A program made the translations under genes and the position numbers. From assembly GCA_002730735.1 (NCBI GenBank), contig PCAU01000010.1, positions 1-64,000 on the forward strand: 64,000 nucleotides of DNA, given 5' to 3'. Each line of letters starts with the position of its first letter. Within the stretch, counting starts at the first letter, position 1. Source of the DNA: Acidobacteriota bacterium (GTDB taxonomy: Bacteria > Acidobacteriota > Vicinamibacteria > Vicinamibacterales > UBA823). Positions 1 to 64,000 of the stretch are shown here, one piece after another. The notes beneath the pieces were generated by a model, which was not told where the DNA came from, ran no database searches, and saw nothing but the letters and a program-made list of their open reading frames with translations.

Positions 1-9
1 GTAAATCCA

Positions 10-381
10 TCACGATCGCTCACGCTGTAGGAGCGCATCGGCCATCCAAGTAAGCGTGTAAATCACTAATCCGACCAGCGCGCCAAGGAAACCGGCCGTT
101 ACCTCTGCAAGAGGCTCCTGGGACCCAAGCATCACGATTCCCATGCCTGTAAGCATCCCAGTGATCATGGCCGGCATATGCAACTCCATCATCCCGAAAC
201 ATAATCCAAAAGCGATGATGCCGATAGCCGCGACGGTCATCCCAAGCAGCATCCCGGCAACCATCGAGACAAGCATCGACCATTCCATGCTAACCAAGGC
301 CGTCACTGCAGTGCCAGAGGCAATGCCCACCGTGACGCTACAGCTAACATCCCCAAGAATAAAATACGGTCGAGTTTCCAT
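10..381 (-). CDS. Small polytopic membrane protein, unknown function
   Basis: A 123-residue protein made almost entirely of hydrophobic stretches, consistent with about four membrane helices at roughly residues 15-35, 38-62, 66-86 and 92-114. It is rich in Gly, Met and Ala, with several Gly-Met pairs at helix ends. It starts at an ATG and ends close to the window edge in a charged tail (QRERS). The next gene, at 521, points the other way, so the region between is a divergent promoter region. I do not recognise a family. The many small residues suggest tightly packed helices, but no transport or catalytic motif is visible. Confidence 0.6.
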   Translation of the reverse strand: METRPYFILGDVSCSVTVGIASGTAVTALVSMEWSMLVSMVAGMLLGMTVAAIGIIAFGLCFGMMELHMPAMITGMLTGMGIVMLGSQEPLAEVTAGFLGALVGLVIYTLTWMADALLQRERS

Positions 382-520
382 GATTTAGAGACCAAGAAGC
401 TGCGAGCTAGCGACATCGCCTACCTCATGTTACAGTGACCGCCGGCTTGCTGCCACGAAGAACGGTGTCACTCGCTGAAGCAGGATTCCGAGTAACCACA
501 ATGAATCCGAGGAGGTCGTG
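382..520. other. Divergent intergenic region
   Basis: This stretch separates the minus-strand membrane protein from the plus-strand NHL-repeat gene and should hold both promoters. A strong ribosome binding site, AGGAGG at 510-515, sits five bases before the ATG at 521 and decides that start over the GTG at 518. No clear -35/-10 pair was recognised. Confidence 0.4.
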
Positions 521-3500
521 ATGGTCCGCTTTCAGATCGCTGGTGTCGGTCGCCTAGTCCTTCCGTTTGCATTAACCCTAGTGCTGCCTTTCACTTCTAA
601 TGCTCAGCGCAATGGCCAGCCGGCAACTGACCAACTTGGCCAAGAGGATATCTGGGGTAATCCGACGTTCGTTGGCGGTGTGACCAACGGAGGTGCAGCC
701 GGCCACAGCATTTGGTGACCGCCCCAAGGGGCGCTGGAGCGCGTCCATGGTCGGTTGTTTGTTGCAGGTAACGGTAATGGCCGAGTCGAAGTCTTTGACC
801 TAAATAATGACGGTACACTCGCTCAACCAACCGCAACCTATATCCTCGGCAAACCGAGTGAACACGCCCGCCGAACCCACTCCGATGCATGGAGCGAGAG
901 TCAAACCGAATTTCCCGGCGCACTCGCTGTCGAACATACCAACCAACGCCTCTTTCTTGTGGACAATACCACCGGGCAAAGTCTGCCTGGCAGAGGCAGC
1001 CAAATCATGGTCTTTGACATTCATCCAGACCGGATTGAAACGGGTGCAGATGTCCTGTTTATCCTTGGCCAACCCGATGCCAATACAAAGACATCAGGAT
1101 TAGCCGCTAACCACGTTGGTAGACGGCTCGGCGTGGCAGTGGATGAAGCTAATCAGCGCTTGTTCGTAAGCGACGGATCGAATAATCGGGTCCTCGTGTT
1201 CAACATCGCACCAGGTCGAATTGCCACCGGCATGGCAGCCTCATTCGTCATGGGCCAAGAGGATTTCACATCGCGGGAACCTGGCTTGAGCAGACGCCGC
1301 ATGAGTCGACCCGGTTCACTGGCCTTCTCTCCGAAGGACGAACGTCTGTTTGTCTCGGACAACGGAAATAGTCGGGTCCTAGTATTCGACGTTGCTCCTG
1401 ATCGCCTTAGGACGTTCTCAGCAGCCACAGACGTGATGGGCCAGCCGGATTTCGAGACAGCCTCCCCACGAACTGATATGCGCGGATTCGCGACTGGTGG
1501 GCTGGCATACGACGATAAAACCTCACGCCTCTTTATCGCTGAGCAAGTCTCTCGAATCGAGCACATGCGCATTACCGTTTATGACGTAAGCCCTGGGGCT
1601 CCCCTACGCGAGGCCACCCCGTTGGCGGTCCTCGGTAAACCGGGTTTCGGTGCCTACGATCCCGTTGTTTCGAGAGCGCAGTCCGTCTGGCCCAGACTCG
1701 GCTCCGCATCAATCGATTCTGAACGGCAACTCCTCGTCGCGACCGAAGGCTATCCCGGCGGAAACCGTGCCATCATTTGGGACATCTCGCCTGACCAACT
1801 GCGCACCGGCATGCCTGCCGTGGAGGTTGTGGGCCATCTGGACGACGAGGGCCACACGGACTTTGAACGGCGCTCAGCAAACGACCGTGCCACTCCAAAA
1901 AACATCTACCCGAGGGATGTCGCATTGGACCCGGTGGATCACCGCTTGTTCGCAATTGACCAGTACAACAATCGTGTTGTGGTCTGGCAGCTCGATCGCC
2001 AGAATCGCGTAAAGGACCGCGACGCGCGTTGGGTCCTCGGTCAACCTGACCTCTACTCCGGAGAGCTCTATCCAATTGGACCTACGACGATCAAGATTCC
2101 TCTCGCTGTCACCTACGATACGCATCATAAGCGGGTTTTTGTGAGTGACGGCTGGGGCAACCGAATCCTTGTTTTTGATGCTGACCCCGCAAGATTACGA
2201 AGTGGCGCCGAAGCGATTGCGGTCCTGGGACAGCCAGACTTCACTAGCATCATCCCAGCAACCACGCAGGCCGGGATCAACCTCGACACCCGCGTAGGCA
2301 CCGGCATCACACCGACACGTCCTCGTGGTACAGGCTTAACCTACGACCCTGTTCACGACCGACTGTTCGTCTCTGACGGTGGAAACCATCGGGTGCTAGG
2401 CTTCGACGTGGCTCCCAACCTACTGCGAAATGGCATGGCGGCCTCTGTTGTGCTCGGACAGCCGGACTTCACAACACGTGGCTCGAACTCAACGTTAACG
2501 GGGCTGTATCAACCGGCTGCCCTGCTCTATGAATCAAAACAACAGCGACTATTTGTTGCCGACGGCAACAATAACCGGGTTCTCGTGTTTGACGCACAGC
2601 CAGACATGCTCGTGAATGGCGCTGAGCCAACGGTGGTCATCGGTCAGCCGGACTTCAATACGTTCGAGGCTGGCCGTTCCCAAAGTCTCATTGATGGCCC
2701 GGACGGACTGGCCTATGACTACGTTAACGACAGACTCTTTCTGTCAGACCACGGCAGTGATCGGATCCTACTCTTCGATGCCCATCCTTCACGTCTCGAC
2801 AATGGTCCGGAGGCTCAGCACGTCATCGGTCAACCCGATTTCGATACACGGCAACTCGGACCCGTACGGGCTAATGAACTTTGGGACCCACGCGGTCTTA
2901 CGTTCGACAGTGAGCATCAACGGCTCTATATCTCACAAGGTTTTGCGTCAAATATCATGATCCATGATTTAGCTCGTTCGACCTACGAGAGCCTCCTTCC
3001 AGAATCGGGCATCCAAAACTATCAGTCTGGCAGTGCTGATACTGAACTGGTAACGCAACGCGGTTCGGCCGTAGCAACGGGCCCGTCAAACCTAGGTGGT
3101 GGAGTCCTGATGTTGACTCAGATGGAAACGTTATTCGATGAACTCTCACAGCGAGAAAGTCGCATACTGATCAGTGAAACTGGTCTGAGTGCACCACCAC
3201 TCACGGACCGAGCCACGGCGTTTGCCGACGGGCGACAGGGGCGGTCCACCATCCTGAACCTGTCAAATCCCAGCAATGAGCCAGTAACCGTATCGCTTGT
3301 GTTTCGTGACTCTAGCGGATTGCCAGTGAAGGACCAGGTCGAACGCCAGCTCGCTGCCGGCGGTAGTGCTGTCTGGGCACTCGACGGACTCGGCGCATCT
3401 GGACCCGGCACGGTGGAATTAAACGCGAGCGCGCCGATAGCGATGGTCGCAACGCGTATTACTTTAAACGACCGGAATGAAAAGATCGTTACTACCGCAC

Positions 3501-4354
3501 CTGTCGCCTACGGCCAGAGCTCGTATGGAGGCGGAACCATAACTCTTCCGCGCTATGAATTTGATGGCGACGTCACAACAGAGATCGTCATCGTAAACCC
3601 GAGTGATGATTCGTTGAGGGGTCGGCTGACCTTCTTCGCCTTCAGTGGTGAACCGGTCACCATCGGTGGAACAAGTGAAGTGCCACTGAACATTCCTGGT
3701 CACGGCACTTTTGTGTGGAATTTTGACGGCTCTAGCGATGTTAACGAAAAGGGCTTCGCAATGGTTGAAGCGCTTTCAGGACATCCATTGGCTAGTGCCA
3801 TCTTGCACATATTCAAAGGGGAGACCGTGATTTCTGAGCGGACCATGGTCGGAAACAGTACTCAGCAGGCCTGGTTTCCGATTGACACGTATCCAAGCGT
3901 TGCGCGTCACGGTAAAACAAGCTTTCGGCTCACACTGACTAACGGCACCGAAGGCACTGCCGATGTGCGGCTGCTTGTGTATGACGAGGATGGCACTCTA
4001 CTGGACCGCTCTTATCAAATTCTACCTGCGGGTCGACAGGTAGAGTTCTCGCACGTGGACCTCGCCGACCGAGGCCTGTTCAGGGGCAGCATCCGCGTCG
4101 CAAGTGATATTCCAATTGCAGTCAGCGCGGATCAGCAAACCGTCAACGTGCGGAATGAGACGATTGTGGCTACGGTGCCATCCATGACACGCGCCTTTAG
4201 TGGGCAAGGCCTCGGCGCCGTGGTTTTCCCAGTCTACACGGACGGTCCTAATCAAGGCACGCAGCTCTTTCTCCTGAATCGCGGCGATTCAGAGCGCACG
4301 ACATTCCGCTTTCACGGGCCCAGTGGAGAAGACTTGAGCGTTCTTCTTCGCTGA
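521..4354 (+). CDS. Secreted giant NHL-repeat protein with an in-frame UGA at codon 66
   Basis: A signal peptide (about residues 1-29, ending near SNAQ) is followed by many NHL-type beta-propeller blades with the recurring pattern RLFVSD-x-x-NNRVLVFD and spacer phrases such as VLGQPDF, reaching to about residue 800. The last 470 residues look like tandem beta-sandwich repeats of unknown family. The signal peptide and first blade lie upstream of a UGA at 716-718, and the rest continues in the same frame without further interruption to 4354. Either UGA is read as selenocysteine, or it is a nonsense mutation or sequencing error, or only an internal start is used. Internal blades carry Q or D where the UGA falls (GLY-Q-P, ELW-D-P), so this is not an obvious cysteine position. 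Probable role: secreted scaffold or binding protein; ligand unknown. Confidence 0.65.
719..749 (+). promoter_or_regulatory. Weak SECIS-like stem-loop candidate after the UGA at 716
   Basis: Two alternative small hairpins can form. GCGC/GCGC (731-742) has loop UGGA starting 16 nt after the UGA. UGGA/UCCA (735-747) has loop GCGCG starting 20 nt after it. A third stem, CGCCC/GGGCG at 720-733, competes with the first. Stems are short, so this is much weaker than the two other candidates in the window. Confidence 0.25.
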
Positions 4355-4381
4355 CACTACCGAGGCACGATGCCTCTAGTG
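4355..4381 (+). terminator. Stem-loop directly after the NHL-repeat gene
   Basis: The arms CACTA + GAGGCA and TGCCTC + TAGTG pair over 11 bp with a two-base bulge and a CGA loop, starting immediately after the stop codon. There is no U-tract, so it may be a weak or Rho-assisted terminator or an mRNA-stabilising 3' end. Confidence 0.4.
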
Positions 4382-4400
4382 CCCTAACCCAAGCCGGACA

Positions 4401-4874
4401 ATGATGCCGAAAGTCAGAGTCGTTTCACTGTTGTTGCTTTCCATATCTTTGGTCGCAAGCTGTGCCACGTCCCCGTCAACCGTAGAACTGGCTATGACTG
4501 TGGAGCGTGACGGCGGACGAGTTCATATTGATGGAAACACGGATTTACCCGATGATGCGATACTGGCGTTCGAAGCGCGTCATGAAGATTACGAAATCGA
4601 TCCGGAAACGCCAATCGATATGCTTCTTGCTGAAGGCCTGACGACGGTATCCAATGGTGAGTTTCAGGTTGAGGTTAATATATCGTCCTTCGAACCTGGC
4701 GAGATTAAAATCTGGGTTGCTTTCCAAATGAGGTTCATTAACAGTAATCGGAAACAGCCGCGTCCGGTGATTCGTCAGTTTGGCGACCGCGGAGAATTAC
4801 TCCAAGGTGACAATGTGACCGACCACGGCGAGGGCGGCAAGCGCGTGGAACTCAGCCAAACCATCCATTGGTAA
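4401..4874 (+). CDS. Putative lipoprotein, unknown function
   Basis: The 157-residue product begins with a lipoprotein-type signal (LVASC at about residues 17-21), so it is predicted to be lipid-anchored in the envelope after cleavage before Cys21. The mature part is acidic and predicted beta-rich. Its middle resembles in character the short beta-sandwich modules that follow lipoprotein anchors, but I recognise no named family. The ATG at 4401 lies 46 bases after the NHL-repeat gene, beyond a stem-loop, and the next lipoprotein gene begins 36 bases downstream. These genes may be co-transcribed as an envelope-protein cluster. Confidence 0.7.
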   Translation: MMPKVRVVSLLLLSISLVASCATSPSTVELAMTVERDGGRVHIDGNTDLPDDAILAFEARHEDYEIDPETPIDMLLAEGLTTVSNGEFQVEVNISSFEPGEIKIWVAFQMRFINSNRKQPRPVIRQFGDRGELLQGDNVTDHGEGGKRVELSQTIHW

Positions 4875-4910
4875 CCAAACCAACACATTACCTTCAAGGA
4901 GAACACAATC

Positions 4911-6170
4911 ATGGCCGCCACGGAATGGGCCTGGCGCGTCTTGTCGGCAGGGATCCTGTTTTGCACCACAGCGTGTCAACCGATGGCTGATGTTCCATTA
5001 AGCCAAAACGAGCTCACTAGTAGCACTGAAGACGCGAAGTCCTTCCAAGACGACGTTGAGTTCTTAGAGCGTCATATGGAACTCGTAATTCTGCGTCGAG
5101 CTGACAGTCGTGCGCAGGTAGTAGTAGCGCCCCACTGGCAGGGCCGTGTCATGACTAGCACCGCTAACAGTGACAACGGCATCGGTTACGGTTGGATTAA
5201 CGAAGCGCTCATTGCATCTGGTGAATTGCAGCCCCACATAAATGCCGTCGGTGGCGAAGACCGATTCTGGCTCGGCCCTGAGGGCGGACAGTTTTCAATC
5301 TTTTTTAAGAACGGTGATCCATTCGACCTCGAGCACTGGCAGGCACCGCCAGCTCTCGACACTACCCCATACGAAGTCACGACACGCGATGACTCGCAAG
5401 TAGCATTCACTCATCACGTAACGCTGACAAACTATTCCGACAGCAGGTTTGACGTTCGCATCGACCGAGCCGTCCGTTTGGTGGAGCCGAGCGGTCTGGG
5501 CGTGGCAATACCACCGTCAGTCCAAAGTGTCGCCTACGAGTCAGAAAATACGATTACTAATGTTGGTCCCGATACCTGGGCACCTGACACAGGTCTGCTC
5601 TCTATCTGGATCCTTGGGATGTTCAAACACTCACCGAAGACCGTCGTCATCATACCGTTCAGGGCTGGCGCCGAGGACGATTTGGGACCGATAGTTAATG
5701 ACGCCTATTTCGGCAAAGTGCCCGATGACCGGTTAACGATTAGAGATACCGTCCTGTTCTTTCGTGCCGATGGCGCCTATCGAAGTAAGATCGGACTGAG
5801 TCCGCAGCGGTCCACACCGGTACTCGGAAGCTACGACGCCACTAGACAGTTACTTACGGTTGTCCGATATGACTTACCCGAAGGCGCAACAGATTACGTC
5901 AACTCAATGTGGGAATTCCAGGATGAACCATATGCCGGTGACGCCGTTAACAGCTACAATGACGGACCGCCTTCACCAGGCGCGGCTGCGCTTGGGCCGT
6001 TCTACGAACTTGAAACCTCGTCACCCGCAGCGGCTCTCACGCCAGACCAATCACTTACTCACAAACATCAAACCTACCACTTTGAGGGCGCTGAGGCCTC
6101 ACTCGAGCCGATTGTTCAAGAAGCGTTTGGAGTCAGCCTCAACACGATCGTGACTGCACTTCCGCAGTAA
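4911..6170 (+). CDS. Lipoprotein with galactose-mutarotase-like fold (DUF6786-like)
   Basis: The 419-residue product has a lipoprotein signal ending in TTAC (Cys22). After a short linker there is a long beta-rich region containing GGEDRFWLGPEGGQFSIFF-type motifs at about residues 114-132. Together with WINEALIASGE and the later WILGMF segment, these are typical of the DUF6786 family, which is related to aldose-1-epimerase/galactose mutarotase folds. Family assignment is from memory of these motifs and is not certain. The enzymatic role is unknown; a carbohydrate-binding or processing function in the periplasm is an inference. A ribosome binding site (AAGGAG) precedes the ATG. It probably shares an mRNA with the lipoprotein at 4401. 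Confidence 0.75.
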   Translation: MAATEWAWRVLSAGILFCTTACQPMADVPLSQNELTSSTEDAKSFQDDVEFLERHMELVILRRADSRAQVVVAPHWQGRVMTSTANSDNGIGYGWINEALIASGELQPHINAVGGEDRFWLGPEGGQFSIFFKNGDPFDLEHWQAPPALDTTPYEVTTRDDSQVAFTHHVTLTNYSDSRFDVRIDRAVRLVEPSGLGVAIPPSVQSVAYESENTITNVGPDTWAPDTGLLSIWILGMFKHSPKTVVIIPFRAGAEDDLGPIVNDAYFGKVPDDRLTIRDTVLFFRADGAYRSKIGLSPQRSTPVLGSYDATRQLLTVVRYDLPEGATDYVNSMWEFQDEPYAGDAVNSYNDGPPSPGAAALGPFYELETSSPAAALTPDQSLTHKHQTYHFEGAEASLEPIVQEAFGVSLNTIVTALPQ

Positions 6171-6190
6171 CTTGTATTGTCAGACTCCCG

Positions 6191-6757
6191 TTATGAGAGC
6201 GGTATCGACACGTGGGCTTGACCCGTTCCGGCTTCCCTCAGCCATGGGTGCTGTGCACTCGGTTGCCCAGGCAAGCCAGTGGCTTCTGCAGTAGCATTTG
6301 GCAAGAAGATTAACATCGCCGAGTCATTAATGTCGGCATCGAAACCTGATCGTTGGTAGATGACACCTCGATCAGGAAGCAAGAGTTGACCCGAATCAAT
6401 CTCTGCTTGTAACGTCTCCAGCCGCTCCGGGGTATCCGCGCCATCCTTGGTCAGTTGCAGGCTACGCGTAACGTAGGCTTCCATCTCTCGGTAATAACAA
6501 GTAACCGTAAAAGCGCGCACCGATGGATCGTCAGCAAGACAGGTGATGAGACCACCCCCCTCCTGGAGCGTCACGAGTTCGCCAGATTCTCCGAACCCCA
6601 CCACTGCCACACCCTCACGCAGAGTTTCTGGAAGCGAACTGAGTGCTTCCTCGATTTGCTGCTCGGACGAAGGCGCACTTCGTTGCTCCCCAGCGATCAC
6701 CGGCACCGTTGCGCCGAACAGCACGATCACAATCCCCCTCGTCATCAGATTACACAT
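6191..6757 (-). CDS. Secreted protein of unknown function
   Basis: The 188-residue product opens with a signal peptide (about residues 1-23; an internal Met5 could be the true start). The mature region alternates acidic loops with short hydrophobic strands and carries two cysteines (in ITCLADD and VTCYYRE) that could form a disulfide in the periplasm. No family was recognised. It is convergent with the DUF6786-like lipoprotein gene, whose stop is 20 bases away. The sodium symporter gene lies just upstream on the same strand, 45 bases away, so co-transcription is possible. Confidence 0.65.
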   Translation of the reverse strand: MCNLMTRGIVIVLFGATVPVIAGEQRSAPSSEQQIEEALSSLPETLREGVAVVGFGESGELVTLQEGGGLITCLADDPSVRAFTVTCYYREMEAYVTRSLQLTKDGADTPERLETLQAEIDSGQLLLPDRGVIYQRSGFDADINDSAMLIFLPNATAEATGLPGQPSAQHPWLREAGTGQAHVSIPLS

Positions 6758-6802
6758 ATTCCACTCCTAAAAAAATGACACTCATAGAGAGTCCGTAAGT
6801 GT

Positions 6803-8272
6803 TTATCCATGAAACAACCACACATCCTGATGCTCCTCGGCCGCCCCCTCCGGTGGTGCGGTCACAAGGCTCACACCAATTGTGACGCCAAAGCCGGTCA
6901 GAAAGCCGGGCCACATCTCATACAGTTCATAGAAGCTAGATTTAAACACAAGCACCCAGATGACAGCCGCAAGAAACCCAGAAATCATTCCAGTAATTGC
7001 GCCCGCGCGTGTGGTGCCACTCCAAAACAGCGAGCATACCACGACTGGCGTAAACGCCGACGCAAGCCCGGACCAAGCAAACAGTACGAACCAAAAAATA
7101 AGTCGGGTCTCCGTTAGGGCAAAGCCGAGCCCGACCAATCCGATGACTACCGTTGTGAGTTTGCCGTACAAGGCCAGTCGCCTTTGGTCAAGGTCGGGTC
7201 GAAACACTGGTTGCACTACATCACGCACCACAGCTGAAGACGCCAGAAGAAGGACTGAGTCCGCCGTCGACATGATGGCTGCCAGCACCACCACCAAGAA
7301 TAAACCGGTGAAAAGCGCTGGAAACAGATCCGCGCTGAGTATCGGGAGCACCATTTCGGGATCCGAAAGGCCCGGCACCAAGACCCGGCCAGCCATTCCA
7401 GTCAGTACTGCTCCAAGGTCGAATACGATAATGCACACAACTGCGATCAAGCTTCCCGAGACAATCTCATTTTCCGATCGAGCAGCCATAAAGCGGGTTA
7501 ATAGCTGCGGTGCACCCAAGAAAGCCATGCCGATCCCTGCGAAACTAACAGCACTGGCAACCCCACCAATGGATAGTCCGAGCGTGCCCATGGGCTCAAG
7601 AAGGACCGGGTCCGCGGCGCGTAGTGCCGTGACCATTGCTGACCAACCACCCGCCGCAGCAACACCGATAACCGGCAGAACAATTAGACCACCCAACATC
7701 AAAAGCCCTTGCAGTCCATCACTGTAAGCGACAGCCTTGAATCCACCGACCGTCGTGTAATAGAAGATGACCGCTGCACCAAGCAGCACGCCGCCGGTAT
7801 AACCCGTGCCCAAAAACGCGTCAAACGCTTTCCCAGACGCCGTTAATTGAGCAGCCATATAAGTGGTGACCATGCTCACGATAATCACGACACCGATCAG
7901 TCGAAAGGTATGGCCCGAATCGCGAAAGCGGGATGTCAGATAATCCGTAACCGTGATCGAACCGTACCGGTCCGTATAACGCTTAAACGGCAGCGCGACG
8001 AAGCTCCAGGCAAGCGCAACTCCAAGCACCTCCCCTAGGACTACCCATAGGGCGTGGACACCGACTACATATCCCATACCCGTGAGTCCCAGCAGTAGCC
8101 AAGCACTCTCTCCTGTAGAGTTGGCGCTGAACGCGATAATCCAAGCCGGCAACCGTTTACCCGCTAGGTAGTAACCGGTGAGGCTCTTGGAATCCTTTGC
8201 TCCCCACGCCCCAATGGCAAGTAAAACGGCCAGATACAGGACCAACACTGAAATGATGGTGGTGGACGCCAT
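6803..8272 (-). CDS. Sodium:solute symporter (SSS family, PutP-like)
   Basis: The 489-residue polytopic protein has about 13 predicted membrane helices, the size and hydrophobic profile of the sodium:solute symporter family (PutP/PanF type). Family hallmarks include the GYYLAGKRLPAW segment near residue 32, the NSTGESAWLLLG helix and the AIMSTADSVLLLASS helix around residue 335, the last contributing to the sodium site in this family. The substrate cannot be told from sequence; proline, amino-acid or carboxylate uptake is usual. Its ATG lies three bases after the stop of a 56-residue membrane protein gene on the same strand, so the two are probably translated from one mRNA. Confidence 0.9.
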   Translation of the reverse strand: MASTTIISVLVLYLAVLLAIGAWGAKDSKSLTGYYLAGKRLPAWIIAFSANSTGESAWLLLGLTGMGYVVGVHALWVVLGEVLGVALAWSFVALPFKRYTDRYGSITVTDYLTSRFRDSGHTFRLIGVVIIVSMVTTYMAAQLTASGKAFDAFLGTGYTGGVLLGAAVIFYYTTVGGFKAVAYSDGLQGLLMLGGLIVLPVIGVAAAGGWSAMVTALRAADPVLLEPMGTLGLSIGGVASAVSFAGIGMAFLGAPQLLTRFMAARSENEIVSGSLIAVVCIIVFDLGAVLTGMAGRVLVPGLSDPEMVLPILSADLFPALFTGLFLVVVLAAIMSTADSVLLLASSAVVRDVVQPVFRPDLDQRRLALYGKLTTVVIGLVGLGFALTETRLIFWFVLFAWSGLASAFTPVVVCSLFWSGTTRAGAITGMISGFLAAVIWVLVFKSSFYELYEMWPGFLTGFGVTIGVSLVTAPPEGAAEEHQDVWLFHG

Positions 8273-8275
8273 AAC

Positions 8276-8446
8276 TTAAGCGAGAAACGATGGTCTGGAA
8301 GTCTTACCGCGACGCTCTGAAAGACATCGATGACGGAGATAAAAGCGGAGTTCAATCAGCAGTCCGAGCCCTATAGCCGCGCTCAGTAACCCCCACGTAG
8401 TTAACGAAAGACCAGCGAACATAATCGGTCGCGCATCGTACCACAT
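8276..8446 (-). CDS. Small membrane protein preceding the SSS symporter
   Basis: A 56-codon reading frame with one strong membrane helix (about residues 9-31) followed by a basic cytoplasmic tail (RFYLRHRCLSERRGK). Its stop is separated by only three bases from the symporter ATG. This is the spacing of translationally linked genes and suggests a small accessory subunit, by analogy with small partners described for other sodium symporters. ATG 8446 follows a weak CCAGG; a second ATG at residue 9 (8422) would give 48 residues. Not a family I can name. Confidence 0.5.
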   Translation of the reverse strand: MWYDARPIMFAGLSLTTWGLLSAAIGLGLLIELRFYLRHRCLSERRGKTSRPSFLA

Positions 8447-8507
8447 CCTGGATAGCAGTCATGGGCCTCCAGACCTGAACACTAATCAACTATTGAAGAC
8501 ACCCGGA

Positions 8508-8969
8508 CTATGGCAAGGACGGTGGAAATTGACCATCATCGGCAGGTCGGGTAGCTGCCTGGCGCATTCGCTGATCGACGACAACTCTAAAACTTCCGCC
8601 TTGAACGGCTGCTTCCATACGCCTAATGATTGTGGCTTTAATCGCCCGTCGCGTGGCAGGAATAAGACAAAGGAAACCGGCGATGTCCGTAAGGATTCCA
8701 GGTGTCATCAATACGATGCCCGCTATGAGAATCAGCAGCCCATCAAAGATCGCACCACCCGGCAAGTGACCTGAGGCCATCTCTGTCTGAATCTGCCGAA
8801 CCACCCCTACACCTTGTCGGCCAGCAAGCGAGGCACCCAGCACCCCGGTCGCAACGATGAGCAGTAAAGTGTTTATTGTGCCGATCTGCCGTCCGACTTC
8901 AATTAATAGCGCTAGCTCGGTCGCGGGCACCACTATGAACAACATCAACAACTTGACCATTGGCTCCAT
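8508..8969 (-). CDS. fxsA: FxsA family membrane protein
   Basis: The 153-residue protein matches FxsA in length and order: four hydrophobic helices, the PATELALLIEVG segment near residue 15, and the GGAIFDGLLILIAGIVLMTPG segment in the middle, which is the most conserved stretch of the family. In E. coli, FxsA (suppressor of F exclusion of phage T7) is an inner-membrane protein whose biochemical role is unknown. The C-terminal tail is hydrophilic and variable, as usual. The start could be Met1 or Met4. The GDPD gene at 8992 diverges from it with only 22 bases between the start codons, so their promoters overlap. Confidence 0.88.
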   Translation of the reverse strand: MEPMVKLLMLFIVVPATELALLIEVGRQIGTINTLLLIVATGVLGASLAGRQGVGVVRQIQTEMASGHLPGGAIFDGLLILIAGIVLMTPGILTDIAGFLCLIPATRRAIKATIIRRMEAAVQGGSFRVVVDQRMRQAATRPADDGQFPPSLP

Positions 8970-8991
8970 CCTCGCACATTCTTAGGTAGTT

Positions 8992-9996
8992 ATGCGAATC
9001 ATGCCGTCCAGATCAGTAAACCAGATAAGTCCGGCACAAAGATTAACGCCGATCAATATCCTTTCCAAACAGCACCTGCATAGACTCCTGAGTGGTGCAG
9101 TCGCAGTCCTCGGATTACTTTCTCTGGCGACCGCCCAGTCGGACACCAAGATATTAATCGCCCACCGTGGTGCCTCTGCATACGCGCCGGAACATACCTT
9201 GGCAGCCTATCGACTCGCAATTGAGCAGGGTGCTGACTATGTTGAACAGGACCTGGGTGTCACGCGTGATGGCGTACTAGTCTGCCTCCATGACGACAGC
9301 CTTGAACGCACGACCAATGTCCGAGAAATCTTTCCTGGGCGATTCGTTGAGGAGCAGGTCAATGGGCGAACCCGCCAGCGATGGCGTGTTCGTGACCTAA
9401 CATTGTCGGAAATAAAACAACTTGATGCCGGTAGTTGGTTCGGTGCGGAGTTTGCAGGCTCTCAAGTGCCGACATGGCAGGAAGCGATCGACCTCATCCG
9501 CGGTTCCGCCGGACTGTTTCCAGAGTTAAAGTCGCCGGATAATTACAGGTCACTTGGCATTGACATGCCTAGTCTGGTTATCGACCTTCTCCGGCGGAAT
9601 GGACTCGACACTGCGGGCGCAGACGATGACACCCCCGTTATTTTACAATCGTTCGACGACGCCAGCCTGCGCCGTCTTGCCGACGCATTACCAACGTTGC
9701 CTCGAGTGTTTCTGATCGGCACCTCCGACCGACCCACCCTGATAACGGACACCCGCTTGCGTGAAATTGCAACATTCGCGACCGGCATCGGGCCAGCCAA
9801 GGAACTTCTCCTAGCACAACCCGACCTCGTCAGGCGCGCTCACGCCCTTGGACTGACCGTAACGCCCTATACGTTTCGCTCCTCCACCAGCAACAGCTTC
9901 GAGAGTCTCGAGACGGAAATGCGACACTTCCTGTTTACACTCGGCGTTGATGCATTGTTCACGGATAATCCAGACCGATTCCCACGTCAGCCCTAG
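8992..9996 (+). CDS. Exported glycerophosphodiester phosphodiesterase
   Basis: Hydrolyses glycerophosphodiesters to glycerol-3-phosphate and an alcohol. The TIM-barrel GDPD signature is clear: AHRGASAYAPEHTLAAY near residue 57 (catalytic His and metal-binding Glu), DYVEQDLGVTRDGVLVCLHD near residue 83 (second His and acidic ligands), and FTDNPDR near the end. A hydrophobic segment at about residues 34-48 ending in ATAQ acts as signal peptide, so the enzyme is likely periplasmic (GlpQ type). The N-terminus before it is long, and an internal start is possible. It stands alone between two unrelated transcription units. Confidence 0.9.
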   Translation: MRIMPSRSVNQISPAQRLTPINILSKQHLHRLLSGAVAVLGLLSLATAQSDTKILIAHRGASAYAPEHTLAAYRLAIEQGADYVEQDLGVTRDGVLVCLHDDSLERTTNVREIFPGRFVEEQVNGRTRQRWRVRDLTLSEIKQLDAGSWFGAEFAGSQVPTWQEAIDLIRGSAGLFPELKSPDNYRSLGIDMPSLVIDLLRRNGLDTAGADDDTPVILQSFDDASLRRLADALPTLPRVFLIGTSDRPTLITDTRLREIATFATGIGPAKELLLAQPDLVRRAHALGLTVTPYTFRSSTSNSFESLETEMRHFLFTLGVDALFTDNPDRFPRQP

Positions 9997-10159
9997 ATGA
10001 AGTTACCCCTCGCCTTCCCTGCTCATCTGTAAGGAGTAAGCAACGACACCCACACACGCTGCGACACCGGTCAGCGATTATAATGCAGCAACACGACATT
10101 TTCACTGGGCATTGATGACAGTGCGCCGGGCTCCCTTTTACTGCTACCGGAGGTGCTTC
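9997..10159 (+). promoter_or_regulatory. Intergenic region with a consensus -10 box
   Basis: A perfect TATAAT lies at 10079-10084, 75 bases before the ATG of the next gene. No convincing -35 box is present at the usual spacing. The nearby GGAGG before 10160 sets the start of the following gene. Confidence 0.35.
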
Positions 10160-10630
10160 ATGTTTAGACTTACATTCCTCATTCTGGTCATCACCCTTGC
10201 CCTAGGCAAGCCTGCAACAAGCCAAACGACTGCCGCTGAAGACGCACAGGCGGTTATAGACGCTGTTCAAATCCAACTGCAATGGCTTGGCAACCGCAAT
10301 GTGGATGCTCTCGCCACGACCTTCACAGACCACGCGGTTATCGTCGTGAGCCGCCAGCTCGACGATGGAGCCACCAATTCTGTTACCCCGGTCGCCGAAT
10401 GGCTGGACCGCACTCGTGCCAATCAGGACGCTGCCCCGTTTGAAGAACGGATATCGAACATCCAAGTAACTATAGACAGCGGTCAACTGGCTCACCTACG
10501 TGCTGATTTCGCCATTATCGTTGACGGTGTTACCAGGTCATCCGGAAAAGATCATTTCATCTTGATTAAGGAGCCCGATGGCTGGAAGGTCGCTCTTCTT
10601 GGGTACACAAACATTTCATCATCTCAATAG
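10160..10630 (+). CDS. Exported SnoaL/DUF4440-like (NTF2 fold) protein
   Basis: The 156-residue product starts at the ATG after CCGGAGGTGCTTC, a better-supported start than an upstream ATG at 10112. A signal peptide (about residues 1-20, ending TSQT) precedes a single alpha-beta cone-fold domain. The domain resembles SnoaL-like/DUF4440 proteins: an N-terminal helix (DAQAVIDAVQIQLQWLGNRNVDALATTF) and a curved sheet ending in GWKVALLGYTNIS. Members bind small hydrophobic ligands or act as isomerases or cyclases; several are of unknown function. The substrate here is unknown. It stands alone, convergent with a SLC13-type transporter gene. Confidence 0.75.
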   Translation: MFRLTFLILVITLALGKPATSQTTAAEDAQAVIDAVQIQLQWLGNRNVDALATTFTDHAVIVVSRQLDDGATNSVTPVAEWLDRTRANQDAAPFEERISNIQVTIDSGQLAHLRADFAIIVDGVTRSSGKDHFILIKEPDGWKVALLGYTNISSSQ

Positions 10631-10656
10631 ACGTCCGGCTCAACCTTAATCGCCAA

Positions 10657-12180
10657 TCAGGAAACAGGCACACCCAAAATCGGTAAAACAATGAACTGAA
10701 CCAGCACCGTTAGAATGCAAATACCTACAAGGTTCAACCAAAGACCAGCTCGACGCATAGCCGTAACCGATACATGCCCAGAGCCAAACACGATTGCATT
10801 CGGCGGCGTAGCCACTGGTAGCATGAACGCCCAAGATGCGGCGAATGCAGCCGGAACGATAAGCAGATAGGGGTGCACCCCAAGGCCAGGGGCGACACCT
10901 CCGATAATCGGAATAAACGTCGCTGCCGTCGCTGTATTACTTGTCAGTTCAGTTAGAAAGATTATCAGAGTGGTAACAAGAATGATCAGCACCCAACTGG
11001 GTAATCCTTGCCACGTTGCCGCCTGATGACCAAGAAATTCCCCAACACCATTTCTTTGGATCGCCACGGCGAGACTCATTCCACCACCAAAGAGCAATAA
11101 GATACCCCAGGGTAGTGCTTTCATATCACGCCACTGCATCAACGCTCTGCCAGTATGTGATCGCGCTGGAATCAAGAAAAGACTCAACGCGGCAGTCAGC
11201 GAAATCCCCGCGTCCGTTAAACCTGCCAACAGTCGTACACCGCCAACCTCGACACCGGTCAGCCAAGAACGTCCCATCCAAGCAATCGCAGCAAGTCCAA
11301 ATACAACCAATGTTGCCCGCTCAGCCCAACTCAGCTCTGGTAGCGCTGCATACGCTTCCCTGATGACATCCGTTCCTCCTACTGAAGGGGCTGAAATCGG
11401 AAACAAGTGTCGAGTAAGAAGCCACCAGGTGATTGGCAAAAACACGATTACCAGAGGCAGCCCCATCGCCATCCATTGTAAGAAAGTAATGTCGTGGTTG
11501 AGGGTGTCACGTATGTAGGACACCAGAAAAAGATTCGGCGGAGAGCCTATGATCGTACCCACGCCGCCTATGGATGCAGCATAAGCGATTCCCAGCATTA
11601 GACACACCGCCAGATGATCGGGCTTATCAGCCTGGCCAGAATCAGAATGATCAGAAATCATACCGATCACGCTGATCGCAATCGGTAACATCATGATTGC
11701 TGTCGCAGTATTCGAGAGCCACAGACTCAGACCAGCCGTGGCGATCATAAAACCTGCAACAATCCGTGGTGGGTCCGTGCCCACAATAGATAGAGTCACC
11801 AGTGCAATCCGCCGATGCAGCCGCCATCGTTGCATGGCTATTGACAAAATGAATCCACCCATGAAGAGAAAGATAAGATCGTGAGCGTACGGTGCCGCAA
11901 CGTCTCGTATGGAGCCAGCACCAAAGAGCGGAAGAACAACGAGCGGCAGGAGGGCCGTCGCTGGAATATCGATCGCCTCAGTGAGCCACCAGAGGGCCAT
12001 CCAAGTCGCAAGCGCCGCAGTAACCCGGCCTGCATGGGTAAATACGACGATTCCACCGTCCGAAACATAGGTATTTGGAAGAGCGAGGTATACAGCTAGC
12101 GCAACGATCGGGCCGCTGATCCGAGCAATACGTTGTAACGGTATGTGAGCGGTTACCTGCAAAGTAACCTCATTGCTCAC
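10657..12180 (-). CDS. SLC13/DASS family sodium-coupled anion transporter
   Basis: The 507-residue membrane protein has 11-13 helices and both SNT signature loops of the divalent anion:sodium symporter family: LSNTATAIMMLPIA near residue 155 and ELTSNTATAATFIPI near residue 415. These form the two substrate and sodium sites in this family. Substrates are C4-dicarboxylates, citrate or sulfate, and cannot be chosen here. Length and the TDAGISLTAALSLFLIP helix fit the dicarboxylate branch. The gene stands alone; the divergently oriented tatA gene begins 120 bases upstream. Confidence 0.88.
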   Translation of the reverse strand: MSNEVTLQVTAHIPLQRIARISGPIVALAVYLALPNTYVSDGGIVVFTHAGRVTAALATWMALWWLTEAIDIPATALLPLVVLPLFGAGSIRDVAAPYAHDLIFLFMGGFILSIAMQRWRLHRRIALVTLSIVGTDPPRIVAGFMIATAGLSLWLSNTATAIMMLPIAISVIGMISDHSDSGQADKPDHLAVCLMLGIAYAASIGGVGTIIGSPPNLFLVSYIRDTLNHDITFLQWMAMGLPLVIVFLPITWWLLTRHLFPISAPSVGGTDVIREAYAALPELSWAERATLVVFGLAAIAWMGRSWLTGVEVGGVRLLAGLTDAGISLTAALSLFLIPARSHTGRALMQWRDMKALPWGILLLFGGGMSLAVAIQRNGVGEFLGHQAATWQGLPSWVLIILVTTLIIFLTELTSNTATAATFIPIIGGVAPGLGVHPYLLIVPAAFAASWAFMLPVATPPNAIVFGSGHVSVTAMRRAGLWLNLVGICILTVLVQFIVLPILGVPVS

Positions 12181-12300
12181 TGGGTCGCCAGAACCGAAGG
12201 TGCTTACTCAAGAGGATGCCTCTTCGCACTATAGCACCGCCACTTTCACACGTCTGATAAGCGTGATATCGTGGAGGCCTGTCAGAAAGAAAGGTAAAGC

Positions 12301-12465
12301 ATGCCCTTTGGTATAGGCCTCATGGAGCTCGTGGTCATCTTCTTCATCTTGCTCCTGATCTTCGGCGCGAAGCGCCTGTCTGGGATCGGACGCGGGATGG
12401 GGCAGGCCATTCGTGGCTTTAAGAGTGAGGTCAAGGACCCCGACACGCCAAAAGAAGAAGCTTAG
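12301..12465 (+). CDS. tatA: TatA/E twin-arginine translocase subunit
   Basis: A 54-residue protein with an N-terminal membrane helix (about residues 7-21), the conserved FG hinge at residues 21-22, an amphipathic helix (AKRLSGIGRGMGQAIRGFK) and an acidic tail. This is the standard TatA/TatE layout, slightly shorter than E. coli TatA. TatA oligomers form the conduit through which folded twin-arginine substrates cross the inner membrane. A ribosome binding site (AAAGG) lies about six bases before the ATG. No tatB or tatC is adjacent. A likely local client is MsrP at 50.5-51.5 kb, which has a twin-arginine signal. Confidence 0.9.
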   Translation: MPFGIGLMELVVIFFILLLIFGAKRLSGIGRGMGQAIRGFKSEVKDPDTPKEEA

Positions 12466-12502
12466 ACGCTAGACGGCACACTCAAGCACTTGTTACCAAT
12501 TG

Positions 12503-12618
12503 CTTAGGTCGTCCTGTTGGCTGTGTCCACAAGACAAGCAGGTCACCTCCGCGACGGCTCAGCCGAGCCACATTCGGAGGTTCCCCCGGCTTGCCTAAGT
12601 TCTCCTCCCAACAACAGG
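12503..12618 (-). ncRNA. Structured intergenic RNA candidate downstream of the Sec peroxiredoxin gene
   Basis: Nested complementary arms can pair here: CCTGTTG/CAACAGG (12513-12519 with 12612-12618), CTTAGG/CCTAAG (12503-12508 with 12594-12599), AGACAAGC/GCTTGCCT (12532-12539 with 12589-12596), ACCTCCG/CGGAGGT (12545-12551 with 12575-12581) and an inner GGCTC/GAGCC hairpin. The third helix has an A-C mismatch if transcribed from the plus strand but only a G-U wobble from the minus strand, which favours a minus-strand RNA. It would then be the 3' UTR of the peroxiredoxin gene or a separate small RNA. The first two stems cannot coexist without a pseudoknot, which hints at a switch or compact fold. 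It lies between convergent genes, so a bidirectional terminator is the simpler alternative. Confidence 0.4.
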
Positions 12619-12639
12619 CACGATTCAGCACCTCAGCCT

Positions 12640-13167
12640 CTATCGCTTGGGAACGTCTAGGGCAGCAAGGCGCTCAACGACCTGTGCACCGGCAGTCGGG
12701 GCATTCACTTCCTTATCGACGTAAAGGATGCGACCGTCACCACCGATGTAAAAGGTCCACCGTTGAGGGAGTTGACGCTCCGGCGACACCACACCGTAAG
12801 TACGTGCCACATCTCCATCAGGATTGCTTAACAGTGGAAAATCAGCTTCCAAGGATTCAGCGAATTTTCGATTTGTCTCAGCATCATCGACGCTGACCAT
12901 GAAATAGTTCGCGTCGTACTCCCGAATAGCATCACCGTTCTCACGGAACGATTTGCACTCGGCCGTTCAACCGCCAGTGAAGGCCTTTGGAAACCAGGCT
13001 AACACGACAGTCCGACCTGTAAGATCACTAAGCGAATGCATTGCGCCATCTGATCCGATTAATGAAAATGGCGGCGCGGCATCGCCAGGACCTAACTCTT
13101 GAGCACTCGCGATAGTCACGGTGGCAAACATTCCAACCAGGACACACACGATGAGAAGGACTTTCAT
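12640..13167 (-). CDS. Selenocysteine peroxiredoxin (BCP/AhpC-like), Sec67
   Basis: The two parts of this gene are separated only by an in-frame UGA (12967-12969). Read through, they give a single complete peroxiredoxin: FPKAFTGG-Sec-TAECKSFRENG. The family has the peroxidatic Cys exactly at that position, here Sec67, with the resolving Cys candidate four residues later (Cys71). The product is 175 residues. It starts with a signal peptide (MKVLLIVCVLVGMFA...SAQ), so it acts in the periplasm or is exported. Downstream, WTFYIGGDGRILYVDKE is the usual C-terminal redoxin strand. The start ATG at 13167 follows AGGGGG 11 bases upstream. Reaction: reduction of hydroperoxides using thiol donors. A SECIS-like hairpin follows the UGA. 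Confidence 0.85.
12934..12952 (-). promoter_or_regulatory. SECIS-like hairpin of the Sec peroxiredoxin
   Basis: On the coding strand AUCGUUC pairs with GAACGGU (seven pairs, one G-U) around loop CGUGA. The loop starts 21 nt after the UGA and has G as its second base. This agrees with the known bacterial SECIS layout: a hairpin within the coding region just after UGA, apical loop about 16-37 nt away and a G among the first loop bases. Confidence 0.7.
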
Positions 13168-13353
13168 AACGTCAATACCCCCTAGCTCAACTTTGCCGAT
13201 AACAAGCAAACCCATAAATCCCTATTTCCCACTTCCCCTAAACTCTTTCTTTATAATAACCCGCGACGGCTAATATTCTTGAACCTGTCAATGGTCAACC
13301 CGAAATAACCGCCTGGCACACCCTCTACATTAGGTCAGTCAGCGACAGGGACC

Positions 13354-13827
13354 GTGAACAGTACCAGGGCGAGAATAGCCAACACCATGCTTAGTTTTTC
13401 TCGATTTAGTAGAAAGCCTCGGATCACCGCGATTGGCTGTATTGCTTTCGGGCAGTTGGCCATTTTCTCTATCCTAATTTGGCTCCTTGGCGTCGAATCG
13501 AAGTCTCCGCCCCGACCTAGTCACTTAGACCGCACCGTACTGTCTCAGGACGACGGGCAAACCGGTGGTCCAATTGTATCGATCGCTGGTGACGGCTGGC
13601 GGTTGGTCGAACAGTTCTCCGCTCATCACGCACTGATTCTCAAAGTTGAAACCGAGAGGGTGTGGGCTACTAAGTCAATTACACAAGAGCTCATTGAGCC
13701 AGTCATCAGTTCTTATAACGAAGTACTTGTGTATTTCTATTTGACAACCGAAAAGAACAGCCTCCCCGTCCGTCGTGTTCAGTGGACCAAAGACAGCGGT
13801 TACATCGAAATGGACCTTCGGGAATAG
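13354..13827 (+). CDS. Membrane-anchored protein, unknown function
   Basis: The 157-residue product has one membrane helix (about residues 26-46, ending in LIWLLGVES) and a hydrophilic extracytoplasmic domain of about 110 residues rich in charged and aromatic residues. The domain ends in DSGYIEMDLRE. No family was recognised. The GTG start at 13354 is used for the longest form; ATG at 13387 (MLSFSRF) is an alternative and would keep the helix. It stands before the aminotransferase gene with an 85-base gap, and a promoter for the latter could lie there. Confidence 0.6.
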   Translation: MNSTRARIANTMLSFSRFSRKPRITAIGCIAFGQLAIFSILIWLLGVESKSPPRPSHLDRTVLSQDDGQTGGPIVSIAGDGWRLVEQFSAHHALILKVETERVWATKSITQELIEPVISSYNEVLVYFYLTTEKNSLPVRRVQWTKDSGYIEMDLRE

Positions 13828-13912
13828 CTAATGTCCGCATACAATGTCACCGTGTAATTGTTCTGATTCCTCATTGCCGCCACGTAGCATCACTATCGAG
13901 TGAGTTGTTCAC

Positions 13913-15220
13913 ATGAATCGATCTGAAATCATCGCCAAGCACCAACAGTTCCTCTTTCCGTCGGTTGCCACCTTCTATGCCGAACCGCTGCCGCTCACTC
14001 GTGGTGAGGGTAATTTTGTTTGGGATGTCGATGGAAAATGCTACCTCGATTTCTTTGGCGGCATCGTTACCGTCGGCATTGGTCACTGCCATCCCAAAGT
14101 GACAGCCAAAATCGCTCAGCAGGTTCGAACACTCCAACACACATCAACATTTTTTCCACATGAAGCAACTGTTCGACTAGCGGAGAAAATGGCTGAGATC
14201 GCGCCTGGAACACTGTCCAAGACCTATTTTACGAATAGTGGCACCGAAGCAGACGAAACCGCCGTACTGCTAGCCAGACTCCACACTGGCCGTACGGAAA
14301 TCATCGCCCTTCGCCATGGCTATAGCGGTCGGTCGCAAACTGCAATGTCCCTAACAGCCCATGCAAACTGGCGACTAAGTCCGGTAACCGATTCAGGCGT
14401 GGTGCATGCCCACAACGCCTACTGCTATCGCTGTGCATTCGAAAAGACGTATCCCGAATGTAATCTGCTCTGTGCTCGCGACGTCGAAGAACTCATTAAA
14501 ACTGCAACGTCGGGAAAAATCGCTGCCTTCATTGCAGAGCCGATCCAAGGGGTTGGCGGTTTCGTGACACCTCCTAAGGAATATTTTCTCGAGATTAGCT
14601 CGATCATTAGGGCGAACGGTGGATTGATCATCAGCGATGAAGTGCAGACTGGCTTTGGACGGACAGGTGACCATTGGTTCGGTATTGAACATTGGGGAAT
14701 TGAACCAGACATCATCACCTGCGCTAAAGCCATGGCCAACGGTACACCAGTGGGGGCTACGGTTACTACGCCGGAAATCGCAGCTTCCATCAAAGGACCG
14801 CAGATCTCTACCTTTGGCGGCAACCCGGTTACAGCAGTCGCCGCTCTTGCAACGATTGAGGTTATCGAGGAAGAGGGTCTACTCGCCAACGCTTCCGCCA
14901 TGGGTAGCGAGCTGGCCAAAGGCCTTAATCAACTCAAGACGACCCATGCGATCGTCGGCGACGTTCGCGGGAAAGGTCTAATGCAGGCAATCGAACTGAT
15001 AAACGATGCTGAATCGAACGAACCGTCTCCGCTCGCTATGAATGCCCTGCTTGAGGCAACTCGGGAGCACGGCCTTCTCATTGGCAAAGGCGGCCTATTT
15101 GGTAATACGGTGCGACTTTCTCCACCACTGAACATCAACAAAGCCGACGTCGATGACGCCATCGATATACTCGACCGCTCACTGAGTGCCGTAGGCAAGA
15201 CCATTGGAGCCAACGCTTAG
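13913..15220 (+). CDS. Class III PLP aminotransferase (AGXT2 / 4-aminobutyrate type)
   Basis: The 435-residue enzyme shows the class III fold-type I signatures: GIGHCHPKVTAKI near residue 58, FTNSGTEADETAV near residue 104 (phosphate-binding), the EPIQGVGGF segment, LIISDEVQTGFGRTG (cofactor Asp) near residue 238, and ITCAKAMANG, whose Lys binds PLP. The active-site set and length match alanine-glyoxylate/beta-alanine or 4-aminobutyrate aminotransferases, which move an amino group between an omega-amino acid and an oxo acid. The exact substrate is not decided by sequence. The aldehyde dehydrogenase at 16136 could oxidise a semialdehyde product, an inference from proximity; the HAD gene between them runs the other way. 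Confidence 0.92.
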   Translation: MNRSEIIAKHQQFLFPSVATFYAEPLPLTRGEGNFVWDVDGKCYLDFFGGIVTVGIGHCHPKVTAKIAQQVRTLQHTSTFFPHEATVRLAEKMAEIAPGTLSKTYFTNSGTEADETAVLLARLHTGRTEIIALRHGYSGRSQTAMSLTAHANWRLSPVTDSGVVHAHNAYCYRCAFEKTYPECNLLCARDVEELIKTATSGKIAAFIAEPIQGVGGFVTPPKEYFLEISSIIRANGGLIISDEVQTGFGRTGDHWFGIEHWGIEPDIITCAKAMANGTPVGATVTTPEIAASIKGPQISTFGGNPVTAVAALATIEVIEEEGLLANASAMGSELAKGLNQLKTTHAIVGDVRGKGLMQAIELINDAESNEPSPLAMNALLEATREHGLLIGKGGLFGNTVRLSPPLNINKADVDDAIDILDRSLSAVGKTIGANA

Positions 15221-15252
15221 AAGCCCCAGCCATCGCGACCCATTCGACTCAC

Positions 15253-15987
15253 TCAATCTTCACCACTGAATCGACGGAGAAGTTCCTTAAGATCAACAGC
15301 CCTCTCACAATCAACTAAAGGCCAATCATTGTAAGGGTCCAGCAGTAACGCGTGAATGCCCGCAGCTCGGGCACCAACAACATCCGCCTCGTATAGATCT
15401 CCCACGTGAAGCGTGGTTTCGGCGCCGGCCCCGACGACTTCCAACGCATGCAAAAAAATCTTTGGATCCGGCTTTTCGTAGCCAACAACATGGGAATCGA
15501 TCACTGCATCAAAAAACTCGCGTAGTCCTACGTCCCTCAAAAGTTCATTAACCGTGCCATCGGAATTGCTCACAACAACCAGTTGTAGGCCACGAGCGCG
15601 AAAGGCACTTAGGGCCTCAAGCGTACCAGGAATGATTGAACTCCAGAACTTAACCCGCCCAATTCGATCGAGCAAAGGCACCATATTATGTGCCAACGTA
15701 ACTACTCCTTCCTCACCAACTGCCGGCGTCATCGGAGTTCGTAAGAGCATTTCCCGAATATAAAATTCAAAGGAGTCAATCGACTCAGTGGACCGAAGTC
15801 GAGGCAATGCCGCTGATACAACTGGCCGAGCGGCTGCTTCCGCTCGTCGTAAGTCGGAGAGATTACACGTAACTCCCTCGGTCTTAAGTGCAGAAGCAAT
15901 GTAGTCGAGTTCCATCGCTACGATGGTATTCCCCGCATCAAGAAAGAGAGTCTTCAGCTGAGAATAAGGAAGAGGCGGCTCTAGCAC
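15253..15987 (-). CDS. HAD-superfamily hydrolase (phosphatase)
   Basis: The Rossmann-like HAD core is plain: motif I FLDAGNTI (nucleophile Asp at about residue 15) at the N-terminus, motif II LVVVSNSDG near the middle, and motif III/IV with a Lys in GYEKPDPKIF and the acidic pair in LHVGDLYEADVVGA. The helical cap inserted after motif I fits subfamily I. The GTG start at 15987 is chosen because AAAGG lies seven bases upstream; an earlier GTG at 16044 would add 19 residues. Substrate unknown; HDHD3- or GS1-like sugar or nucleotide phosphatase activity is typical. It is convergent with the aminotransferase gene. Confidence 0.85.
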   Translation of the reverse strand: MLEPPLPYSQLKTLFLDAGNTIVAMELDYIASALKTEGVTCNLSDLRRAEAAARPVVSAALPRLRSTESIDSFEFYIREMLLRTPMTPAVGEEGVVTLAHNMVPLLDRIGRVKFWSSIIPGTLEALSAFRARGLQLVVVSNSDGTVNELLRDVGLREFFDAVIDSHVVGYEKPDPKIFLHALEVVGAGAETTLHVGDLYEADVVGARAAGIHALLLDPYNDWPLVDCERAVDLKELLRRFSGED

Positions 15988-16075
15988 AGCACTACCTTTG
16001 ATCGGACCAGGCCCATCACACCAGCCCGCTAAAAGAACGACCACGATACATTGTGGCCCCTCGTATCAAAACGAC

Positions 16076-16084
16076 TGGTATAAT
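16076..16084 (+). promoter_or_regulatory. Extended -10 promoter of the aldehyde dehydrogenase gene
   Basis: The sequence TGGTATAAT combines a consensus TATAAT with the upstream TG motif of extended -10 promoters, which reduces the need for a good -35 box (none is obvious). It lies 52 bases before the ATG at 16136. Confidence 0.5.
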
Positions 16085-16135
16085 TTTAGCGTTACCAGGT
16101 CTTGTATCATACGACCCTAGGCGAGCTAAGACGAC

Positions 16136-17614
16136 ATGCGTACTCTTAACAACTTCATCGATGGACAGTGGCGCGAGCCTTCTGGCGCGACCTATTTACC
16201 CGACATTAATCCAGCTGACACTAAGGAAGTCGTCGCCGAATCACCCAGTTCTACAGCAGCCGAGGCCACAATGGCAGTGGAGGCCGCTGAACGAGCCTAC
16301 CCAGACTGGCGCGCCACGCCAGCACCGCAGCGGGGCCAGCTTCTTTACCGTGTCCAACGCCGAATGGAGGTCCGTCGTCACGAACTTGCCGAAGTGCTGA
16401 CACGCGAGGAGGGAAAAACTCTAACTGAGTCGAACGGAGAAATCCAGCGAGCTATCAACGTCGTAGAATTCTACGCTGGCGAAGGGCGCCGCCTACTCGG
16501 CGAGACTATCCCCTCTGAGCTGCCGAATAATTTTTGTTATACGGTCAGAGAACCGATTGGCCCTCTCGCTTTAATTACTCCTTGGAATTTTCCGGTGGCC
16601 ATTCCGATCTGGAAGTTGGCACCCGCTATCGGCTGCGGGAATACGGTGGTCTTGAAGCCGGCCTCACTCACTCCGCTATCGGCTGGACTTATTGCAGATA
16701 TTTTTTCTGAGTGCGACGCGCCTCCCGGCCTGATAAACGTGATTTACGGAAGAGGCCGAGAGGTAGGCGAGGCCCTACTCAACCATCCTGCGATCAAGGG
16801 AGTGTCCTTTACCGGTTCTAATGAGATCGGAACCAAGCTCTATAGCACAAGCGCTGTGAACGGAATTAAATGCCAGTGCGAAATGGGTGGTAAGAATCCG
16901 ATCGTCATTCTTGATGATGCTGATCTCGAGTTGGCAACCAGCAGTGCTGTCCAGGGCGCCTACGGTTCAACTGGACAGCGCTGCACAGCGACCAGTCGCG
17001 CAATCGTGGTTGACTCAGTCGCTGACCATTTCATTGAGCAGCTTGAAGCTCGTGTTAATGCGCTCGTCGTTGGAAACGGACTCGACCCAGTGACCGATGT
17101 CGGTCCCTCGGTCGACCAGACCCAGCTAGACACAGTGCTTAACTACATTGGCATTGGACAGGATGAAGGTGCGAAACTTATTACAGGTGGCTTACGGCTT
17201 GCCGATGACGCTCACGATTGTGGTTATTTTGTTCAGCCCACGATTTTCGATCGAGTCACGTCCAATATGCGAATCGCCCAAGAAGAGATTTTCGGCCCAG
17301 TACTTTCCGTTTTACGCGTGCCTGACGCTGCATCCGCCCTAGTAGCGGCTAACGCCGTTCGGTATGGCCTCGCCGCCGCGATTTACACACAAGACGTCTC
17401 AAGAGCCTTCAAACTTGTCGACCAACTTGAAGCAGGCATCATTCATGTAAACTCCCCCACAGTCGGAGGGGAAGCACACATCCCATTTGGCGGCATGAAA
17501 GACACTGGCGTGGGCCTCAGAGAAATGGGCCGCGAGGCAATCAACTTCTTCACTGAGCTCAAGGTTGTCTACCTTGATTACACAGGTTCCGCTAGGAAAA
17601 GCAACCTCTACTAA
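16136..17614 (+). CDS. NAD(P)-dependent aldehyde dehydrogenase (semialdehyde/KGSADH-like)
   Basis: The 492-residue enzyme has the full aldehyde dehydrogenase core: the cofactor-binding GSNEIG-type motif, the catalytic base Glu in CEMGGKNP and the catalytic Cys in GQRCTATSR, at about residue 285. It ends with the usual oligomerisation segment and a short KSNLY tail. The overall pattern ([16 protein letters not shown] and [10 protein letters not shown]) is closest to alpha-ketoglutarate semialdehyde or related semialdehyde dehydrogenases; other aldehydes are possible. The enzyme oxidises an aldehyde to an acid. It may work with the aminotransferase at 13913 and the transport genes. It has its own extended -10 promoter and is convergent with deoC. 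Confidence 0.92.
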
Positions 17615-17657
17615 AAGGCCAAGGTCTTTGGTCTCGGGAAAACAGTCTTCAACCTGC

Positions 17658-18458
17658 TTACCCACCGAGCGCTTCCATCACGATTTTTACGCCAGCACTC
17701 GCACCGATTCGAGTAGCACCCGCACGAGTCAGCGCTTTAAACGTCTCGAAGTCTCTTACCCCGCCTGCAGCCTTGACCCCAAGTGCATCACCAACGATAG
17801 CTCGCATGAGCGACACGTCGGCGATCGTTGCTCCGCCAGGCCCAAACCCAGTCGAGGTCTTCACAAAATCGGCTTTGGCCGCTTTGGCCAACTCACATGC
17901 AAGACGCTTCTCATTATCTGTCAACAACGCTGTTTCAATAATCACCTTACTTTGCGCATCACTATGGCGACAAAGCTCAACGACAGCCTCGATGTCGCGC
18001 TGGACTAATATACGATCTCCACTCTTCAGAGCACCCACATTGATCACCATGTCGATTTCTGAAGCTCCGTCGCCCAACGCGCGCTGAGCCTCATAACCCT
18101 TAACCTCAGGCGGGGTGGCGCCAAAAGGAAATCCCACGACGGAACACACGTTGATCGGTGTATCACCTAAGCGCCGGTGAGCGCGGACCACCCATGTTGG
18201 GTTCAGACATACAGCAGCAAAGCCATATTGCGCGGCTTCGTCGCACAAGGCGTCGATGTCGTGGTCCGTGGCGTCTGGCTTCAGCAGGGTATGATCGATT
18301 AGGCTCGCAACTTCCATTGGCACTCCCCCAGTCGCATGTAACCCAACTCGTGATGCTCCAGCCTCGATCACGCCACGTAGCCGTTCCGGACAACACTCTA
18401 GTGGCACATCGTGACAGTCGCAGCGCCTTACGGTAACCCCTTGCTTGGAGTATTTCAT
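17658..18458 (-). CDS. deoC: Deoxyribose-phosphate aldolase
   Basis: Cleaves 2-deoxyribose-5-phosphate to acetaldehyde and glyceraldehyde-3-phosphate in nucleoside catabolism. The TIM-barrel class I aldolase hallmarks are present: SLIDHTLLKPDAT near residue 51, VGFPFGA near residue 101, ADFVKTSTGFGPGGAT with the Schiff-base Lys, and GVKAAGGVRDFE with the second conserved Lys. At 266 residues it carries about 45 extra N-terminal residues with four cysteines (CDCH, CC) before the core. This extension is unusual and could bind a metal, but that is speculation. The gene lies divergently from hpt, so salvage genes share this locus. Confidence 0.93.
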   Translation of the reverse strand: MKYSKQGVTVRRCDCHDVPLECCPERLRGVIEAGASRVGLHATGGVPMEVASLIDHTLLKPDATDHDIDALCDEAAQYGFAAVCLNPTWVVRAHRRLGDTPINVCSVVGFPFGATPPEVKGYEAQRALGDGASEIDMVINVGALKSGDRILVQRDIEAVVELCRHSDAQSKVIIETALLTDNEKRLACELAKAAKADFVKTSTGFGPGGATIADVSLMRAIVGDALGVKAAGGVRDFETFKALTRAGATRIGASAGVKIVMEALGG

Positions 18459-18553
18459 CGTTTCCTAACCGGAAAATTGTGATTACACTTTTATCTCTAA
18501 ACGAAACAATCTCACCCTGAATATGGTAATCTTCGGCTTCGCTGGCTGATGCT

Positions 18554-19099
18554 ATGAGCTCGCCACTCTCCAACAAACCCCTGTTTACCGCAGACCAGAT
18601 CCATAAACGCGTTTGCGAACTCGCGCGCGATATTGACGCGGATCACAGGTATGACGAACCCTTGCACGTCGTCGTTACAATGAAAGGCAGCTTTATCTTC
18701 GCCGCCGACCTTATCAGAGCGATGCGTACACCAGTAACACTCGACTTCATTACTGTCCGGTCATACGCTGGTGGCGTAACTTCTGGCGAAATACAACTAT
18801 TAAAAGACCTCGACTCTTCCATCGAGGGACGGCACGTTTTGATCGTCGAGGACATCGTTGACACGGGACGTACGCTGGACTATCTACAACACTTACTCCG
18901 AGCGAGAGCACCGAAAAGCCTCCGCACGGTATGCTTAACAAGGAAGCCGTCAAGGCGAGCGGTCAACTTGGCCGTCGAGTACGTCGGGTTCGAAATTGGC
19001 AATCACTTCGTCGTCGGCTACGGACTTGATCACAGCGAACAGCATAGACACTTAGACCACATCACCACCCTTGAAGAACCTAGTGCACCGCGTCGCTGA
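18554..19099 (+). CDS. hpt: Hypoxanthine phosphoribosyltransferase
   Basis: Adds phosphoribose from PRPP to hypoxanthine or guanine (purine salvage). The 181-residue protein has the PRPP-binding signature VLIVEDIVDTGRTLDYL near residue 96, the flexible-loop region with SYAG, and VVTMKGSFIFAADLIRA near residue 38, all typical of bacterial HPRT. The start ATG follows no strong ribosome binding site. Its last 20 bases overlap, antisense, the end of the amidohydrolase gene at 19080. The product probably acts in the cytoplasm as a dimer or tetramer. Confidence 0.94.
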   Translation: MSSPLSNKPLFTADQIHKRVCELARDIDADHRYDEPLHVVVTMKGSFIFAADLIRAMRTPVTLDFITVRSYAGGVTSGEIQLLKDLDSSIEGRHVLIVEDIVDTGRTLDYLQHLLRARAPKSLRTVCLTRKPSRRAVNLAVEYVGFEIGNHFVVGYGLDHSEQHRHLDHITTLEEPSAPRR

Positions 19100-20489
19100 C
19101 CTTCATCGCTAGCTGCCGAGCCTCTTCCAGAATCATTGTTTCGTCCAACGAATATACATGGCCGTCGCGCATCAGGATACGACCATGGACGATTGTCATC
19201 CTCACATCGTCGCCCCGAGTTGTGTAGACCAGATGTGACACTGGGTCGTAGAGTGGCGTTTGGCGGGGGGCTGCCATTGAGACAACCACAAGATCGGCGC
19301 GCTTACCTGGTTCAAGAGAGCCTACCTCATCACCCAGACCAATCCCGCGAGCACCGCCAATTGTCGCCATCGCCAGGGAGGCCTTAGCGCTAACCGCCCG
19401 GGAATCGCGCTCGTGCAGCTTATGCAGGAGGGACGCAAACCGCATCGATTCGAACATATCGAGATCGTTATTACTAGCTGCACCGTCCGTACCTAATCCA
19501 AGATCAACACCAGCCGCGAGATACCTGCTGACCGGTGCGACTCCACTGGCGAGCTTCATGTTACTTTCCGGATTGTGAGAGACCCCTACCCCATGACGCT
19601 TTAAGATCTCGATGTCTGCTTCCGACACCCACACACCGTGGGCAGCGACCACTGTTGGGCCCAAGAAGCCAATGGATTCCAGATACCCAGTTGGTGTTTG
19701 GCCATACTGCTCCCGGGCAATATTGAGCTCATTCTCAGTCTCGGCAAGATGAATTAGGATCGGCACTTCGTAGCGTAGCGCCAGATTCCGCGCAGCCATT
19801 AAGGCACTCTCATCAAGGGTGTACATGGCGTGTGGGGCAACAGCTGGATTGATAAGCTCATGCCCTCTCCACGCCTGGATGAATGCCTCGGCTCGGGTCA
19901 GCGCCTCATCCGGAGCAGCCGCATCTGGAGAAGGAAACCCTATGACCGCCTGTCCCAAGACCGCTCGTAGGCCAGACTCCGCCACTACTTCGGCAATCAC
20001 CTCCTCAAAGTAGTAACTATCGACGAAGGTTGTCGTACCCGACCGAATCATCTCGAGGGCAGCCAGTGCCGTTCCCACCCGTACAAACTCTGGTGTTACG
20101 GTTTTCGCCTCAGCCGGAAAGATATACTGCTCGAGCCACTCCATCAGGGCTAAGTCATCAGCAAGCCCCCTGAACATCACCATCGGTGCGTGAGTATGCG
20201 TGTTAACTAGGCCTGGCATGACGATTTGACCAGACGTATCTACAATCTCGATGGCGTTAACTGCTGATGCCACCTCCGCCGAAGAACCCACTGACACTAT
20301 GACAGAACCGTCAATGGCCACAGCGCCATCGGAAATTACACGGCCTAGGGAATCCACAGTAACAACCGTGCCACCAGTGAGAAGCAAGTCGACCTCGCGT
20401 GGGAGGCCGCTCGATTGAACTAACACCGTCGTACTAAACAGAAGCCACCAGGTTGTGACACAGCAAATCCAACTTCGTTTTACCATCAT
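19080..20489 (-). CDS. Exported amidohydrolase (S-adenosylhomocysteine/MTA deaminase-like)
   Basis: The 469-residue protein belongs to the metal-dependent amidohydrolase superfamily, TRZ/ATZ branch. Metal ligands appear in order: NTHTHAPM near residue 97, the Glu of LIHLAETENE, the His of VAAHGVW and the Asp of LGLGTDGAASN. SNNDLDMFE is the motif of the SAH/5'-methylthioadenosine and guanine deaminase group. An N-terminal hydrophobic stretch (about residues 6-27) suggests export or membrane anchoring, unlike the cytoplasmic relatives. The exact substrate is unsettled. Start could be Met1 or Met2. The 3' end overlaps hpt antisense by 20 bases. Confidence 0.85.
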   Translation of the reverse strand: MMVKRSWICCVTTWWLLFSTTVLVQSSGLPREVDLLLTGGTVVTVDSLGRVISDGAVAIDGSVIVSVGSSAEVASAVNAIEIVDTSGQIVMPGLVNTHTHAPMVMFRGLADDLALMEWLEQYIFPAEAKTVTPEFVRVGTALAALEMIRSGTTTFVDSYYFEEVIAEVVAESGLRAVLGQAVIGFPSPDAAAPDEALTRAEAFIQAWRGHELINPAVAPHAMYTLDESALMAARNLALRYEVPILIHLAETENELNIAREQYGQTPTGYLESIGFLGPTVVAAHGVWVSEADIEILKRHGVGVSHNPESNMKLASGVAPVSRYLAAGVDLGLGTDGAASNNDLDMFESMRFASLLHKLHERDSRAVSAKASLAMATIGGARGIGLGDEVGSLEPGKRADLVVVSMAAPRQTPLYDPVSHLVYTTRGDDVRMTIVHGRILMRDGHVYSLDETMILEEARQLAMKVSDAVH

Positions 20490-20555
20490 ATTTCCCGCAT
20501 CTTACTCGAAATAACAGTCCCCTCGGTAAGTACGACATTGCGTTATAGTGACCTT

Positions 20556-21179
20556 ATGCCAGCACACATCGTGGTTCACCCCGTCGTACAGGACGCCCTA
20601 ACCGTGCTTCGCCTTAACACAACCAACGCCGCTGAATTTAGAAGAAACGCAGCCCGCCTCACCATGGCGTTAGCTGTCGAAGCAACGAAGGCACTGCCAC
20701 TGCAGAACACCACGGTCGAGACAGGGCTCGGAAAAGCATCGGCACAGCGGATCGACGACGAGATCGTGGTCGTGCCAGTCTTACGGGCAGGACTCAGCAT
20801 GCTAGAACCCATCCTCACGCTACTTCCGACTGCCCGCGTTGGTTACATCGGACTGGAGCGAGATGAACAAACAGCGATTGCTTCAAGCTACTATTCCAAA
20901 TTACCCGATCAAATTGCCTCCGCCCACATTCTACTCGTCGATCCAATGTTGGCCACTGGAGGTAGTGCAGTTGCAGCGCTCGATCTTCTTAGCGACTTGG
21001 GCGGGTCACATGCAGTTTTGCTCTCCATTGTGGCAACTGATCAGGGTATCCGTGCTGTTGAAAACCACCATTCCCAAACCACTATTTACACGGCAGCTGT
21101 TGACCCAACACTAAACGAACAGAAGTTTATTGTGCCAGGACTCGGCGATTTCGGTGATCGACTATACGGAACAGACTGA
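20556..21179 (+). CDS. upp: Uracil phosphoribosyltransferase
   Basis: Converts uracil and PRPP to UMP in pyrimidine salvage. The 207-residue product matches bacterial Upp in length, with VPVLRAGLSMLEP near residue 71, the PRPP loop LVDPMLATGGSA near residue 128 and the uracil-binding GLGDFGDRLYGT at the C-terminus. ATG 20556 gives the typical N-terminus (MPAHIVVHPVVQD); an upstream TTG is less likely. A weak TATAGT sits just before the start. The gene is convergent with tRNA-Val, with 20 bases between them. Confidence 0.95.
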   Translation: MPAHIVVHPVVQDALTVLRLNTTNAAEFRRNAARLTMALAVEATKALPLQNTTVETGLGKASAQRIDDEIVVVPVLRAGLSMLEPILTLLPTARVGYIGLERDEQTAIASSYYSKLPDQIASAHILLVDPMLATGGSAVAALDLLSDLGGSHAVLLSIVATDQGIRAVENHHSQTTIYTAAVDPTLNEQKFIVPGLGDFGDRLYGTD

Positions 21180-21199
21180 TTACCAATAAAACAAACAAG

Positions 21200-21274
21200 T
21201 GGTGGGCGCTAGTGGATTCGAACCACTGACCCCCGCCGTGTGAAGGCGATGCTCTACCACTGAGCCAAGCGCCC
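21200..21274 (-). tRNA. tRNA-Val (anticodon CAC)
   Basis: The 75-nt molecule folds as a cloverleaf. The acceptor stem pairs GGGCGCT with AGCGCCC, followed by discriminator A and an encoded CCA. The D arm is GCTC...GAGC. The anticodon stem TCGCC/GGCGG holds loop TTCACAC, giving anticodon CAC (valine, codon GUG). The T arm pairs AGTGG with CCACT around TTCGAAT. The encoded CCA runs to 21200 on this strand. It is not a selenocysteine tRNA: the anticodon is not UCA and the variable arm is short. Confidence 0.96.
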
Positions 21275-21349
21275 ACTCGCCCGATCAGTCTACCGAATTT
21301 ACACCACTTCAGCTAGCAACGATGCTTGTGGACAAACACATCGTCGCCA

Positions 21350-21928
21350 TTAGGACTCTGTCACTTGATCGATCAGGATAGAAAGCATCTCAGCAAAATC
21401 ACTGTCGGCGGTTGAGTAGGCCTCGTTGTACGAAGTCTCTGACAGTTGCTGTCCGGCCCAATCACTATTAAACAACAACACTTGATTCGCACGGGTAAAG
21501 CGATCAGCAATCCCATCGACAGGCACTCTTGCTAACCCATTAGCGCCGTAGTCATCAACAAATAATCGCGTCTCTGGCGGAGACGAACTGTTTAGGTCTA
21601 CATAAACATCACGGTAATTTCCTGCAACGATCTTGACATCAAGCAATTGCGGCGCCGAATAGTCTCCTGCAATGACCAACAATTGCCTTCCAGAAAAATA
21701 AAGTGCAGCTACGTAACGATTCTCGACGTCAGAGTATCCAGCTGCAACAGCTGTGAGCTCAGCGTCGTCCATCAGTTTTCCCAACTCCTCCGCAAGCGCC
21801 GAGGATGTAGACGTTGACTGTGCGCTTGTTATTACCGAAAGCAAAGCAATCATCGCAATCACGAATACCCCGTTCAAATGCCGAAGCCAACCAGTTCTCA
21901 TAGATTGCACTCCCATTATCAGTTTCAC
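21350..21928 (-). CDS. Secreted protein of unknown function
   Basis: The 192-residue product carries a signal peptide (about residues 10-37, ending TSAQ). The mature domain is mixed alpha-beta with the motifs YVAALYFSGRQLLVIAGDYS and YRDVYVDLNSSS, and has no cysteines. The pattern of a short acidic protein with strand-helix alternation could be a small hydrolase-inhibitor or binding domain, but no family is recognised. A start at Met10 (21901) is also possible. It follows uvrB with a 10-base gap, so it may be co-transcribed, but its export signal argues for a separate function. Confidence 0.65.
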   Translation of the reverse strand: MKLIMGVQSMRTGWLRHLNGVFVIAMIALLSVITSAQSTSTSSALAEELGKLMDDAELTAVAAGYSDVENRYVAALYFSGRQLLVIAGDYSAPQLLDVKIVAGNYRDVYVDLNSSSPPETRLFVDDYGANGLARVPVDGIADRFTRANQVLLFNSDWAGQQLSETSYNEAYSTADSDFAEMLSILIDQVTES

Positions 21929-21938
21929 CTAAGGCCAA

Positions 21939-23930
21939 TCACAATCCAAGCCCATGCGTACGCAGCTTCTTGAGTGAGTCCCGTAGCTGAGCTGCAAACT
22001 CAAACTCAAGATTGGCCGCAGCATGCCGCATCTGATCTTGCAGTTCCTTAATGCGTGCATCCAATTCTGCCTGAGTCCGAAACGACTCCTGCTCTTCACC
22101 CTGATCCGTCACAGTTAAATAATCTCGTTCATAAACGCTTGATAGCACTTCATCAATGGCCTTCACGATCGATGTTGGCGTGATGTCGTGAGCTTCATTA
22201 TACGCCTGCTGGATCGTGCGACGGCGTTCAGTTTCATTAATAGCTGTCCGCATCGAGTCAGTTACGGTATCTGCATACATGATGACCCGCCCATGCACAT
22301 TTCGTGCAGCACGCCCAGAGGTTTGAATTAGTGAACCCGCGGATCTCAAGAATCCTTCTTTGTCCGCGTCGAGGATGGCCACCAGCGATACCTCGGGCAA
22401 GTCGAGACCCTCTCGCAGAAGATTGATACCAACTAGAACATCGAACTCTCCCCGTCGCAAATTTCGTAAGATTTCAACGCGTTCCAGTGTGTCAATATCC
22501 GAATGTAAATACCGAACGCGAACACCAAGCTCCTGATAGTACTGTGCTAAGTCCTCAGCCATCCGCTTCGTTAAGGTTGTAACCAGTGTACGCTCCTTAC
22601 GCTCAGCTCCCAAGCGCACCTCATGAAGCAAATCGTCTACCTGACCACTAACTGGACGAAGTTCAACCACAGGATCCAGAAGACCGGTTGGTCGAATGAT
22701 TTGTTCAACAATCGCGCCGCCCGTAGCCTGCAACTCATACTTTCCTGGCGTTGCAGAAACAAAGACGGCTTGATCAACTCGACCCTCCCACTCATCAAAA
22801 TTAAGGGGACGATTGTCGAGGGCTGATGGCAACCTAAATCCATACTCTACGAGAACCTCTTTACGTGAGCGATCTCCCTGATACATGCCACGGATCTGGG
22901 GTACCGTTTGGTGACTTTCATCCACAATTATCAACGCATCGTTGGGAAGATAGTCAAGCAAGGTCGGCGGTGGCTCGCCAGCCGCTCGCCCAGAAAGGTG
23001 TCGTGAGTAATTTTCGATGCCGTGACAGTAACCGATCTCCCGCATCATCTCGAGATCGAACAACGTGCGCTGACGCAGACGGTCAGCTTCAGCAAGTTTG
23101 TTCTTTGCCCTCAGCTTCGGTTCCCACTCGTCTAGCTCATTTCTAATCGTCTCAATCGCCTCCCGTGTTCGCTCTTTTGGAAGAACAAAATGAGACCTTG
23201 GGTAGATCGTCATCTTGTCGTGCGTCCGCTTCGATTTACCATTTACAGGGTCAAAGCTTGCCAGCTCGTCAACTTCGTCACCAAATAAACTGATCCGCAC
23301 CGCTTCATCGTCGTATGATGGAAACACTTCAACTATGTCTCCCCGAACACGAAATGTGCCCCTCTGAAACTCTGTGTCGTTTCGTTCATACTGAATTTCT
23401 ACCAGCTTCCGAAGTATCCAGTCACGTTCGATGCACTGGCCCCGTTGAAGACTTAGCAACATGTCGTAGTAAGCCTCGGGCGAACCCAAACCATAGATGC
23501 ACGACACGCTTGCGACAATAATCACGTCTCGGCGCTCAAACAGTGACCTTGTAGCCGATAGCCGCATGCGATCAATCTCATCATTAATCGTGGCTTCTTT
23601 TTCGATGTATGAATCGGTGGCCGGGAGGTAGGCCTCTGGCTGGTAATAGTCGTAGTAACTCACAAAGTATTCGACCGCATTTTCGGGAAAGAATCGTCTA
23701 AACTCTTGATAGAGTTGCCACGCCAAAGTCTTGTTATGTGCCATAACAAGCGTCGGACGATTGATTTGCGCAATGCAGTGCGCCATCGTAAAGGTCTTTC
23801 CTGACCCTGTCACACCAAGAAGAACTTGCCTGCGATCTCCTCGGTTAAGCCCAGTAGTCAATTCATCAATCGCACGTGACTGATCGCCACGGACCTCAAA
23901 CTCTGAAACAAGGCGAAAAGTATTACTCAC
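21939..23930 (-). CDS. uvrB: UvrABC excinuclease subunit B
   Basis: UvrB is the damage-verifying helicase-like subunit of nucleotide excision repair. The sequence shows Walker A GVTGSGKT near residue 36, the beta-hairpin [12 protein letters not shown] near residue 93, the DESH box (IIVDESHQ) near residue 340, helicase motifs V and VI, and the C-terminal UVR motif ([13 protein letters not shown]...) that binds UvrC. The GTG at 23930 is chosen because it gives the family N-terminus ([10 protein letters not shown]); an upstream TTG at 23984 would add 18 unrelated residues. Length of about 663 residues is normal. Confidence 0.95.
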
Positions 23931-24069
23931 AATAGTCTCTAGACCTGGTCTCTGCTTGCCAACTAGTCTGTAAGCAATTGGCAAGCGAAGTTAACCGTTC
24001 ATCGTACCACAAGCCAAGAGCGAAAGATTGATGAACTGAGAATAGAAGTAGTCGCTGACCTGAAGAGGG

Positions 24070-24990
24070 TTAGGATTCTGGAGGTCTGTAGGGGCCAAAG
24101 TAACCACGGCGGGTGCGCACAGTGGCGCCATCAAGTTCAGACCGCGTACTTGATAGCTTGACTCTGACCTCGCGCCAAGCGCCGTCCGTTCGCGTATCCG
24201 TGGATGCGTAACCGAAAGAATACCGCGCAGCAATTTCCTCAGCGATCTGTGCGTAGATCTCGTCCAACGGATCGGCGGTCAAAGGCAAGAACACATCTCC
24301 GCCCGTCGTTTCCGCCAATGTTCGAACCCGCCTCATGAGCCGCGCATTACCAGGGTCGTTCTTTAAGAAACCGATGGCATACACCGTTACGTCAGAGGCC
24401 TTAACTAGATCAAGCGCTTCGCCATAGGACACTTCACTCCGCGTGTCACTTCCGTCGGTATAGAGCACGAGAATTTTTTGTCCATCTTGGGCAGCCGCTC
24501 CGTCGAGATAGACACCCAAGGCATCGTATAACGCCGTCCAGCCATCTGGCTTTTGGCCCCGAATACGCTCAATCAGCCGTGGGAAATCCGACTGCCGATA
24601 ACGCCCAACCCTCACCTCGGTATCAAAATCCACAAGGGTAATGTCCTCAGCCTGACGGACAGTGTTGAGAAATTTGATGGCCGCCGTTCTGGCAAGGCGT
24701 AGGTCCGTCTCCATACTCGCACTAGTATCGAACAAAAGCCCCAGGTGCAACGGTGGACTCGTTGCTTCAGGCGTGTTCGGACCTACAAAATAGCTTATTG
24801 ACTGTTCAACGCCCTCTTCCTGGATTTCAAAATCACCTTCGACTAGATCCGTAACGAAATTCCCCTCACGATCGATTACGGTAACTCCGAATCGAACAAG
24901 ATCGATACCAGTCGTAAACGTGGGCTGCGCCCGAGCAACGCTACACGGTGAAATAACCAGCGCAGCAGCAAGAAGAATAAATCGCGTCAT
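24070..24990 (-). CDS. Secreted VWFA-related domain protein (acidobacterial type)
   Basis: The 306-residue product (ATG at 24990) has a signal peptide to about residue 21. A region containing GIDLVRFGVTVIDREGNFVTDL leads into a von Willebrand A domain. The metal-ion-dependent adhesion site is LLFDTSASM, with TDGSDT as the later acidic/threonine site. The combination of a short N-terminal beta domain and VWA with a TRRGYF ending is the VWFA-related family that is greatly expanded in Acidobacteriota. Function is unknown; adhesion or complex assembly in the envelope is the usual guess. It lies upstream of uvrB on the same strand, 139 bases away, probably unlinked. Confidence 0.85.
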   Translation of the reverse strand: MTRFILLAAALVISPCSVARAQPTFTTGIDLVRFGVTVIDREGNFVTDLVEGDFEIQEEGVEQSISYFVGPNTPEATSPPLHLGLLFDTSASMETDLRLARTAAIKFLNTVRQAEDITLVDFDTEVRVGRYRQSDFPRLIERIRGQKPDGWTALYDALGVYLDGAAAQDGQKILVLYTDGSDTRSEVSYGEALDLVKASDVTVYAIGFLKNDPGNARLMRRVRTLAETTGGDVFLPLTADPLDEIYAQIAEEIAARYSFGYASTDTRTDGAWREVRVKLSSTRSELDGATVRTRRGYFGPYRPPES

Positions 24991-25129
24991 TGATTGAGTT
25001 CGTCCGCGTGTTGACACGAGCTTCTGCTCAATCATACTGGAACTCTACTCGAAGGCAACGTCTCAGTTTGATCCGCCGATGTAATACCCTCTTCGCCTCA
25101 CTAGTCCACGCGAATCATCTAGGATTTCG

Positions 25130-25135
25130 TATAAT
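25130..25135 (+). promoter_or_regulatory. TATAAT box before the DHH phosphoesterase gene
   Basis: A perfect TATAAT lies 50 bases before the ATG at 25186. The -35 region is not convincing, so this is a single-box candidate. Confidence 0.35.
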
Positions 25136-25185
25136 GGCCGATGAAACTGCATACGGAATCACAAATTTAGATTTACACGATAACG

Positions 25186-26580
25186 ATGAAGTGTCTCGCC
25201 GTTTGCCAGGACGAGGCTGTCGCCAAAACGCTGCATCACGCCCTGGTACCAACATTCGAATTCACGTGCTTAGTGGAGAGGCAGCCTCTCGCAAGGCGAC
25301 TCCAGGACTCTGGCCTACCCTGCCTGGCAGGCGATCCCCGTCGTGCTGATAGTTACGTAAAGGCCGACGTAACCTCTCAGACGTGCGTAATCATAGAAGA
25401 TCCAGGGAAGCGCGGGTTGAGGCGGGTTCTAATGGCGGTGCAAGATGCTGGTGCGGCACTCCTCTATGTGCTCAAAACGCCAAATCTTCTACAGCGAAGC
25501 TGGAACGACGAATTACGTCTAGAATTTCCCGAGGTTACAGAATTAGACCTCGCTGAACTTCTCTCCGGTCCACTCCTGACCCAGCTTAGCCGGTCGACGA
25601 CAAGGGCGAAGGTGCAGCAATATCAGCGTTACTTTGCCGATGCCGACTGTGTTCTGATCCTCTTACACAACAATCCGGACCCAGACGCTATGGCGAGCGG
25701 ACTTGCGCTCCGGACAGTACTTCGACGAACGAAAACCACAGCAATTATCGGCGCCCTTGAGGATGTCACACGACCCGAGAACCTCCGGATGGAAAAGCTA
25801 CTTGACATCCACGTCGAACGAATCACGCCTGATGCATTCAATGACTTCGACCGTATCGCTACTGTCGACGTACAGCCTCACTACTTCGGCAACGCACTAC
25901 CCAAAGTCGATCTCGTGATAGACCATCACCCCGAGCAACCAGGATACACCGCTATCTACAAGGACATCCGAGCCGATTTCGGTTCAACATCAACAATATT
26001 GACTGAACACCTACGCGCGGTCGACCTCTCCATTTCTGAACGCACGGCCACAGCGATGCTCTACGCTATCAAATCGGACACCCTTTTCTTTGCACGCCAC
26101 ACCAATCGTTCAGATTTGGACGCCTTTACCTACCTGTATCCGCTAGCCGATGCCGCCATGATCCGGAAGATGGAAGGTGCGAAGATTACTCTTGAACGAA
26201 TGGAATATGTTCATCGAGCAATGAAACATGGCGCCTTACATAACCAAGTGTTTACTGCGTTTCTCGGAAGCTCATCGCGTGAAGATTTCATCCCATATTT
26301 GGCGGACTTCTTTCTCCAACTCGAGGACGTGAAGTGGACTGTCGTCGCCGGCGTGGTCGACGACACGCTTATCGTCTCAGTGCGTAATCTTGGCTACACA
26401 CGAAACGCTGGGGAGTTTGTGCGCCAATGCTTTGCCGATATCGGTAGCGCAGGCGGGCACCGCTCAATGGCCAAGGCATTGGTGCCACTTGAGAGTTTTC
26501 GAGAAAAGTTTGGTAATCTCGACGATGCCCAAGTTCCCCAAGCGCTACACCAATTAATTAATGCTTTTCTGAAAGATTAA
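25186..26580 (+). CDS. DHH-family phosphoesterase with N-terminal RCK-like domain
   Basis: The 464-residue protein has two parts. Residues 1-105 resemble the Rossmann-type TrkA-N/RCK nucleotide-binding fold (strands LAVCQD and CLVERQ, with ALLYVLKTP). From about residue 148 comes a DHH/DHHA1 phosphoesterase (NrnA/Pde type): NNPDPDAMAS is motif I, VDVQPHYF motif II, VIDHHP the DHH motif, and GSAGGHRSMA the C-terminal DHHA1 GGH signature. DHH-DHHA1 enzymes degrade oligonucleotides (nanoRNA) or cyclic dinucleotides. The RCK-like domain suggests regulation by a nucleotide; this is inference. It is a single-gene unit with a nearby TATAAT. Confidence 0.85.
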   Translation: MKCLAVCQDEAVAKTLHHALVPTFEFTCLVERQPLARRLQDSGLPCLAGDPRRADSYVKADVTSQTCVIIEDPGKRGLRRVLMAVQDAGAALLYVLKTPNLLQRSWNDELRLEFPEVTELDLAELLSGPLLTQLSRSTTRAKVQQYQRYFADADCVLILLHNNPDPDAMASGLALRTVLRRTKTTAIIGALEDVTRPENLRMEKLLDIHVERITPDAFNDFDRIATVDVQPHYFGNALPKVDLVIDHHPEQPGYTAIYKDIRADFGSTSTILTEHLRAVDLSISERTATAMLYAIKSDTLFFARHTNRSDLDAFTYLYPLADAAMIRKMEGAKITLERMEYVHRAMKHGALHNQVFTAFLGSSSREDFIPYLADFFLQLEDVKWTVVAGVVDDTLIVSVRNLGYTRNAGEFVRQCFADIGSAGGHRSMAKALVPLESFREKFGNLDDAQVPQALHQLINAFLKD

Positions 26581-26633
26581 CCAGGCACCGGTCGCCGTAG
26601 GAACGATTGAAGACCTTGCCTGCTACTGACCTC

Positions 26634-27794
26634 TCAACCCAGTGCTTGATCGAGATCGGCAATTAGATCCTCTGAGTCTTCTAAGCCCACAGACAATCTC
26701 ACCATGCCACCTGATATGCCGGCAGCCCGTAATTCATCTTCTGATAAGCCATAATGCGAAGTGAGCACCGGTAGACTACACAGACTCTCCACCCCACCAA
26801 GACTCACAGCCCTAGCAAACACCTTTAGTCGATCAAAGAATGCAGACGCCCTTTGCAAACCGCCATTAAGGTCGAGGCACACAATACCTCCGAAACCATG
26901 CATCTGCCGGGAAGCAATCTTGTGGTCGGGATGCGACGTGAGTCCAGGATAATACACCCGAGCCACCCGACGATCCGATTCCAGAAAGTTTGCAACCTTA
27001 AGAGCATTGGCGTTATGACGTTCAATTCTCACTGGCAGCGTTTTCAATCCTCGCCCCAGCGCATAAGCCGCCTGCGGAGCAAGTACGGTGCCAACCAGAC
27101 GTCTCGCTAAACCAATAGGAGTTATGAGGTCATCCCGGCCGGCAATCGCGCCGGCAATCAGATCACTATGTCCGTTCAGATACTTCGTCGCGCTATGCAT
27201 ACAAATGTCTACACCCATCTCTAGCGGTGATTGGTTCAAAGGACTTGCAAATGTATTGTCGATTATTGATACGACACCTCTCTCCCGGCAGGCTGAACTG
27301 ATCGCCGCAATATCCAAACATCGAAGCGTGGGGTTAATCGGCGACTCAAACCATAGGACTCTTGTCACTTCACTAAGCACATCAGCTGGTGCCTTTAACT
27401 CATCAAGGCCGACAAACCGCGTTCTCACTCCAAAGTCGGACAGAACGTCACGGAGCAGACGATGGGTACCACCATAGATCGCTGAACAGCAAACAATCTC
27501 ATCATCAGACTTGAGTAAGCTCACGAGCGTCGTTAAAGTCGCTGCCATTCCTGAAGAGAAAATCAACCCAGCCTCAGCACCTTCAAGCTCGGCTACGCTT
27601 TTCTCAACCGCTTCTACAGTGGGATTCTCATATCGCGAATAAAAATAGTCGTCCGATCGACCTTCGACATAAGCCTCGACGGCAGCGGCAGACTCGAACC
27701 TAAATGCTGTCGTCTCGTGAATCGGTGTCGTCAGAGGCGCTACCTTTGAAGAGTTCAATCGATTGACATTAATGCTCTGCATTTCAAATTTCAC
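26634..27794 (-). CDS. Trans-sulfuration PLP enzyme (cystathionine gamma-synthase/lyase family)
   Basis: The 386-residue enzyme shows the Cys/Met metabolism PLP family layout: YSRYENPTVEAVE near residue 54, IFSSGMAATLT near residue 78, the aspartate that binds the pyridine nitrogen in IIDNTFASP, and the PLP lysine in MHSATKYLNGHSD. The GTG start at 27794 has AGGAG seven bases upstream and gives the normal length; longer frames upstream are spurious. Family members make or break cystathionine, homocysteine or methionine sulfur bonds. Whether this is a synthase, gamma-lyase or methionine gamma-lyase cannot be told from sequence. Confidence 0.9.
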   Translation of the reverse strand: MKFEMQSINVNRLNSSKVAPLTTPIHETTAFRFESAAAVEAYVEGRSDDYFYSRYENPTVEAVEKSVAELEGAEAGLIFSSGMAATLTTLVSLLKSDDEIVCCSAIYGGTHRLLRDVLSDFGVRTRFVGLDELKAPADVLSEVTRVLWFESPINPTLRCLDIAAISSACRERGVVSIIDNTFASPLNQSPLEMGVDICMHSATKYLNGHSDLIAGAIAGRDDLITPIGLARRLVGTVLAPQAAYALGRGLKTLPVRIERHNANALKVANFLESDRRVARVYYPGLTSHPDHKIASRQMHGFGGIVCLDLNGGLQRASAFFDRLKVFARAVSLGGVESLCSLPVLTSHYGLSEDELRAAGISGGMVRLSVGLEDSEDLIADLDQALG

Positions 27795-27852
27795 ACTCTC
27801 ACTCCTGTTACGTCTGGACCTTTGGCCGTCAATCTCGGTGCGCCAATCGCAA

Positions 27853-29250
27853 TCACTCGCCTGAGGTTGCAATAACTGGATTAATGAACTGGCGATATGT
27901 GTCCTGGTATCCCTGGTCGACGAGTTCAACCACTGATTGCCGTCGATCCGACCGGTCATCGTATGCCCCAGAGAAATCGAGTGGACCAATCGGATTATGC
28001 GCAGGACGAATTAGGAACAGCCGCTGAAAGTGACCAACGCGGGCTGCAACAGCATCGCGGACAGAAGCACCTTCTATGGCCCCAAGATACTCCCCTACTC
28101 TTCCGCGTGCGTCACGCCTTCCCGCACTGAGCGTGTGGGGCCCTGAGAGTTCGGCTGTCGGGGAGACAACGATCACCTGCTCAACCCCAGCGTTCAGGAC
28201 CTCTTCAAGAATCCGCGTAATGGCATCCGCGCGATCGGCAGCACGATGGACCTCGCCTCTCCATTGGCTGTCCGGCGCAAATGCGATCAGGTGAGGCTCT
28301 GTAACAACCGGTAAACTGACCGACGCCGCCAAAGCGTCGAGTGCATGCCCGCGTGCCGTACCGGCAAGGTCCCAAGTTTCAGAGGCCCGTCGTCCGCGTT
28401 CATCAGTTGAATTAAAGAACCCCTCACGGTAAGGCTCGGCCAGTAGTGCAAATACTAGATCCCGCCGAATATCAACATCATGTACCGTCACAATCAGTTC
28501 GCGGAAACCAGGTTGGCCAAGATTGTCAGACAGTAACTCCGTATAATCGTTACTGATCTCACGACCAACTGGCCTTTCCGTCACCGATACGCCGCGGATG
28601 AGCTCCCATAGCGCCTTCGTAAAGCGGTCGAGCACGCCGGTCGGTGTTAGAGGAACCACAAGTATTTGCCACCATGCTGCTCCACGGGCCCGACGTCGTG
28701 ATCGCAGGGAGCGGAGCACCGTGACGGCAAAAAGTGCCAATAACAACAGTAGTAGGAAGACAACCAACCATGGAAAAATAATAGGTAGCGACATCGAATT
28801 GACCATCGCCAATAGTTGTTCGCTATACCCATCCAACAACGCAACGCCAGCACCGCCCTTGATCATTTGAAGCGACAAGACAATCGGATAGACCAATGCT
28901 GCACCCACCAGTATTACTAGCGGTAGAAGAACAGTGGCTAGGGCCGTACCGAACAAATACCCTGCTACGCGCAGAATGGGTCGCCAGCGATAAAACTGAC
29001 GAGTTAGACCACCGCGCCAGATTCCCTTTTCCTCCCAGAGCTTTACTCCGCCATCGACTGCTGCAAACATCGCACTTACGGCGCCCATACCTCGCCCAGC
29101 AACCAGATCGACCCTAACACCAGCTTCGTTCAGTGCTTGTAAAACGCCGGCATGATAGGCACCAGCCGTGCCAGTGCCGTTGAGGACGAGGGCCGTCCGG
29201 AGGCTCGGTGAGTACGTCGGCTTACGACCGTTTATGGTGGCGTCTGTCAT
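27853..29250 (-). CDS. Patatin-like membrane protein with a replaced nucleophile
   Basis: The first 60 residues carry a patatin-like start: LVLNGTGTAGAYHAG (oxyanion-loop region) at 21-35 and a nucleophile-elbow position reading GRGMG at 52-56, where active patatins have GxSxG. The serine is replaced by Gly54. After that come two or three membrane helices (about residues 92-132 and 155-182), unusual for patatins, and a long cytoplasmic domain ending in FSGAYDDRSDRRQ. It starts directly after the greA stop with no gap, so it is co-transcribed with greA. Loss of the nucleophile suggests a binding or structural role, or a re-purposed site; the annotation as an active lipase should be avoided. 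Confidence 0.7.
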   Translation of the reverse strand: MTDATINGRKPTYSPSLRTALVLNGTGTAGAYHAGVLQALNEAGVRVDLVAGRGMGAVSAMFAAVDGGVKLWEEKGIWRGGLTRQFYRWRPILRVAGYLFGTALATVLLPLVILVGAALVYPIVLSLQMIKGGAGVALLDGYSEQLLAMVNSMSLPIIFPWLVVFLLLLLLALFAVTVLRSLRSRRRARGAAWWQILVVPLTPTGVLDRFTKALWELIRGVSVTERPVGREISNDYTELLSDNLGQPGFRELIVTVHDVDIRRDLVFALLAEPYREGFFNSTDERGRRASETWDLAGTARGHALDALAASVSLPVVTEPHLIAFAPDSQWRGEVHRAADRADAITRILEEVLNAGVEQVIVVSPTAELSGPHTLSAGRRDARGRVGEYLGAIEGASVRDAVAARVGHFQRLFLIRPAHNPIGPLDFSGAYDDRSDRRQSVVELVDQGYQDTYRQFINPVIATSGE

Positions 29251-29718
29251 TCAACCGTCGTGTACAGTTGTTAGCTTAATGAGCTCGAATTTCCGAGTAC
29301 CAGTTGGCGTGGGCACTTCTAACTCATCACCTTCCTCCTTGCCCACAACTGCACGACCAATCGGTGAGGCAGTCGAAATCCATCCCTTGTCAGGCTCAGC
29401 ATCCTCAGGCATAACGAGATGATAGGTCACCGACCCTCCACCCAACTCTCGTAGTTCAACCGTGGAACCGAATCCAGCCCGATCTCTCGGCAGTTTCTCA
29501 AAATTCATTAAGGAGACCTGGGATGCGCGCGCCTGGAGCATTGAAACCCTCGCCTGAACCAATCGTTGACGCTCCTTCGCAGCCTGATATTCAGCATTTT
29601 CGCGGAGGTCCCCAAGTTCACGAGCCCGCTGAATCTCCTTAGGGAGCTCGTGTTTGAGCTCTCGTTCGAGCTTCTGAATTTCATCATCGAAACGTTTAAG
29701 TAACGGCCCTTTAACCAT
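29251..29718 (-). CDS. greA: Transcription elongation factor GreA
   Basis: GreA binds RNA polymerase and stimulates cleavage of the transcript in backtracked complexes. The 155-residue product has the N-terminal coiled-coil (FDDEIQKLERELKHELPKEI and REN-AEYQAAKERQ with the acidic tip Asp/Glu needed for cleavage) and the C-terminal FKBP-like domain (GKEEGDELEVPTPTGTRKFELIKL). Start at the ATG 29718 (MVKGPLLKRF); the longer frame with MSGGCRNP is less likely. Its stop abuts the start of the patatin-like gene. Upstream on the plus strand is the SpoU methyltransferase gene, so the two are divergent. Confidence 0.93.
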   Translation of the reverse strand: MVKGPLLKRFDDEIQKLERELKHELPKEIQRARELGDLRENAEYQAAKERQRLVQARVSMLQARASQVSLMNFEKLPRDRAGFGSTVELRELGGGSVTYHLVMPEDAEPDKGWISTASPIGRAVVGKEEGDELEVPTPTGTRKFELIKLTTVHDG

Positions 29719-29855
29719 TGGATTACGACATCCACCAGACACAAAAATCGTCCACAGTCTCGCCTCCCAAGACTAGCACAGTCTGTTATTCTGCTCTGGT
29801 AGCGCCGCGCCCTACTACAACAGGCCGTGGTTATCACCGTATCGGGTGCTCCGAC

Positions 29856-30665
29856 GTGGACCGAATCTCTAGTCGAAGAAACGACATCGTCACCGCATTT
29901 CGTACCGCCGCCGCTGGGCAGCAGGAACGGCTACTACTCGATGGCAAGCATCTCGTTGAAGAGGCGCTACGGGCCGACCTTTCCATCAAAACCCTAGCAA
30001 TGACGGCTTCGCGCCTAGCTGATAACCCTTTACTCGCAGAGTCATTGGTCGAAGTAGGCACTAAGGTGATTAGCGTTACCGAAAGTGTGATGGACGTAAT
30101 TAGTCCGGTCGTTACTCCATCAGGAATTGTCGCTCTTGCTGAACGGCCACTCGTAACCGTTGACGATGTCCTGCGTAGAACTCCCCAGTTCGTCATTGGA
30201 CTAGTCGACGTCCAAAATCCTGGAAATCTTGGCGCGGTCATACGCACTGCGGAAGCCGGTGGGGCTACCGGAATTGCAGCAACCGGGAAAAGCGCAGACC
30301 CCTACGGCTGGAAAGCCCTACGAGGAGCGATGGGTGGAACGTTTCATATTCCAGTCACGTGGCCTACTGCCTCGTTGTCGTTCATTGCCGATGCCCGGGC
30401 GTCTGGACTCAAAGTTGTGGCTGCAACTCCGGGTAGCGGTAGGTCGCTGTACGAGATCGATTTAACGGTGCCAACCCTCGTCATGGTCGGCGGTGAAGGC
30501 TCTGGCCTTTCGCAGGAGATCGTTTCCGCAACTGACCAAGCTCTCTTCATTCCAATGCCAGGCTCTGCCGACTCACTCAATGCTGCAACTGCCGCTGCCC
30601 TGATTATTTACGAAGCGTTTAGGCAGCGTTACCTCGCCGGTGCTTCCTCATTGGAAGGTAACTGA
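29856..30665 (+). CDS. SpoU/TrmH-family RNA 2'-O-methyltransferase
   Basis: A SPOUT-class methyltransferase that transfers methyl from SAM to ribose 2'-OH in rRNA or tRNA. The N-terminal substrate-binding domain (residues 1-100) precedes the trefoil-knot domain. Signatures: GLVDVQNPGNLGAVIRTAEAGG near residue 113 (motif 1, catalytic Arg), VMVGGEGSGLS (motif 2) and IPMPGSADSLNAATAAALIIYE (motif 3). GTG 29856 gives the usual MDRISSR beginning; the earlier ATG gives an unlikely extra 46 residues. The exact RNA target is unknown. Its TGA overlaps the rarA ATG (TGATG), so the two are translationally coupled. Confidence 0.9.
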   Translation: MDRISSRRNDIVTAFRTAAAGQQERLLLDGKHLVEEALRADLSIKTLAMTASRLADNPLLAESLVEVGTKVISVTESVMDVISPVVTPSGIVALAERPLVTVDDVLRRTPQFVIGLVDVQNPGNLGAVIRTAEAGGATGIAATGKSADPYGWKALRGAMGGTFHIPVTWPTASLSFIADARASGLKVVAATPGSGRSLYEIDLTVPTLVMVGGEGSGLSQEIVSATDQALFIPMPGSADSLNAATAAALIIYEAFRQRYLAGASSLEGN

Positions 30666-32047
30666 TGATGGAGTCGAACAATCTTTTCTCTGATCCCAAT
30701 CAAGACGCATCTCAGGGTGTAGCTTCGCCGCTCGCTGAACGAATGAGACCGCGTTCATTGGCTGAATTCGTCGGTCAACACGATTTGCTTGCACCAGGCC
30801 GCCCACTCCGAAAAGCGATTGAACTCGATACACTTCAATCAATTATTTTATGGGGTCCGCCAGGCACTGGAAAAACTACCGTCGCCAGACTGATCGCTGT
30901 CGATACACGCGCACACTTTATAGCCTTCAGCGCCGTGCTCTCAGGAATTCGAGAAATCAAGACTGTTATGGCTGAGGCTCAAGATGCACGAAAGCGATTG
31001 GGCAAAAGCACAATTATTTTCATCGACGAAATTCATCGATTTAATAAAGCTCAACAGGATGCATTCCTGCCCCGAGTCGAAGCTGGTGACATCACGCTCG
31101 TCGGAGCCACGACGGAGAACCCGTCATTTGAAGTGAACGCGGCGCTCCTCTCACGATCTCGAGTTTTTGTCCTAAAGCCATTAGAAGTAACTGACCTCAT
31201 AACTATCCTCACACGCTCTCTCGGCGATCGAGAACGTGGACTTGGTGGCTGTGGTCTGACTGCAACGTCGGAGGCCCTAGAAGCAATTGCTCGCCATGCA
31301 AACGGCGATGCCAGAGTAGCACTTAACCTGCTCGAACTCGCAGCAACGTTGGCCCAGAAAGAGGACCCGGAAAGTGAATTACAGCAAGATGGCTTACCGA
31401 TAACCATTGATACATCTTTACTTGCCGATTTACTCCAACGACGAGCTCTCCTCTACGACAAAACCGGCGAAGAGCATTTCAATCTCATCTCAGCTCTCCA
31501 TAAGTCGATGCGCAATAGCGACCCTGATGCGTCGGTCTACTGGCTTTCCAGAATGCTCGAAGCAGGTGAAGACCCACTCTACATTGCACGCCGCTTGGTT
31601 AGGTTTGCCTCTGAGGATATCGGTAACGCCGATCCACGTGCCTTGATGCTCGCGGTGGCAGCGAGGGAAGCCGTGCACTTTATCGGGATGCCCGAAGGCA
31701 ATACCGCCCTCGCACAGGCTGTGCTCTACCTAGCAATGGCGCCAAAGAGCAACGCCGTCTTCACCGCCTATACACGCGCCGCTGCAGATGCACACGACCG
31801 CGCCGCGGAACCGGTCCCCCTCCATCTCCGTAACGCACCGACAAAACTTATGCGGTCTTTCAATTATGGAAAACACTACCGTTACGCACACGATGAGCCA
31901 GGTGCCGTCACCGAGATGGACTGCTTACCCCCTGAACTGCAGAAGCGCCAATACTACAGGCCGACCGACCGTGGTTACGAGCGAACTATCTCCGAACGTC
32001 TACTTGAATTGAAGAGGTCGAAAGCCAAGAAGAATTGGAAGACGTGA
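30665..32047 (+). CDS. rarA: Replication-associated recombination protein RarA (MgsA)
   Basis: AAA+ ATPase that acts at stalled replication forks and on single-stranded DNA bound by SSB. Seen: RMRPRSLAEFVGQHDLL at the N-terminus, Walker A GPPGTGKTTVAR near residue 64, Walker B IIFIDEIHRFNK near residue 118, sensor 1 GATTENPSFEVN and the Arg finger in LLSRSRVF. The C-terminal MgsA tetramerisation domain includes YKxx-like KHYRYAHD. Length 460 residues is typical of RarA. The start overlaps the stop of the SpoU methyltransferase gene. It is convergent with the small membrane-protein/mutL unit. Confidence 0.93.
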   Translation: MMESNNLFSDPNQDASQGVASPLAERMRPRSLAEFVGQHDLLAPGRPLRKAIELDTLQSIILWGPPGTGKTTVARLIAVDTRAHFIAFSAVLSGIREIKTVMAEAQDARKRLGKSTIIFIDEIHRFNKAQQDAFLPRVEAGDITLVGATTENPSFEVNAALLSRSRVFVLKPLEVTDLITILTRSLGDRERGLGGCGLTATSEALEAIARHANGDARVALNLLELAATLAQKEDPESELQQDGLPITIDTSLLADLLQRRALLYDKTGEEHFNLISALHKSMRNSDPDASVYWLSRMLEAGEDPLYIARRLVRFASEDIGNADPRALMLAVAAREAVHFIGMPEGNTALAQAVLYLAMAPKSNAVFTAYTRAAADAHDRAAEPVPLHLRNAPTKLMRSFNYGKHYRYAHDEPGAVTEMDCLPPELQKRQYYRPTDRGYERTISERLLELKRSKAKKNWKT

Positions 32048-32131
32048 GAACGAGCCTTATGAATTTCCTAAAACACTGACTGAATCACGAGACGTCGACC
32101 AAGCCTAATTAGGAGATCGAAATAGAAACCC

Positions 32132-32305
32132 TCACTTGTGCATCGCCGGCCTTAACAATAGCCAGCCGACAATAAACAGAGCTACGCCACTAGCGAAAGT
32201 ACGAGGACTCGGGCCGAGTGGTCCGGCATTGACAATTGCAAACAGCAAAATCGACATTCCTAAGAGTTGCAGAAATCGGCCTGTGTAGTAGAAAGCCCAA
32301 TGCAT
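32132..32305 (-). CDS. Small membrane protein coupled to mutL
   Basis: A 57-codon frame beginning with the ATG that overlaps the mutL stop codon (TAATG). This is a strong sign of translational coupling on the same mRNA. The product has two hydrophobic helices (about residues 10-26 and 37-52) separated by a short GPSPR turn, and ends in RPAMHK. No family is recognised, though small two-helix proteins of this shape are common after repair or housekeeping genes. A role in mismatch repair is not implied. Confidence 0.55.
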   Translation of the reverse strand: MHWAFYYTGRFLQLLGMSILLFAIVNAGPLGPSPRTFASGVALFIVGWLLLRPAMHK

Positions 32306-34074
32306 TACGACCGCTCAAAGCCACGCTCGATCTCACGACGCCCAAGGCGGAGTAAAACAGGACGCCCGTGAGGGCATACGGTTGAGTATGAGGTGCGACC
32401 GAGTTCATCAAGAATGTATCGCATCTTTTCTGAGGTCAACGGGTCATTCGCCTTTACGGCTGCGTGACAAGCAGTGGTCGCCGCAATCCGACGTAGCGCC
32501 TCATCAACACCATGGCTAGCATCAAGCTCATCCAGATCGTTAGCAAGAATTCGAATTGCGTTTTCACAATCACCAAGTGTCAATAGCGCTGGCACAGCCC
32601 GGACCCGTACATCTTCCCTACCAAACGGTTCAATATCGAAGCCTATCTGAGTCAGCGCCTCGACATGTGTTGCGAGTCCCTGACATTGACCAACGGATAA
32701 CTTCAGCAAAATGGGCTGAAGTAATCGTTGACTCTCTAAACGACCCGAGGATAAACGAGTCATTACACGTTCGAATAACACACGCTCATGGGCTACGTGT
32801 TGATCAACTACAACGATGCCTTCCTCATCCACGGCAACTATGAAGGTGTCGCGAAATTGTCCCAGAGCTATCATCGGCTTGATGCCACCGCCGGGCTGTG
32901 ACACAGAAGTGACCACCTCGTTCTCAGGCACATTTCCAGGTATCAGAGTCGCTGGTGATTCCCGCACGAAAGCAGCTGCCACTGGCGTCCACCGGCTCGG
33001 AATTGATGCCCCAACCATGACTTCAGGAATCTGGCTTACCTTAGGTTCGTTGAGTTCTGTCGGCATTAACTTGGAGTGCAGTTGAGAGGGACCACTTTCA
33101 CCAAGGGCCTCGGTTAGCGTACGCCGCAAAACCTCGTGGACGAATGATTGATCCAAGAATCGCACCTCGGCCTTCATCGGATGTACGTTGACATCGACCC
33201 GATCAGCGGGCACCTCGATGAATAGATGCACTTCTGGTCGACGCTCCTTGATCGTCGCTCGACTGTAGGAGTCAATGATCGCATGTGCAACTGTTCGGTC
33301 CTTCACGATTCTCCGGTTCACAAAAATATTCTGTGGACCACGTGACGGTCGTTGATTGACGAGAGCTGCGACATAGCCACTAATCGCTATTTCCCCAGCC
33401 TTCTTATGGACCTCGAGGAGATCTGGCCTGTCACCATAAAGCTGATAAAAGCGTTCCATAACCGTTTCGGTCGGGCCGCATTGCACCACTTGCCGCCCAG
33501 AACTCTTCAAACTGAATCCGACCTCCGGATAACCTAACGCTAATTGCGTTACCAGTTTTGACACTCTGGCTGATTCCGCCCTGTCTGATTTGAGGAATTT
33601 CCGACGCGCCGGCATGTTAAAGAAAAGGTCACGGATTTCGACCAGCGTGCCTACTGGCGCCCCCACCTCGCGAACCGAGGTGGTCACGCCACCACTCACT
33701 TCGATCAGCGTCCCGACAACTTGACCACGACCGCAAGTTCTAAGTTTTAGACGGCACACTGATGCCACACTTGGCAACGCTTCACCGCGAAACCCCAACG
33801 TATGGATAGCAGCAAGGTCACTTGATTTCGCCAGCTTACTGGTCGCATGTCGCTCAAGCGCTAGAATCGCCTCGTCTGGCGACATTCCTTCACCGTCATC
33901 CTCAACTGAAATAAACCTCTTCCCCCCTAGTTCAATCGTTACGCTGATCCGTCGTGCTCCAGCATCCAGAGCATTCTCGATAAGCTCCTTAACAGCAGAC
34001 GCGGGCCGCTCAACCACCTCACCCGCAGCGATCTGGTTAGCCAGCTCAGCGGAAAGACGAATGATCTTAGCCAT
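32305..34074 (-). CDS. mutL: DNA mismatch repair protein MutL
   Basis: MutL links MutS mismatch recognition to strand incision. The N-terminal GHKL ATPase is clear: IAAGEVVERPASAVKELIENALDAG near residue 17 (motif I), the GEGMS and GFRGEAL motifs, and the VNRRIVKDR segment. The C-terminal dimerisation/endonuclease domain has the metal-dependent DQHVAHERVLFE near residue 432 (matching the DQHA-type endonuclease motif), ACHAAVKAND and CPHGRP. So this MutL is predicted to be an endonuclease, as in species lacking MutH. Length 589 residues is normal. Confidence 0.95.
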   Translation of the reverse strand: MAKIIRLSAELANQIAAGEVVERPASAVKELIENALDAGARRISVTIELGGKRFISVEDDGEGMSPDEAILALERHATSKLAKSSDLAAIHTLGFRGEALPSVASVCRLKLRTCGRGQVVGTLIEVSGGVTTSVREVGAPVGTLVEIRDLFFNMPARRKFLKSDRAESARVSKLVTQLALGYPEVGFSLKSSGRQVVQCGPTETVMERFYQLYGDRPDLLEVHKKAGEIAISGYVAALVNQRPSRGPQNIFVNRRIVKDRTVAHAIIDSYSRATIKERRPEVHLFIEVPADRVDVNVHPMKAEVRFLDQSFVHEVLRRTLTEALGESGPSQLHSKLMPTELNEPKVSQIPEVMVGASIPSRWTPVAAAFVRESPATLIPGNVPENEVVTSVSQPGGGIKPMIALGQFRDTFIVAVDEEGIVVVDQHVAHERVLFERVMTRLSSGRLESQRLLQPILLKLSVGQCQGLATHVEALTQIGFDIEPFGREDVRVRAVPALLTLGDCENAIRILANDLDELDASHGVDEALRRIAATTACHAAVKANDPLTSEKMRYILDELGRTSYSTVCPHGRPVLLRLGRREIERGFERS

Positions 34075-34095
34075 GACGTTCGGAGACGTCGAGAC

Positions 34096-36912
34096 TCAAG
34101 CTGAATCGCGTAGCGCGGCCTGGGCTGCGGCCAAGCGAGCGACCGGTATACGAAACGGTGAAGCACTAACATAATCGAGTCCTACTTGATGAAAAAAGTG
34201 CACCGACGCAGCATCACCGCCGTGCTCACCGCAGATCCCAAGCTTCAGGTTCGGTCGGGTTTGCCGCCCCCGTTCTACCCCAATCCGCACGAGTTCGCCA
34301 ATACCCACAGTATCGATTGACTGGAAAGGATCCCGCTCAATCAACTTAAGGTCCTGATAAATTCTGAGAAATCGTCCAGCGTCATCGCGTGAAAAGCCGT
34401 AGCCCATCTGTGTAAGATCATTCGTACCAAACGAAAAAAAGTCTGCCTCTAATGCAATTTCATTGGCGGTGACCGAACTACGTGGCACCTCAATCATGGT
34501 TCCCACGAGGTATCGCACTTTCACTCCTTGAGCGTCCATGACTTCAACCGCCACCCGATCGACGATTGCTCTCTGTGCTCGGAGTTCACGCACGTCGCCA
34601 ACTAAGGGAATCATTATTTCGGGAATTACCTTGACACCTTCCTTCGCGAGACGGCAAGCAGCTTCAATGATGGCGTGAGACTGCATCTCAGTGATCTCAG
34701 GATAAGTGATGCCGAGCCTAACGCCACGATGGCCAAGCATGGGATTAAACTCGTGGAGTTGCTCCACTCGTCGTAACACTTGTCGCTTGGACTCGACAGC
34801 CTCATCCACTTCCCCCCGTGCCTCGGCGATAGCTATGTCAACCATCAACTCTTCACGTTTTGGTAGAAATTCGTGAAGAGGAGGGTCGATCAGACGAATG
34901 GTCACCGGCTGCCCTTCCATAACCTTAAATAGGCCATAGAAGTCGTCCCGTTGTAGAGGAAGCAAGTTGTCAAGCGCCGCACGACGGTCAGTTTCATTGT
35001 CCGCCATGATCATTTGCTGGACAATCGGAATGCGTTCTTCGCCGAAAAACATGTGTTCCGTCCGACAGAGTCCGATTCCTTCAGCTCCAAATGAGCGAGC
35101 AATCGTTGCCTGATCGGCTAAGTCCGCGTTTGCCCTGATTCCGAGGCGACGATGTGTATCAGCCCACTGAAGCAACCGTTCAAATCGTTGATAAATCTCG
35201 GAATGTTTGCCATCGAGATCGCCCCCAAGCACTTGGAGAATCTCACTTGGCTTTGTAGCCACCTGGCCACACTTCACCTCGCCTGTCAGTCCATCGAAGG
35301 ATAAGTATTCGTTTTTGAGTATCTCTACACCGCCAACTCGCACACGCCCTCGCCCCTCATCAATCTCGAGCTCCCCAGCCCCGACGACCGACGGTTTACC
35401 CATCTGTCGGCCAACCACCGCTGCGTGAGATGTCATGCCGCCTGTCGCCGTCAATACACCTTGAGCAGCATACATACCGTGAATGTCATCTGGCGCGGTC
35501 TCCTTCCGAACGAGCAATGCAGGTTCACCCTTTGATTCACATAAAACGGCATCATCAGCAGTAAATACAACATGACCAGACGCTGCTCCAGGTGAAGCAG
35601 GCAGCCCTTCGGTCACCGTTGGTAAGGCGCGCCAAGCCTTTGGATCAAAAATAGGCACGAGCAACTGCGTCAGCGACTCGGGATCGACTAGCGAGAGCGC
35701 TTCCCTAGAAGACAACCGCTTCTCCGCAACAAGGTCGGTGGCAATAACGACCGCGGCGTATCCCGTTCGTTTGCCGCTGCGGGTTTGCAACATATACAGC
35801 TCTTCGTCCTGAATTGTGAACTCAAAATCCTGCACATCACGATAGTGTCGTTCCAACCGAGAAGTAATTTTTCTGAGCTGGCGGTAGGCGCTCGGCATCA
35901 GCTTTTCCAACTCGGCGATCGGCTTTGGAGTTCGAATGCCAGCCACGACATCCTCACCCTGAGCGTTAACAAGAAACTCGCCGTAGAACTCCTTCTGACC
36001 TGTAGCTGGATTTCGTGTGAATCCTACGCCGGTGGCCGACCGATTGCCGGTATTCCCAAACACCATTAACTGGACATTCACAGCCGTTCCAATGTCGCTC
36101 GGAATACCGTAAATTCTTCGGTACTCGATCGCACGCGGATTCTGCCATGATTGAAATACAGCATCACGGGCCATCTGAAGTTGTTGATATGGATCTTGGG
36201 GGAACAATTTTCCTGTCTTCCGTTTGACAAGTCGCTTGTAACGATCAATGACGATCCTTAGCGCTTTTTCACTAAGCCCCGTATCCTTCCGCGTGCGTTG
36301 GTCGCGCTTGACTCGTTCAAACACACCATCAAACGCTTCCTTCGGAATTTCTAACACCACATTGCCAAACATCTGTATAAAACGGCGGTAGCTGTCCGCT
36401 GCAAAGCGACCATTCCGCGTCTTACGCTTTAGACCTTCAACCGTTTTGTCATTCAGGCCAAGATTCAGAATTGTGTCCATCATGCCGGGCATTGAGAATC
36501 TCGAACCAGACCTGACTGACACAAAAAGAGGGTTCTCTGTTGAGCCGAACTTAGCATCAGTGACTCGCTCGAGACGCATAAGATGCTTAAGGATTTCTTT
36601 GTCTAACGATCTTGGTAACTTTCCTTCCCGCGCGTAGTAGAGCCCACAGACTTCTGCCGATATCGTAAACCCTGGTGGCACGGGGAGACCTGCGTTAGTC
36701 ATTTCTGCCAGTCCCGCGCCCTTGCCACCCAGCGAGTTCCGCATATCCCGGTTCCCCTCGGCCTTACCTTCGCCGAAGAAATAGACGTTTTTCGCTGTTC
36801 GGGCCTTTCTTGTCACCCGCCCACGACCGTTTTTCCTGGCCGTTTTCCGCTGTGCAGCACGAGGTCCTCGGACAACCTTTTTCGTTGCTTGTTTCTCAGT
36901 TCTCTTTGTCAT
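34096..36912 (-). CDS. ppdK: Pyruvate, phosphate dikinase with basic N-terminal extension
   Basis: Interconverts pyruvate + ATP + phosphate and PEP + AMP + pyrophosphate. Seen: the nucleotide-binding region (RSGSRFSMPGMMDTILNLGLND near residue 132), the swivelling phosphohistidine motif GGMTSHAAVVGRQMGKP with catalytic His, and the TIM-barrel PEP domain ending in GICGEHGGD with the active Cys. The length (938) exceeds the common 875-890 because of a Lys/Arg-rich N-terminal tail: 17 of the first 42 residues are Lys or Arg. The tail may bind nucleic acid or acidic partners; that is inference. It follows glyS in the minus-strand series by 19 bases. Confidence 0.93.
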   Translation of the reverse strand: MTKRTEKQATKKVVRGPRAAQRKTARKNGRGRVTRKARTAKNVYFFGEGKAEGNRDMRNSLGGKGAGLAEMTNAGLPVPPGFTISAEVCGLYYAREGKLPRSLDKEILKHLMRLERVTDAKFGSTENPLFVSVRSGSRFSMPGMMDTILNLGLNDKTVEGLKRKTRNGRFAADSYRRFIQMFGNVVLEIPKEAFDGVFERVKRDQRTRKDTGLSEKALRIVIDRYKRLVKRKTGKLFPQDPYQQLQMARDAVFQSWQNPRAIEYRRIYGIPSDIGTAVNVQLMVFGNTGNRSATGVGFTRNPATGQKEFYGEFLVNAQGEDVVAGIRTPKPIAELEKLMPSAYRQLRKITSRLERHYRDVQDFEFTIQDEELYMLQTRSGKRTGYAAVVIATDLVAEKRLSSREALSLVDPESLTQLLVPIFDPKAWRALPTVTEGLPASPGAASGHVVFTADDAVLCESKGEPALLVRKETAPDDIHGMYAAQGVLTATGGMTSHAAVVGRQMGKPSVVGAGELEIDEGRGRVRVGGVEILKNEYLSFDGLTGEVKCGQVATKPSEILQVLGGDLDGKHSEIYQRFERLLQWADTHRRLGIRANADLADQATIARSFGAEGIGLCRTEHMFFGEERIPIVQQMIMADNETDRRAALDNLLPLQRDDFYGLFKVMEGQPVTIRLIDPPLHEFLPKREELMVDIAIAEARGEVDEAVESKRQVLRRVEQLHEFNPMLGHRGVRLGITYPEITEMQSHAIIEAACRLAKEGVKVIPEIMIPLVGDVRELRAQRAIVDRVAVEVMDAQGVKVRYLVGTMIEVPRSSVTANEIALEADFFSFGTNDLTQMGYGFSRDDAGRFLRIYQDLKLIERDPFQSIDTVGIGELVRIGVERGRQTRPNLKLGICGEHGGDAASVHFFHQVGLDYVSASPFRIPVARLAAAQAALRDSA

Positions 36913-36931
36913 TCCCTTTGCTCACTACTAG

Positions 36932-39199
36932 TCATCTTTCAACATCACCGGTCAGATTACTAGCTCTGGTCTCACCAGCCTCGACCACGATTTCTGAAAT
37001 ATCCGCCAACTGAAGAATCAGACGCTCCAATCTCTTCATCAGCCTTAGCCGAGCAACCCGAACAACTGGATCGTCAGCCATGACAAACACCTCCGAAAAG
37101 AATCTATTAACAGCAGGACCGAATTTCGCCGCCTCGGTAAAGCCACGACGAAAATCCTCGCCGGCATCGATGAGGTCTTCAATGACCGGTTGGCGAGCTT
37201 CGAGCTCGGCCAATAAATGGCGCTCAGCGTTTTCCGTGAGAAGGCTTCCTAGATCGGAACTGGACTGCTCAGCCTTTTCATAGTCGGCATCGGATAAATC
37301 GCGCGCGATGTTCCGAACCCGCTTAAACGCCATGGCGAGCTGCTTGAACTCTGACGATTCAGTAAATTCAGGAAGCACCTCGAGTTTCCCACGAGCGTCC
37401 AAGGGCCTAACCTCTGAACCAGTTGCCCTGATTACCGCTCTGACGTTACGAATATCATGCCCCCTCTGATCCAGAACGTAATGCAGTCGCTCCAGCATGA
37501 ATGTCGAAACAGCTTCTTTAACATTAGCATCGGCCTTCCATGACTCGAAGGGTAAGGCTGCGGCGGAAAGTAGGTCGTCGCACGATGGCCGTACAGTCAT
37601 CCCGGTCAGTTCCGGTAAATCTAAGAGAATTTTAAAAATGCCATGCGCCTGTCGCCGAAGACCGAACGGGTCACGAGAGCCAGTTGGACGCTCGCCGACG
37701 CTGAATAATCCCACGATTGTATCGAGTTTGTCGGCAAGCGCTACGGCTGCCCAGGTAACAGCACCCGTCCCGAGATCAACTGCAGTGGGACGTGCCTCGG
37801 GCTCCGGACTAACGGGCAAATAGTGATAATAAATGGCCTTCCAAACAGGTTCGGAAAGCTGCTGCTCCAAAGCGTAAATGCCTCCCATGATGCCCTGCAG
37901 TTCTCCAAACTCTCCCACCATCTCGGTCACTAAATCGGCCTTCGCCAGCCGAGCCGCCTTACAGGTATCAGGACGCACATCGTTGCGATTGAAAATCTTG
38001 TCTACAATCCAGCCTGCCAGCTTCTCGATCCTTTCCGATTTCTCTCGATAGCTTCCTAAGCGTTTATGAAAGAGCAGTGTGTCTAATCGGGTAAGCCTTG
38101 ACTCGAGCAGAATTTCACGATCAGCCTCCCAGAAGAATCTTGCATCTCGCAAGCGAGCCGCTATTACCCGCTCGGCGTTTCGCGAGACGCGTTCACTGTT
38201 TTTTCCGGCTGTGTTCGTCACAGCCAGAAAGACCGGTAAAAGGCTCTGGTCAGAACCTGCTAATGGGAAAAAGTGTTGGTGATGCATCAGCGTCGTTGTG
38301 AGCACTTCACGGGGTAATTCGAGAAAGGTTTCATCGAACCTACCTTCCACAACCTGTGGCCACTCAACAAGGTCTGATACTTCTTCAAGCAGCGCCGACA
38401 CTGAAGGAGATGCAAGATCTACTGAGCCACTATGCTCCTCAGCTTTAGCGAGCAGGGCCTTCTGAACCTTCTGCTGGCGTTCAGTGTGATCGAGGACAAC
38501 AAACCTCTCAGCGACCTTTGCTCGATAGTCTGCTATTGACTTCACCTTAATAGGCTCACTTGCCCTCTTACCAAGAAAACGATGGCCATAGGTAAAATTG
38601 GATGACTGGAGCGCCTCCACATCAGTGTACTCTGCCAAGGTGGTTCGACCAATCTCAAACGGAACCACTTGCCCACCAAACAGAAACAAAATCCATCGAA
38701 TCGGGCGTCCAAACATCAGTTCGCCATGACCATCGTCGAGCGCAGCGTCCCACTGCATCTGTTTTGGAAAATTTAGGTCACGGAGTGTGGCAGCAAGAAC
38801 TGCCGGCAACACCGCAGTTGACGCCGCGCCCGTCTGATGACGCGAGTAAGCAAGATACCGTCCTTTCGGGGTATCAACCTCAATAAGCTTAGAGAGTTCC
38901 GAGGCGTACTTACGAGCAAAGCCTGTCGCCGCCTTAGTTGGCGCGCCATCAGAAGTGTAGGCCGCTGCCACTGCTGGTCCGGTAATCAGTTCCTCCACAT
39001 CACTCTGGTGATCGGGAAGTTTGGCAACTGTCACAACGAGCCTTCTCGGTGTACTGAAAGCCTCCAGTGGACTGCCGGCCGGAATCCTCGCCTCGCTCAA
39101 ACGAACTTCCAGTTGGCGGGCAAATTCAAGTGTCACCTTTGGCAACCAAGCTGCTGGTAACTCTTCGCAGCCGATCTCGATTAAAAGCTCTCGTTCCAT
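36932..39199 (-). CDS. glyS: Glycyl-tRNA synthetase beta subunit
   Basis: Beta subunit of the alpha2-beta2 bacterial-type glycyl-tRNA synthetase; it binds tRNA-Gly and supplies the anticodon-binding part. The N-terminus MERELLIEIGCEELPAAWLP is the family start, and the central region has DLVTEMVGEFGELQGIMGG and the GSRDPFGLRRQA motif near residue 495. An anticodon-binding helical domain forms the C-terminus. Length 755 is slightly above the usual 690-710. GlyQ is encoded 39 bases upstream on the same strand, so the two subunits share one mRNA. Confidence 0.94.
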   Translation of the reverse strand: MERELLIEIGCEELPAAWLPKVTLEFARQLEVRLSEARIPAGSPLEAFSTPRRLVVTVAKLPDHQSDVEELITGPAVAAAYTSDGAPTKAATGFARKYASELSKLIEVDTPKGRYLAYSRHQTGAASTAVLPAVLAATLRDLNFPKQMQWDAALDDGHGELMFGRPIRWILFLFGGQVVPFEIGRTTLAEYTDVEALQSSNFTYGHRFLGKRASEPIKVKSIADYRAKVAERFVVLDHTERQQKVQKALLAKAEEHSGSVDLASPSVSALLEEVSDLVEWPQVVEGRFDETFLELPREVLTTTLMHHQHFFPLAGSDQSLLPVFLAVTNTAGKNSERVSRNAERVIAARLRDARFFWEADREILLESRLTRLDTLLFHKRLGSYREKSERIEKLAGWIVDKIFNRNDVRPDTCKAARLAKADLVTEMVGEFGELQGIMGGIYALEQQLSEPVWKAIYYHYLPVSPEPEARPTAVDLGTGAVTWAAVALADKLDTIVGLFSVGERPTGSRDPFGLRRQAHGIFKILLDLPELTGMTVRPSCDDLLSAAALPFESWKADANVKEAVSTFMLERLHYVLDQRGHDIRNVRAVIRATGSEVRPLDARGKLEVLPEFTESSEFKQLAMAFKRVRNIARDLSDADYEKAEQSSSDLGSLLTENAERHLLAELEARQPVIEDLIDAGEDFRRGFTEAAKFGPAVNRFFSEVFVMADDPVVRVARLRLMKRLERLILQLADISEIVVEAGETRASNLTGDVER

Positions 39200-39238
39200 C
39201 CGGTCTTAACCTGCATTTAGAACTTGAGTACGCAAGTG

Positions 39239-40126
39239 TTAGTCACCTGCTTCATTGACCTCTCCGACCTCTCCATTGTCGATGTATGCTTGCGCGATCG
39301 CAACGGCGAGTTTCCTCACTCGAAGAATATAGGCCGTGCGCTCGGCTACCCCTATCCCGCTACTTGCGTCAAGAATATTAAAAATGTGGGAACACTTAAG
39401 ACAGTAGTCCAGTGCAGGAATTACGAGACGCGTCTTAAGCAACGTCTGCGCAAAAGCCTCATACTGCTCAAATAACCCTCGATGGAACGAAGCAAAGTCT
39501 TCGGGTGGCTGGTCGACCTTTCCAAACACATATTTTGATTGTTCGACCTCTTCTTGTAATCGAACCGCACCATACTTGACCCCCGGCGACCACTCAATAT
39601 CAAAAACATTGTCCACCTTTTGCAACAACATGGCGATACGCTCTAGGCCATAAGTGATTTCCGTGGAAACTGGAGACAACACCTGGCCACCTGCCTGCTG
39701 AAAATAGGTGAACTGCGTAATTTCTTGACCATCGAGCATTACTTGCCAGCCAATCCCCCACGCACCCAAGGTTGGGGACTCCCAATTATCCTCCTCAAAT
39801 CGAACATCGTGGGCCGCGCAGTTGATGCCACACGCCTCGAGACTCTCCAAGAAGAGTTGTTGAGATCGGTCTGGGGATGGCTTCAAAAGCACTTGAAACT
39901 GATGATGCTTAAATAATCGGTTCGGGTTCTCACCAAAACGACCATCGGCCGGACGCCGCGAGGGCTGAACGTAAGCAACCCGCCATGGGGACGAACCTAG
40001 CACCCGTAAGAACGTTTCCGGGTGCATTGTCCCCGCTCCAATTTCTAAATCGAGCGGCTGGTGGATCAAGCACCCTTTCGAAGCCCAATAGTTGGATAGG
40101 GCAGAAATGAGATCTTGAAAAGTCAC
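39239..40126 (-). CDS. glyQ: Glycyl-tRNA synthetase alpha subunit
   Basis: Catalytic alpha subunit of the bacterial-type glycyl-tRNA synthetase. Class II motifs are evident: MTFQDLI at the start, [21 protein letters not shown] near residue 24, [20 protein letters not shown] near residue 53 (motif 2 with the ATP-binding Arg), and [15 protein letters not shown] near residue 116. The active-site Glu and the [13 protein letters not shown] segment are present. Length 295 residues is normal. It lies immediately before glyS, and recO lies 40 bases upstream on the same strand. Confidence 0.96.
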
Positions 40127-40166
40127 GATTCGTCTTATGGAATCTTAGCGAGCGATGACACCGCAA

Positions 40167-40913
40167 TCAATTCTGCAATGCCCGCATCACTCGCATCGAT
40201 CTCAACTCCTTATCCAAATGTGTAGCTATTAACGAGCTGTGAGCCGCCTCCAGTTCACGGCTAATCTGAATTGACCACGATATCGTCTCCAAGTCGGCTG
40301 GTCGAATTCGTGATGCATCATGAAGAAACCTGATCGACAACGCCGACAATCGCAAACCCTCTCTCGGCTCTCCACAGCTAGGACAGAGAAACATCCCTTC
40401 TCTAGCTGAAATCCACCCACCGCCGTCTTCAAGTGCGGCCGCACACTCGTGACATACAATCGCCGGCGGGTAAACCCCCTGTAACCGAAGCAACCAATAC
40501 TCGAAATATCGTGCCAGCCGCTCGACCGACACGCCTGAAACCATCGCCTCAACTATCGATACTCCGAGACGGTATAAGCGCTCATTTGGATCGGCCTCCT
40601 GAGCACATTCGTCGACCAACTCGGCAAAGTATCCAATGTAGTTCAACGATCCCGAGTCTCGTATTGTTAAAGGGGACCGGACCGTCTCCACTTCACTGAC
40701 ACGCACCAGGTCTCGATATTCCCGTTCGTAGTAAGACACACGCACGCACGTAAACGGTTCCAAGGCTCCAAGGAATCTTGACTTAGTACGCCTGGCACCC
40801 TTAGCCACGCCACGTTTCTTACCTCGGTCGCTGGTCAGAAAGACTACGATCCGGTCAGCTTCTCCCAATCGGTAGGTGCGAAGTACAAGAGCCTCCGAAC
40901 TAAACAGCGGCAT
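40167..40913 (-). CDS. recO: DNA repair protein RecO
   Basis: RecO helps load RecA onto SSB-coated DNA in the RecFOR pathway. The N-terminal OB fold (SEALVLRTYRLGEADRIVVFLT) is followed by a helical domain with a CxxC...CPSCG zinc-finger (CHEC at about residue 160 and CPSC at about residue 180), as in bacterial RecO. Start at ATG 40913 (MPLFSSEALVL); an upstream TTG adds only three residues. Length 248 is typical. It belongs to the minus-strand block leading into glyQ-glyS. Confidence 0.92.
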   Translation of the reverse strand: MPLFSSEALVLRTYRLGEADRIVVFLTSDRGKKRGVAKGARRTKSRFLGALEPFTCVRVSYYEREYRDLVRVSEVETVRSPLTIRDSGSLNYIGYFAELVDECAQEADPNERLYRLGVSIVEAMVSGVSVERLARYFEYWLLRLQGVYPPAIVCHECAAALEDGGGWISAREGMFLCPSCGEPREGLRLSALSIRFLHDASRIRPADLETISWSIQISRELEAAHSSLIATHLDKELRSMRVMRALQN

Positions 40914-41009
40914 AGTCAGCAACGGCAGCGCCCCTCAAGGTGACTTAGTCCTCCGGACACCCCGACGCGCAGTATTCTAATGTACTCGCAGCCTGTTTTA
41001 GGTGATGAG

Positions 41010-42374
41010 TTAGATGAGGTAGCGCAGAAACAACGTACCCAGCCCCAGAAACGATAAGAAGCCGAAAACATCAGTCAGGGTCGTAATAAAGACCGAAGAT
41101 GCCAGCGCTGGATCAACATTTAACGCCCTCAGCACAATTGGGATTAGGGTCCCAGCAGTCGCTGCAACCAGCATATTCAAGATCATCGCTAAGCCCAGTA
41201 TTAGCCCGAGGACGGGATTCCCCTGCATGGCCCAAGACACACCCGCAGCAACAAAGCCCAAGACAAGACCGTTCCCAAGGCCAATCAGGACTTCCTTTAC
41301 CAATGCTTTCCGGGAGTTTCCCCACGTTAATTCACCCAGCGCGATGCCTCGGACCGTGACCGTGAGTGTCTGGGTCGCTGCGTTACCACCCATACCAGCT
41401 ACGACTGGCATGAAGACAGCAAGTGCCACCACCTGACTGATCGTTTCCTGAAAAAGCGCTACGACCGCGGCGGCCATGATGGCCGTTACCAAATTGACAC
41501 CAAGCCACGGTAGACGCTTACGTAAGGCCTCGGCCGGCGGCGTAGAAATGTGTTCATCACCCGCCATTCCAGCTAAACGATAAATGTCCTCAGTCGCCTC
41601 ATCCTTAATGACATCAATCACATCGTCCACCGTAATGATGCCCACCAATTTGTGTTCCTCATCAACAACGGGAATGGCCAGTAAGTTATATGACGCGACC
41701 ATCCGTGCCACCTCTTCCTGGTCTGTGTCGACGCGTGAGCTCATTATGTCGGTCGTCATGATCCGCTTAAGTGGCGTTTCGGTCGCAACCAACAAGAGCC
41801 TCCGCAAAGACACAACGCCAACTAAATGCCGACGCACGTCTACGACGTAAAGGTAGAAAACCATCTCTACATCTCGTGACGTCTGAAGCGCCGCGATGGC
41901 CTCACCTGCGGTCAGATCTTCGGACAACGCAAAGACATTAGGATTCATGATGCGGCCAGCCGTCTGCTCGGCGTATTCGAGCAGATTCTGTACATCGCCC
42001 GCTTCACGTCGCTCCAGTAAATCGAGAACTGCGATTGATAACGTCTCTGGAAGATGTTCGATTAGCGCTGCGGCATCATCACTCGGCAGCTCTTGAAGCA
42101 GCTCAGCCAGGTCTTCAGCTGACCGATCGGCTAGCATTGCAGCACCGGCTTCTGGTCCCAGCTCACTAATCGCCTCCATCGCGAGCCTGCTGTAACGTTC
42201 CACTAGCAACGCGAAACTGTCGCGCCGATCGCGTTCGGTCAGCTCACCAAATACCTGGGCGAGGTCTGCTGGATGCTGCTTCTGGAGGAGATTGAGAAGG
42301 TTAGCGTTCGCACCGATCCGCTGCAGTCGCTTGACTGACTCGAGCACCAGGTCGATTCGGCGCTGGGCAGGCAT
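41010..42374 (-). CDS. mgtE: Magnesium transporter MgtE
   Basis: Mg2+ channel/transporter with intracellular Mg2+ sensing. Domain order: MgtE N-terminal superhelix (residues 1-130, with ELLQELPSDDAAALIEHLP), two CBS domains (IMNPNVFALSEDLTAGEAI and IMTTDIMSSRVDTDQEEVARM, about 135-250) and a five-helix membrane domain from about residue 280. It has the MPVVAGMGGNAATQTLTVTVRG signature near residue 323 and ends in LFLRYLI. Length 454 residues is normal. It has a 283-base upstream gap that holds a long stem-loop but no recognisable Mg2+ riboswitch. Confidence 0.95.
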   Translation of the reverse strand: MPAQRRIDLVLESVKRLQRIGANANLLNLLQKQHPADLAQVFGELTERDRRDSFALLVERYSRLAMEAISELGPEAGAAMLADRSAEDLAELLQELPSDDAAALIEHLPETLSIAVLDLLERREAGDVQNLLEYAEQTAGRIMNPNVFALSEDLTAGEAIAALQTSRDVEMVFYLYVVDVRRHLVGVVSLRRLLLVATETPLKRIMTTDIMSSRVDTDQEEVARMVASYNLLAIPVVDEEHKLVGIITVDDVIDVIKDEATEDIYRLAGMAGDEHISTPPAEALRKRLPWLGVNLVTAIMAAAVVALFQETISQVVALAVFMPVVAGMGGNAATQTLTVTVRGIALGELTWGNSRKALVKEVLIGLGNGLVLGFVAAGVSWAMQGNPVLGLILGLAMILNMLVAATAGTLIPIVLRALNVDPALASSVFITTLTDVFGFLSFLGLGTLFLRYLI

Positions 42375-42657
42375 GGTTCATTCTCACAGCAGCGGGTTTC
42401 CGGTCCGATGGGCAACTGTCGTCGTTCATAGGGCGATCAGTAACCCCTCACGATACCACAGAACTCTCTAAGTGTGACATCCTCTATGTCCATCAAAGCA
42501 CGAGAATAGACTAAGAACATCAAACTCTCTTTGTCTTATTACCATCCAACTTTTTCAGACAAACAGCGGCACCACCCCTTCGGGTGTGCTGCCCACCGTT
42601 TATTGTCTCGACCGGACTATTAGGAAATCTGAATCGTTACGGCATGCTCAGACCAAC
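42375..42657 (-). other. Intergenic region between era and mgtE
   Basis: Contains one long imperfect hairpin (listed separately) and otherwise no credible reading frame beyond a 27-codon ATG frame that is not convincing. It should hold the end of the era operon and the mgtE promoter. Confidence 0.4.
42557..42608 (-). terminator. Long imperfect stem-loop downstream of era
   Basis: On the minus strand AGACA and AAC pair with GTT and TGTCT at the base. The upper part is GGGCA...CACCC GAAG GGGTG...TGCC with a GAAG loop. There is no U-tract, so it may be a Rho-assisted terminator of the aspS-phoH-ybeY-era mRNA or a leader structure of mgtE. Function unproven. Confidence 0.35.
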
Positions 42658-43551
42658 TCAGTCGCCTGAGCTCAGCATACCGAGGTCGTTGAGCAGGCGA
42701 TCGCTTTCACGCCAGTCAGAACGCACCTTAACATGTAGAGCAAGATAGACCTTAGTGTCGAAAAAGCTTTCAAGCTCTTTCCTAGCTTCCATGCCAATCG
42801 TCTTCACCATCGACCCACCTCGACCGACCACGATCGGCTTCTGCGAGGCCTGCTCCACTATGATCGAGCAATGGAGACGGATTATGCCCCGTTCATCCAC
42901 CTCTTGAAATTGGTCTACCACGACCGCACTCGAAAAGGGAATTTCTGCGTGCGTATGTTGCAATAACTTTTCCCGAACGGTCTCGGCTACAAAGAATTTC
43001 TCGGGTTGATTGGTCAAATAGTCTTCGGGATAAATCGGGTCACCATCCGGTAGATGCTTCAGAAGCAACGACTCCAATTCAGGCACTCCATCACCAACCA
43101 ACGCCGATACCGGCACAATCTCTTCGAACTCATATCGCTGGCGATACCAATCAATCATCGGCAGTAATTTCGGTTTCGCTATTAGATCGATCTTATTAAG
43201 CACTAAAAACACTGGACTCTTAACGCGCCTCAACTGCTGCAATATAAATCGATCACCACCACCAATCATCTCAGCAGCATCCACTATTACCCCAAGCACA
43301 TCGACACGACGAATCGAGTCAAGGGCCATTTCTACCATCCGAACATTCATACGGTGCAAGGGCCGATGAATTCCAGGCGTATCCATAAAGACCGCCTGAC
43401 CAGATGGATAACTTTTGACTCCGATGATCCGGTTTCGTGTCGTTTGTGGCTTATCCGAAACAATTGCAAGCTTCGCCCCAATAATCTTGTTGAGGAGGCT
43501 AGACTTCCCGGCATTGGGTCGCCCGACTAAAGATATGAAACCAGCCTTCAT
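42658..43551 (-). CDS. era: GTPase Era
   Basis: Era is an essential GTPase that binds the 3' end of 16S rRNA in 30S assembly. Seen: G1 GRPNAGKSSLLN near residue 11, G2 region with QTTRNR, G3 DTPGIHRP near residue 58, G4 NKID near residue 119, G5 SAL near residue 149. A C-terminal KH domain contains VGRGGSMVKTIGMEARKEL near residue 240. Length 297 is normal. The gene ends the phoH-ybeY-era series typical of bacteria, with 24 bases between era and ybeY. Confidence 0.97.
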   Translation of the reverse strand: MKAGFISLVGRPNAGKSSLLNKIIGAKLAIVSDKPQTTRNRIIGVKSYPSGQAVFMDTPGIHRPLHRMNVRMVEMALDSIRRVDVLGVIVDAAEMIGGGDRFILQQLRRVKSPVFLVLNKIDLIAKPKLLPMIDWYRQRYEFEEIVPVSALVGDGVPELESLLLKHLPDGDPIYPEDYLTNQPEKFFVAETVREKLLQHTHAEIPFSSAVVVDQFQEVDERGIIRLHCSIIVEQASQKPIVVGRGGSMVKTIGMEARKELESFFDTKVYLALHVKVRSDWRESDRLLNDLGMLSSGD

Positions 43552-43575
43552 AAGCGCTTAACTACACTGGGAGCA

Positions 43576-44085
43576 CTAGTGATCAGAAGTATCACTATCG
43601 GACCGGGCAAGCAGTCCCATGTTCACACCACCACGGCGAAGGCATTCCCGTTCAACTCGAGCCATGCGCCCGTTGTCACTAGTGTGATCGTAGCCAAGTA
43701 AGTGCAGTAACCCGTGAAGTGCGAGGATCTTCAACTCGGCTATCCTAGAATGACCCGCTCTTCTGGCTTGACGACTGGCTCTTCCCAGGCCAATAACAAT
43801 ATCCCCAAGATATCGTTTCGCTCTGCGTTCTTTAAGGTGAGTTTCCTGTTCTTCCATTGGAAACGACAATACGTCAGTCGCCCGATCAATTCCACGAAAC
43901 TGTCTGTTCAACGCGCGGATCTTCGGGTCCGATACCAACGCAATCGTAAGCACCCCGTTCGCCGAGGCTGGTGCAGCCATGAGAAGCCACTTTCTCAGAT
44001 TGTTCTGCCTAATGCCTCGTCCCAATCCGTCGGTCACAGTGACAACTAGTCGCCCTCGGGAACCCCGACCGCGGCCAATAGACAT
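43576..44085 (-). CDS. ybeY: Endoribonuclease YbeY
   Basis: YbeY is a metal-dependent endoribonuclease of 16S rRNA maturation and ribosome quality control. The core is typical: LNRQFRGIDRATDVLSFPM near residue 60, the zinc motif HGLLHLLGYDH near residue 125 (three His) and a short basic tail. The start at 44085 (MSIGRGRGS) follows the phoH stop by 16 bases; a longer frame from 44151 would overlap phoH by 50 bases and is less likely. Its place between phoH and era is the conserved arrangement. Confidence 0.93.
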   Translation of the reverse strand: MSIGRGRGSRGRLVVTVTDGLGRGIRQNNLRKWLLMAAPASANGVLTIALVSDPKIRALNRQFRGIDRATDVLSFPMEEQETHLKERRAKRYLGDIVIGLGRASRQARRAGHSRIAELKILALHGLLHLLGYDHTSDNGRMARVERECLRRGGVNMGLLARSDSDTSDH

Positions 44086-44101
44086 ATCAGCGTTTAAATG
44101 A

Positions 44102-45151
44102 CTAGTCGTCTCTGTCGGAAACAACTGAAGGCCAAGGCCTTTCGACTGCACGCACCGGTCGCTTCACACCCTCACCTCTCACTGAACCTGGCGAGAATAC
44201 ATCGTAGGCCTTAACGATTTGCTGCACAAGACCGTGGCGCACAACGTCGCGGTCATCGAATTTGATAAACGCGATCCCATTGATCTGACGAACGATGTCC
44301 ATCGCCTCAATTAAGCCTGATACGCGGTCTGACGGAAGATCGATTTGGGTAATATCACCCGTAATTACAGCTTTTGATCCAAAGCCGAGGCGCGTAAGAA
44401 ACATCTTCATCTGCTCAGACGTTGTGTTTTGCGCCTCGTCAAGAATGACGAAGGCGTCGTTCAGGGTTCGACCACGCATGAACGCAATTGGTGCAATCTC
44501 GATCACGCCACGGCCAAGGAGATGCTCGACCTTTTTAGCGTCGAGCATGTCGTAAAGTGCATCATAAAGAGGACGCAGGTAGGGATTCACTTTCTCCTGA
44601 AGATCGCCAGGTAGAAAACCCAACCTTTCACCAGCTTCAACAGCTGGCCTAGCTAAAATAATCCGGCTGACCTTCTTGTCGACCAGAAAGGACACCGCCT
44701 CGGCCATCGCAAGATAGGTCTTTCCTGTTCCTGCTGGACCAATTCCAAAGACGATATCGAATTTCTCAATGGCATCAAGGTATTTACGCTGATTAATACT
44801 CTTGGGCCTCACATGTCGTTTGCCCAAGGGAACCACCGTGCCGCGAAGAAAAAAATCATGGAGATCGATAGCCGGATCCTGGGCTACTAACTGGGCGGCC
44901 CGTTTTACGTCGCCTTTAGCGAAGTCGTGACCGTTTCGCAATAACGCGCCCAACTGCTCAACCAGACCCGCAAGCTTATCAATGTCAGTCGCGCGTCCTT
45001 CGACCAGTAGCTCGTTCCCATTTGTACGGATTGTAACGTTGAAGAGAAGTTGGAAGTTCTTGAGATTCTCGTCGAACGATCCGAATAATGTTTCGATCCC
45101 CTCAACTGGAATCGGTATCTTTCGAATGGGGGATGAAGAGGTCGGAGCCAT
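44102..45151 (-). CDS. phoH: PhoH-like ATPase
   Basis: A cytoplasmic PhoH-family ATPase, probably working with YbeY in RNA processing. The N-terminal 100 residues form a PhoH-specific KH-like domain (SFDENLKNFQLLFNVTI). The P-loop domain has Walker A GPAGTGKTYLAMAEA near residue 139, Walker B FVILDEAQN near residue 234 and ITGDITQIDLP as sensor. Length 349 is normal. aspS ends eight bases upstream of the start, and ybeY starts 16 bases downstream, so these genes form one operon. Confidence 0.93.
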   Translation of the reverse strand: MAPTSSSPIRKIPIPVEGIETLFGSFDENLKNFQLLFNVTIRTNGNELLVEGRATDIDKLAGLVEQLGALLRNGHDFAKGDVKRAAQLVAQDPAIDLHDFFLRGTVVPLGKRHVRPKSINQRKYLDAIEKFDIVFGIGPAGTGKTYLAMAEAVSFLVDKKVSRIILARPAVEAGERLGFLPGDLQEKVNPYLRPLYDALYDMLDAKKVEHLLGRGVIEIAPIAFMRGRTLNDAFVILDEAQNTTSEQMKMFLTRLGFGSKAVITGDITQIDLPSDRVSGLIEAMDIVRQINGIAFIKFDDRDVVRHGLVQQIVKAYDVFSPGSVRGEGVKRPVRAVERPWPSVVSDRDD

Positions 45152-45158
45152 GCTCGTG

Positions 45159-46934
45159 TCAACCGTTTGAACGCAGTTTTAGTTCCCTGAGTTGTTTCGG
45201 GTCTACATCAGCTGGTGCACCAGCCATCAAATCCACGGCCGTTGCAGTCTTTGGAAAAGCAATCACATCCCGGATAGAAGTCTCACCTGCGAGTAAAGCG
45301 ATAATTCGGTCGAGGCCAAGCGCAATACCTCCGTGCGGGGGAGTACCGTGTTCAAGAGCATCGAGAAAAAAGCCAAACCTCGACTTAGCCTCCTCAGGCC
45401 CGATGTTCAGTAACTCAAACATCCGTCGCTGTGTCGCCTGGTCGTGAATTCTGATACTACCTCCACCGATCTCACTTCCATTCAGCACAAGATCATAGGC
45501 CTTCGCCCGTACAGCCCCCGGCTCACTTGAGAGCCGTTCTAGGTCAGCATCAACTGGGGAAGTAAAGGGATGATGCATTGCGGTGTACCGGCGACCGGCT
45601 TCGTCCCATTCAAGCAGCGGAAAGTCCACCACCCAAGTAAAAACAAACCGGGTCGGGTCGAGCCATCCGCGCTTTTGAGCGATCTCCAGCCGTAACTGCC
45701 CTAGTAATTTCGATGCGACCACACCATCGCCCGCAGCAATCAGAATGAGGTCCTCTTTCCCGGCTCCCGCTAACTCGAGCGCCGAACGCACGGCCGCTTC
45801 ACCAGCCACCTTGAGCACCGAACTCTGCACCTTTCCGTCAGGACCGTAACGGGCCCAAACAAGTCCAGCCGCGCCCAACTCACCGGCGCGGGCCACCAAG
45901 TCATCCAACTCACGCCGGGACGCAGTTCCACCACCAGAAATCGGCAGGGCTCGAATTGCCCCCCCTGTCTCCACCACCTGCCTAAACACCTTGAAGTTCG
46001 AGTCAACAAAAGCCTTGGAAATATCTTCCACAGCTAGGTCACAGCGAAGGTCAGGTTTGTCACTACCATAACGAGCTAGGGCCTCCGAATAGGCCAGTCG
46101 CCGAAACGGTATTTCAATGCTCCCGAGTCCAACAGCCTCAAACAACTCCTGCATCAATCGCTCAATGAGTTCAAAGATTTGATCTTGACTGGCAAACGAG
46201 ACCTCAACATCGACCTGCGTAAATTCTGGTTGCCGGTCGGCTCTGAGATCTTCGTCACGAAAACATCGCACAATTTGGAAGTAACGATCCATGCCGGCAA
46301 TCATCAGCAGTTGCTTAAAGATCTGCGGCGACTGGGGTAAGGCGAAAAACTGTCCAGCGTGAACTCGACTCGGCACTAAGTAGTCTCTTGCGCCCTCCGG
46401 TGTCGATTTAGTCAAAACCGGTGTTTCAATTTCCAAGAAATCATGGGTATCAAAAAACCGCCTGATCACATTGGTCGCCCTGTGGCGGAGCTGAATGTTT
46501 TGCTGCATTCGCGGCCTACGCAGATCGAGATAACGGTACCGCAGGCGAAGATCTTCAGATACAGAAGTCTCTTCAGCAATTTGAAATGGCGGTCTTACGG
46601 CTTCATTGAGCACTCGAATGTCACCGGCAGCAATCTCAACTGTTCCCGTGGCTAACTTAGGATTCACAGTTTCCTCCGACCGCATCTCCACTGGGCCGAT
46701 AACCGCCACCACGAACTCTGGACGCAGCCGCTTGGCAGTCGCTAGCAAATCACTGTCATCCCGAGCAACCACTTGTGTTACACCGTAACGGTCACGCACA
46801 TCGAAGAAGATGAGTGCACCGAGGTCACGGACGCGATGTACCCAGCCGAGCAAGACCACCGGCTTACCAACATCGGCCTCCCTTATCGCCCCACAGGTAT
46901 GGGTCCTGACGAGATCCTTTAGTTGTTCACTCAC
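45159..46934 (-). CDS. aspS: Aspartyl-tRNA synthetase
   Basis: Charges tRNA-Asp. The 591-residue bacterial type has an N-terminal OB fold (VVLLGWVHRVRDLGALIFFDVRDRYG), class II motif 2 (FRDEDLRADRQPEFTQVDVE near residue 220), the bacterial GAD insertion (about residues 285-420) and motif 3 GIALGLDRIIALLAGETSIRD near residue 535. The C-terminal tail is short. Whether it also mischarges tRNA-Asn cannot be decided, since no gatCAB genes are seen here. It sits 19 bases after hisS and eight before phoH in the same operon. Confidence 0.96.
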   Translation of the reverse strand: MSEQLKDLVRTHTCGAIREADVGKPVVLLGWVHRVRDLGALIFFDVRDRYGVTQVVARDDSDLLATAKRLRPEFVVAVIGPVEMRSEETVNPKLATGTVEIAAGDIRVLNEAVRPPFQIAEETSVSEDLRLRYRYLDLRRPRMQQNIQLRHRATNVIRRFFDTHDFLEIETPVLTKSTPEGARDYLVPSRVHAGQFFALPQSPQIFKQLLMIAGMDRYFQIVRCFRDEDLRADRQPEFTQVDVEVSFASQDQIFELIERLMQELFEAVGLGSIEIPFRRLAYSEALARYGSDKPDLRCDLAVEDISKAFVDSNFKVFRQVVETGGAIRALPISGGGTASRRELDDLVARAGELGAAGLVWARYGPDGKVQSSVLKVAGEAAVRSALELAGAGKEDLILIAAGDGVVASKLLGQLRLEIAQKRGWLDPTRFVFTWVVDFPLLEWDEAGRRYTAMHHPFTSPVDADLERLSSEPGAVRAKAYDLVLNGSEIGGGSIRIHDQATQRRMFELLNIGPEEAKSRFGFFLDALEHGTPPHGGIALGLDRIIALLAGETSIRDVIAFPKTATAVDLMAGAPADVDPKQLRELKLRSNG

Positions 46935-46953
46935 TAGAGCTGTTATTCCTCAA

Positions 46954-48198
46954 TCATGATGCTGATAACAATACGTCTACAATCTTGTCGCGCGCCACCT
47001 TGCACTGCTCTCCTGTGGCCATCGTCTTGACCGTCACCTCTCCGGTGGCTAATTCATCATCGCCAAGAATCACCACATGGCTTACTCCAGCACGATTGGC
47101 GCGTTTCATTTGCGCCTTGGCGCTTCGAGCCTCATAGTCCACCAGCGTTCTGAGCCCGCCCGCCCGTAACGCTCGGGCGAGCACAAAAACAGCATCCTGT
47201 GCTAACGAACCGATCGCAGCCACAAACACATCAGGCGCCATCTGATCATTCACATCCGGCAGCGCCAGCACCAATCGCTCAAGGCCTGCTGCAAAACCGA
47301 TGCCTGGTCGGTCTGGTCCACCTAGGCGCTTGACAAGACCATCGTAGCGTCCGCCACCTAACAATGCGTTCTGCGCGCCCAGCTTCGATGAGAGAAGCTC
47401 AAAAGTCGTTCGGGTGTAGTAATCGAGACCCCGAACCAGACGATGAGACAATCGGAACGGTTGGTCGTATAGCCGTAGGTGCTGTTGCACGGCCTCAAAG
47501 TGCCCACGACACGCATCGCACAGATAATCCGTCGAGTGTGGCAGTCGGTTAATAGTCGACTGGTCAGCTTCTACCTTACAATCGAAAATCCGTAGTGGGT
47601 TGGTCTTGGCTCGCCGCTGACAATCTCCGCACAGCTTCGACAGGTCTCCTCCCAATGCATTTAGCAGAGCCTCGCTAAACATCGGCCGACAGTCAGGGCA
47701 CCCCACCGAATTAATCACCAACTCGGATTCGTCGATCCCCAGTTCACCAACGAATGTGCAGGCCATCTCCATGACTTCCGCATCAAGCGACGCTTCGGCA
47801 ACACCGAAGACCTCGACGTTTAGCTGATGAAACTGTCGATACCTTCCCTTTTGCGGCCGTTCGTACCGAAACATTGGACCTAGCGTAAAGAGCTTCGCCA
47901 CAGATAGTGACTGTTCGAGAGAGTGCTCGACAAACGCCCGGACAATACTAGGCGTCGCCTCAGGACGCAGTGTTACCCGCTGACCACCCTTGTCGTCGAA
48001 TGCATACATTTCCTTCTGAACAATGTCAGTCGATTCACCCGTCCCTTTCGAGAACAGTTCCTCCCGTTCAATAATGGGAGTACGTAACTCGTAATATCCG
48101 TAACGGCTGCAAACCCGCCGCGCGACTTCCTCCACCCGCTGCCAGCGTTCCACCTGGTCCGGTAGGATGTCCCGCGTTCCTCTAACGGCTGAAATCAT
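46954..48198 (-). CDS. hisS: Histidyl-tRNA synthetase
   Basis: Charges tRNA-His. Seen: class II motif 1 near residue 20 (RVCSRYGYYELRTPIIE), motif 2 FTLGPMFRYERPQKGRYRQFHQ near residue 105, HisA VRGLDYYTRTTFEL near residue 257 and motif 3 GIGFAAGLERLVLAL near residue 296. A C-terminal anticodon-binding domain (VFVAAIGSLAQDAVFVLARALR...) follows. A cysteine pair set (GCPDCR and LCGDCQRR) in the insertion domain fits a zinc-binding form. Length 414 is typical. It is the first gene of the hisS-aspS-phoH-ybeY-era unit, divergent from moaA. Confidence 0.96.
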   Translation of the reverse strand: MISAVRGTRDILPDQVERWQRVEEVARRVCSRYGYYELRTPIIEREELFSKGTGESTDIVQKEMYAFDDKGGQRVTLRPEATPSIVRAFVEHSLEQSLSVAKLFTLGPMFRYERPQKGRYRQFHQLNVEVFGVAEASLDAEVMEMACTFVGELGIDESELVINSVGCPDCRPMFSEALLNALGGDLSKLCGDCQRRAKTNPLRIFDCKVEADQSTINRLPHSTDYLCDACRGHFEAVQQHLRLYDQPFRLSHRLVRGLDYYTRTTFELLSSKLGAQNALLGGGRYDGLVKRLGGPDRPGIGFAAGLERLVLALPDVNDQMAPDVFVAAIGSLAQDAVFVLARALRAGGLRTLVDYEARSAKAQMKRANRAGVSHVVILGDDELATGEVTVKTMATGEQCKVARDKIVDVLLSAS

Positions 48199-48325
48199 CT
48201 ATGTCGTGTGCTCACGAGCTATTCAGCGACCGGCGACAAGGCGAGGGTCGCAGTAAATGATCGTGGCAATCCCAATGGAAGGATAATCATTAACTGCCGT
48301 CAATCATGGCATAATTGTAGATCCC

Positions 48326-49348
48326 ATGCGAGTCAGCGACGCGCTCAACCGTCCGTTGTCCAGCCTACGGTTATCGGTCACCGACCGATGTAATCTCCGA
48401 TGCCAGTACTGCATGCCAGAGGCCGATTATGTCTGGCTTCCACGCGAGAGTATCCTCACATTCGAGGAAACAACCAGCCTTGTCGGTGCATTTACGGCCC
48501 TGGGCGTAAATAAAGTCCGTTTAACCGGTGGTGAGCCATTGCTTCGCCAGGATCTTCACACTCTCATCAGATCACTAGCGTCGAAACTTGAATTACGTGA
48601 TCTCGCACTTACGACGAATGGTGTCTTCCTTTCCAGCCAAGCCCAAGCACTGCGCTCCGCTGGACTAAGCCGTATCACGGTGAGTATGGATACCCTTAGG
48701 CCCGAGCGCTTTGTCAAACTGACACGGTTGGATTCACATCGAGCCGTACTTGCCGGTATCGACGCGGCCATCGAAGCTGGATTCGACAACATCAAACTCG
48801 ACACTGTGGTCATTAGGGGCGTCAATGATGACGAATTATCAGACTTAATTGACTACGGCCGTGAACACCATTTGGAAGTCCGCTTCATCGAATACATGGA
48901 TGTCGGAGGAGCTACGCAATGGTCAAATGAAGCGGTTGTATCAAGGCGCGAGATGCTCAGCACTCTCTCCGAGAAGTATGGCCCTATCACGCCGGTTAAA
49001 AAGCTCAACTCCGCACCCGCAGATCGGTTCACCTTCCCGGACGGCACAATTTTTGGCATCATCTCTTCGACAACCCAACCGTTCTGCCGAAGCTGCGATC
49101 GCAGTCGATTGACTGCAGATGGTATTTGGTATCTCTGCTTATATGCTCATTCTGGGACTGACCTTCGAAAGTCGCTTCGTGAAGGTGCTTCAATCGGTGA
49201 CCTCCAAGATCAGATCACTTCCGTATGGAAGGAGCGAGTCGACCGCGGAGCTGAAATGCGCCTTGCAGAGGTCCAACGTGAACCGCTGATCCCCGTTCGG
49301 CGGCTTCGAGAAGAACCCCACCTAGAAATGCACACCCGCGGCGGATAG
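48326..49348 (+). CDS. moaA: Radical SAM GTP 3',8-cyclase MoaA
   Basis: First step of molybdenum cofactor synthesis: GTP to (8S)-3',8-cyclo-7,8-dihydroguanosine triphosphate. The radical SAM cluster motif CNLRCQYC lies near residue 22, with GGEPLLR near residue 73. The C-terminal second [4Fe-4S] cluster cysteines are in FCRSCDRSRLTADGIWYLCL near residue 260. The normal C-terminal GG is present (TRGG). Length 340. Msr P at 50.5-51.5 kb needs molybdopterin, which links this gene to its neighbours. A CATAAT lies 15 bases before the ATG. Confidence 0.95.
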   Translation: MRVSDALNRPLSSLRLSVTDRCNLRCQYCMPEADYVWLPRESILTFEETTSLVGAFTALGVNKVRLTGGEPLLRQDLHTLIRSLASKLELRDLALTTNGVFLSSQAQALRSAGLSRITVSMDTLRPERFVKLTRLDSHRAVLAGIDAAIEAGFDNIKLDTVVIRGVNDDELSDLIDYGREHHLEVRFIEYMDVGGATQWSNEAVVSRREMLSTLSEKYGPITPVKKLNSAPADRFTFPDGTIFGIISSTTQPFCRSCDRSRLTADGIWYLCLYAHSGTDLRKSLREGASIGDLQDQITSVWKERVDRGAEMRLAEVQREPLIPVRRLREEPHLEMHTRGG

Positions 49349-49389
49349 TTATTGAGGGCCATTTCCTGACGCTCCTGTGGCCAATATAG

Positions 49390-49847
49390 ATGACGAAAGG
49401 CTCGACTTCGGCCGACGTAGCTATCATTGGCGCTGGAGTCTTTGGAGCCTAGATCGCTTATTATCTGCGCCAATCAGGCCGATCGGTCATTCTGCTTGAC
49501 ACCTTATGGTGCAGGACACACGCGTGCCAGTTCTGGAGGTGAATCGCGCCGATACCCTCAGGACTCAGCTTGCTGATTCAACCCGAAAAACCCTCGCAAA
49601 AACTAATTGGCTGCGGCTTGATGGCAACACCCTGTATCTAACAGCTATTCTTGACTGGTTCGGCGATGACTTTGTTTCGCACTTTGGACATACCGTCAGC
49701 GCTGGTCGCGCTGAACGTGACAGAGTCTTCCTTGGACTGGTCGCAACCTACGGACCCAGCAAAATCGCTTCACTAGCGCATACCGGAACGCCAATAATCA
49801 GATTCTTAAAGTACGACTGGACCTTGAATGACATCAGTGAACGATAA
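49390..49847 (+). pseudogene. Fused remnant: FAD-dependent oxidoreductase N-terminus and DUF547 C-terminus
   Basis: From the ATG at 49390 a dinucleotide-binding motif VAIIGAGVFGA is followed by an in-frame TAG (49450-49452), in place of the Trp usual in sarcosine-oxidase-like proteins. IAYYLRQSGRSVILLDT follows, then a one-base insertion near 49504 shifts the frame to YGAGHTRASSGGES. The reading then ends. Further on, another frame (from about 49560) matches the C-terminus of DUF547 proteins (DGNTLYLTAILDWFGDDF and FLKYDWTLN). So two different ancestral genes have decayed and been joined by a deletion. The TAG is not a recoding candidate, since frameshifts follow. Confidence 0.8.
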
Positions 49848-49860
49848 ATCCTTCGGGTCG

Positions 49861-50463
49861 CTATCTCGTCACTCTCTTCAACGATCTCGAATCAAAACGT
49901 CCCAATAGCCGGATCCCGAATAGCAACGCCAGACAACCTACATATATTCCTGGACGCCTCAAGTCAATCTTGGTCTGCCAAAGAAAGTGCGCAGCGCCAG
50001 CGCCAGCACTAAAGTAGACCAACCGGTGTAGCTGCTGCCATCGCCGACCACCAAGTCGGCGGACCATGGCGTGTGTCGATGTGACAGCCAATGGAATCAA
50101 CAGGACGAATCCGGTGAATCCAGCCGTTATATATGGCCGATTGATGACATCATCAAGAATCGCGTCCAGATCGAAAAACCAGTAGTCGACACCATAGGTC
50201 ACGAAATGCAGACATGCGTAAAAGAATGTGAACAGGCCGACCATACGCCGAAGTGGCACAAGCCGGCTCCAAGCCGTCAAGTAGCGGAGCGGAGTGATCG
50301 CTAAGGTGCCTAGGAGGAAACGAAATGTCCAAATACCTGTTTGATGGGTGACCTCTTCGATCGGATTGGCACCGAGATCATCTGTGAATGCCCTACCGAC
50401 CAACCAAAGGGCAGGCAGAACACAAGCCACAAATACCGCTCGCTTGAGAGAGCCGAGACCCAC
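49861..50463 (-). CDS. msrQ: MsrQ heme membrane subunit of the periplasmic Met-sulfoxide reductase
   Basis: MsrQ is a six-helix b-type heme membrane protein that feeds electrons to MsrP. The 200-residue sequence has the ferric reductase-like core: HQTGIWTFRFLLGTLAITPLRY near residue 40, FYACLHFVTYGVDYWFFDLD with a heme-ligand His near residue 86, and ATSTH- and RLVYF-type helices later with more His residues (LHRLVYFSAGAGAAHFLWQ). It is 32 bases after msrP, so the two are co-transcribed and act as a pair. Confidence 0.93.
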   Translation of the reverse strand: MGLGSLKRAVFVACVLPALWLVGRAFTDDLGANPIEEVTHQTGIWTFRFLLGTLAITPLRYLTAWSRLVPLRRMVGLFTFFYACLHFVTYGVDYWFFDLDAILDDVINRPYITAGFTGFVLLIPLAVTSTHAMVRRLGGRRWQQLHRLVYFSAGAGAAHFLWQTKIDLRRPGIYVGCLALLFGIRLLGRFDSRSLKRVTR

Positions 50464-50495
50464 AACGAAACCTCACTATTTCGAACCGAACAGCC

Positions 50496-51455
50496 TCAGA
50501 AGAACCGGCGCAGGTCCATACCGTTATAAAGGGACGCTACTTGATCGTCGTACCCGTTGAACATCAAAGTAGGCTGCCGGAAGAAACGATCGATGCGCCG
50601 TTCCGAACGCTGACTCCATCGCGGATGGTTAACAGCGGGGTTCACATTGGCGAAAAACCCGTACTCGTTTGGAGTGGCCTTGTTCCACGCAGTTCTTGGC
50701 TGGTCAGCTGTAAATCGCATTCGAACGATTGACTTAATACTCTTGAAACCGTATTTCCACGGCACTATTAGTCGAATTGGAGCACCGTTTTGATTGAGGA
50801 GCGTCTTACCATACAGCCCAACAGCGAGAATTGTAAGTGGGTGCATCGCTTCATCCATACGAAGGCCCTCAACATACGGCCAGTCGAGCACCGGCCGACG
50901 CGCACCTGGCATTTCCGACAAGCGGAGAACTGTAGTGAACTCTACGTACTTCGCTTTGGATGTTGGCTGAAAACGGTTAATGAGTGTGGAAAGGGGAAAG
51001 CCAACCCAAGGTATGATCATCGACCATGCTTCAACACAGCGAAGGCGATATACACGCTCTTCTAGAGGGATTCCTTTAAGGAGGTCCTCAATGTGATAAT
51101 CCGCAGGTTTTGCCACATGACCATCGACCCTGATTGTCCATGGTGACGTAGTTAATGTATGTGCATTGCGTGATGGATCACGTTTATCGAGACCGAACTC
51201 GTAGTAGTTGTTGTAACTCGTAATGTCTTCAAATGAATTCTTGGGCTCATCGGTTCCAAAAGGGCCGGGTTGAACATTTGAAATCTCCTCCTGACCCAGC
51301 GACGTCGCCTCAGCATCCTTTCCCAGGGCAAGACCGCCCGTCGTGACACCAAGTGTGACACCGGCCGCAGTATGGATAAACTCCCGCCGATTTAGAAAGA
51401 TGCGCTCCTCGGTAATCTCAGAGGAGGCGATGTCCGGCGGAGGCTGTATCAGCAT
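50496..51455 (-). CDS. msrP: MsrP molybdopterin-dependent Met-sulfoxide reductase, Tat substrate
   Basis: Reduces oxidised methionine residues in periplasmic proteins with electrons from MsrQ. A twin-arginine signal ([11 protein letters not shown]) lies at about residues 21-31, and the mature domain is a sulfite-oxidase-fold molybdopterin protein. [10 protein letters not shown] carries the Mo-ligand Cys. [11 protein letters not shown] motif and the [13 protein letters not shown] helix fit MsrP. Start at ATG 51455 ([11 protein letters not shown]); an upstream TTG at 51488 would lengthen it. It depends on moaA-type cofactor and on Tat export. Confidence 0.94.
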
Positions 51456-51562
51456 AAATGCTCTCCATATCGTCGTTGGCCGGGGCAACGCTTGTAATCA
51501 CTACGGGCTACCGTGCCCCCTCATCGTATCAAAGACCAATATTTCTTAGCGGTAATCGAGGC

Positions 51563-53077
51563 TTACCCTGATCGGCACCAAGCGAAGTAACGTTTAAGCC
51601 AAGTACGTAAGCGCGGTGTTAATAACTTCAGCCGATAAATGTCACCAATCTTCTTAAGCGCTTCCCCTTGGGTCGGATAAGGATGAATCGTCGCAGATAG
51701 GTCGGCAAGACTGCCACCATGAGTAATGACGCACGCTGCCTCACCTATCATTTCACCAGCATGCCTTGCCACAATAGTACATCCAAGTAACTTGCCTCGG
51801 TCGTGATGGACACGCACAAATCCGTTAGCTTCTTCATCAATTACCGCACGGTCAACGTCAGAAAGCGGGACCGTCAACGTGGAGACCTGTCGTCCCTGTT
51901 CTCGAGCCTCCTGCTCATACAAACCCACATGGGCTATCTCGGGATCAGTATAGGTGCACCAAGGAATCACCAATGCACTAGCGCTCTTCCGACCAAAAAA
52001 TAGAGCATTCTGAATGACGATACGGGCCATCGCCTCGGCTGCGTGAGTAAACCTAAATGAAGAACAGACGTCTCCGGCGGCGAAAATACGCGCCGCTGAT
52101 GTTCGCAGCCGGTCATCGACAACCACACCCTGCTGACTGTAAGCAACGCCGGCGGCCTCAAGATTAAGATTTTCCACGTTCGGCGTGCGACCAGTCGCCA
52201 CAAGCAGTTGATCGCCGATAACCTCACTTTGCACGCCATCCCGCTCAAACTGCACTTGGAAACCATCATTACTCGGCTTCACCAGCTGAAGCCGTAGCCC
52301 TAGTTCCGTTCGCACCCCATCACGACGAAGCTGACCTGCCACCACCTCAGCAGCATCGCGGTCTTCCCGGGGTAGGAACTGAGTCGACAAGTCAAGTAAT
52401 GTCACTTCACTACCAAACCGCGCAAAAGCCTGAGCCATCTCACAGCCAACAGGCCCTCCACCAATGATCGCAAGTCGACTCGGTCGTTCAGTCAACCAAT
52501 AAAAGGTCTCATTCGTTAAGTAGGGAATGTCAGCGAGACCAGGAATCGATGGTACGGCTGGCCGCGTACCCGTTGCAATAACCGCGCGCTTGAACCGTAA
52601 CCCCTGCCCGTTCACTGCAATCTCGGCCGGTCCGGTGAATTGGGCGTCACCAAAAAAAACGTCTACACCAAGACTCGCAAAACGTTGGGCTGAATCGTGC
52701 GTGCTGATATCTGCTCTGCGGCGGCGCATCCGCCGCATAACCTCCTTAAAATCAACTTCTACTGCACCAACACTGATACCTAGCACCTCACCCTTACGTA
52801 TTTCACCTACTATTCGAGCTGCCCTCAATAAACTCTTAGATGGCACACACCCCACGTTTAAACAATCACCACCCAGAAGTGCCCGCTCAACAAGCGCCAC
52901 TTTCGCCCCTAATCTTGCCGCACCAGAAGCGGTCACAAGACCGGCTGTGCCAGCACCAATAACGAGTAAATCGTAGACTTCGTCACCGGTAGGATTCCTC
53001 CAGTTCTTAGGACGTACATGTGATAGCAACTTGAGGTTCGCCTCGTCGAGTGGGTGGATAAGCGAATTAGCGTCCAT
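51563..53077 (-). CDS. FAD-dependent pyridine nucleotide-disulfide reductase, merA-like
   Basis: A 504-residue class I flavoprotein disulfide reductase with the FAD motif VIGAGTAGL near residue 46, the redox-active pair GGDCLNVGCVPSKS near residue 81, the NAD(P)-binding motif IIGGGPVGCEM, FAAGDVCSS, and the C-terminal His-Glu pair in HPYPTQGEALKK. It lacks the N-terminal metal-binding domain and the C-terminal Cys pair of real mercuric reductases, so mercury reduction is unlikely. An uncharacterised disulfide reductase is more probable. The start ATG at 53077 leaves a 50-base gap to the glycosyltransferase gene; a longer frame would overlap it. Confidence 0.88.
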   Translation of the reverse strand: MDANSLIHPLDEANLKLLSHVRPKNWRNPTGDEVYDLLVIGAGTAGLVTASGAARLGAKVALVERALLGGDCLNVGCVPSKSLLRAARIVGEIRKGEVLGISVGAVEVDFKEVMRRMRRRRADISTHDSAQRFASLGVDVFFGDAQFTGPAEIAVNGQGLRFKRAVIATGTRPAVPSIPGLADIPYLTNETFYWLTERPSRLAIIGGGPVGCEMAQAFARFGSEVTLLDLSTQFLPREDRDAAEVVAGQLRRDGVRTELGLRLQLVKPSNDGFQVQFERDGVQSEVIGDQLLVATGRTPNVENLNLEAAGVAYSQQGVVVDDRLRTSAARIFAAGDVCSSFRFTHAAEAMARIVIQNALFFGRKSASALVIPWCTYTDPEIAHVGLYEQEAREQGRQVSTLTVPLSDVDRAVIDEEANGFVRVHHDRGKLLGCTIVARHAGEMIGEAACVITHGGSLADLSATIHPYPTQGEALKKIGDIYRLKLLTPRLRTWLKRYFAWCRSG

Positions 53078-53127
53078 ATCAAATGGTTCCTGGGGAATAC
53101 GAACTATTTGCCTAAAACCTCTCGACA

Positions 53128-53844
53128 CTAAGCCCGAATGTTGCGACGGTAGTAAATCCTTGCCAGTCGTTCTGGCGACATGCCGGCCATATACAACATT
53201 AGCAGGCAGAGATTTCCCGCGCTTCGAAGGAACCAGCCGTCGCGACGCCAACGTCGCGGCGATACTCGGATGGGTAGAGCTGAATGCCAGAGCCGCCCTC
53301 GCTGTCGAAGCCGGCGCACGATATCAACGTCCTCCATCAATGGCCATGACTTATAACCACCCATCGCCTCAAAGACATCGCGCCTGACAAACAGTCCTTG
53401 GTCACCGAAGGGCAAGTCCAGCCACCGGACTCTCCACCCCACACCACGTTCGAGCAGACGCGCTTGCCAATTTTCAGCATCGAGTACGAATCGGAAACTC
53501 CCACCAACGACGTCCGACATTCCGTCAATGCGAGCGATCTCATGGTCCCACCCAACGGGTAAACCGGTGTCAGCGTGGATAAAGCACAGCCACTGGCCAT
53601 TCGAAACCGCAGCTCCATGATTCATCTGTGGCCCACGTCCAATCCTTGACTGCATCCAGCGGATGTTCGGAAACCTGACGCGCAACTCTTCGAGGGCCGG
53701 ATCGGAGCCGCCGTCGACAACGATGATTTCACTTGAGCGTTCTACGCTCACTACTGGTAACGTATTAATCAAACGTGCCAATTGCTCCGCATCACGTAGC
53801 ACAGGAATAATGATCGAAATAAACGGTTCGCTCGTATGTGTCAT
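53128..53844 (-). CDS. TIGR04283-type family 2 glycosyltransferase
   Basis: A 238-residue GT-A fold transferase: IIIPVLRDAEQLARLINTL at the start, VVDGGSDP near residue 43 and FIHADTGLP near residue 88 as the metal-binding acidic pair. FGDQGLFVRRDVFEAMGGYK near residue 146 and the acceptor region LMEDVDIVRRLRQRG near residue 171 follow. This short format matches the TIGR04283 family, often found in lipid or quinone-modification gene sets. The sugar donor and acceptor are unknown. It precedes the disulfide reductase on the same strand. Confidence 0.88.
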   Translation of the reverse strand: MTHTSEPFISIIIPVLRDAEQLARLINTLPVVSVERSSEIIVVDGGSDPALEELRVRFPNIRWMQSRIGRGPQMNHGAAVSNGQWLCFIHADTGLPVGWDHEIARIDGMSDVVGGSFRFVLDAENWQARLLERGVGWRVRWLDLPFGDQGLFVRRDVFEAMGGYKSWPLMEDVDIVRRLRQRGRLWHSALPIRVSPRRWRRDGWFLRSAGNLCLLMLYMAGMSPERLARIYYRRNIRA

Positions 53845-53914
53845 ATCCCCTGAACTACAACACAGGACACCGCTGGACTACTTTCCTAGAGCAATTGCAC
53901 GCGATTCAGAAGTT

Positions 53915-54589
53915 TTACCCGCTGCCCTTTAGACCAAGAAAAGTGGTAATGCGATCCCAGATAGTGTCTAGGCTATCGTGAAGCTGATGGCCATCATCAA
54001 GTAGGCAGCACTCTACGTAGGAACGTGACCGGGCAAAGCGCTCTACCATGACTGGATCAACAGCGTCGTCCAAACGCCCTTGGAAGATGATCGTCGATGG
54101 TCCGTCTTGAATCGAGAATGAGTCGTATTGCGCCGCGTCGGCGTAAAGCTCATAACCCACCTGACGGCGCTCACCAAAAGCGTGATGAACGATATCGAGA
54201 TGCCCATCGTCTCGCCACTGCTCAACCCCAACCGTACCCATACGGCGATTGGTGCCAAAGTCTAAGGCCGGGGCTAGGAGAATTAGCTGTGTAATTGGTG
54301 AACGAGCTACTGCCTCGAAAGATTGGCGCGCGGCAGTATGCCACGCCACAAACCCCCCAAGACTGGACCCTATCAAGACGACCGGCCCCTCAGACAGTCG
54401 CGCAATGGCGTTGTCGACCTGCCCAATCATGCGAGATGTTGTAATAGTTTTAAATTCGGGTTCATTAAAGTCTGGACAGTGCAACGGTAAACCAAGGGAC
54501 CGTAAGCGTTCCGCAAGCCACATCGCCTTTGTGGACTTAGCTGACGATGCAAAACCATGCAGATAAAATAGATGCATTCGGGCAGACAC
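53915..54589 (-). CDS. YqiA-like alpha/beta esterase
   Basis: A 224-residue alpha/beta hydrolase. FYLHGFASSAKSTKA near residue 8 carries the oxyanion His-Gly, and LIGSSLGGFVAWHT near residue 72 has the Ser nucleophile in the GxSxG elbow. An acidic residue follows in RLDDAVDP, and the catalytic His appears in DDGHQLHDSL near residue 200. The compact size and HGFASS start fit YqiA/UPF0227-type cytoplasmic esterases. The ester substrate is unknown. It lies 70 bases upstream of the glycosyltransferase gene on the same strand. Confidence 0.85.
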   Translation of the reverse strand: MSARMHLFYLHGFASSAKSTKAMWLAERLRSLGLPLHCPDFNEPEFKTITTSRMIGQVDNAIARLSEGPVVLIGSSLGGFVAWHTAARQSFEAVARSPITQLILLAPALDFGTNRRMGTVGVEQWRDDGHLDIVHHAFGERRQVGYELYADAAQYDSFSIQDGPSTIIFQGRLDDAVDPVMVERFARSRSYVECCLLDDGHQLHDSLDTIWDRITTFLGLKGSG

Positions 54590-54623
54590 AGCTCATCAGG
54601 ATACTTGCCGGCTTCTGTGTAGC

Positions 54624-55064
54624 TCAGAGCTTACGCTTACAACCAGGCCGACATCGACACTGAATGGTCTTATCCCCATCGGTCTCATAGTCATAACCCA
54701 ACTCCTCGCCCTTTCGAATATTTTTAGCCGCTCGGATCCATATAACGTCGCCTTCAATATCAACCCAGCAATTAGGTTTACACTTGTGATTGATGAAGCG
54801 CGCGATATTCCCGCCCACGCCTGCATCCCTCACCCATCTGCTATTCAATTCAAAACACCAGATGTGCCCTTTCTCCAGGTACTTGTCCTGACGCGGGAGA
54901 CTCTTCTTTTGGGTAATCTTCTCACCCGCGTAGTTGATGATCTTCGTGCTTCGCTTGATCTGAGTCTTTGCAAATACACCCCAACCGTGAATCTTTGAGC
55001 GCCTTCGTTCGATCAACGTCTTCGCCCGCTCCTGGTAATCCTCCAATGTTCGTCGACGACTCAC
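54624..55064 (-). CDS. SET-domain lysine methyltransferase-like protein with post-SET zinc motif
   Basis: A 146-residue protein that is almost entirely a SET domain: SKIHGWGVFA near residue 23 (SAM-binding start), RFINHKCKPNCW near residue 88 (SET core with Asn-His), IRKGEELGYDY near residue 115 (catalytic Tyr) and the cysteine-rich post-SET CRCRPGC near the end that binds zinc with the core Cys. SET proteins methylate lysines; the target here is unknown. A bacterial SET gene of this complete eukaryote-like form suggests either an old bacterial branch or transfer. It sits just before the esterase gene on the same strand, 34 bases away. Confidence 0.88.
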   Translation of the reverse strand: MSRRRTLEDYQERAKTLIERRRSKIHGWGVFAKTQIKRSTKIINYAGEKITQKKSLPRQDKYLEKGHIWCFELNSRWVRDAGVGGNIARFINHKCKPNCWVDIEGDVIWIRAAKNIRKGEELGYDYETDGDKTIQCRCRPGCKRKL

Positions 55065-55175
55065 TTACACCTCCGTGGATTTAACTCGTTAAACTGACTC
55101 GGCACATTACTATCGTCATTGTATCGTGGCGCATTAGATTCGATTTTAATCTCTCAAGGAATGCATACGGTATTT

Positions 55176-58100
55176 TCAGTAGAAATCGTGTGAGTTGACC
55201 GCTGGATACTGGCCACTGAGTCCGCTCAACCTCTCTGCCTTAACCGATGTCACTCCCTTCTGAATCTGCAGTGTACCCTCAGCCATCAGAAATGACTCAT
55301 CCACGATGTCTAGACACTGCTTGGCAAATAGAGAGGGACTCACGATAACACTCGCCGTACCAGTCTCGTCCTCAAGTGTTAGAAAGACGAAACCTTTAGC
55401 TGTGCCGGGACGCTGACGGGTAATAACCATACCCGCGATGCGAACGTACCGACCGTTTCGCGTACGTGGCAAATCAATAGCCCGTAACACACCGCGCATC
55501 GCCAGTTCCCCACGTTGTAAAGCCATCGGATGCGGTCCAAGCGTTAATCCTGTTCTAGCGTAATCGGCAATTACGCGTTCGGTCAGCGTCATCGGTTCCA
55601 AAGGAGATCTCCCTACTCCTGATTTCAGCTTACTGTCACCTCTCCCCTTGAAGAGGTCTCCTTCCGGCCTAACCGCCTGCTCAATCTGCCACAACGCACT
55701 GCGTCGATCGTGTCCGAATGCGTTCAGCGCACCAATCTCCGCGAGCGCTGCTAGTTCGTCCTTCCGAATACTGGTCCGTGCAATCAAATCTTCGATTGAC
55801 GCAAAGCGTGCTAGCTCCTCGCTCTCATTTGCCTCCACTTCCAATCGATTAGAAGTTTCAATGGCTTGCCCAACATCTTTTCGTACACCGGACACGTAAC
55901 AAATCCCTAGTCGTATCGCACCGTTTACCTCAACCGCACACTTCCAGTCAGATCGCTGCACATCGATCGCTTCGAACCGCACACCGTGACGCTGTGCATC
56001 TTTGACTAATGTTGCAGGGTGATAAAACCCCATAGGCTGGTTATTCAAGAGAGCGGTATAAAAGGCAGCTGGAAAATGTACCTTAAGATATGCGCTCGCA
56101 TAGGCAATTAACGCAAAGCTCGCCGCATGTGATTCGGGGAACCCATACAGTGCGAACGACGTGATCGACTGCACGATTTCGTCGGCTGCAGAACCAAAAA
56201 TCCTCTGCCGAACCATCCCCTCGCGTAAGCGCGTCTCAATCTTCTCCATGCGCTGCTCTGATCGTTTAAAACCGAAAGCTCGCCGTAACTCCTCAGCCTC
56301 ACCACCAGAGAATCCAGCCGCCACCATCGCCATCCGCAGGAGTTGTTCCTGAAAGAGCGGCACTCCCAATGTGCGACGCAAAATTGGTTCGAGTGACAGG
56401 TGCGGATACGTCACTGGTTCGCGCCCATCTCGTCGCTTTAAGTAGGGATGTACCATCTGACCAACGATCGGGCCAGGACGGATGAGCGCAACCTCTACCA
56501 CTAGGTCATAGAAGCACTTGGGACGGAGCCTGGGCAAAGTCGCCATCTGGGCTCTCGACTCGACCTGGAACACGCCGATAGTGTCAGCTTCACAGAGCAT
56601 CCGGTAGACATCGGGGTCATCCGGCGGTACATGCGCTAGGTCCAGACGCACGGCGTCAGACCTACCGTCCGCGTCATTTCCTCCTTGGCAATTGATGAGA
56701 GTAATCGCATCCTGCAAGACAGCCATCATGCCAAGCCCGAGTAAATCGACCTTGATAATTCCCATGGCAACACAGTCGTCTTTGTCCCACTGGATAACAG
56801 TACGTTCGGACATGCTGGCATTTTCGAGGGGAACAACTTCATCGAGCCGACCGCGGCATATCACCATACCGCCGGAGTGCTGTCCCAAATGGCGCGGCAA
56901 ATCACGCATCCGAGGCCAGAGCGCGGTAAAAGCCCGCACACGAGGGTCCTCAGTGTCGCATGCTGCATCATGAAGACGATGCTTAGGAATTTCCTCAGAG
57001 TCAGTCAACTCGAAGTGGCTCCGTTTAGCCAGACGGTCGACCTCATTGGAGTCTAGCCCTAGCGCCTTGCCCAACTCACGTGTCACGCTACGGTCGCGAT
57101 AGGTAATAACATTCGCTGTCATGGCAGCACCCAACTGCCCGTAACGCTCATAGACGTACTGGATGACACGCTCGCGCCGCTCGCCGCTCGGTAAGTCGAG
57201 ATCAATGTCAGGCCACTCTCCACGTTCCTCCGAAAGAAACCGTTCAAACAGCAGATCCATGCCTACAGGATCTACCGCCGTAATACCCAAGCTGTAACAG
57301 ACAGCACTGTTAGCCGCCGAACCACGACCCTGCGCAAGAATTCCTTGCTGGCGACAGAAATTGACGATGTCCCAGACAATAAGAAAATAACCCGCTAGCT
57401 TGAGTTTCTCGATGAGGTCTAATTCTCGTGCAATCTGCCGTCGAGCGCGCTCGTTGTACGGCCGGTAGCGTTCGTGCGCACCGACCAACGTAATCTTTCT
57501 CAGAAATGATGCCATCGTTTCACCCAGCGGTACTGGATACTCCGGAAAACGGTAGTCGAGATCAGCCAGCGTGTACTGCAGTCGATCGGCGAGTACTTCG
57601 GATGCGCGAACCGCCTCAGGAAAGTCGTGGAACAGACGAACCATGTCGCTGGACGGTTTCAGATAACGCTCGGCATTACGTGCTAAACGTCGACCAGCCT
57701 GGTCGACCGTTGTCCTATGGCGAATGCATGTCAGGATGTCGTGGAGCGGACGATCGGCTGACGCGGCAAATCGCACGCCATTAGTCGCCAAGAGCGGCAC
57801 ATGATACGCCGATGCAAGAGCCACCAGAGCCTGCGTATCGGCCTCTTCGTCCCGGAGTAGATGCCGTTGCACTTCAACATAGACGTTTCCAGAACCGAAT
57901 AGCCCAATGAGTCGATCAAGCATCCCGCCGACGCCATATTGTTGACTGTCTAGTAACGGCCGACCGGCCAGCGCAACAAGACCACGCGTTGCGCCATCAA
58001 ATTCCTCAAGTGTGAGTGCTCCTCGACCTTTTGGCGCCCGTAATTTCATCCGGGTCACGAGTCGGCAGAGGTTACAATAGCCTTCCTTCGACTCGACGAA

Positions 58101-58364
58101 CACCGGTAGCCGCCAAGGGCATACGTCACCAAATCCGTCAACATCCTCTCGCACCGTCGTAATCGTTAGTTCACTTCCGATAATCGGTCTAATTCCGGCA
58201 GCTGTTGCCGCCTGATGGAACCTCGGTGCGCCGTAAACTCCGTCACGATCGAGTAACGCAAGCGCTGGGTAGTTAAGTGCGGCCGCGCGATCAACAAGTG
58301 CCTCTGGCGTCGACGCACCATCGAGAAAGGAGAAAGCTGAAGCAGTATGAAGCTCGATATACAT
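55176..58364 (-). CDS. dnaE2: Error-prone DNA polymerase III alpha subunit DnaE2
   Basis: Second C-family polymerase alpha subunit used in damage-induced mutagenesis with ImuA and ImuB. Domain order: PHP domain (YIELHTASAFSFLDGAS at the start), catalytic core with GRGSAANSAVCYSLGIT near residue 355 and palm aspartates in WPDIDLDLPSG near residue 393, GQHSGGMVICRGRLDE near residue 490, and a C-terminal OB fold. It lacks the long C-terminal tau-binding part of DnaE1. The ATG at 58364 overlaps the imuB stop (TGATG). Length 1062 is normal for DnaE2. Confidence 0.95.
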   Translation of the reverse strand: MYIELHTASAFSFLDGASTPEALVDRAAALNYPALALLDRDGVYGAPRFHQAATAAGIRPIIGSELTITTVREDVDGFGDVCPWRLPVFVESKEGYCNLCRLVTRMKLRAPKGRGALTLEEFDGATRGLVALAGRPLLDSQQYGVGGMLDRLIGLFGSGNVYVEVQRHLLRDEEADTQALVALASAYHVPLLATNGVRFAASADRPLHDILTCIRHRTTVDQAGRRLARNAERYLKPSSDMVRLFHDFPEAVRASEVLADRLQYTLADLDYRFPEYPVPLGETMASFLRKITLVGAHERYRPYNERARRQIARELDLIEKLKLAGYFLIVWDIVNFCRQQGILAQGRGSAANSAVCYSLGITAVDPVGMDLLFERFLSEERGEWPDIDLDLPSGERRERVIQYVYERYGQLGAAMTANVITYRDRSVTRELGKALGLDSNEVDRLAKRSHFELTDSEEIPKHRLHDAACDTEDPRVRAFTALWPRMRDLPRHLGQHSGGMVICRGRLDEVVPLENASMSERTVIQWDKDDCVAMGIIKVDLLGLGMMAVLQDAITLINCQGGNDADGRSDAVRLDLAHVPPDDPDVYRMLCEADTIGVFQVESRAQMATLPRLRPKCFYDLVVEVALIRPGPIVGQMVHPYLKRRDGREPVTYPHLSLEPILRRTLGVPLFQEQLLRMAMVAAGFSGGEAEELRRAFGFKRSEQRMEKIETRLREGMVRQRIFGSAADEIVQSITSFALYGFPESHAASFALIAYASAYLKVHFPAAFYTALLNNQPMGFYHPATLVKDAQRHGVRFEAIDVQRSDWKCAVEVNGAIRLGICYVSGVRKDVGQAIETSNRLEVEANESEELARFASIEDLIARTSIRKDELAALAEIGALNAFGHDRRSALWQIEQAVRPEGDLFKGRGDSKLKSGVGRSPLEPMTLTERVIADYARTGLTLGPHPMALQRGELAMRGVLRAIDLPRTRNGRYVRIAGMVITRQRPGTAKGFVFLTLEDETGTASVIVSPSLFAKQCLDIVDESFLMAEGTLQIQKGVTSVKAERLSGLSGQYPAVNSHDFY

Positions 58365-59764
58365 CAGTCGAGGAATCCAGCAACAAACCATTCACCGTGT
58401 GTACGGTCGCGATAAATGCAATAGACACTCCCGTCATCAAGCTCAACGTCCCATTCGTCGCGGCTCCAGTAGCCAGTTGAGAGCTCCTGGTCGACCGACT
58501 GCGTTTGCTCCCACCAATGTCCAGATGATCGCCATGGACCGGCGCATCGCTCAACCGAACGACGACCGATACCACCACTTGCCGACACTAGAACTGGGCA
58601 TCCACAATCGACCGTCACTTGTGCAACTAATGGAAGGTGAAATCGACGTGAGATCGCAATAGGACCGGTTTGCTCTGCCGCTTCGAGATGTATTGCCGAT
58701 GACATCGTCGGGGCGAAAGGTCCGACGTCGAACGCGTTGGGATGGTGCGTCTCGGATAACACGGGAGCACCGCACCGTTCTGAACCCATCAATATCTTCA
58801 GACGTGCTAACAAAGTTGATAACTGCTCAATCGAAGGAACGGCTTTCTCAAACAGTGAGAATTGCGTAATACGCGTAGGTGCGGGAATCGCAGTGACCAC
58901 CACGAGGTCGATACCTGCTGGTGGCGGATGCGATTTAAGATTAAGAACTAGAAGCGTGCAGAGCATCCGTGAATCGCAAATCGGTGCTGGTAGTTGCAGC
59001 GTTCGTGTATACCAAACCCGTGTGACGAGCCAGAGACGAACAATTAAAACAGCCGCCGCAACACCCGCCTGGCTGAGTTGTAACACCAGCGACTCAAGCA
59101 TCGGGCGGAGTCCTGAGGCGAGCGTCTCGAACCCTTCAACCGGCCATTCAAGGTCAAGCGCCACTTCGAATAGCCGATTTTCAGGTGTAGGAACCAACGG
59201 CTGTGATTCCTCGCCGCAAGCGCATTTCTGCCACATAACACCTTCTGTGCCAAATCTCGAAAAAAGTGCATCGCGCGGTAGTGCCGCCACATCACCAAGC
59301 GTTGCGAGCCCCCAGCGTTTAAAAATGTTGATCATCCGACTTACGTTTCGATTACGTACTTCGAGGGGTATTGCAGCATTCCTCTGCAAACAAAAATTTG
59401 CGACCCTTGTAAGAATGTCCAAAGGCAACGTGGCAATAGTTGTAGCTTCTCTACCGGGCTTAATCACCGTAAGTGCATCAGTACGGCCGTAGACCGATAG
59501 AACTGCGGCAATCCGTGTCGCCGCTAGCGCCACACGGCAGTGGATCCCCTGTTCGATGGCCTTCCGTTGCACGGCAGCTCCAAACGCTCTAGGACTACCC
59601 CACATTCCACGCAGTCCAGTCACATCTAAAACAACCGTCCGCGCATCGACCATTTCCAGACGAGGAGAAAAGTAACGGGCCAGAGAGAGGAGATCTTTAG
59701 AGAATTGATCGCTGGATAATGAACGGCCTCGACGAGATCCCACAACATGCACACTAGCGAACAT
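58364..59764 (-). CDS. imuB: Catalytically inactive Y-family protein ImuB, short N-terminus
   Basis: ImuB is an accessory Y-family polymerase-fold protein that links the beta clamp to DnaE2 and ImuA. The 466-residue sequence has the palm-like part (FSPRLEMVDARTVVLDVTGL near residue 33) and a helix-hairpin-helix thumb (WGLATLGDVAALP near residue 150). It starts at ATG 59764, and the ca. 60-residue N-terminus of proteobacterial ImuB is missing; the short start MFASVHVVG is seen in acidobacterial relatives (from memory). Catalytic acidic residues are not in place. It lies ten bases after imuA and overlaps dnaE2 by one base. Confidence 0.9.
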   Translation of the reverse strand: MFASVHVVGSRRGRSLSSDQFSKDLLSLARYFSPRLEMVDARTVVLDVTGLRGMWGSPRAFGAAVQRKAIEQGIHCRVALAATRIAAVLSVYGRTDALTVIKPGREATTIATLPLDILTRVANFCLQRNAAIPLEVRNRNVSRMINIFKRWGLATLGDVAALPRDALFSRFGTEGVMWQKCACGEESQPLVPTPENRLFEVALDLEWPVEGFETLASGLRPMLESLVLQLSQAGVAAAVLIVRLWLVTRVWYTRTLQLPAPICDSRMLCTLLVLNLKSHPPPAGIDLVVVTAIPAPTRITQFSLFEKAVPSIEQLSTLLARLKILMGSERCGAPVLSETHHPNAFDVGPFAPTMSSAIHLEAAEQTGPIAISRRFHLPLVAQVTVDCGCPVLVSASGGIGRRSVERCAGPWRSSGHWWEQTQSVDQELSTGYWSRDEWDVELDDGSVYCIYRDRTHGEWFVAGFLD

Positions 59765-59774
59765 AGCTAGAGTC

Positions 59775-60542
59775 TTACGAGCCGGAAAGCGACGAGGAAT
59801 GCATCGCTTCAGCTGAAATGAACAATTTGAAAGCACGGCCGTCGTCCGGACGCCGTGCTCCAGTCACACGGACGGTGACTTCAAGACCTCTCAGTAGGCT
59901 ACCGTGGCCAATGTTGCCAGACCATCTGACAGCGTCTTCGGCCTTTTGCAGGTTTAATGTCACCCCTCCTGCACTTCGAGCAACCGACCGGTTACCCATC
60001 AGAACGCAAACTGTTGGCTGTCCCTTGATAGCACGCGGTAACCGCATCCATGTGGTGAACGGAATCCGACTGAGTGTGCTTTCTGACAGATCGGTTAGGT
60101 CTAGTGCGATTATTCCGAAACCACCTGCATTGAGCAGCAATCCAAGCGCCTTGAGCGCCCGGCCTAGAGAGCGCGCCTCGTCTTCGCCGTGGGTATCCGG
60201 ATGCCCACGGATCCATAAGAGATGCGATAGTTTAATTCCGGATGTCACTGCCGAGCCTGGGGCGAACGTATCAAGCGTGTCAATAAGACCTACCAGCTCG
60301 CCACGGCTGGTCGCCGCTGCCATTGCCGCACATAGCACACTCATCCGGCCGGATGAACGTAACCCGACGATCTCCGAAAGCTCGCCTTTAGGTAGCCCAC
60401 CGTCAAGTGCCTCATCAAGTGCATCAATACCTGTTGACGCTAACTGAACTTTCTCCAGGTAATCTATGTAACTATTTGATAATAAAGTGTTTCCTAAATT
60501 CTTACTCCTGAGAAGTCTTTCTAAGTCTACTTTTTTCAACAC
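59775..60542 (-). CDS. imuA: RecA-like protein ImuA
   Basis: ImuA is a RecA-fold partner of ImuB-DnaE2 in damage-induced mutagenesis. The 255-residue product has STGIDALDEALDGGLPKGELSEIVG near residue 36 (start of a RecA-like fold with a degenerate P-loop, GLRSSGR) and GIIALDLTDL near residue 142 as Walker-B-like strand. A GTG start (MLKKVDLERLL) is used; no strong ribosome binding site is visible. It is the first gene of imuA-imuB-dnaE2. I found no clear LexA box upstream, and lexA is not in the window. Confidence 0.88.
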   Translation of the reverse strand: MLKKVDLERLLRSKNLGNTLLSNSYIDYLEKVQLASTGIDALDEALDGGLPKGELSEIVGLRSSGRMSVLCAAMAAATSRGELVGLIDTLDTFAPGSAVTSGIKLSHLLWIRGHPDTHGEDEARSLGRALKALGLLLNAGGFGIIALDLTDLSESTLSRIPFTTWMRLPRAIKGQPTVCVLMGNRSVARSAGGVTLNLQKAEDAVRWSGNIGHGSLLRGLEVTVRVTGARRPDDGRAFKLFISAEAMHSSSLSGS

Positions 60543-60821
60543 AACTTTCGTATTTTATTCGCCATTAAAGAAAAATTGCAAGAAGCCAACCTACACTGAC
60601 CTCACTCCGGTAAATCGCTACACGGTTTCCTGCTCGGTGCGTGAAGCGGCCCACGCTGGACCAGAGGGCCACAGCCCAGAAGACCCAGTGATAGGGTAGT
60701 GACCTGTGTCCATCCGCCAAACTCGCCGTTCGTAATCAACCAACCATCTGCAAAGAATCCTCACCACGCGGCCAAACCATTGAGAGATGACCCGGAGAAC
60801 TCAAACGTCACTTCTAGATCC

Positions 60822-62051
60822 ATGCTAGCGTCGCCGGGCTCGCGTGCCTTACGCCGCCTCGGCGCTGCACTTGCCTATCGTAACTTTCGTATCCTCTGGT
60901 GCGGCTCCTTCGTATCCACGGTCGGCATGTGGGTACAAAGGGTCGCGCAAAATTGGCTCATTCTTACACTCACTGGCTCAGCGTTCTATCTCGGCCTAGC
61001 TTCGTTCATGAGCGACCTACCGGTTCTACTTTTTACACTCATCGGAGGTGTCATTGCTGATCGTCACGATCGTCGTTATCTACTGATCGGTTCGCAATGC
61101 ATTCAGATGGTCCCGGCTTTCGTCTTGGCCGCACTTGTCTACTTCAACGTCGTTCAGATCTGGCAGATTCTGCTCCTTGCGTTCATAACCGGGTGCGGCC
61201 AGGCATTCGGCGGTCCCGCGCACCAATCCCTCATACCAGCACTCGTTCCCAAAGAAAATCTACCCAACGCGATTGCACTAAATTCGATTCAATTCAATCT
61301 CGGTCGATTCATCGGACCACTCATCGCTGGAGTGACAATGACAGCGTTAGGCACAGCTGCCTGCTTCGGCTTTAATGGGCTCTCCTTTTTCGTGGTGATC
61401 GTCGCACTGATGTCGCTGCGCGTGAAGCATTTGCCGCCGTCAACCCGACAGCGCATGCTTGATGAATTACGAGGTGGACTGTTCTACGTCCGTCACCAAG
61501 GTTCACTGACCTCATTGACTAGCCTAGCTTTCATAACAACGCTTCTCGGCTTCCCGTTACTGACCCTACTACCCGTCATCGCTCAGGATGTCTTCGCGCA
61601 GGGAGTCGAACAGTACAGCCGGATGATGGCATTCGTAGGCGCCGGAGCAGTCGTGGGTGCGCTGACTGTCGCTTGGTTGGGTAAGTTCCGTCACATGGGC
61701 GTGACATTATTGTTTGTGCAGCTTGCCTTCGGCGGACTTGTCGTCGCTTTCTCATTTTCACGTGTAATGCTGCTAAGCGAGGTCCTGCTCTTCTTCGCTG
61801 GCACAATGCTCATCATGGTGTTCTCGCTGACCACTTCTCTCGTGCAACTCGTCGCTCCAAATGAACTCCGTGGCCGCGTCATGAGTATTTTCATGGTTGC
61901 GTTCCGTGGCGGAATCCCTCTGGGCAACCTGATCGCTGGCTCCGTGGCAGACCGAATATCTGCACCATTCGTATTAGGAATAAATGGCATGGTTCTCACC
62001 GTGATCGCCTGTTATTTTCTGACTCGAAGTCACGGGGTCAGGACTTTGTAA
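60822..62051 (+). CDS. Major facilitator exporter (EntS/MFS_3 type)
   Basis: The 409-residue protein (from ATG 60822) has 12 predicted helices and the MFS signature between helices 2 and 3 (GGVIADRHDRRYLL near residue 65). YRNFRILWCGSFVSTVGMWVQRVAQNWL at the start is characteristic of the MFS_3 group (EntS-like), which exports enterobactin or drugs. Upstream GTG 60699 would add a 41-residue hydrophilic leader that does not look natural. Substrate unknown. The imuA promoter region lies on the other side, divergent. Confidence 0.85.
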   Translation: MLASPGSRALRRLGAALAYRNFRILWCGSFVSTVGMWVQRVAQNWLILTLTGSAFYLGLASFMSDLPVLLFTLIGGVIADRHDRRYLLIGSQCIQMVPAFVLAALVYFNVVQIWQILLLAFITGCGQAFGGPAHQSLIPALVPKENLPNAIALNSIQFNLGRFIGPLIAGVTMTALGTAACFGFNGLSFFVVIVALMSLRVKHLPPSTRQRMLDELRGGLFYVRHQGSLTSLTSLAFITTLLGFPLLTLLPVIAQDVFAQGVEQYSRMMAFVGAGAVVGALTVAWLGKFRHMGVTLLFVQLAFGGLVVAFSFSRVMLLSEVLLFFAGTMLIMVFSLTTSLVQLVAPNELRGRVMSIFMVAFRGGIPLGNLIAGSVADRISAPFVLGINGMVLTVIACYFLTRSHGVRTL

Positions 62052-62138
62052 GCAAAGTCTCAAAGATGAGAACTACCTCCATCTCAGGCGTGACGTAAAG
62101 TTCGGTCTAGCACAGCGGCACCTAAAGAATCTTGCACC

Positions 62139-62816
62139 TCAAGAGACGGCAAGCCAGTAAATACCGAGAAGAATCGAAGCCGCGGCCGTTACCCCTGCAG
62201 CAATACGGCTCACGCCGAGCAGGATACGACTGGACATCAGTTGTGCCAGCAACATTCCGAACGAGCACATCGCCAGTACAATTCCCATGGTAAAGATCGT
62301 GACGAACCCAAGTAGGGCTAGGAATGACCCCTTCTCCGCCTCAGCAGCAGAGAACGACGTTAAGAGTGTCAGGGCCCGCAGACCACTAACTGCAAAGATC
62401 GCGCCTAGTGCCGTTGGAATATAGGAATGCAAAGCGTGGGTCGAACGTTGATTCTGACTGCCAAAACTCAGATGCCTAGCAAGATTCGATGAGTGAACAT
62501 GAGCGGGTGTGTAGACTTCACGATTTATCAACACCCAAAACCCCATCCCACCCAACACCACGAGTAGCCAACCGCTGACCAACTCCCCTCCTCGCTCTAG
62601 CACAACGGGTACCTGCCAACCAAACAGTAAGACGGCTGCAGCACTGGCACCCAGAACTACCGCGTGACCGCACGCGAACCTTAGGGCCACCCTGAAGGCT
62701 TTCCCCCTTACTTGATCATCACGGCCATGGGCTGAAAGAGCGGCAATGGCCATTAGGTGGTCAGCGCCGAGGCCATGCACAAATCCAAGCAGGAAAGCAG
62801 ATGACGCTAAGAGCAC
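62139..62816 (-). CDS. NiCoT/UreH-like membrane protein
   Basis: A 225-residue six-helix protein. The first helix carries HGLGADHLMAI, the His-x3-Asp-His motif of nickel/cobalt transporters, and a second helix has ACGHAVVLG, matching the GHS-type motif of that family. The shorter size and the annotation habits of relatives point to UreH-like proteins, often of unknown cargo. It follows the selenocysteine redoxin gene by 34 bases on the same strand, so they may form one unit. Nickel, cobalt or other metal uptake is the family expectation, not proven here. Confidence 0.78.
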   Translation of the reverse strand: MLLASSAFLLGFVHGLGADHLMAIAALSAHGRDDQVRGKAFRVALRFACGHAVVLGASAAAVLLFGWQVPVVLERGGELVSGWLLVVLGGMGFWVLINREVYTPAHVHSSNLARHLSFGSQNQRSTHALHSYIPTALGAIFAVSGLRALTLLTSFSAAEAEKGSFLALLGFVTIFTMGIVLAMCSFGMLLAQLMSSRILLGVSRIAAGVTAAASILLGIYWLAVS

Positions 62817-62850
62817 ACAGGACGCCTTCTCCGAGTTCCTCGGTGCTCCA

Positions 62851-63921
62851 TCAATCTATTATCGAGCGAAGGGCAAGCGTCCAACTAACAGGTAAGACCA
62901 CAGGGTTGTAGCAGATTACGTCGTCACACGCCTGGTACTCAAACACGCCATCGATGATCAGCGACCCACCATCCACCGCACGCTGTCGAATCTCTGGCAC
63001 GGTCGGAATTGTGATGTCCTGTGCGATCCGAAACGGCTGCTGATAGACCTCTACCCGCTCGTCGAGCGGCTCAAAGTGATAAATCTCCGACTCGGGATAA
63101 ATGATGGGGTGGGTAACTAGCCCTTCCTTAGGATTTATTCGAAGAGTAATCACCTGATACGAATGACTACCTGGCGCGTAGACGTGAATGCCAAATTTCG
63201 GTGTCACGTCGAGGACAACCGAGAACCTGTTGCCGGGCGCAACGATGCGATCGGTCGGATAGGCCACAGCCTCAAGATGGTCGGTCGTCAGCCTTATCCC
63301 GTCGACCCCAGTGCCTCTGAGCGGATTGCCGAGTTTAACGGCGATACTCGACACGGTATTTCGCGGTTGATACCCTTGCTCGAAAAACCGCCCAAGAACC
63401 CGACCGTTGGAATCAAGAATGAACGTGCCCGGGTGTGGAATACCGTAAACACGACTTGCCGCCTCGACTGACTCGTTAAGAAGACCGTAGCGTTTAATGA
63501 CTGCCGAACCAACGTCCGATAGCATCGAAAATTCCAGTCCTTGGCGATCGACGTAGGCTTGTTGTATCTCAACAGGGTCGTAAGTGATCACGGCCAACTC
63601 CAGTCCGGCCGCTCGCAAGTCCTGATACCGACTTTGCAGCTCAACGAGCTGCGTCTTGCACCACGGTCACCAATCCGCCGAACGACTGAAGACTAGCATC
63701 AACCCTCGTGGCCCGTAGAGTGACTCAAGGGTGCGCGTTTCACCCCGATGGTCCAGTAGCGTAAAATCCGGTACGGCTTCACCGACCTGCGGACCCAGTT
63801 CGCTTGGATTAAAGGTGTTAGGCTGAGCCCATACCATTTTCGATAGACCTAGGCACCCGGTAAGAACCAGCGTTATCACCAACGTCTGATTCACGATCCT
63901 AGCGCTCTGAAGCCTATCCAT
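62851..63921 (-). CDS. Selenocysteine redoxin fused to a DsbD-alpha-like domain, Sec85
   Basis: An in-frame UGA (63667-63669) joins two halves into one 356-residue protein: FSRSADW-Sec-PWCKTQLVEL. The redoxin/AhpC family has Cys-x-x-Cys there, so this is a Sec-x-x-Cys redox centre (Sec85, Cys88). Before it lie a membrane-anchor or signal segment (about residues 12-32) and the GEAVPDFTLLDHRGE redoxin start. After it come the second half of the thioredoxin fold (GIPHPGTFILDSNGRVLGRFF) and, from about residue 225, a beta domain like the N-terminal domain of DsbD, with FEYQACDDVICYNPVVLP near the end. Predicted envelope location; likely a thiol-selenol peroxidase or oxidoreductase. A SECIS-like hairpin follows the UGA. 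Confidence 0.85.
63636..63652 (-). promoter_or_regulatory. SECIS-like hairpin of the Sec redoxin
   Basis: On the coding strand GCAGCUC pairs perfectly with GAGCUGC (seven pairs) around a GUU loop. The loop begins 21 nt after the UGA, the same spacing as at the peroxiredoxin, with G as first loop base. This is a good match to the bacterial SECIS layout. Confidence 0.75.
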
Positions 63922-64000
63922 TGCTAGCTCAGTTATGTGAAAACACCTTTGACCAGAACAGTTTGATCACATCAAACAAGCCATAAGCCCGTTAAGAAAC

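Follow-up and report, generated by a model that had tools for sequence, protein, structure and literature searches.

A conserved in-frame UGA very probably encodes the peroxidatic selenocysteine of a putatively exported peroxiredoxin in Acidobacteriota

The locus studied here raises the question of whether a single UGA codon, which interrupts a peroxiredoxin reading frame exactly at its peroxidatic position, ends translation or is read as selenocysteine (Sec). The locus lies in the window, by which we mean the whole 64,000-nucleotide stretch of Acidobacteriota DNA that was analysed. A first-pass annotation had described a frame split by one UGA within AFTGG-U-TAEC without naming a strand. We translated positions 12640-13215 on the minus strand, on which the gene lies, and observed exactly this: the UGA at 12969-12967, in the context WFPKAFTGG-U-TAECKSF, is the sole break in a frame that continues to DVPKR and a TAG stop at 12642-12640. 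Translated with UGA as Sec, the locus contains the following features.

12640-13167, minus strand: coding sequence of the putatively exported selenocysteine peroxiredoxin, 175 amino acids from ATG to TAG
13102-13167, minus strand: signal-peptide-like N-terminus MKVLLIVCVLVGMFATVTIASA, a hydrophobic sequence with predicted cleavage after ASA
12967-12969, minus strand: UGA codon for Sec67, the predicted peroxidatic residue and the last residue of the P-x-x-x-T-x-x-C motif
12934-12952, minus strand: SECIS hairpin with a 7-bp stem (AUCGUUC/GAACGGU) and the loop CGUGA at 12945-12941

We consider the ATG at 13167 the better start because the 16 codons upstream of it are unconserved among relatives, whereas the sequence from 13167 on is conserved; this boundary bears out the earlier numbering of the Sec as residue 67. 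The gene is intact, and another genome of this species has an identical sequence over the region. Ordinary gene callers would nevertheless split it in two, as had been foreseen: the open reading frame list made under translation table 11 shows the gene as an 82-residue and an 86-residue fragment.

We found the joined protein to be an AhpC/TSA peroxiredoxin by Pfam match, by sequence and by fold, the outcome expected when its alignment with BCP/AhpC-type enzymes was proposed. The match to AhpC-TSA (PF00578) had an E value of 2.4e-29 and 102.2 bits against a cut-off of 26, and it spans the UGA. So does the predicted fold of an AlphaFold2 model (mean pLDDT 92) that was computed from 32 window and locus sequences. 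The PDB matches of this model were Sulfolobus Bcp1, a BCP, BcpB and AhpE of M. tuberculosis and Xanthomonas PrxQ (TM scores of about 0.72-0.78 by query), and the nearest solved relatives by sequence were likewise BCP/PrxQ and AhpE peroxiredoxins. The Pfam match and the model thus agree on an intact redoxin fold, as first claimed. At the finer level of NCBIfam equivalogs, none reached its cut-off with the window protein: the PrxQ/BCP models NF053650 and NF006960 gave 72.6 against 260 bits and 66.8 against 140 bits, and the PrxU model NF040737 gave 43.5 against 270 bits.

The signal peptide that had been proposed is matched by a hydrophobic, signal-peptide-like N-terminus, after which the protein continues QELGPGD. 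Residues 1-20 have low pLDDT in the model, and the mature part is preceded by a hydrophobic 12-mer in 88 of 90 distinct proteins. These features suggest that the protein is exported by the Sec translocation route. In the mature part, Pro60, Thr64, residue 67 and Arg136 occupy the expected places of a peroxiredoxin active site.

12988-12990, minus strand: Pro60 of PxxxTxxU, present in 108 of 110 sequences and replaced in 2 of 110
12976-12978, minus strand: Thr64 of PxxxTxxU, present in 110 of 110 sequences
12955-12957, minus strand: Cys71, the likely resolving cysteine (U-x-x-x-C), Cys in 110 of 110 sequences
12760-12762, minus strand: Arg136, an invariant column in the 32-sequence alignment

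We take Arg136 to be the conserved active-site arginine, as is general in the peroxiredoxin family. With both the PxxxTxx(C/U) motif and this arginine kept, the protein is classed as a PxxxTxxU-type peroxiredoxin. Cys71 is the only Cys or Sec besides Sec67 in the mature window protein, and a helix of the model (residues 65-76) holds both positions; lying four residues after the Sec, Cys71 is likely to be the resolving residue.

These features bear on the alternative that survives best, namely that the protein is a selenoprotein whose peroxiredoxin domain serves as an exported thiol:disulfide oxidoreductase or in regulation, rather than as a peroxidase. An exported location would suit such a role, the peroxidase function is itself a prediction, and PMC13188914 assigns related Prx-like (UxxC) families to the thiol:disulfide oxidoreductases. 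However, unlike the UxxC Prx-like proteins, the window protein keeps the full PxxxTxxU motif and the conserved arginine of peroxidatic peroxiredoxins. We therefore consider a non-peroxidase role unlikely and infer that the protein has peroxidase activity.

To follow residue 67 across relatives, we scanned genomes with peptide patterns that left this residue out, which returned 80 loci. Relatives of the window's genome contributed a further 29 loci, several of which were records already among the 80, and the final alignment held 110 sequences including the window, or 90 distinct proteins. The codon at residue 67 was UGA in 95 sequences, TGC in 13 and TGT in 2, and no other codon occurred; among the distinct proteins, 75 had UGA and 15 had Cys. 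Homologues thus carry only UGA or Cys here, the pattern that the first-pass annotation had proposed to test for. Relatives as distant as about 50% identity share this UGA at the corresponding codon. The organism labels of these relatives are partly unreliable, for example 'Woeseiaceae' for locus L026 and 'Klebsiella pneumoniae' for L083, the latter probably a binning label.

In the genus and family comparisons with usable dS, dN/dS was 0.03-0.15 downstream of the UGA and 0.06-0.29 upstream of it, indicating purifying selection on both sides. The closest pair gave 0.70 before the UGA, a value that is uninformative because it comes from only 3 changes. Of the 162 genomes of the order, 141 contain a relative, and most of the matches listed had one in-frame UGA, so selenium may be routine in this order's peroxide defence. 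Homologues with Cys came from Planctomycetota, Verrucomicrobiota and some Acidobacteriota (for example L041, L052 and L080). On a quick protein tree from which residue 67 was omitted, parsimony required seven Sec/Cys changes, only two of them imposed by well-supported branches; repeated exchange is therefore likely, although its count is not firm.

In some relatives we also observed tandem pairs, each with one copy lacking a UGA and one copy containing a single UGA (G009, contig C174, 14184-14762 and 14933-15397; G133, contig C223, 11904-12410 and 12602-13105). Such pairs could reveal the origin of Sec and Cys duplicates. Gene order around the peroxiredoxin gene is kept within the genus and much of the family and is lost in more distant relatives, and this conserved order gave no functional link. 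Within the genus it includes a convergent tatA-like gene (54 residues) at 12301-12465 on the plus strand.

We next considered the hairpin downstream of the UGA. The first-pass annotation had described seven pairs and a CGUGA loop in a stem beginning 21 nt after the UGA; the pairs and the loop stand, but it is the loop that begins at 21 nt, and the stem begins at 14 nt. The bSECIS model of PMC13188914 has a loop of 3-9 nt, a stem of 4-16 bp, a G in the first two loop positions, a distance of 16-37 nt from UGA to loop and a minimum free energy of at most -7.5 kcal/mol. The window hairpin has a 5-nt CGUGA loop, 7 bp, a G at loop position 2 followed by U, a distance of 21 nt and -10.2 kcal/mol for the 42 nt after the UGA. 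The bare 19-nt hairpin folds at -5.6 kcal/mol, and a 66-nt stretch folds at -27.2 kcal/mol (z -2.76). When the window was scanned with Rfam at gathering thresholds, one tRNA was the only hit, with no match to a SECIS family.

Plain folding energies separated the Sec and Cys genes weakly (mean z against synonymous-codon controls of -1.13 for UGA and -0.58 for Cys, p 0.04), so we tested the defined hairpin instead. Its six-pair core was complete in 72 of 73 distinct UGA sequences, as against 3 of 15 Cys sequences, and all 73 had at least five of the six pairs. The UGA sequences fell into two registers, with a 5-nt loop (n=58) or an 8-nt loop (n=15), and one stem pair showed a compensatory change from C-G to U-A (44 versus 14 sequences). 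When synonymous codons were shuffled 500 times using each gene's own codons, the mean paired fraction of the UGA set was 0.67, compared with 0.998 observed, and 0 of 500 shuffles reached the observed value. The loop codon was CGU in 66 of 73 UGA sequences, whereas CGU makes up 193 of the 1179 Arg codons in these genes. The Cys set had a paired fraction of 0.77 against 0.62 in its own shuffles, an excess that could reflect either a codon effect or what is left of an earlier hairpin. The strong SECIS evidence is thus the defined hairpin and not the mean folding z-scores.

Conservation of the UGA, the frame and the hairpin over dozens of diverged genomes is far beyond chance. It bears directly on the reading of the UGA as a true stop, in which the gene would be a pseudogene with a nonsense mutation or two separate short proteins, as the 82- and 86-residue fragments of the standard list would suggest. 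This reading is refuted by the conservation of the UGA and the frame across genomes: relatives to about 50% identity share the codon, dN/dS stays low downstream of it, the Pfam domain and the predicted fold run across it, and the conserved SECIS occurs mainly in the genes with UGA. We regard it as extremely improbable. An error of sequencing or assembly that turned a Cys codon (TGC or TGT) into TGA is more improbable still. The two differ by one base and the window comes from a draft metagenome assembly, but assemblies of many diverged species carry the same TGA with synonymous changes around it, which excludes the assembly error that had been named as a possible refutation.

The genome itself encodes much of the machinery for Sec insertion. 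It has a tRNA-Sec gene with a UCA anticodon (on contig C11), selA (549 bits) and selD (350 bits), the last with its own in-frame UGA within CAGUASK. These genes, together with the restriction of residue 67 to UGA or Cys, run opposite to the combination of another residue class and missing sel genes that had been set as grounds for rejection. A second candidate, on C13, scored 49.9 bits, above the Rfam tRNA-Sec cut-off, but ARAGORN calls it tRNA-Ser; because the Rfam model also scores this tRNA-Ser, we counted only the C11 gene. The selD gene is itself a selenoprotein gene (L104, 1017-2126; contig C1, about 157516-158625), with one in-frame TGA.

We did not find selB in the window's own genome (assembly 61% complete) or in the same-species genome (97% complete). 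In each of the three congeners, selB sits between groEL and an RNase R-like gene. Contig C17 of the same-species genome is 39604 bases long, and its match to this region breaks off at 39604, within that RNase R-like gene. An assembly gap is thus the best reading of the absence; we rejected a true loss from the species, which two genomes without selB might suggest, since the contig ends at the expected place of the gene. Apart from selB, the sequence evidence supports a Sec pathway in this genome. Genome-wide reassignment of UGA, for example to Trp, would also leave the frame open when UGA is read as sense, but is scarcely credible given that relatives without UGA have Cys and never Trp, that UGA ends other frames in the window (such as the gene ending at 62851) and closes many relatives of the peroxiredoxin gene, and that tRNA-Sec, selA and selD are present.

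The window contains a second likely selenoprotein gene at 62851-63921 on the minus strand, with a UGA at 63669-63667 in the motif W-U-P-W-C. Its product is a fusion of a redoxin (AhpC-TSA, 94.6 bits) with a DsbD_N domain (PF11412), and a hairpin, CAGCUC-GUU-GAGCUG, has its loop starting about 21 nt after the UGA. Possible relatives in congeners are about 371 residues long with one TGA. The product resembles a Prx-like/PF11412 fusion selenoprotein described in PMC9402790.

For the locus at 12640-13167, comparative sequence analysis establishes a recoded frame, a conserved SECIS hairpin, Sec/Cys exchange and the peroxiredoxin family and fold. The best explanation of the whole, in which we have very high confidence, is a Sec-containing peroxiredoxin in which UGA codon 67 is read as Sec, its export and enzymatic activity being predicted. 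In the mechanism we propose, the hairpin downstream of the UGA would recruit SelB with Sec-tRNA(UCA), and Sec would be inserted in place of a translation stop. The protein would then be exported through the Sec route and its signal peptide removed. The U67 selenolate, set up by Pro60, Thr64 and Arg136, would attack the peroxide, and Cys71, from the same helix, would resolve the resulting selenenic acid and so give a selenenylsulfide. A periplasmic thioredoxin-like protein could then reduce the U67-Cys71 bond.

These results extend the selenoenzymes of uncultured soil and marine Acidobacteriota by one well-supported member. Selenoproteins seem to be little studied in this phylum: a literature search for selenoproteins and Vicinamibacter returned no paper, and broader ones for Acidobacteria returned passing mentions only. 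In practical terms, standard gene callers split such genes, and the window protein scores below the cut-off of every NCBIfam model. The pairing of Sec forms, most of which have the SECIS, with Cys forms, most of which lack it, also provides a natural set for studies of Sec/Cys exchange.

Among known systems, PrxU (NF040737) is likewise a named Sec peroxiredoxin family, its name presumably referring to PrxU of E. acidaminophilum. The window protein scores far below that model and has a signal-peptide-like N-terminus. In PrxQ, a second Cys lies in the same helix as the peroxidatic residue, at +5. The window protein shares its fold, its overall sequence and the position of the peroxidatic residue at the helix start with PrxQ/BCP (Sulfolobus Bcp1, 3drn; Xanthomonas PrxQ, 5iiz) and AhpE (1xvw), but differs in having Sec for Cys, a second Cys at +4, with one residue less between the two than in PrxQ, and probable export. 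The Cys homologues (for example L041, L052 and L080) share the signal-peptide-like N-terminus, with a C-x-x-x-C site and 48-59% identity; they have a Cys codon for the UGA and mostly lack the SECIS hairpin.

The kind of protein is already known. TxxU Sec-peroxiredoxins have been reported since 2005, with 43 genes from the Sargasso Sea (COG1225), where they ranked second in abundance among the known selenoprotein families (PMC1088965), 253 sequences in the GOS set (PMC2398784) and a catalogue entry (PMC13188914). The window gene is a well-supported member, sharing with this family, which is abundant in marine bacteria, the AhpC/TSA domain and Sec at the peroxidatic position of PxxxTxxU. The available excerpts of these descriptions, with which we compared it by description only, contain no Acidobacteriota host, export or invariant +4 Cys. 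At this finer level, an exported U-x-x-x-C subfamily, which is not named in NCBIfam, may be new. We somewhat favour the view that the window gene belongs to such an unnamed, periplasmic Sec-peroxiredoxin subfamily, found in most Vicinamibacterales-type Acidobacteriota genomes and some Planctomycetota and Verrucomicrobiota. Within this subfamily, Sec and Cys would have been exchanged several times and the SECIS would be present or absent accordingly.
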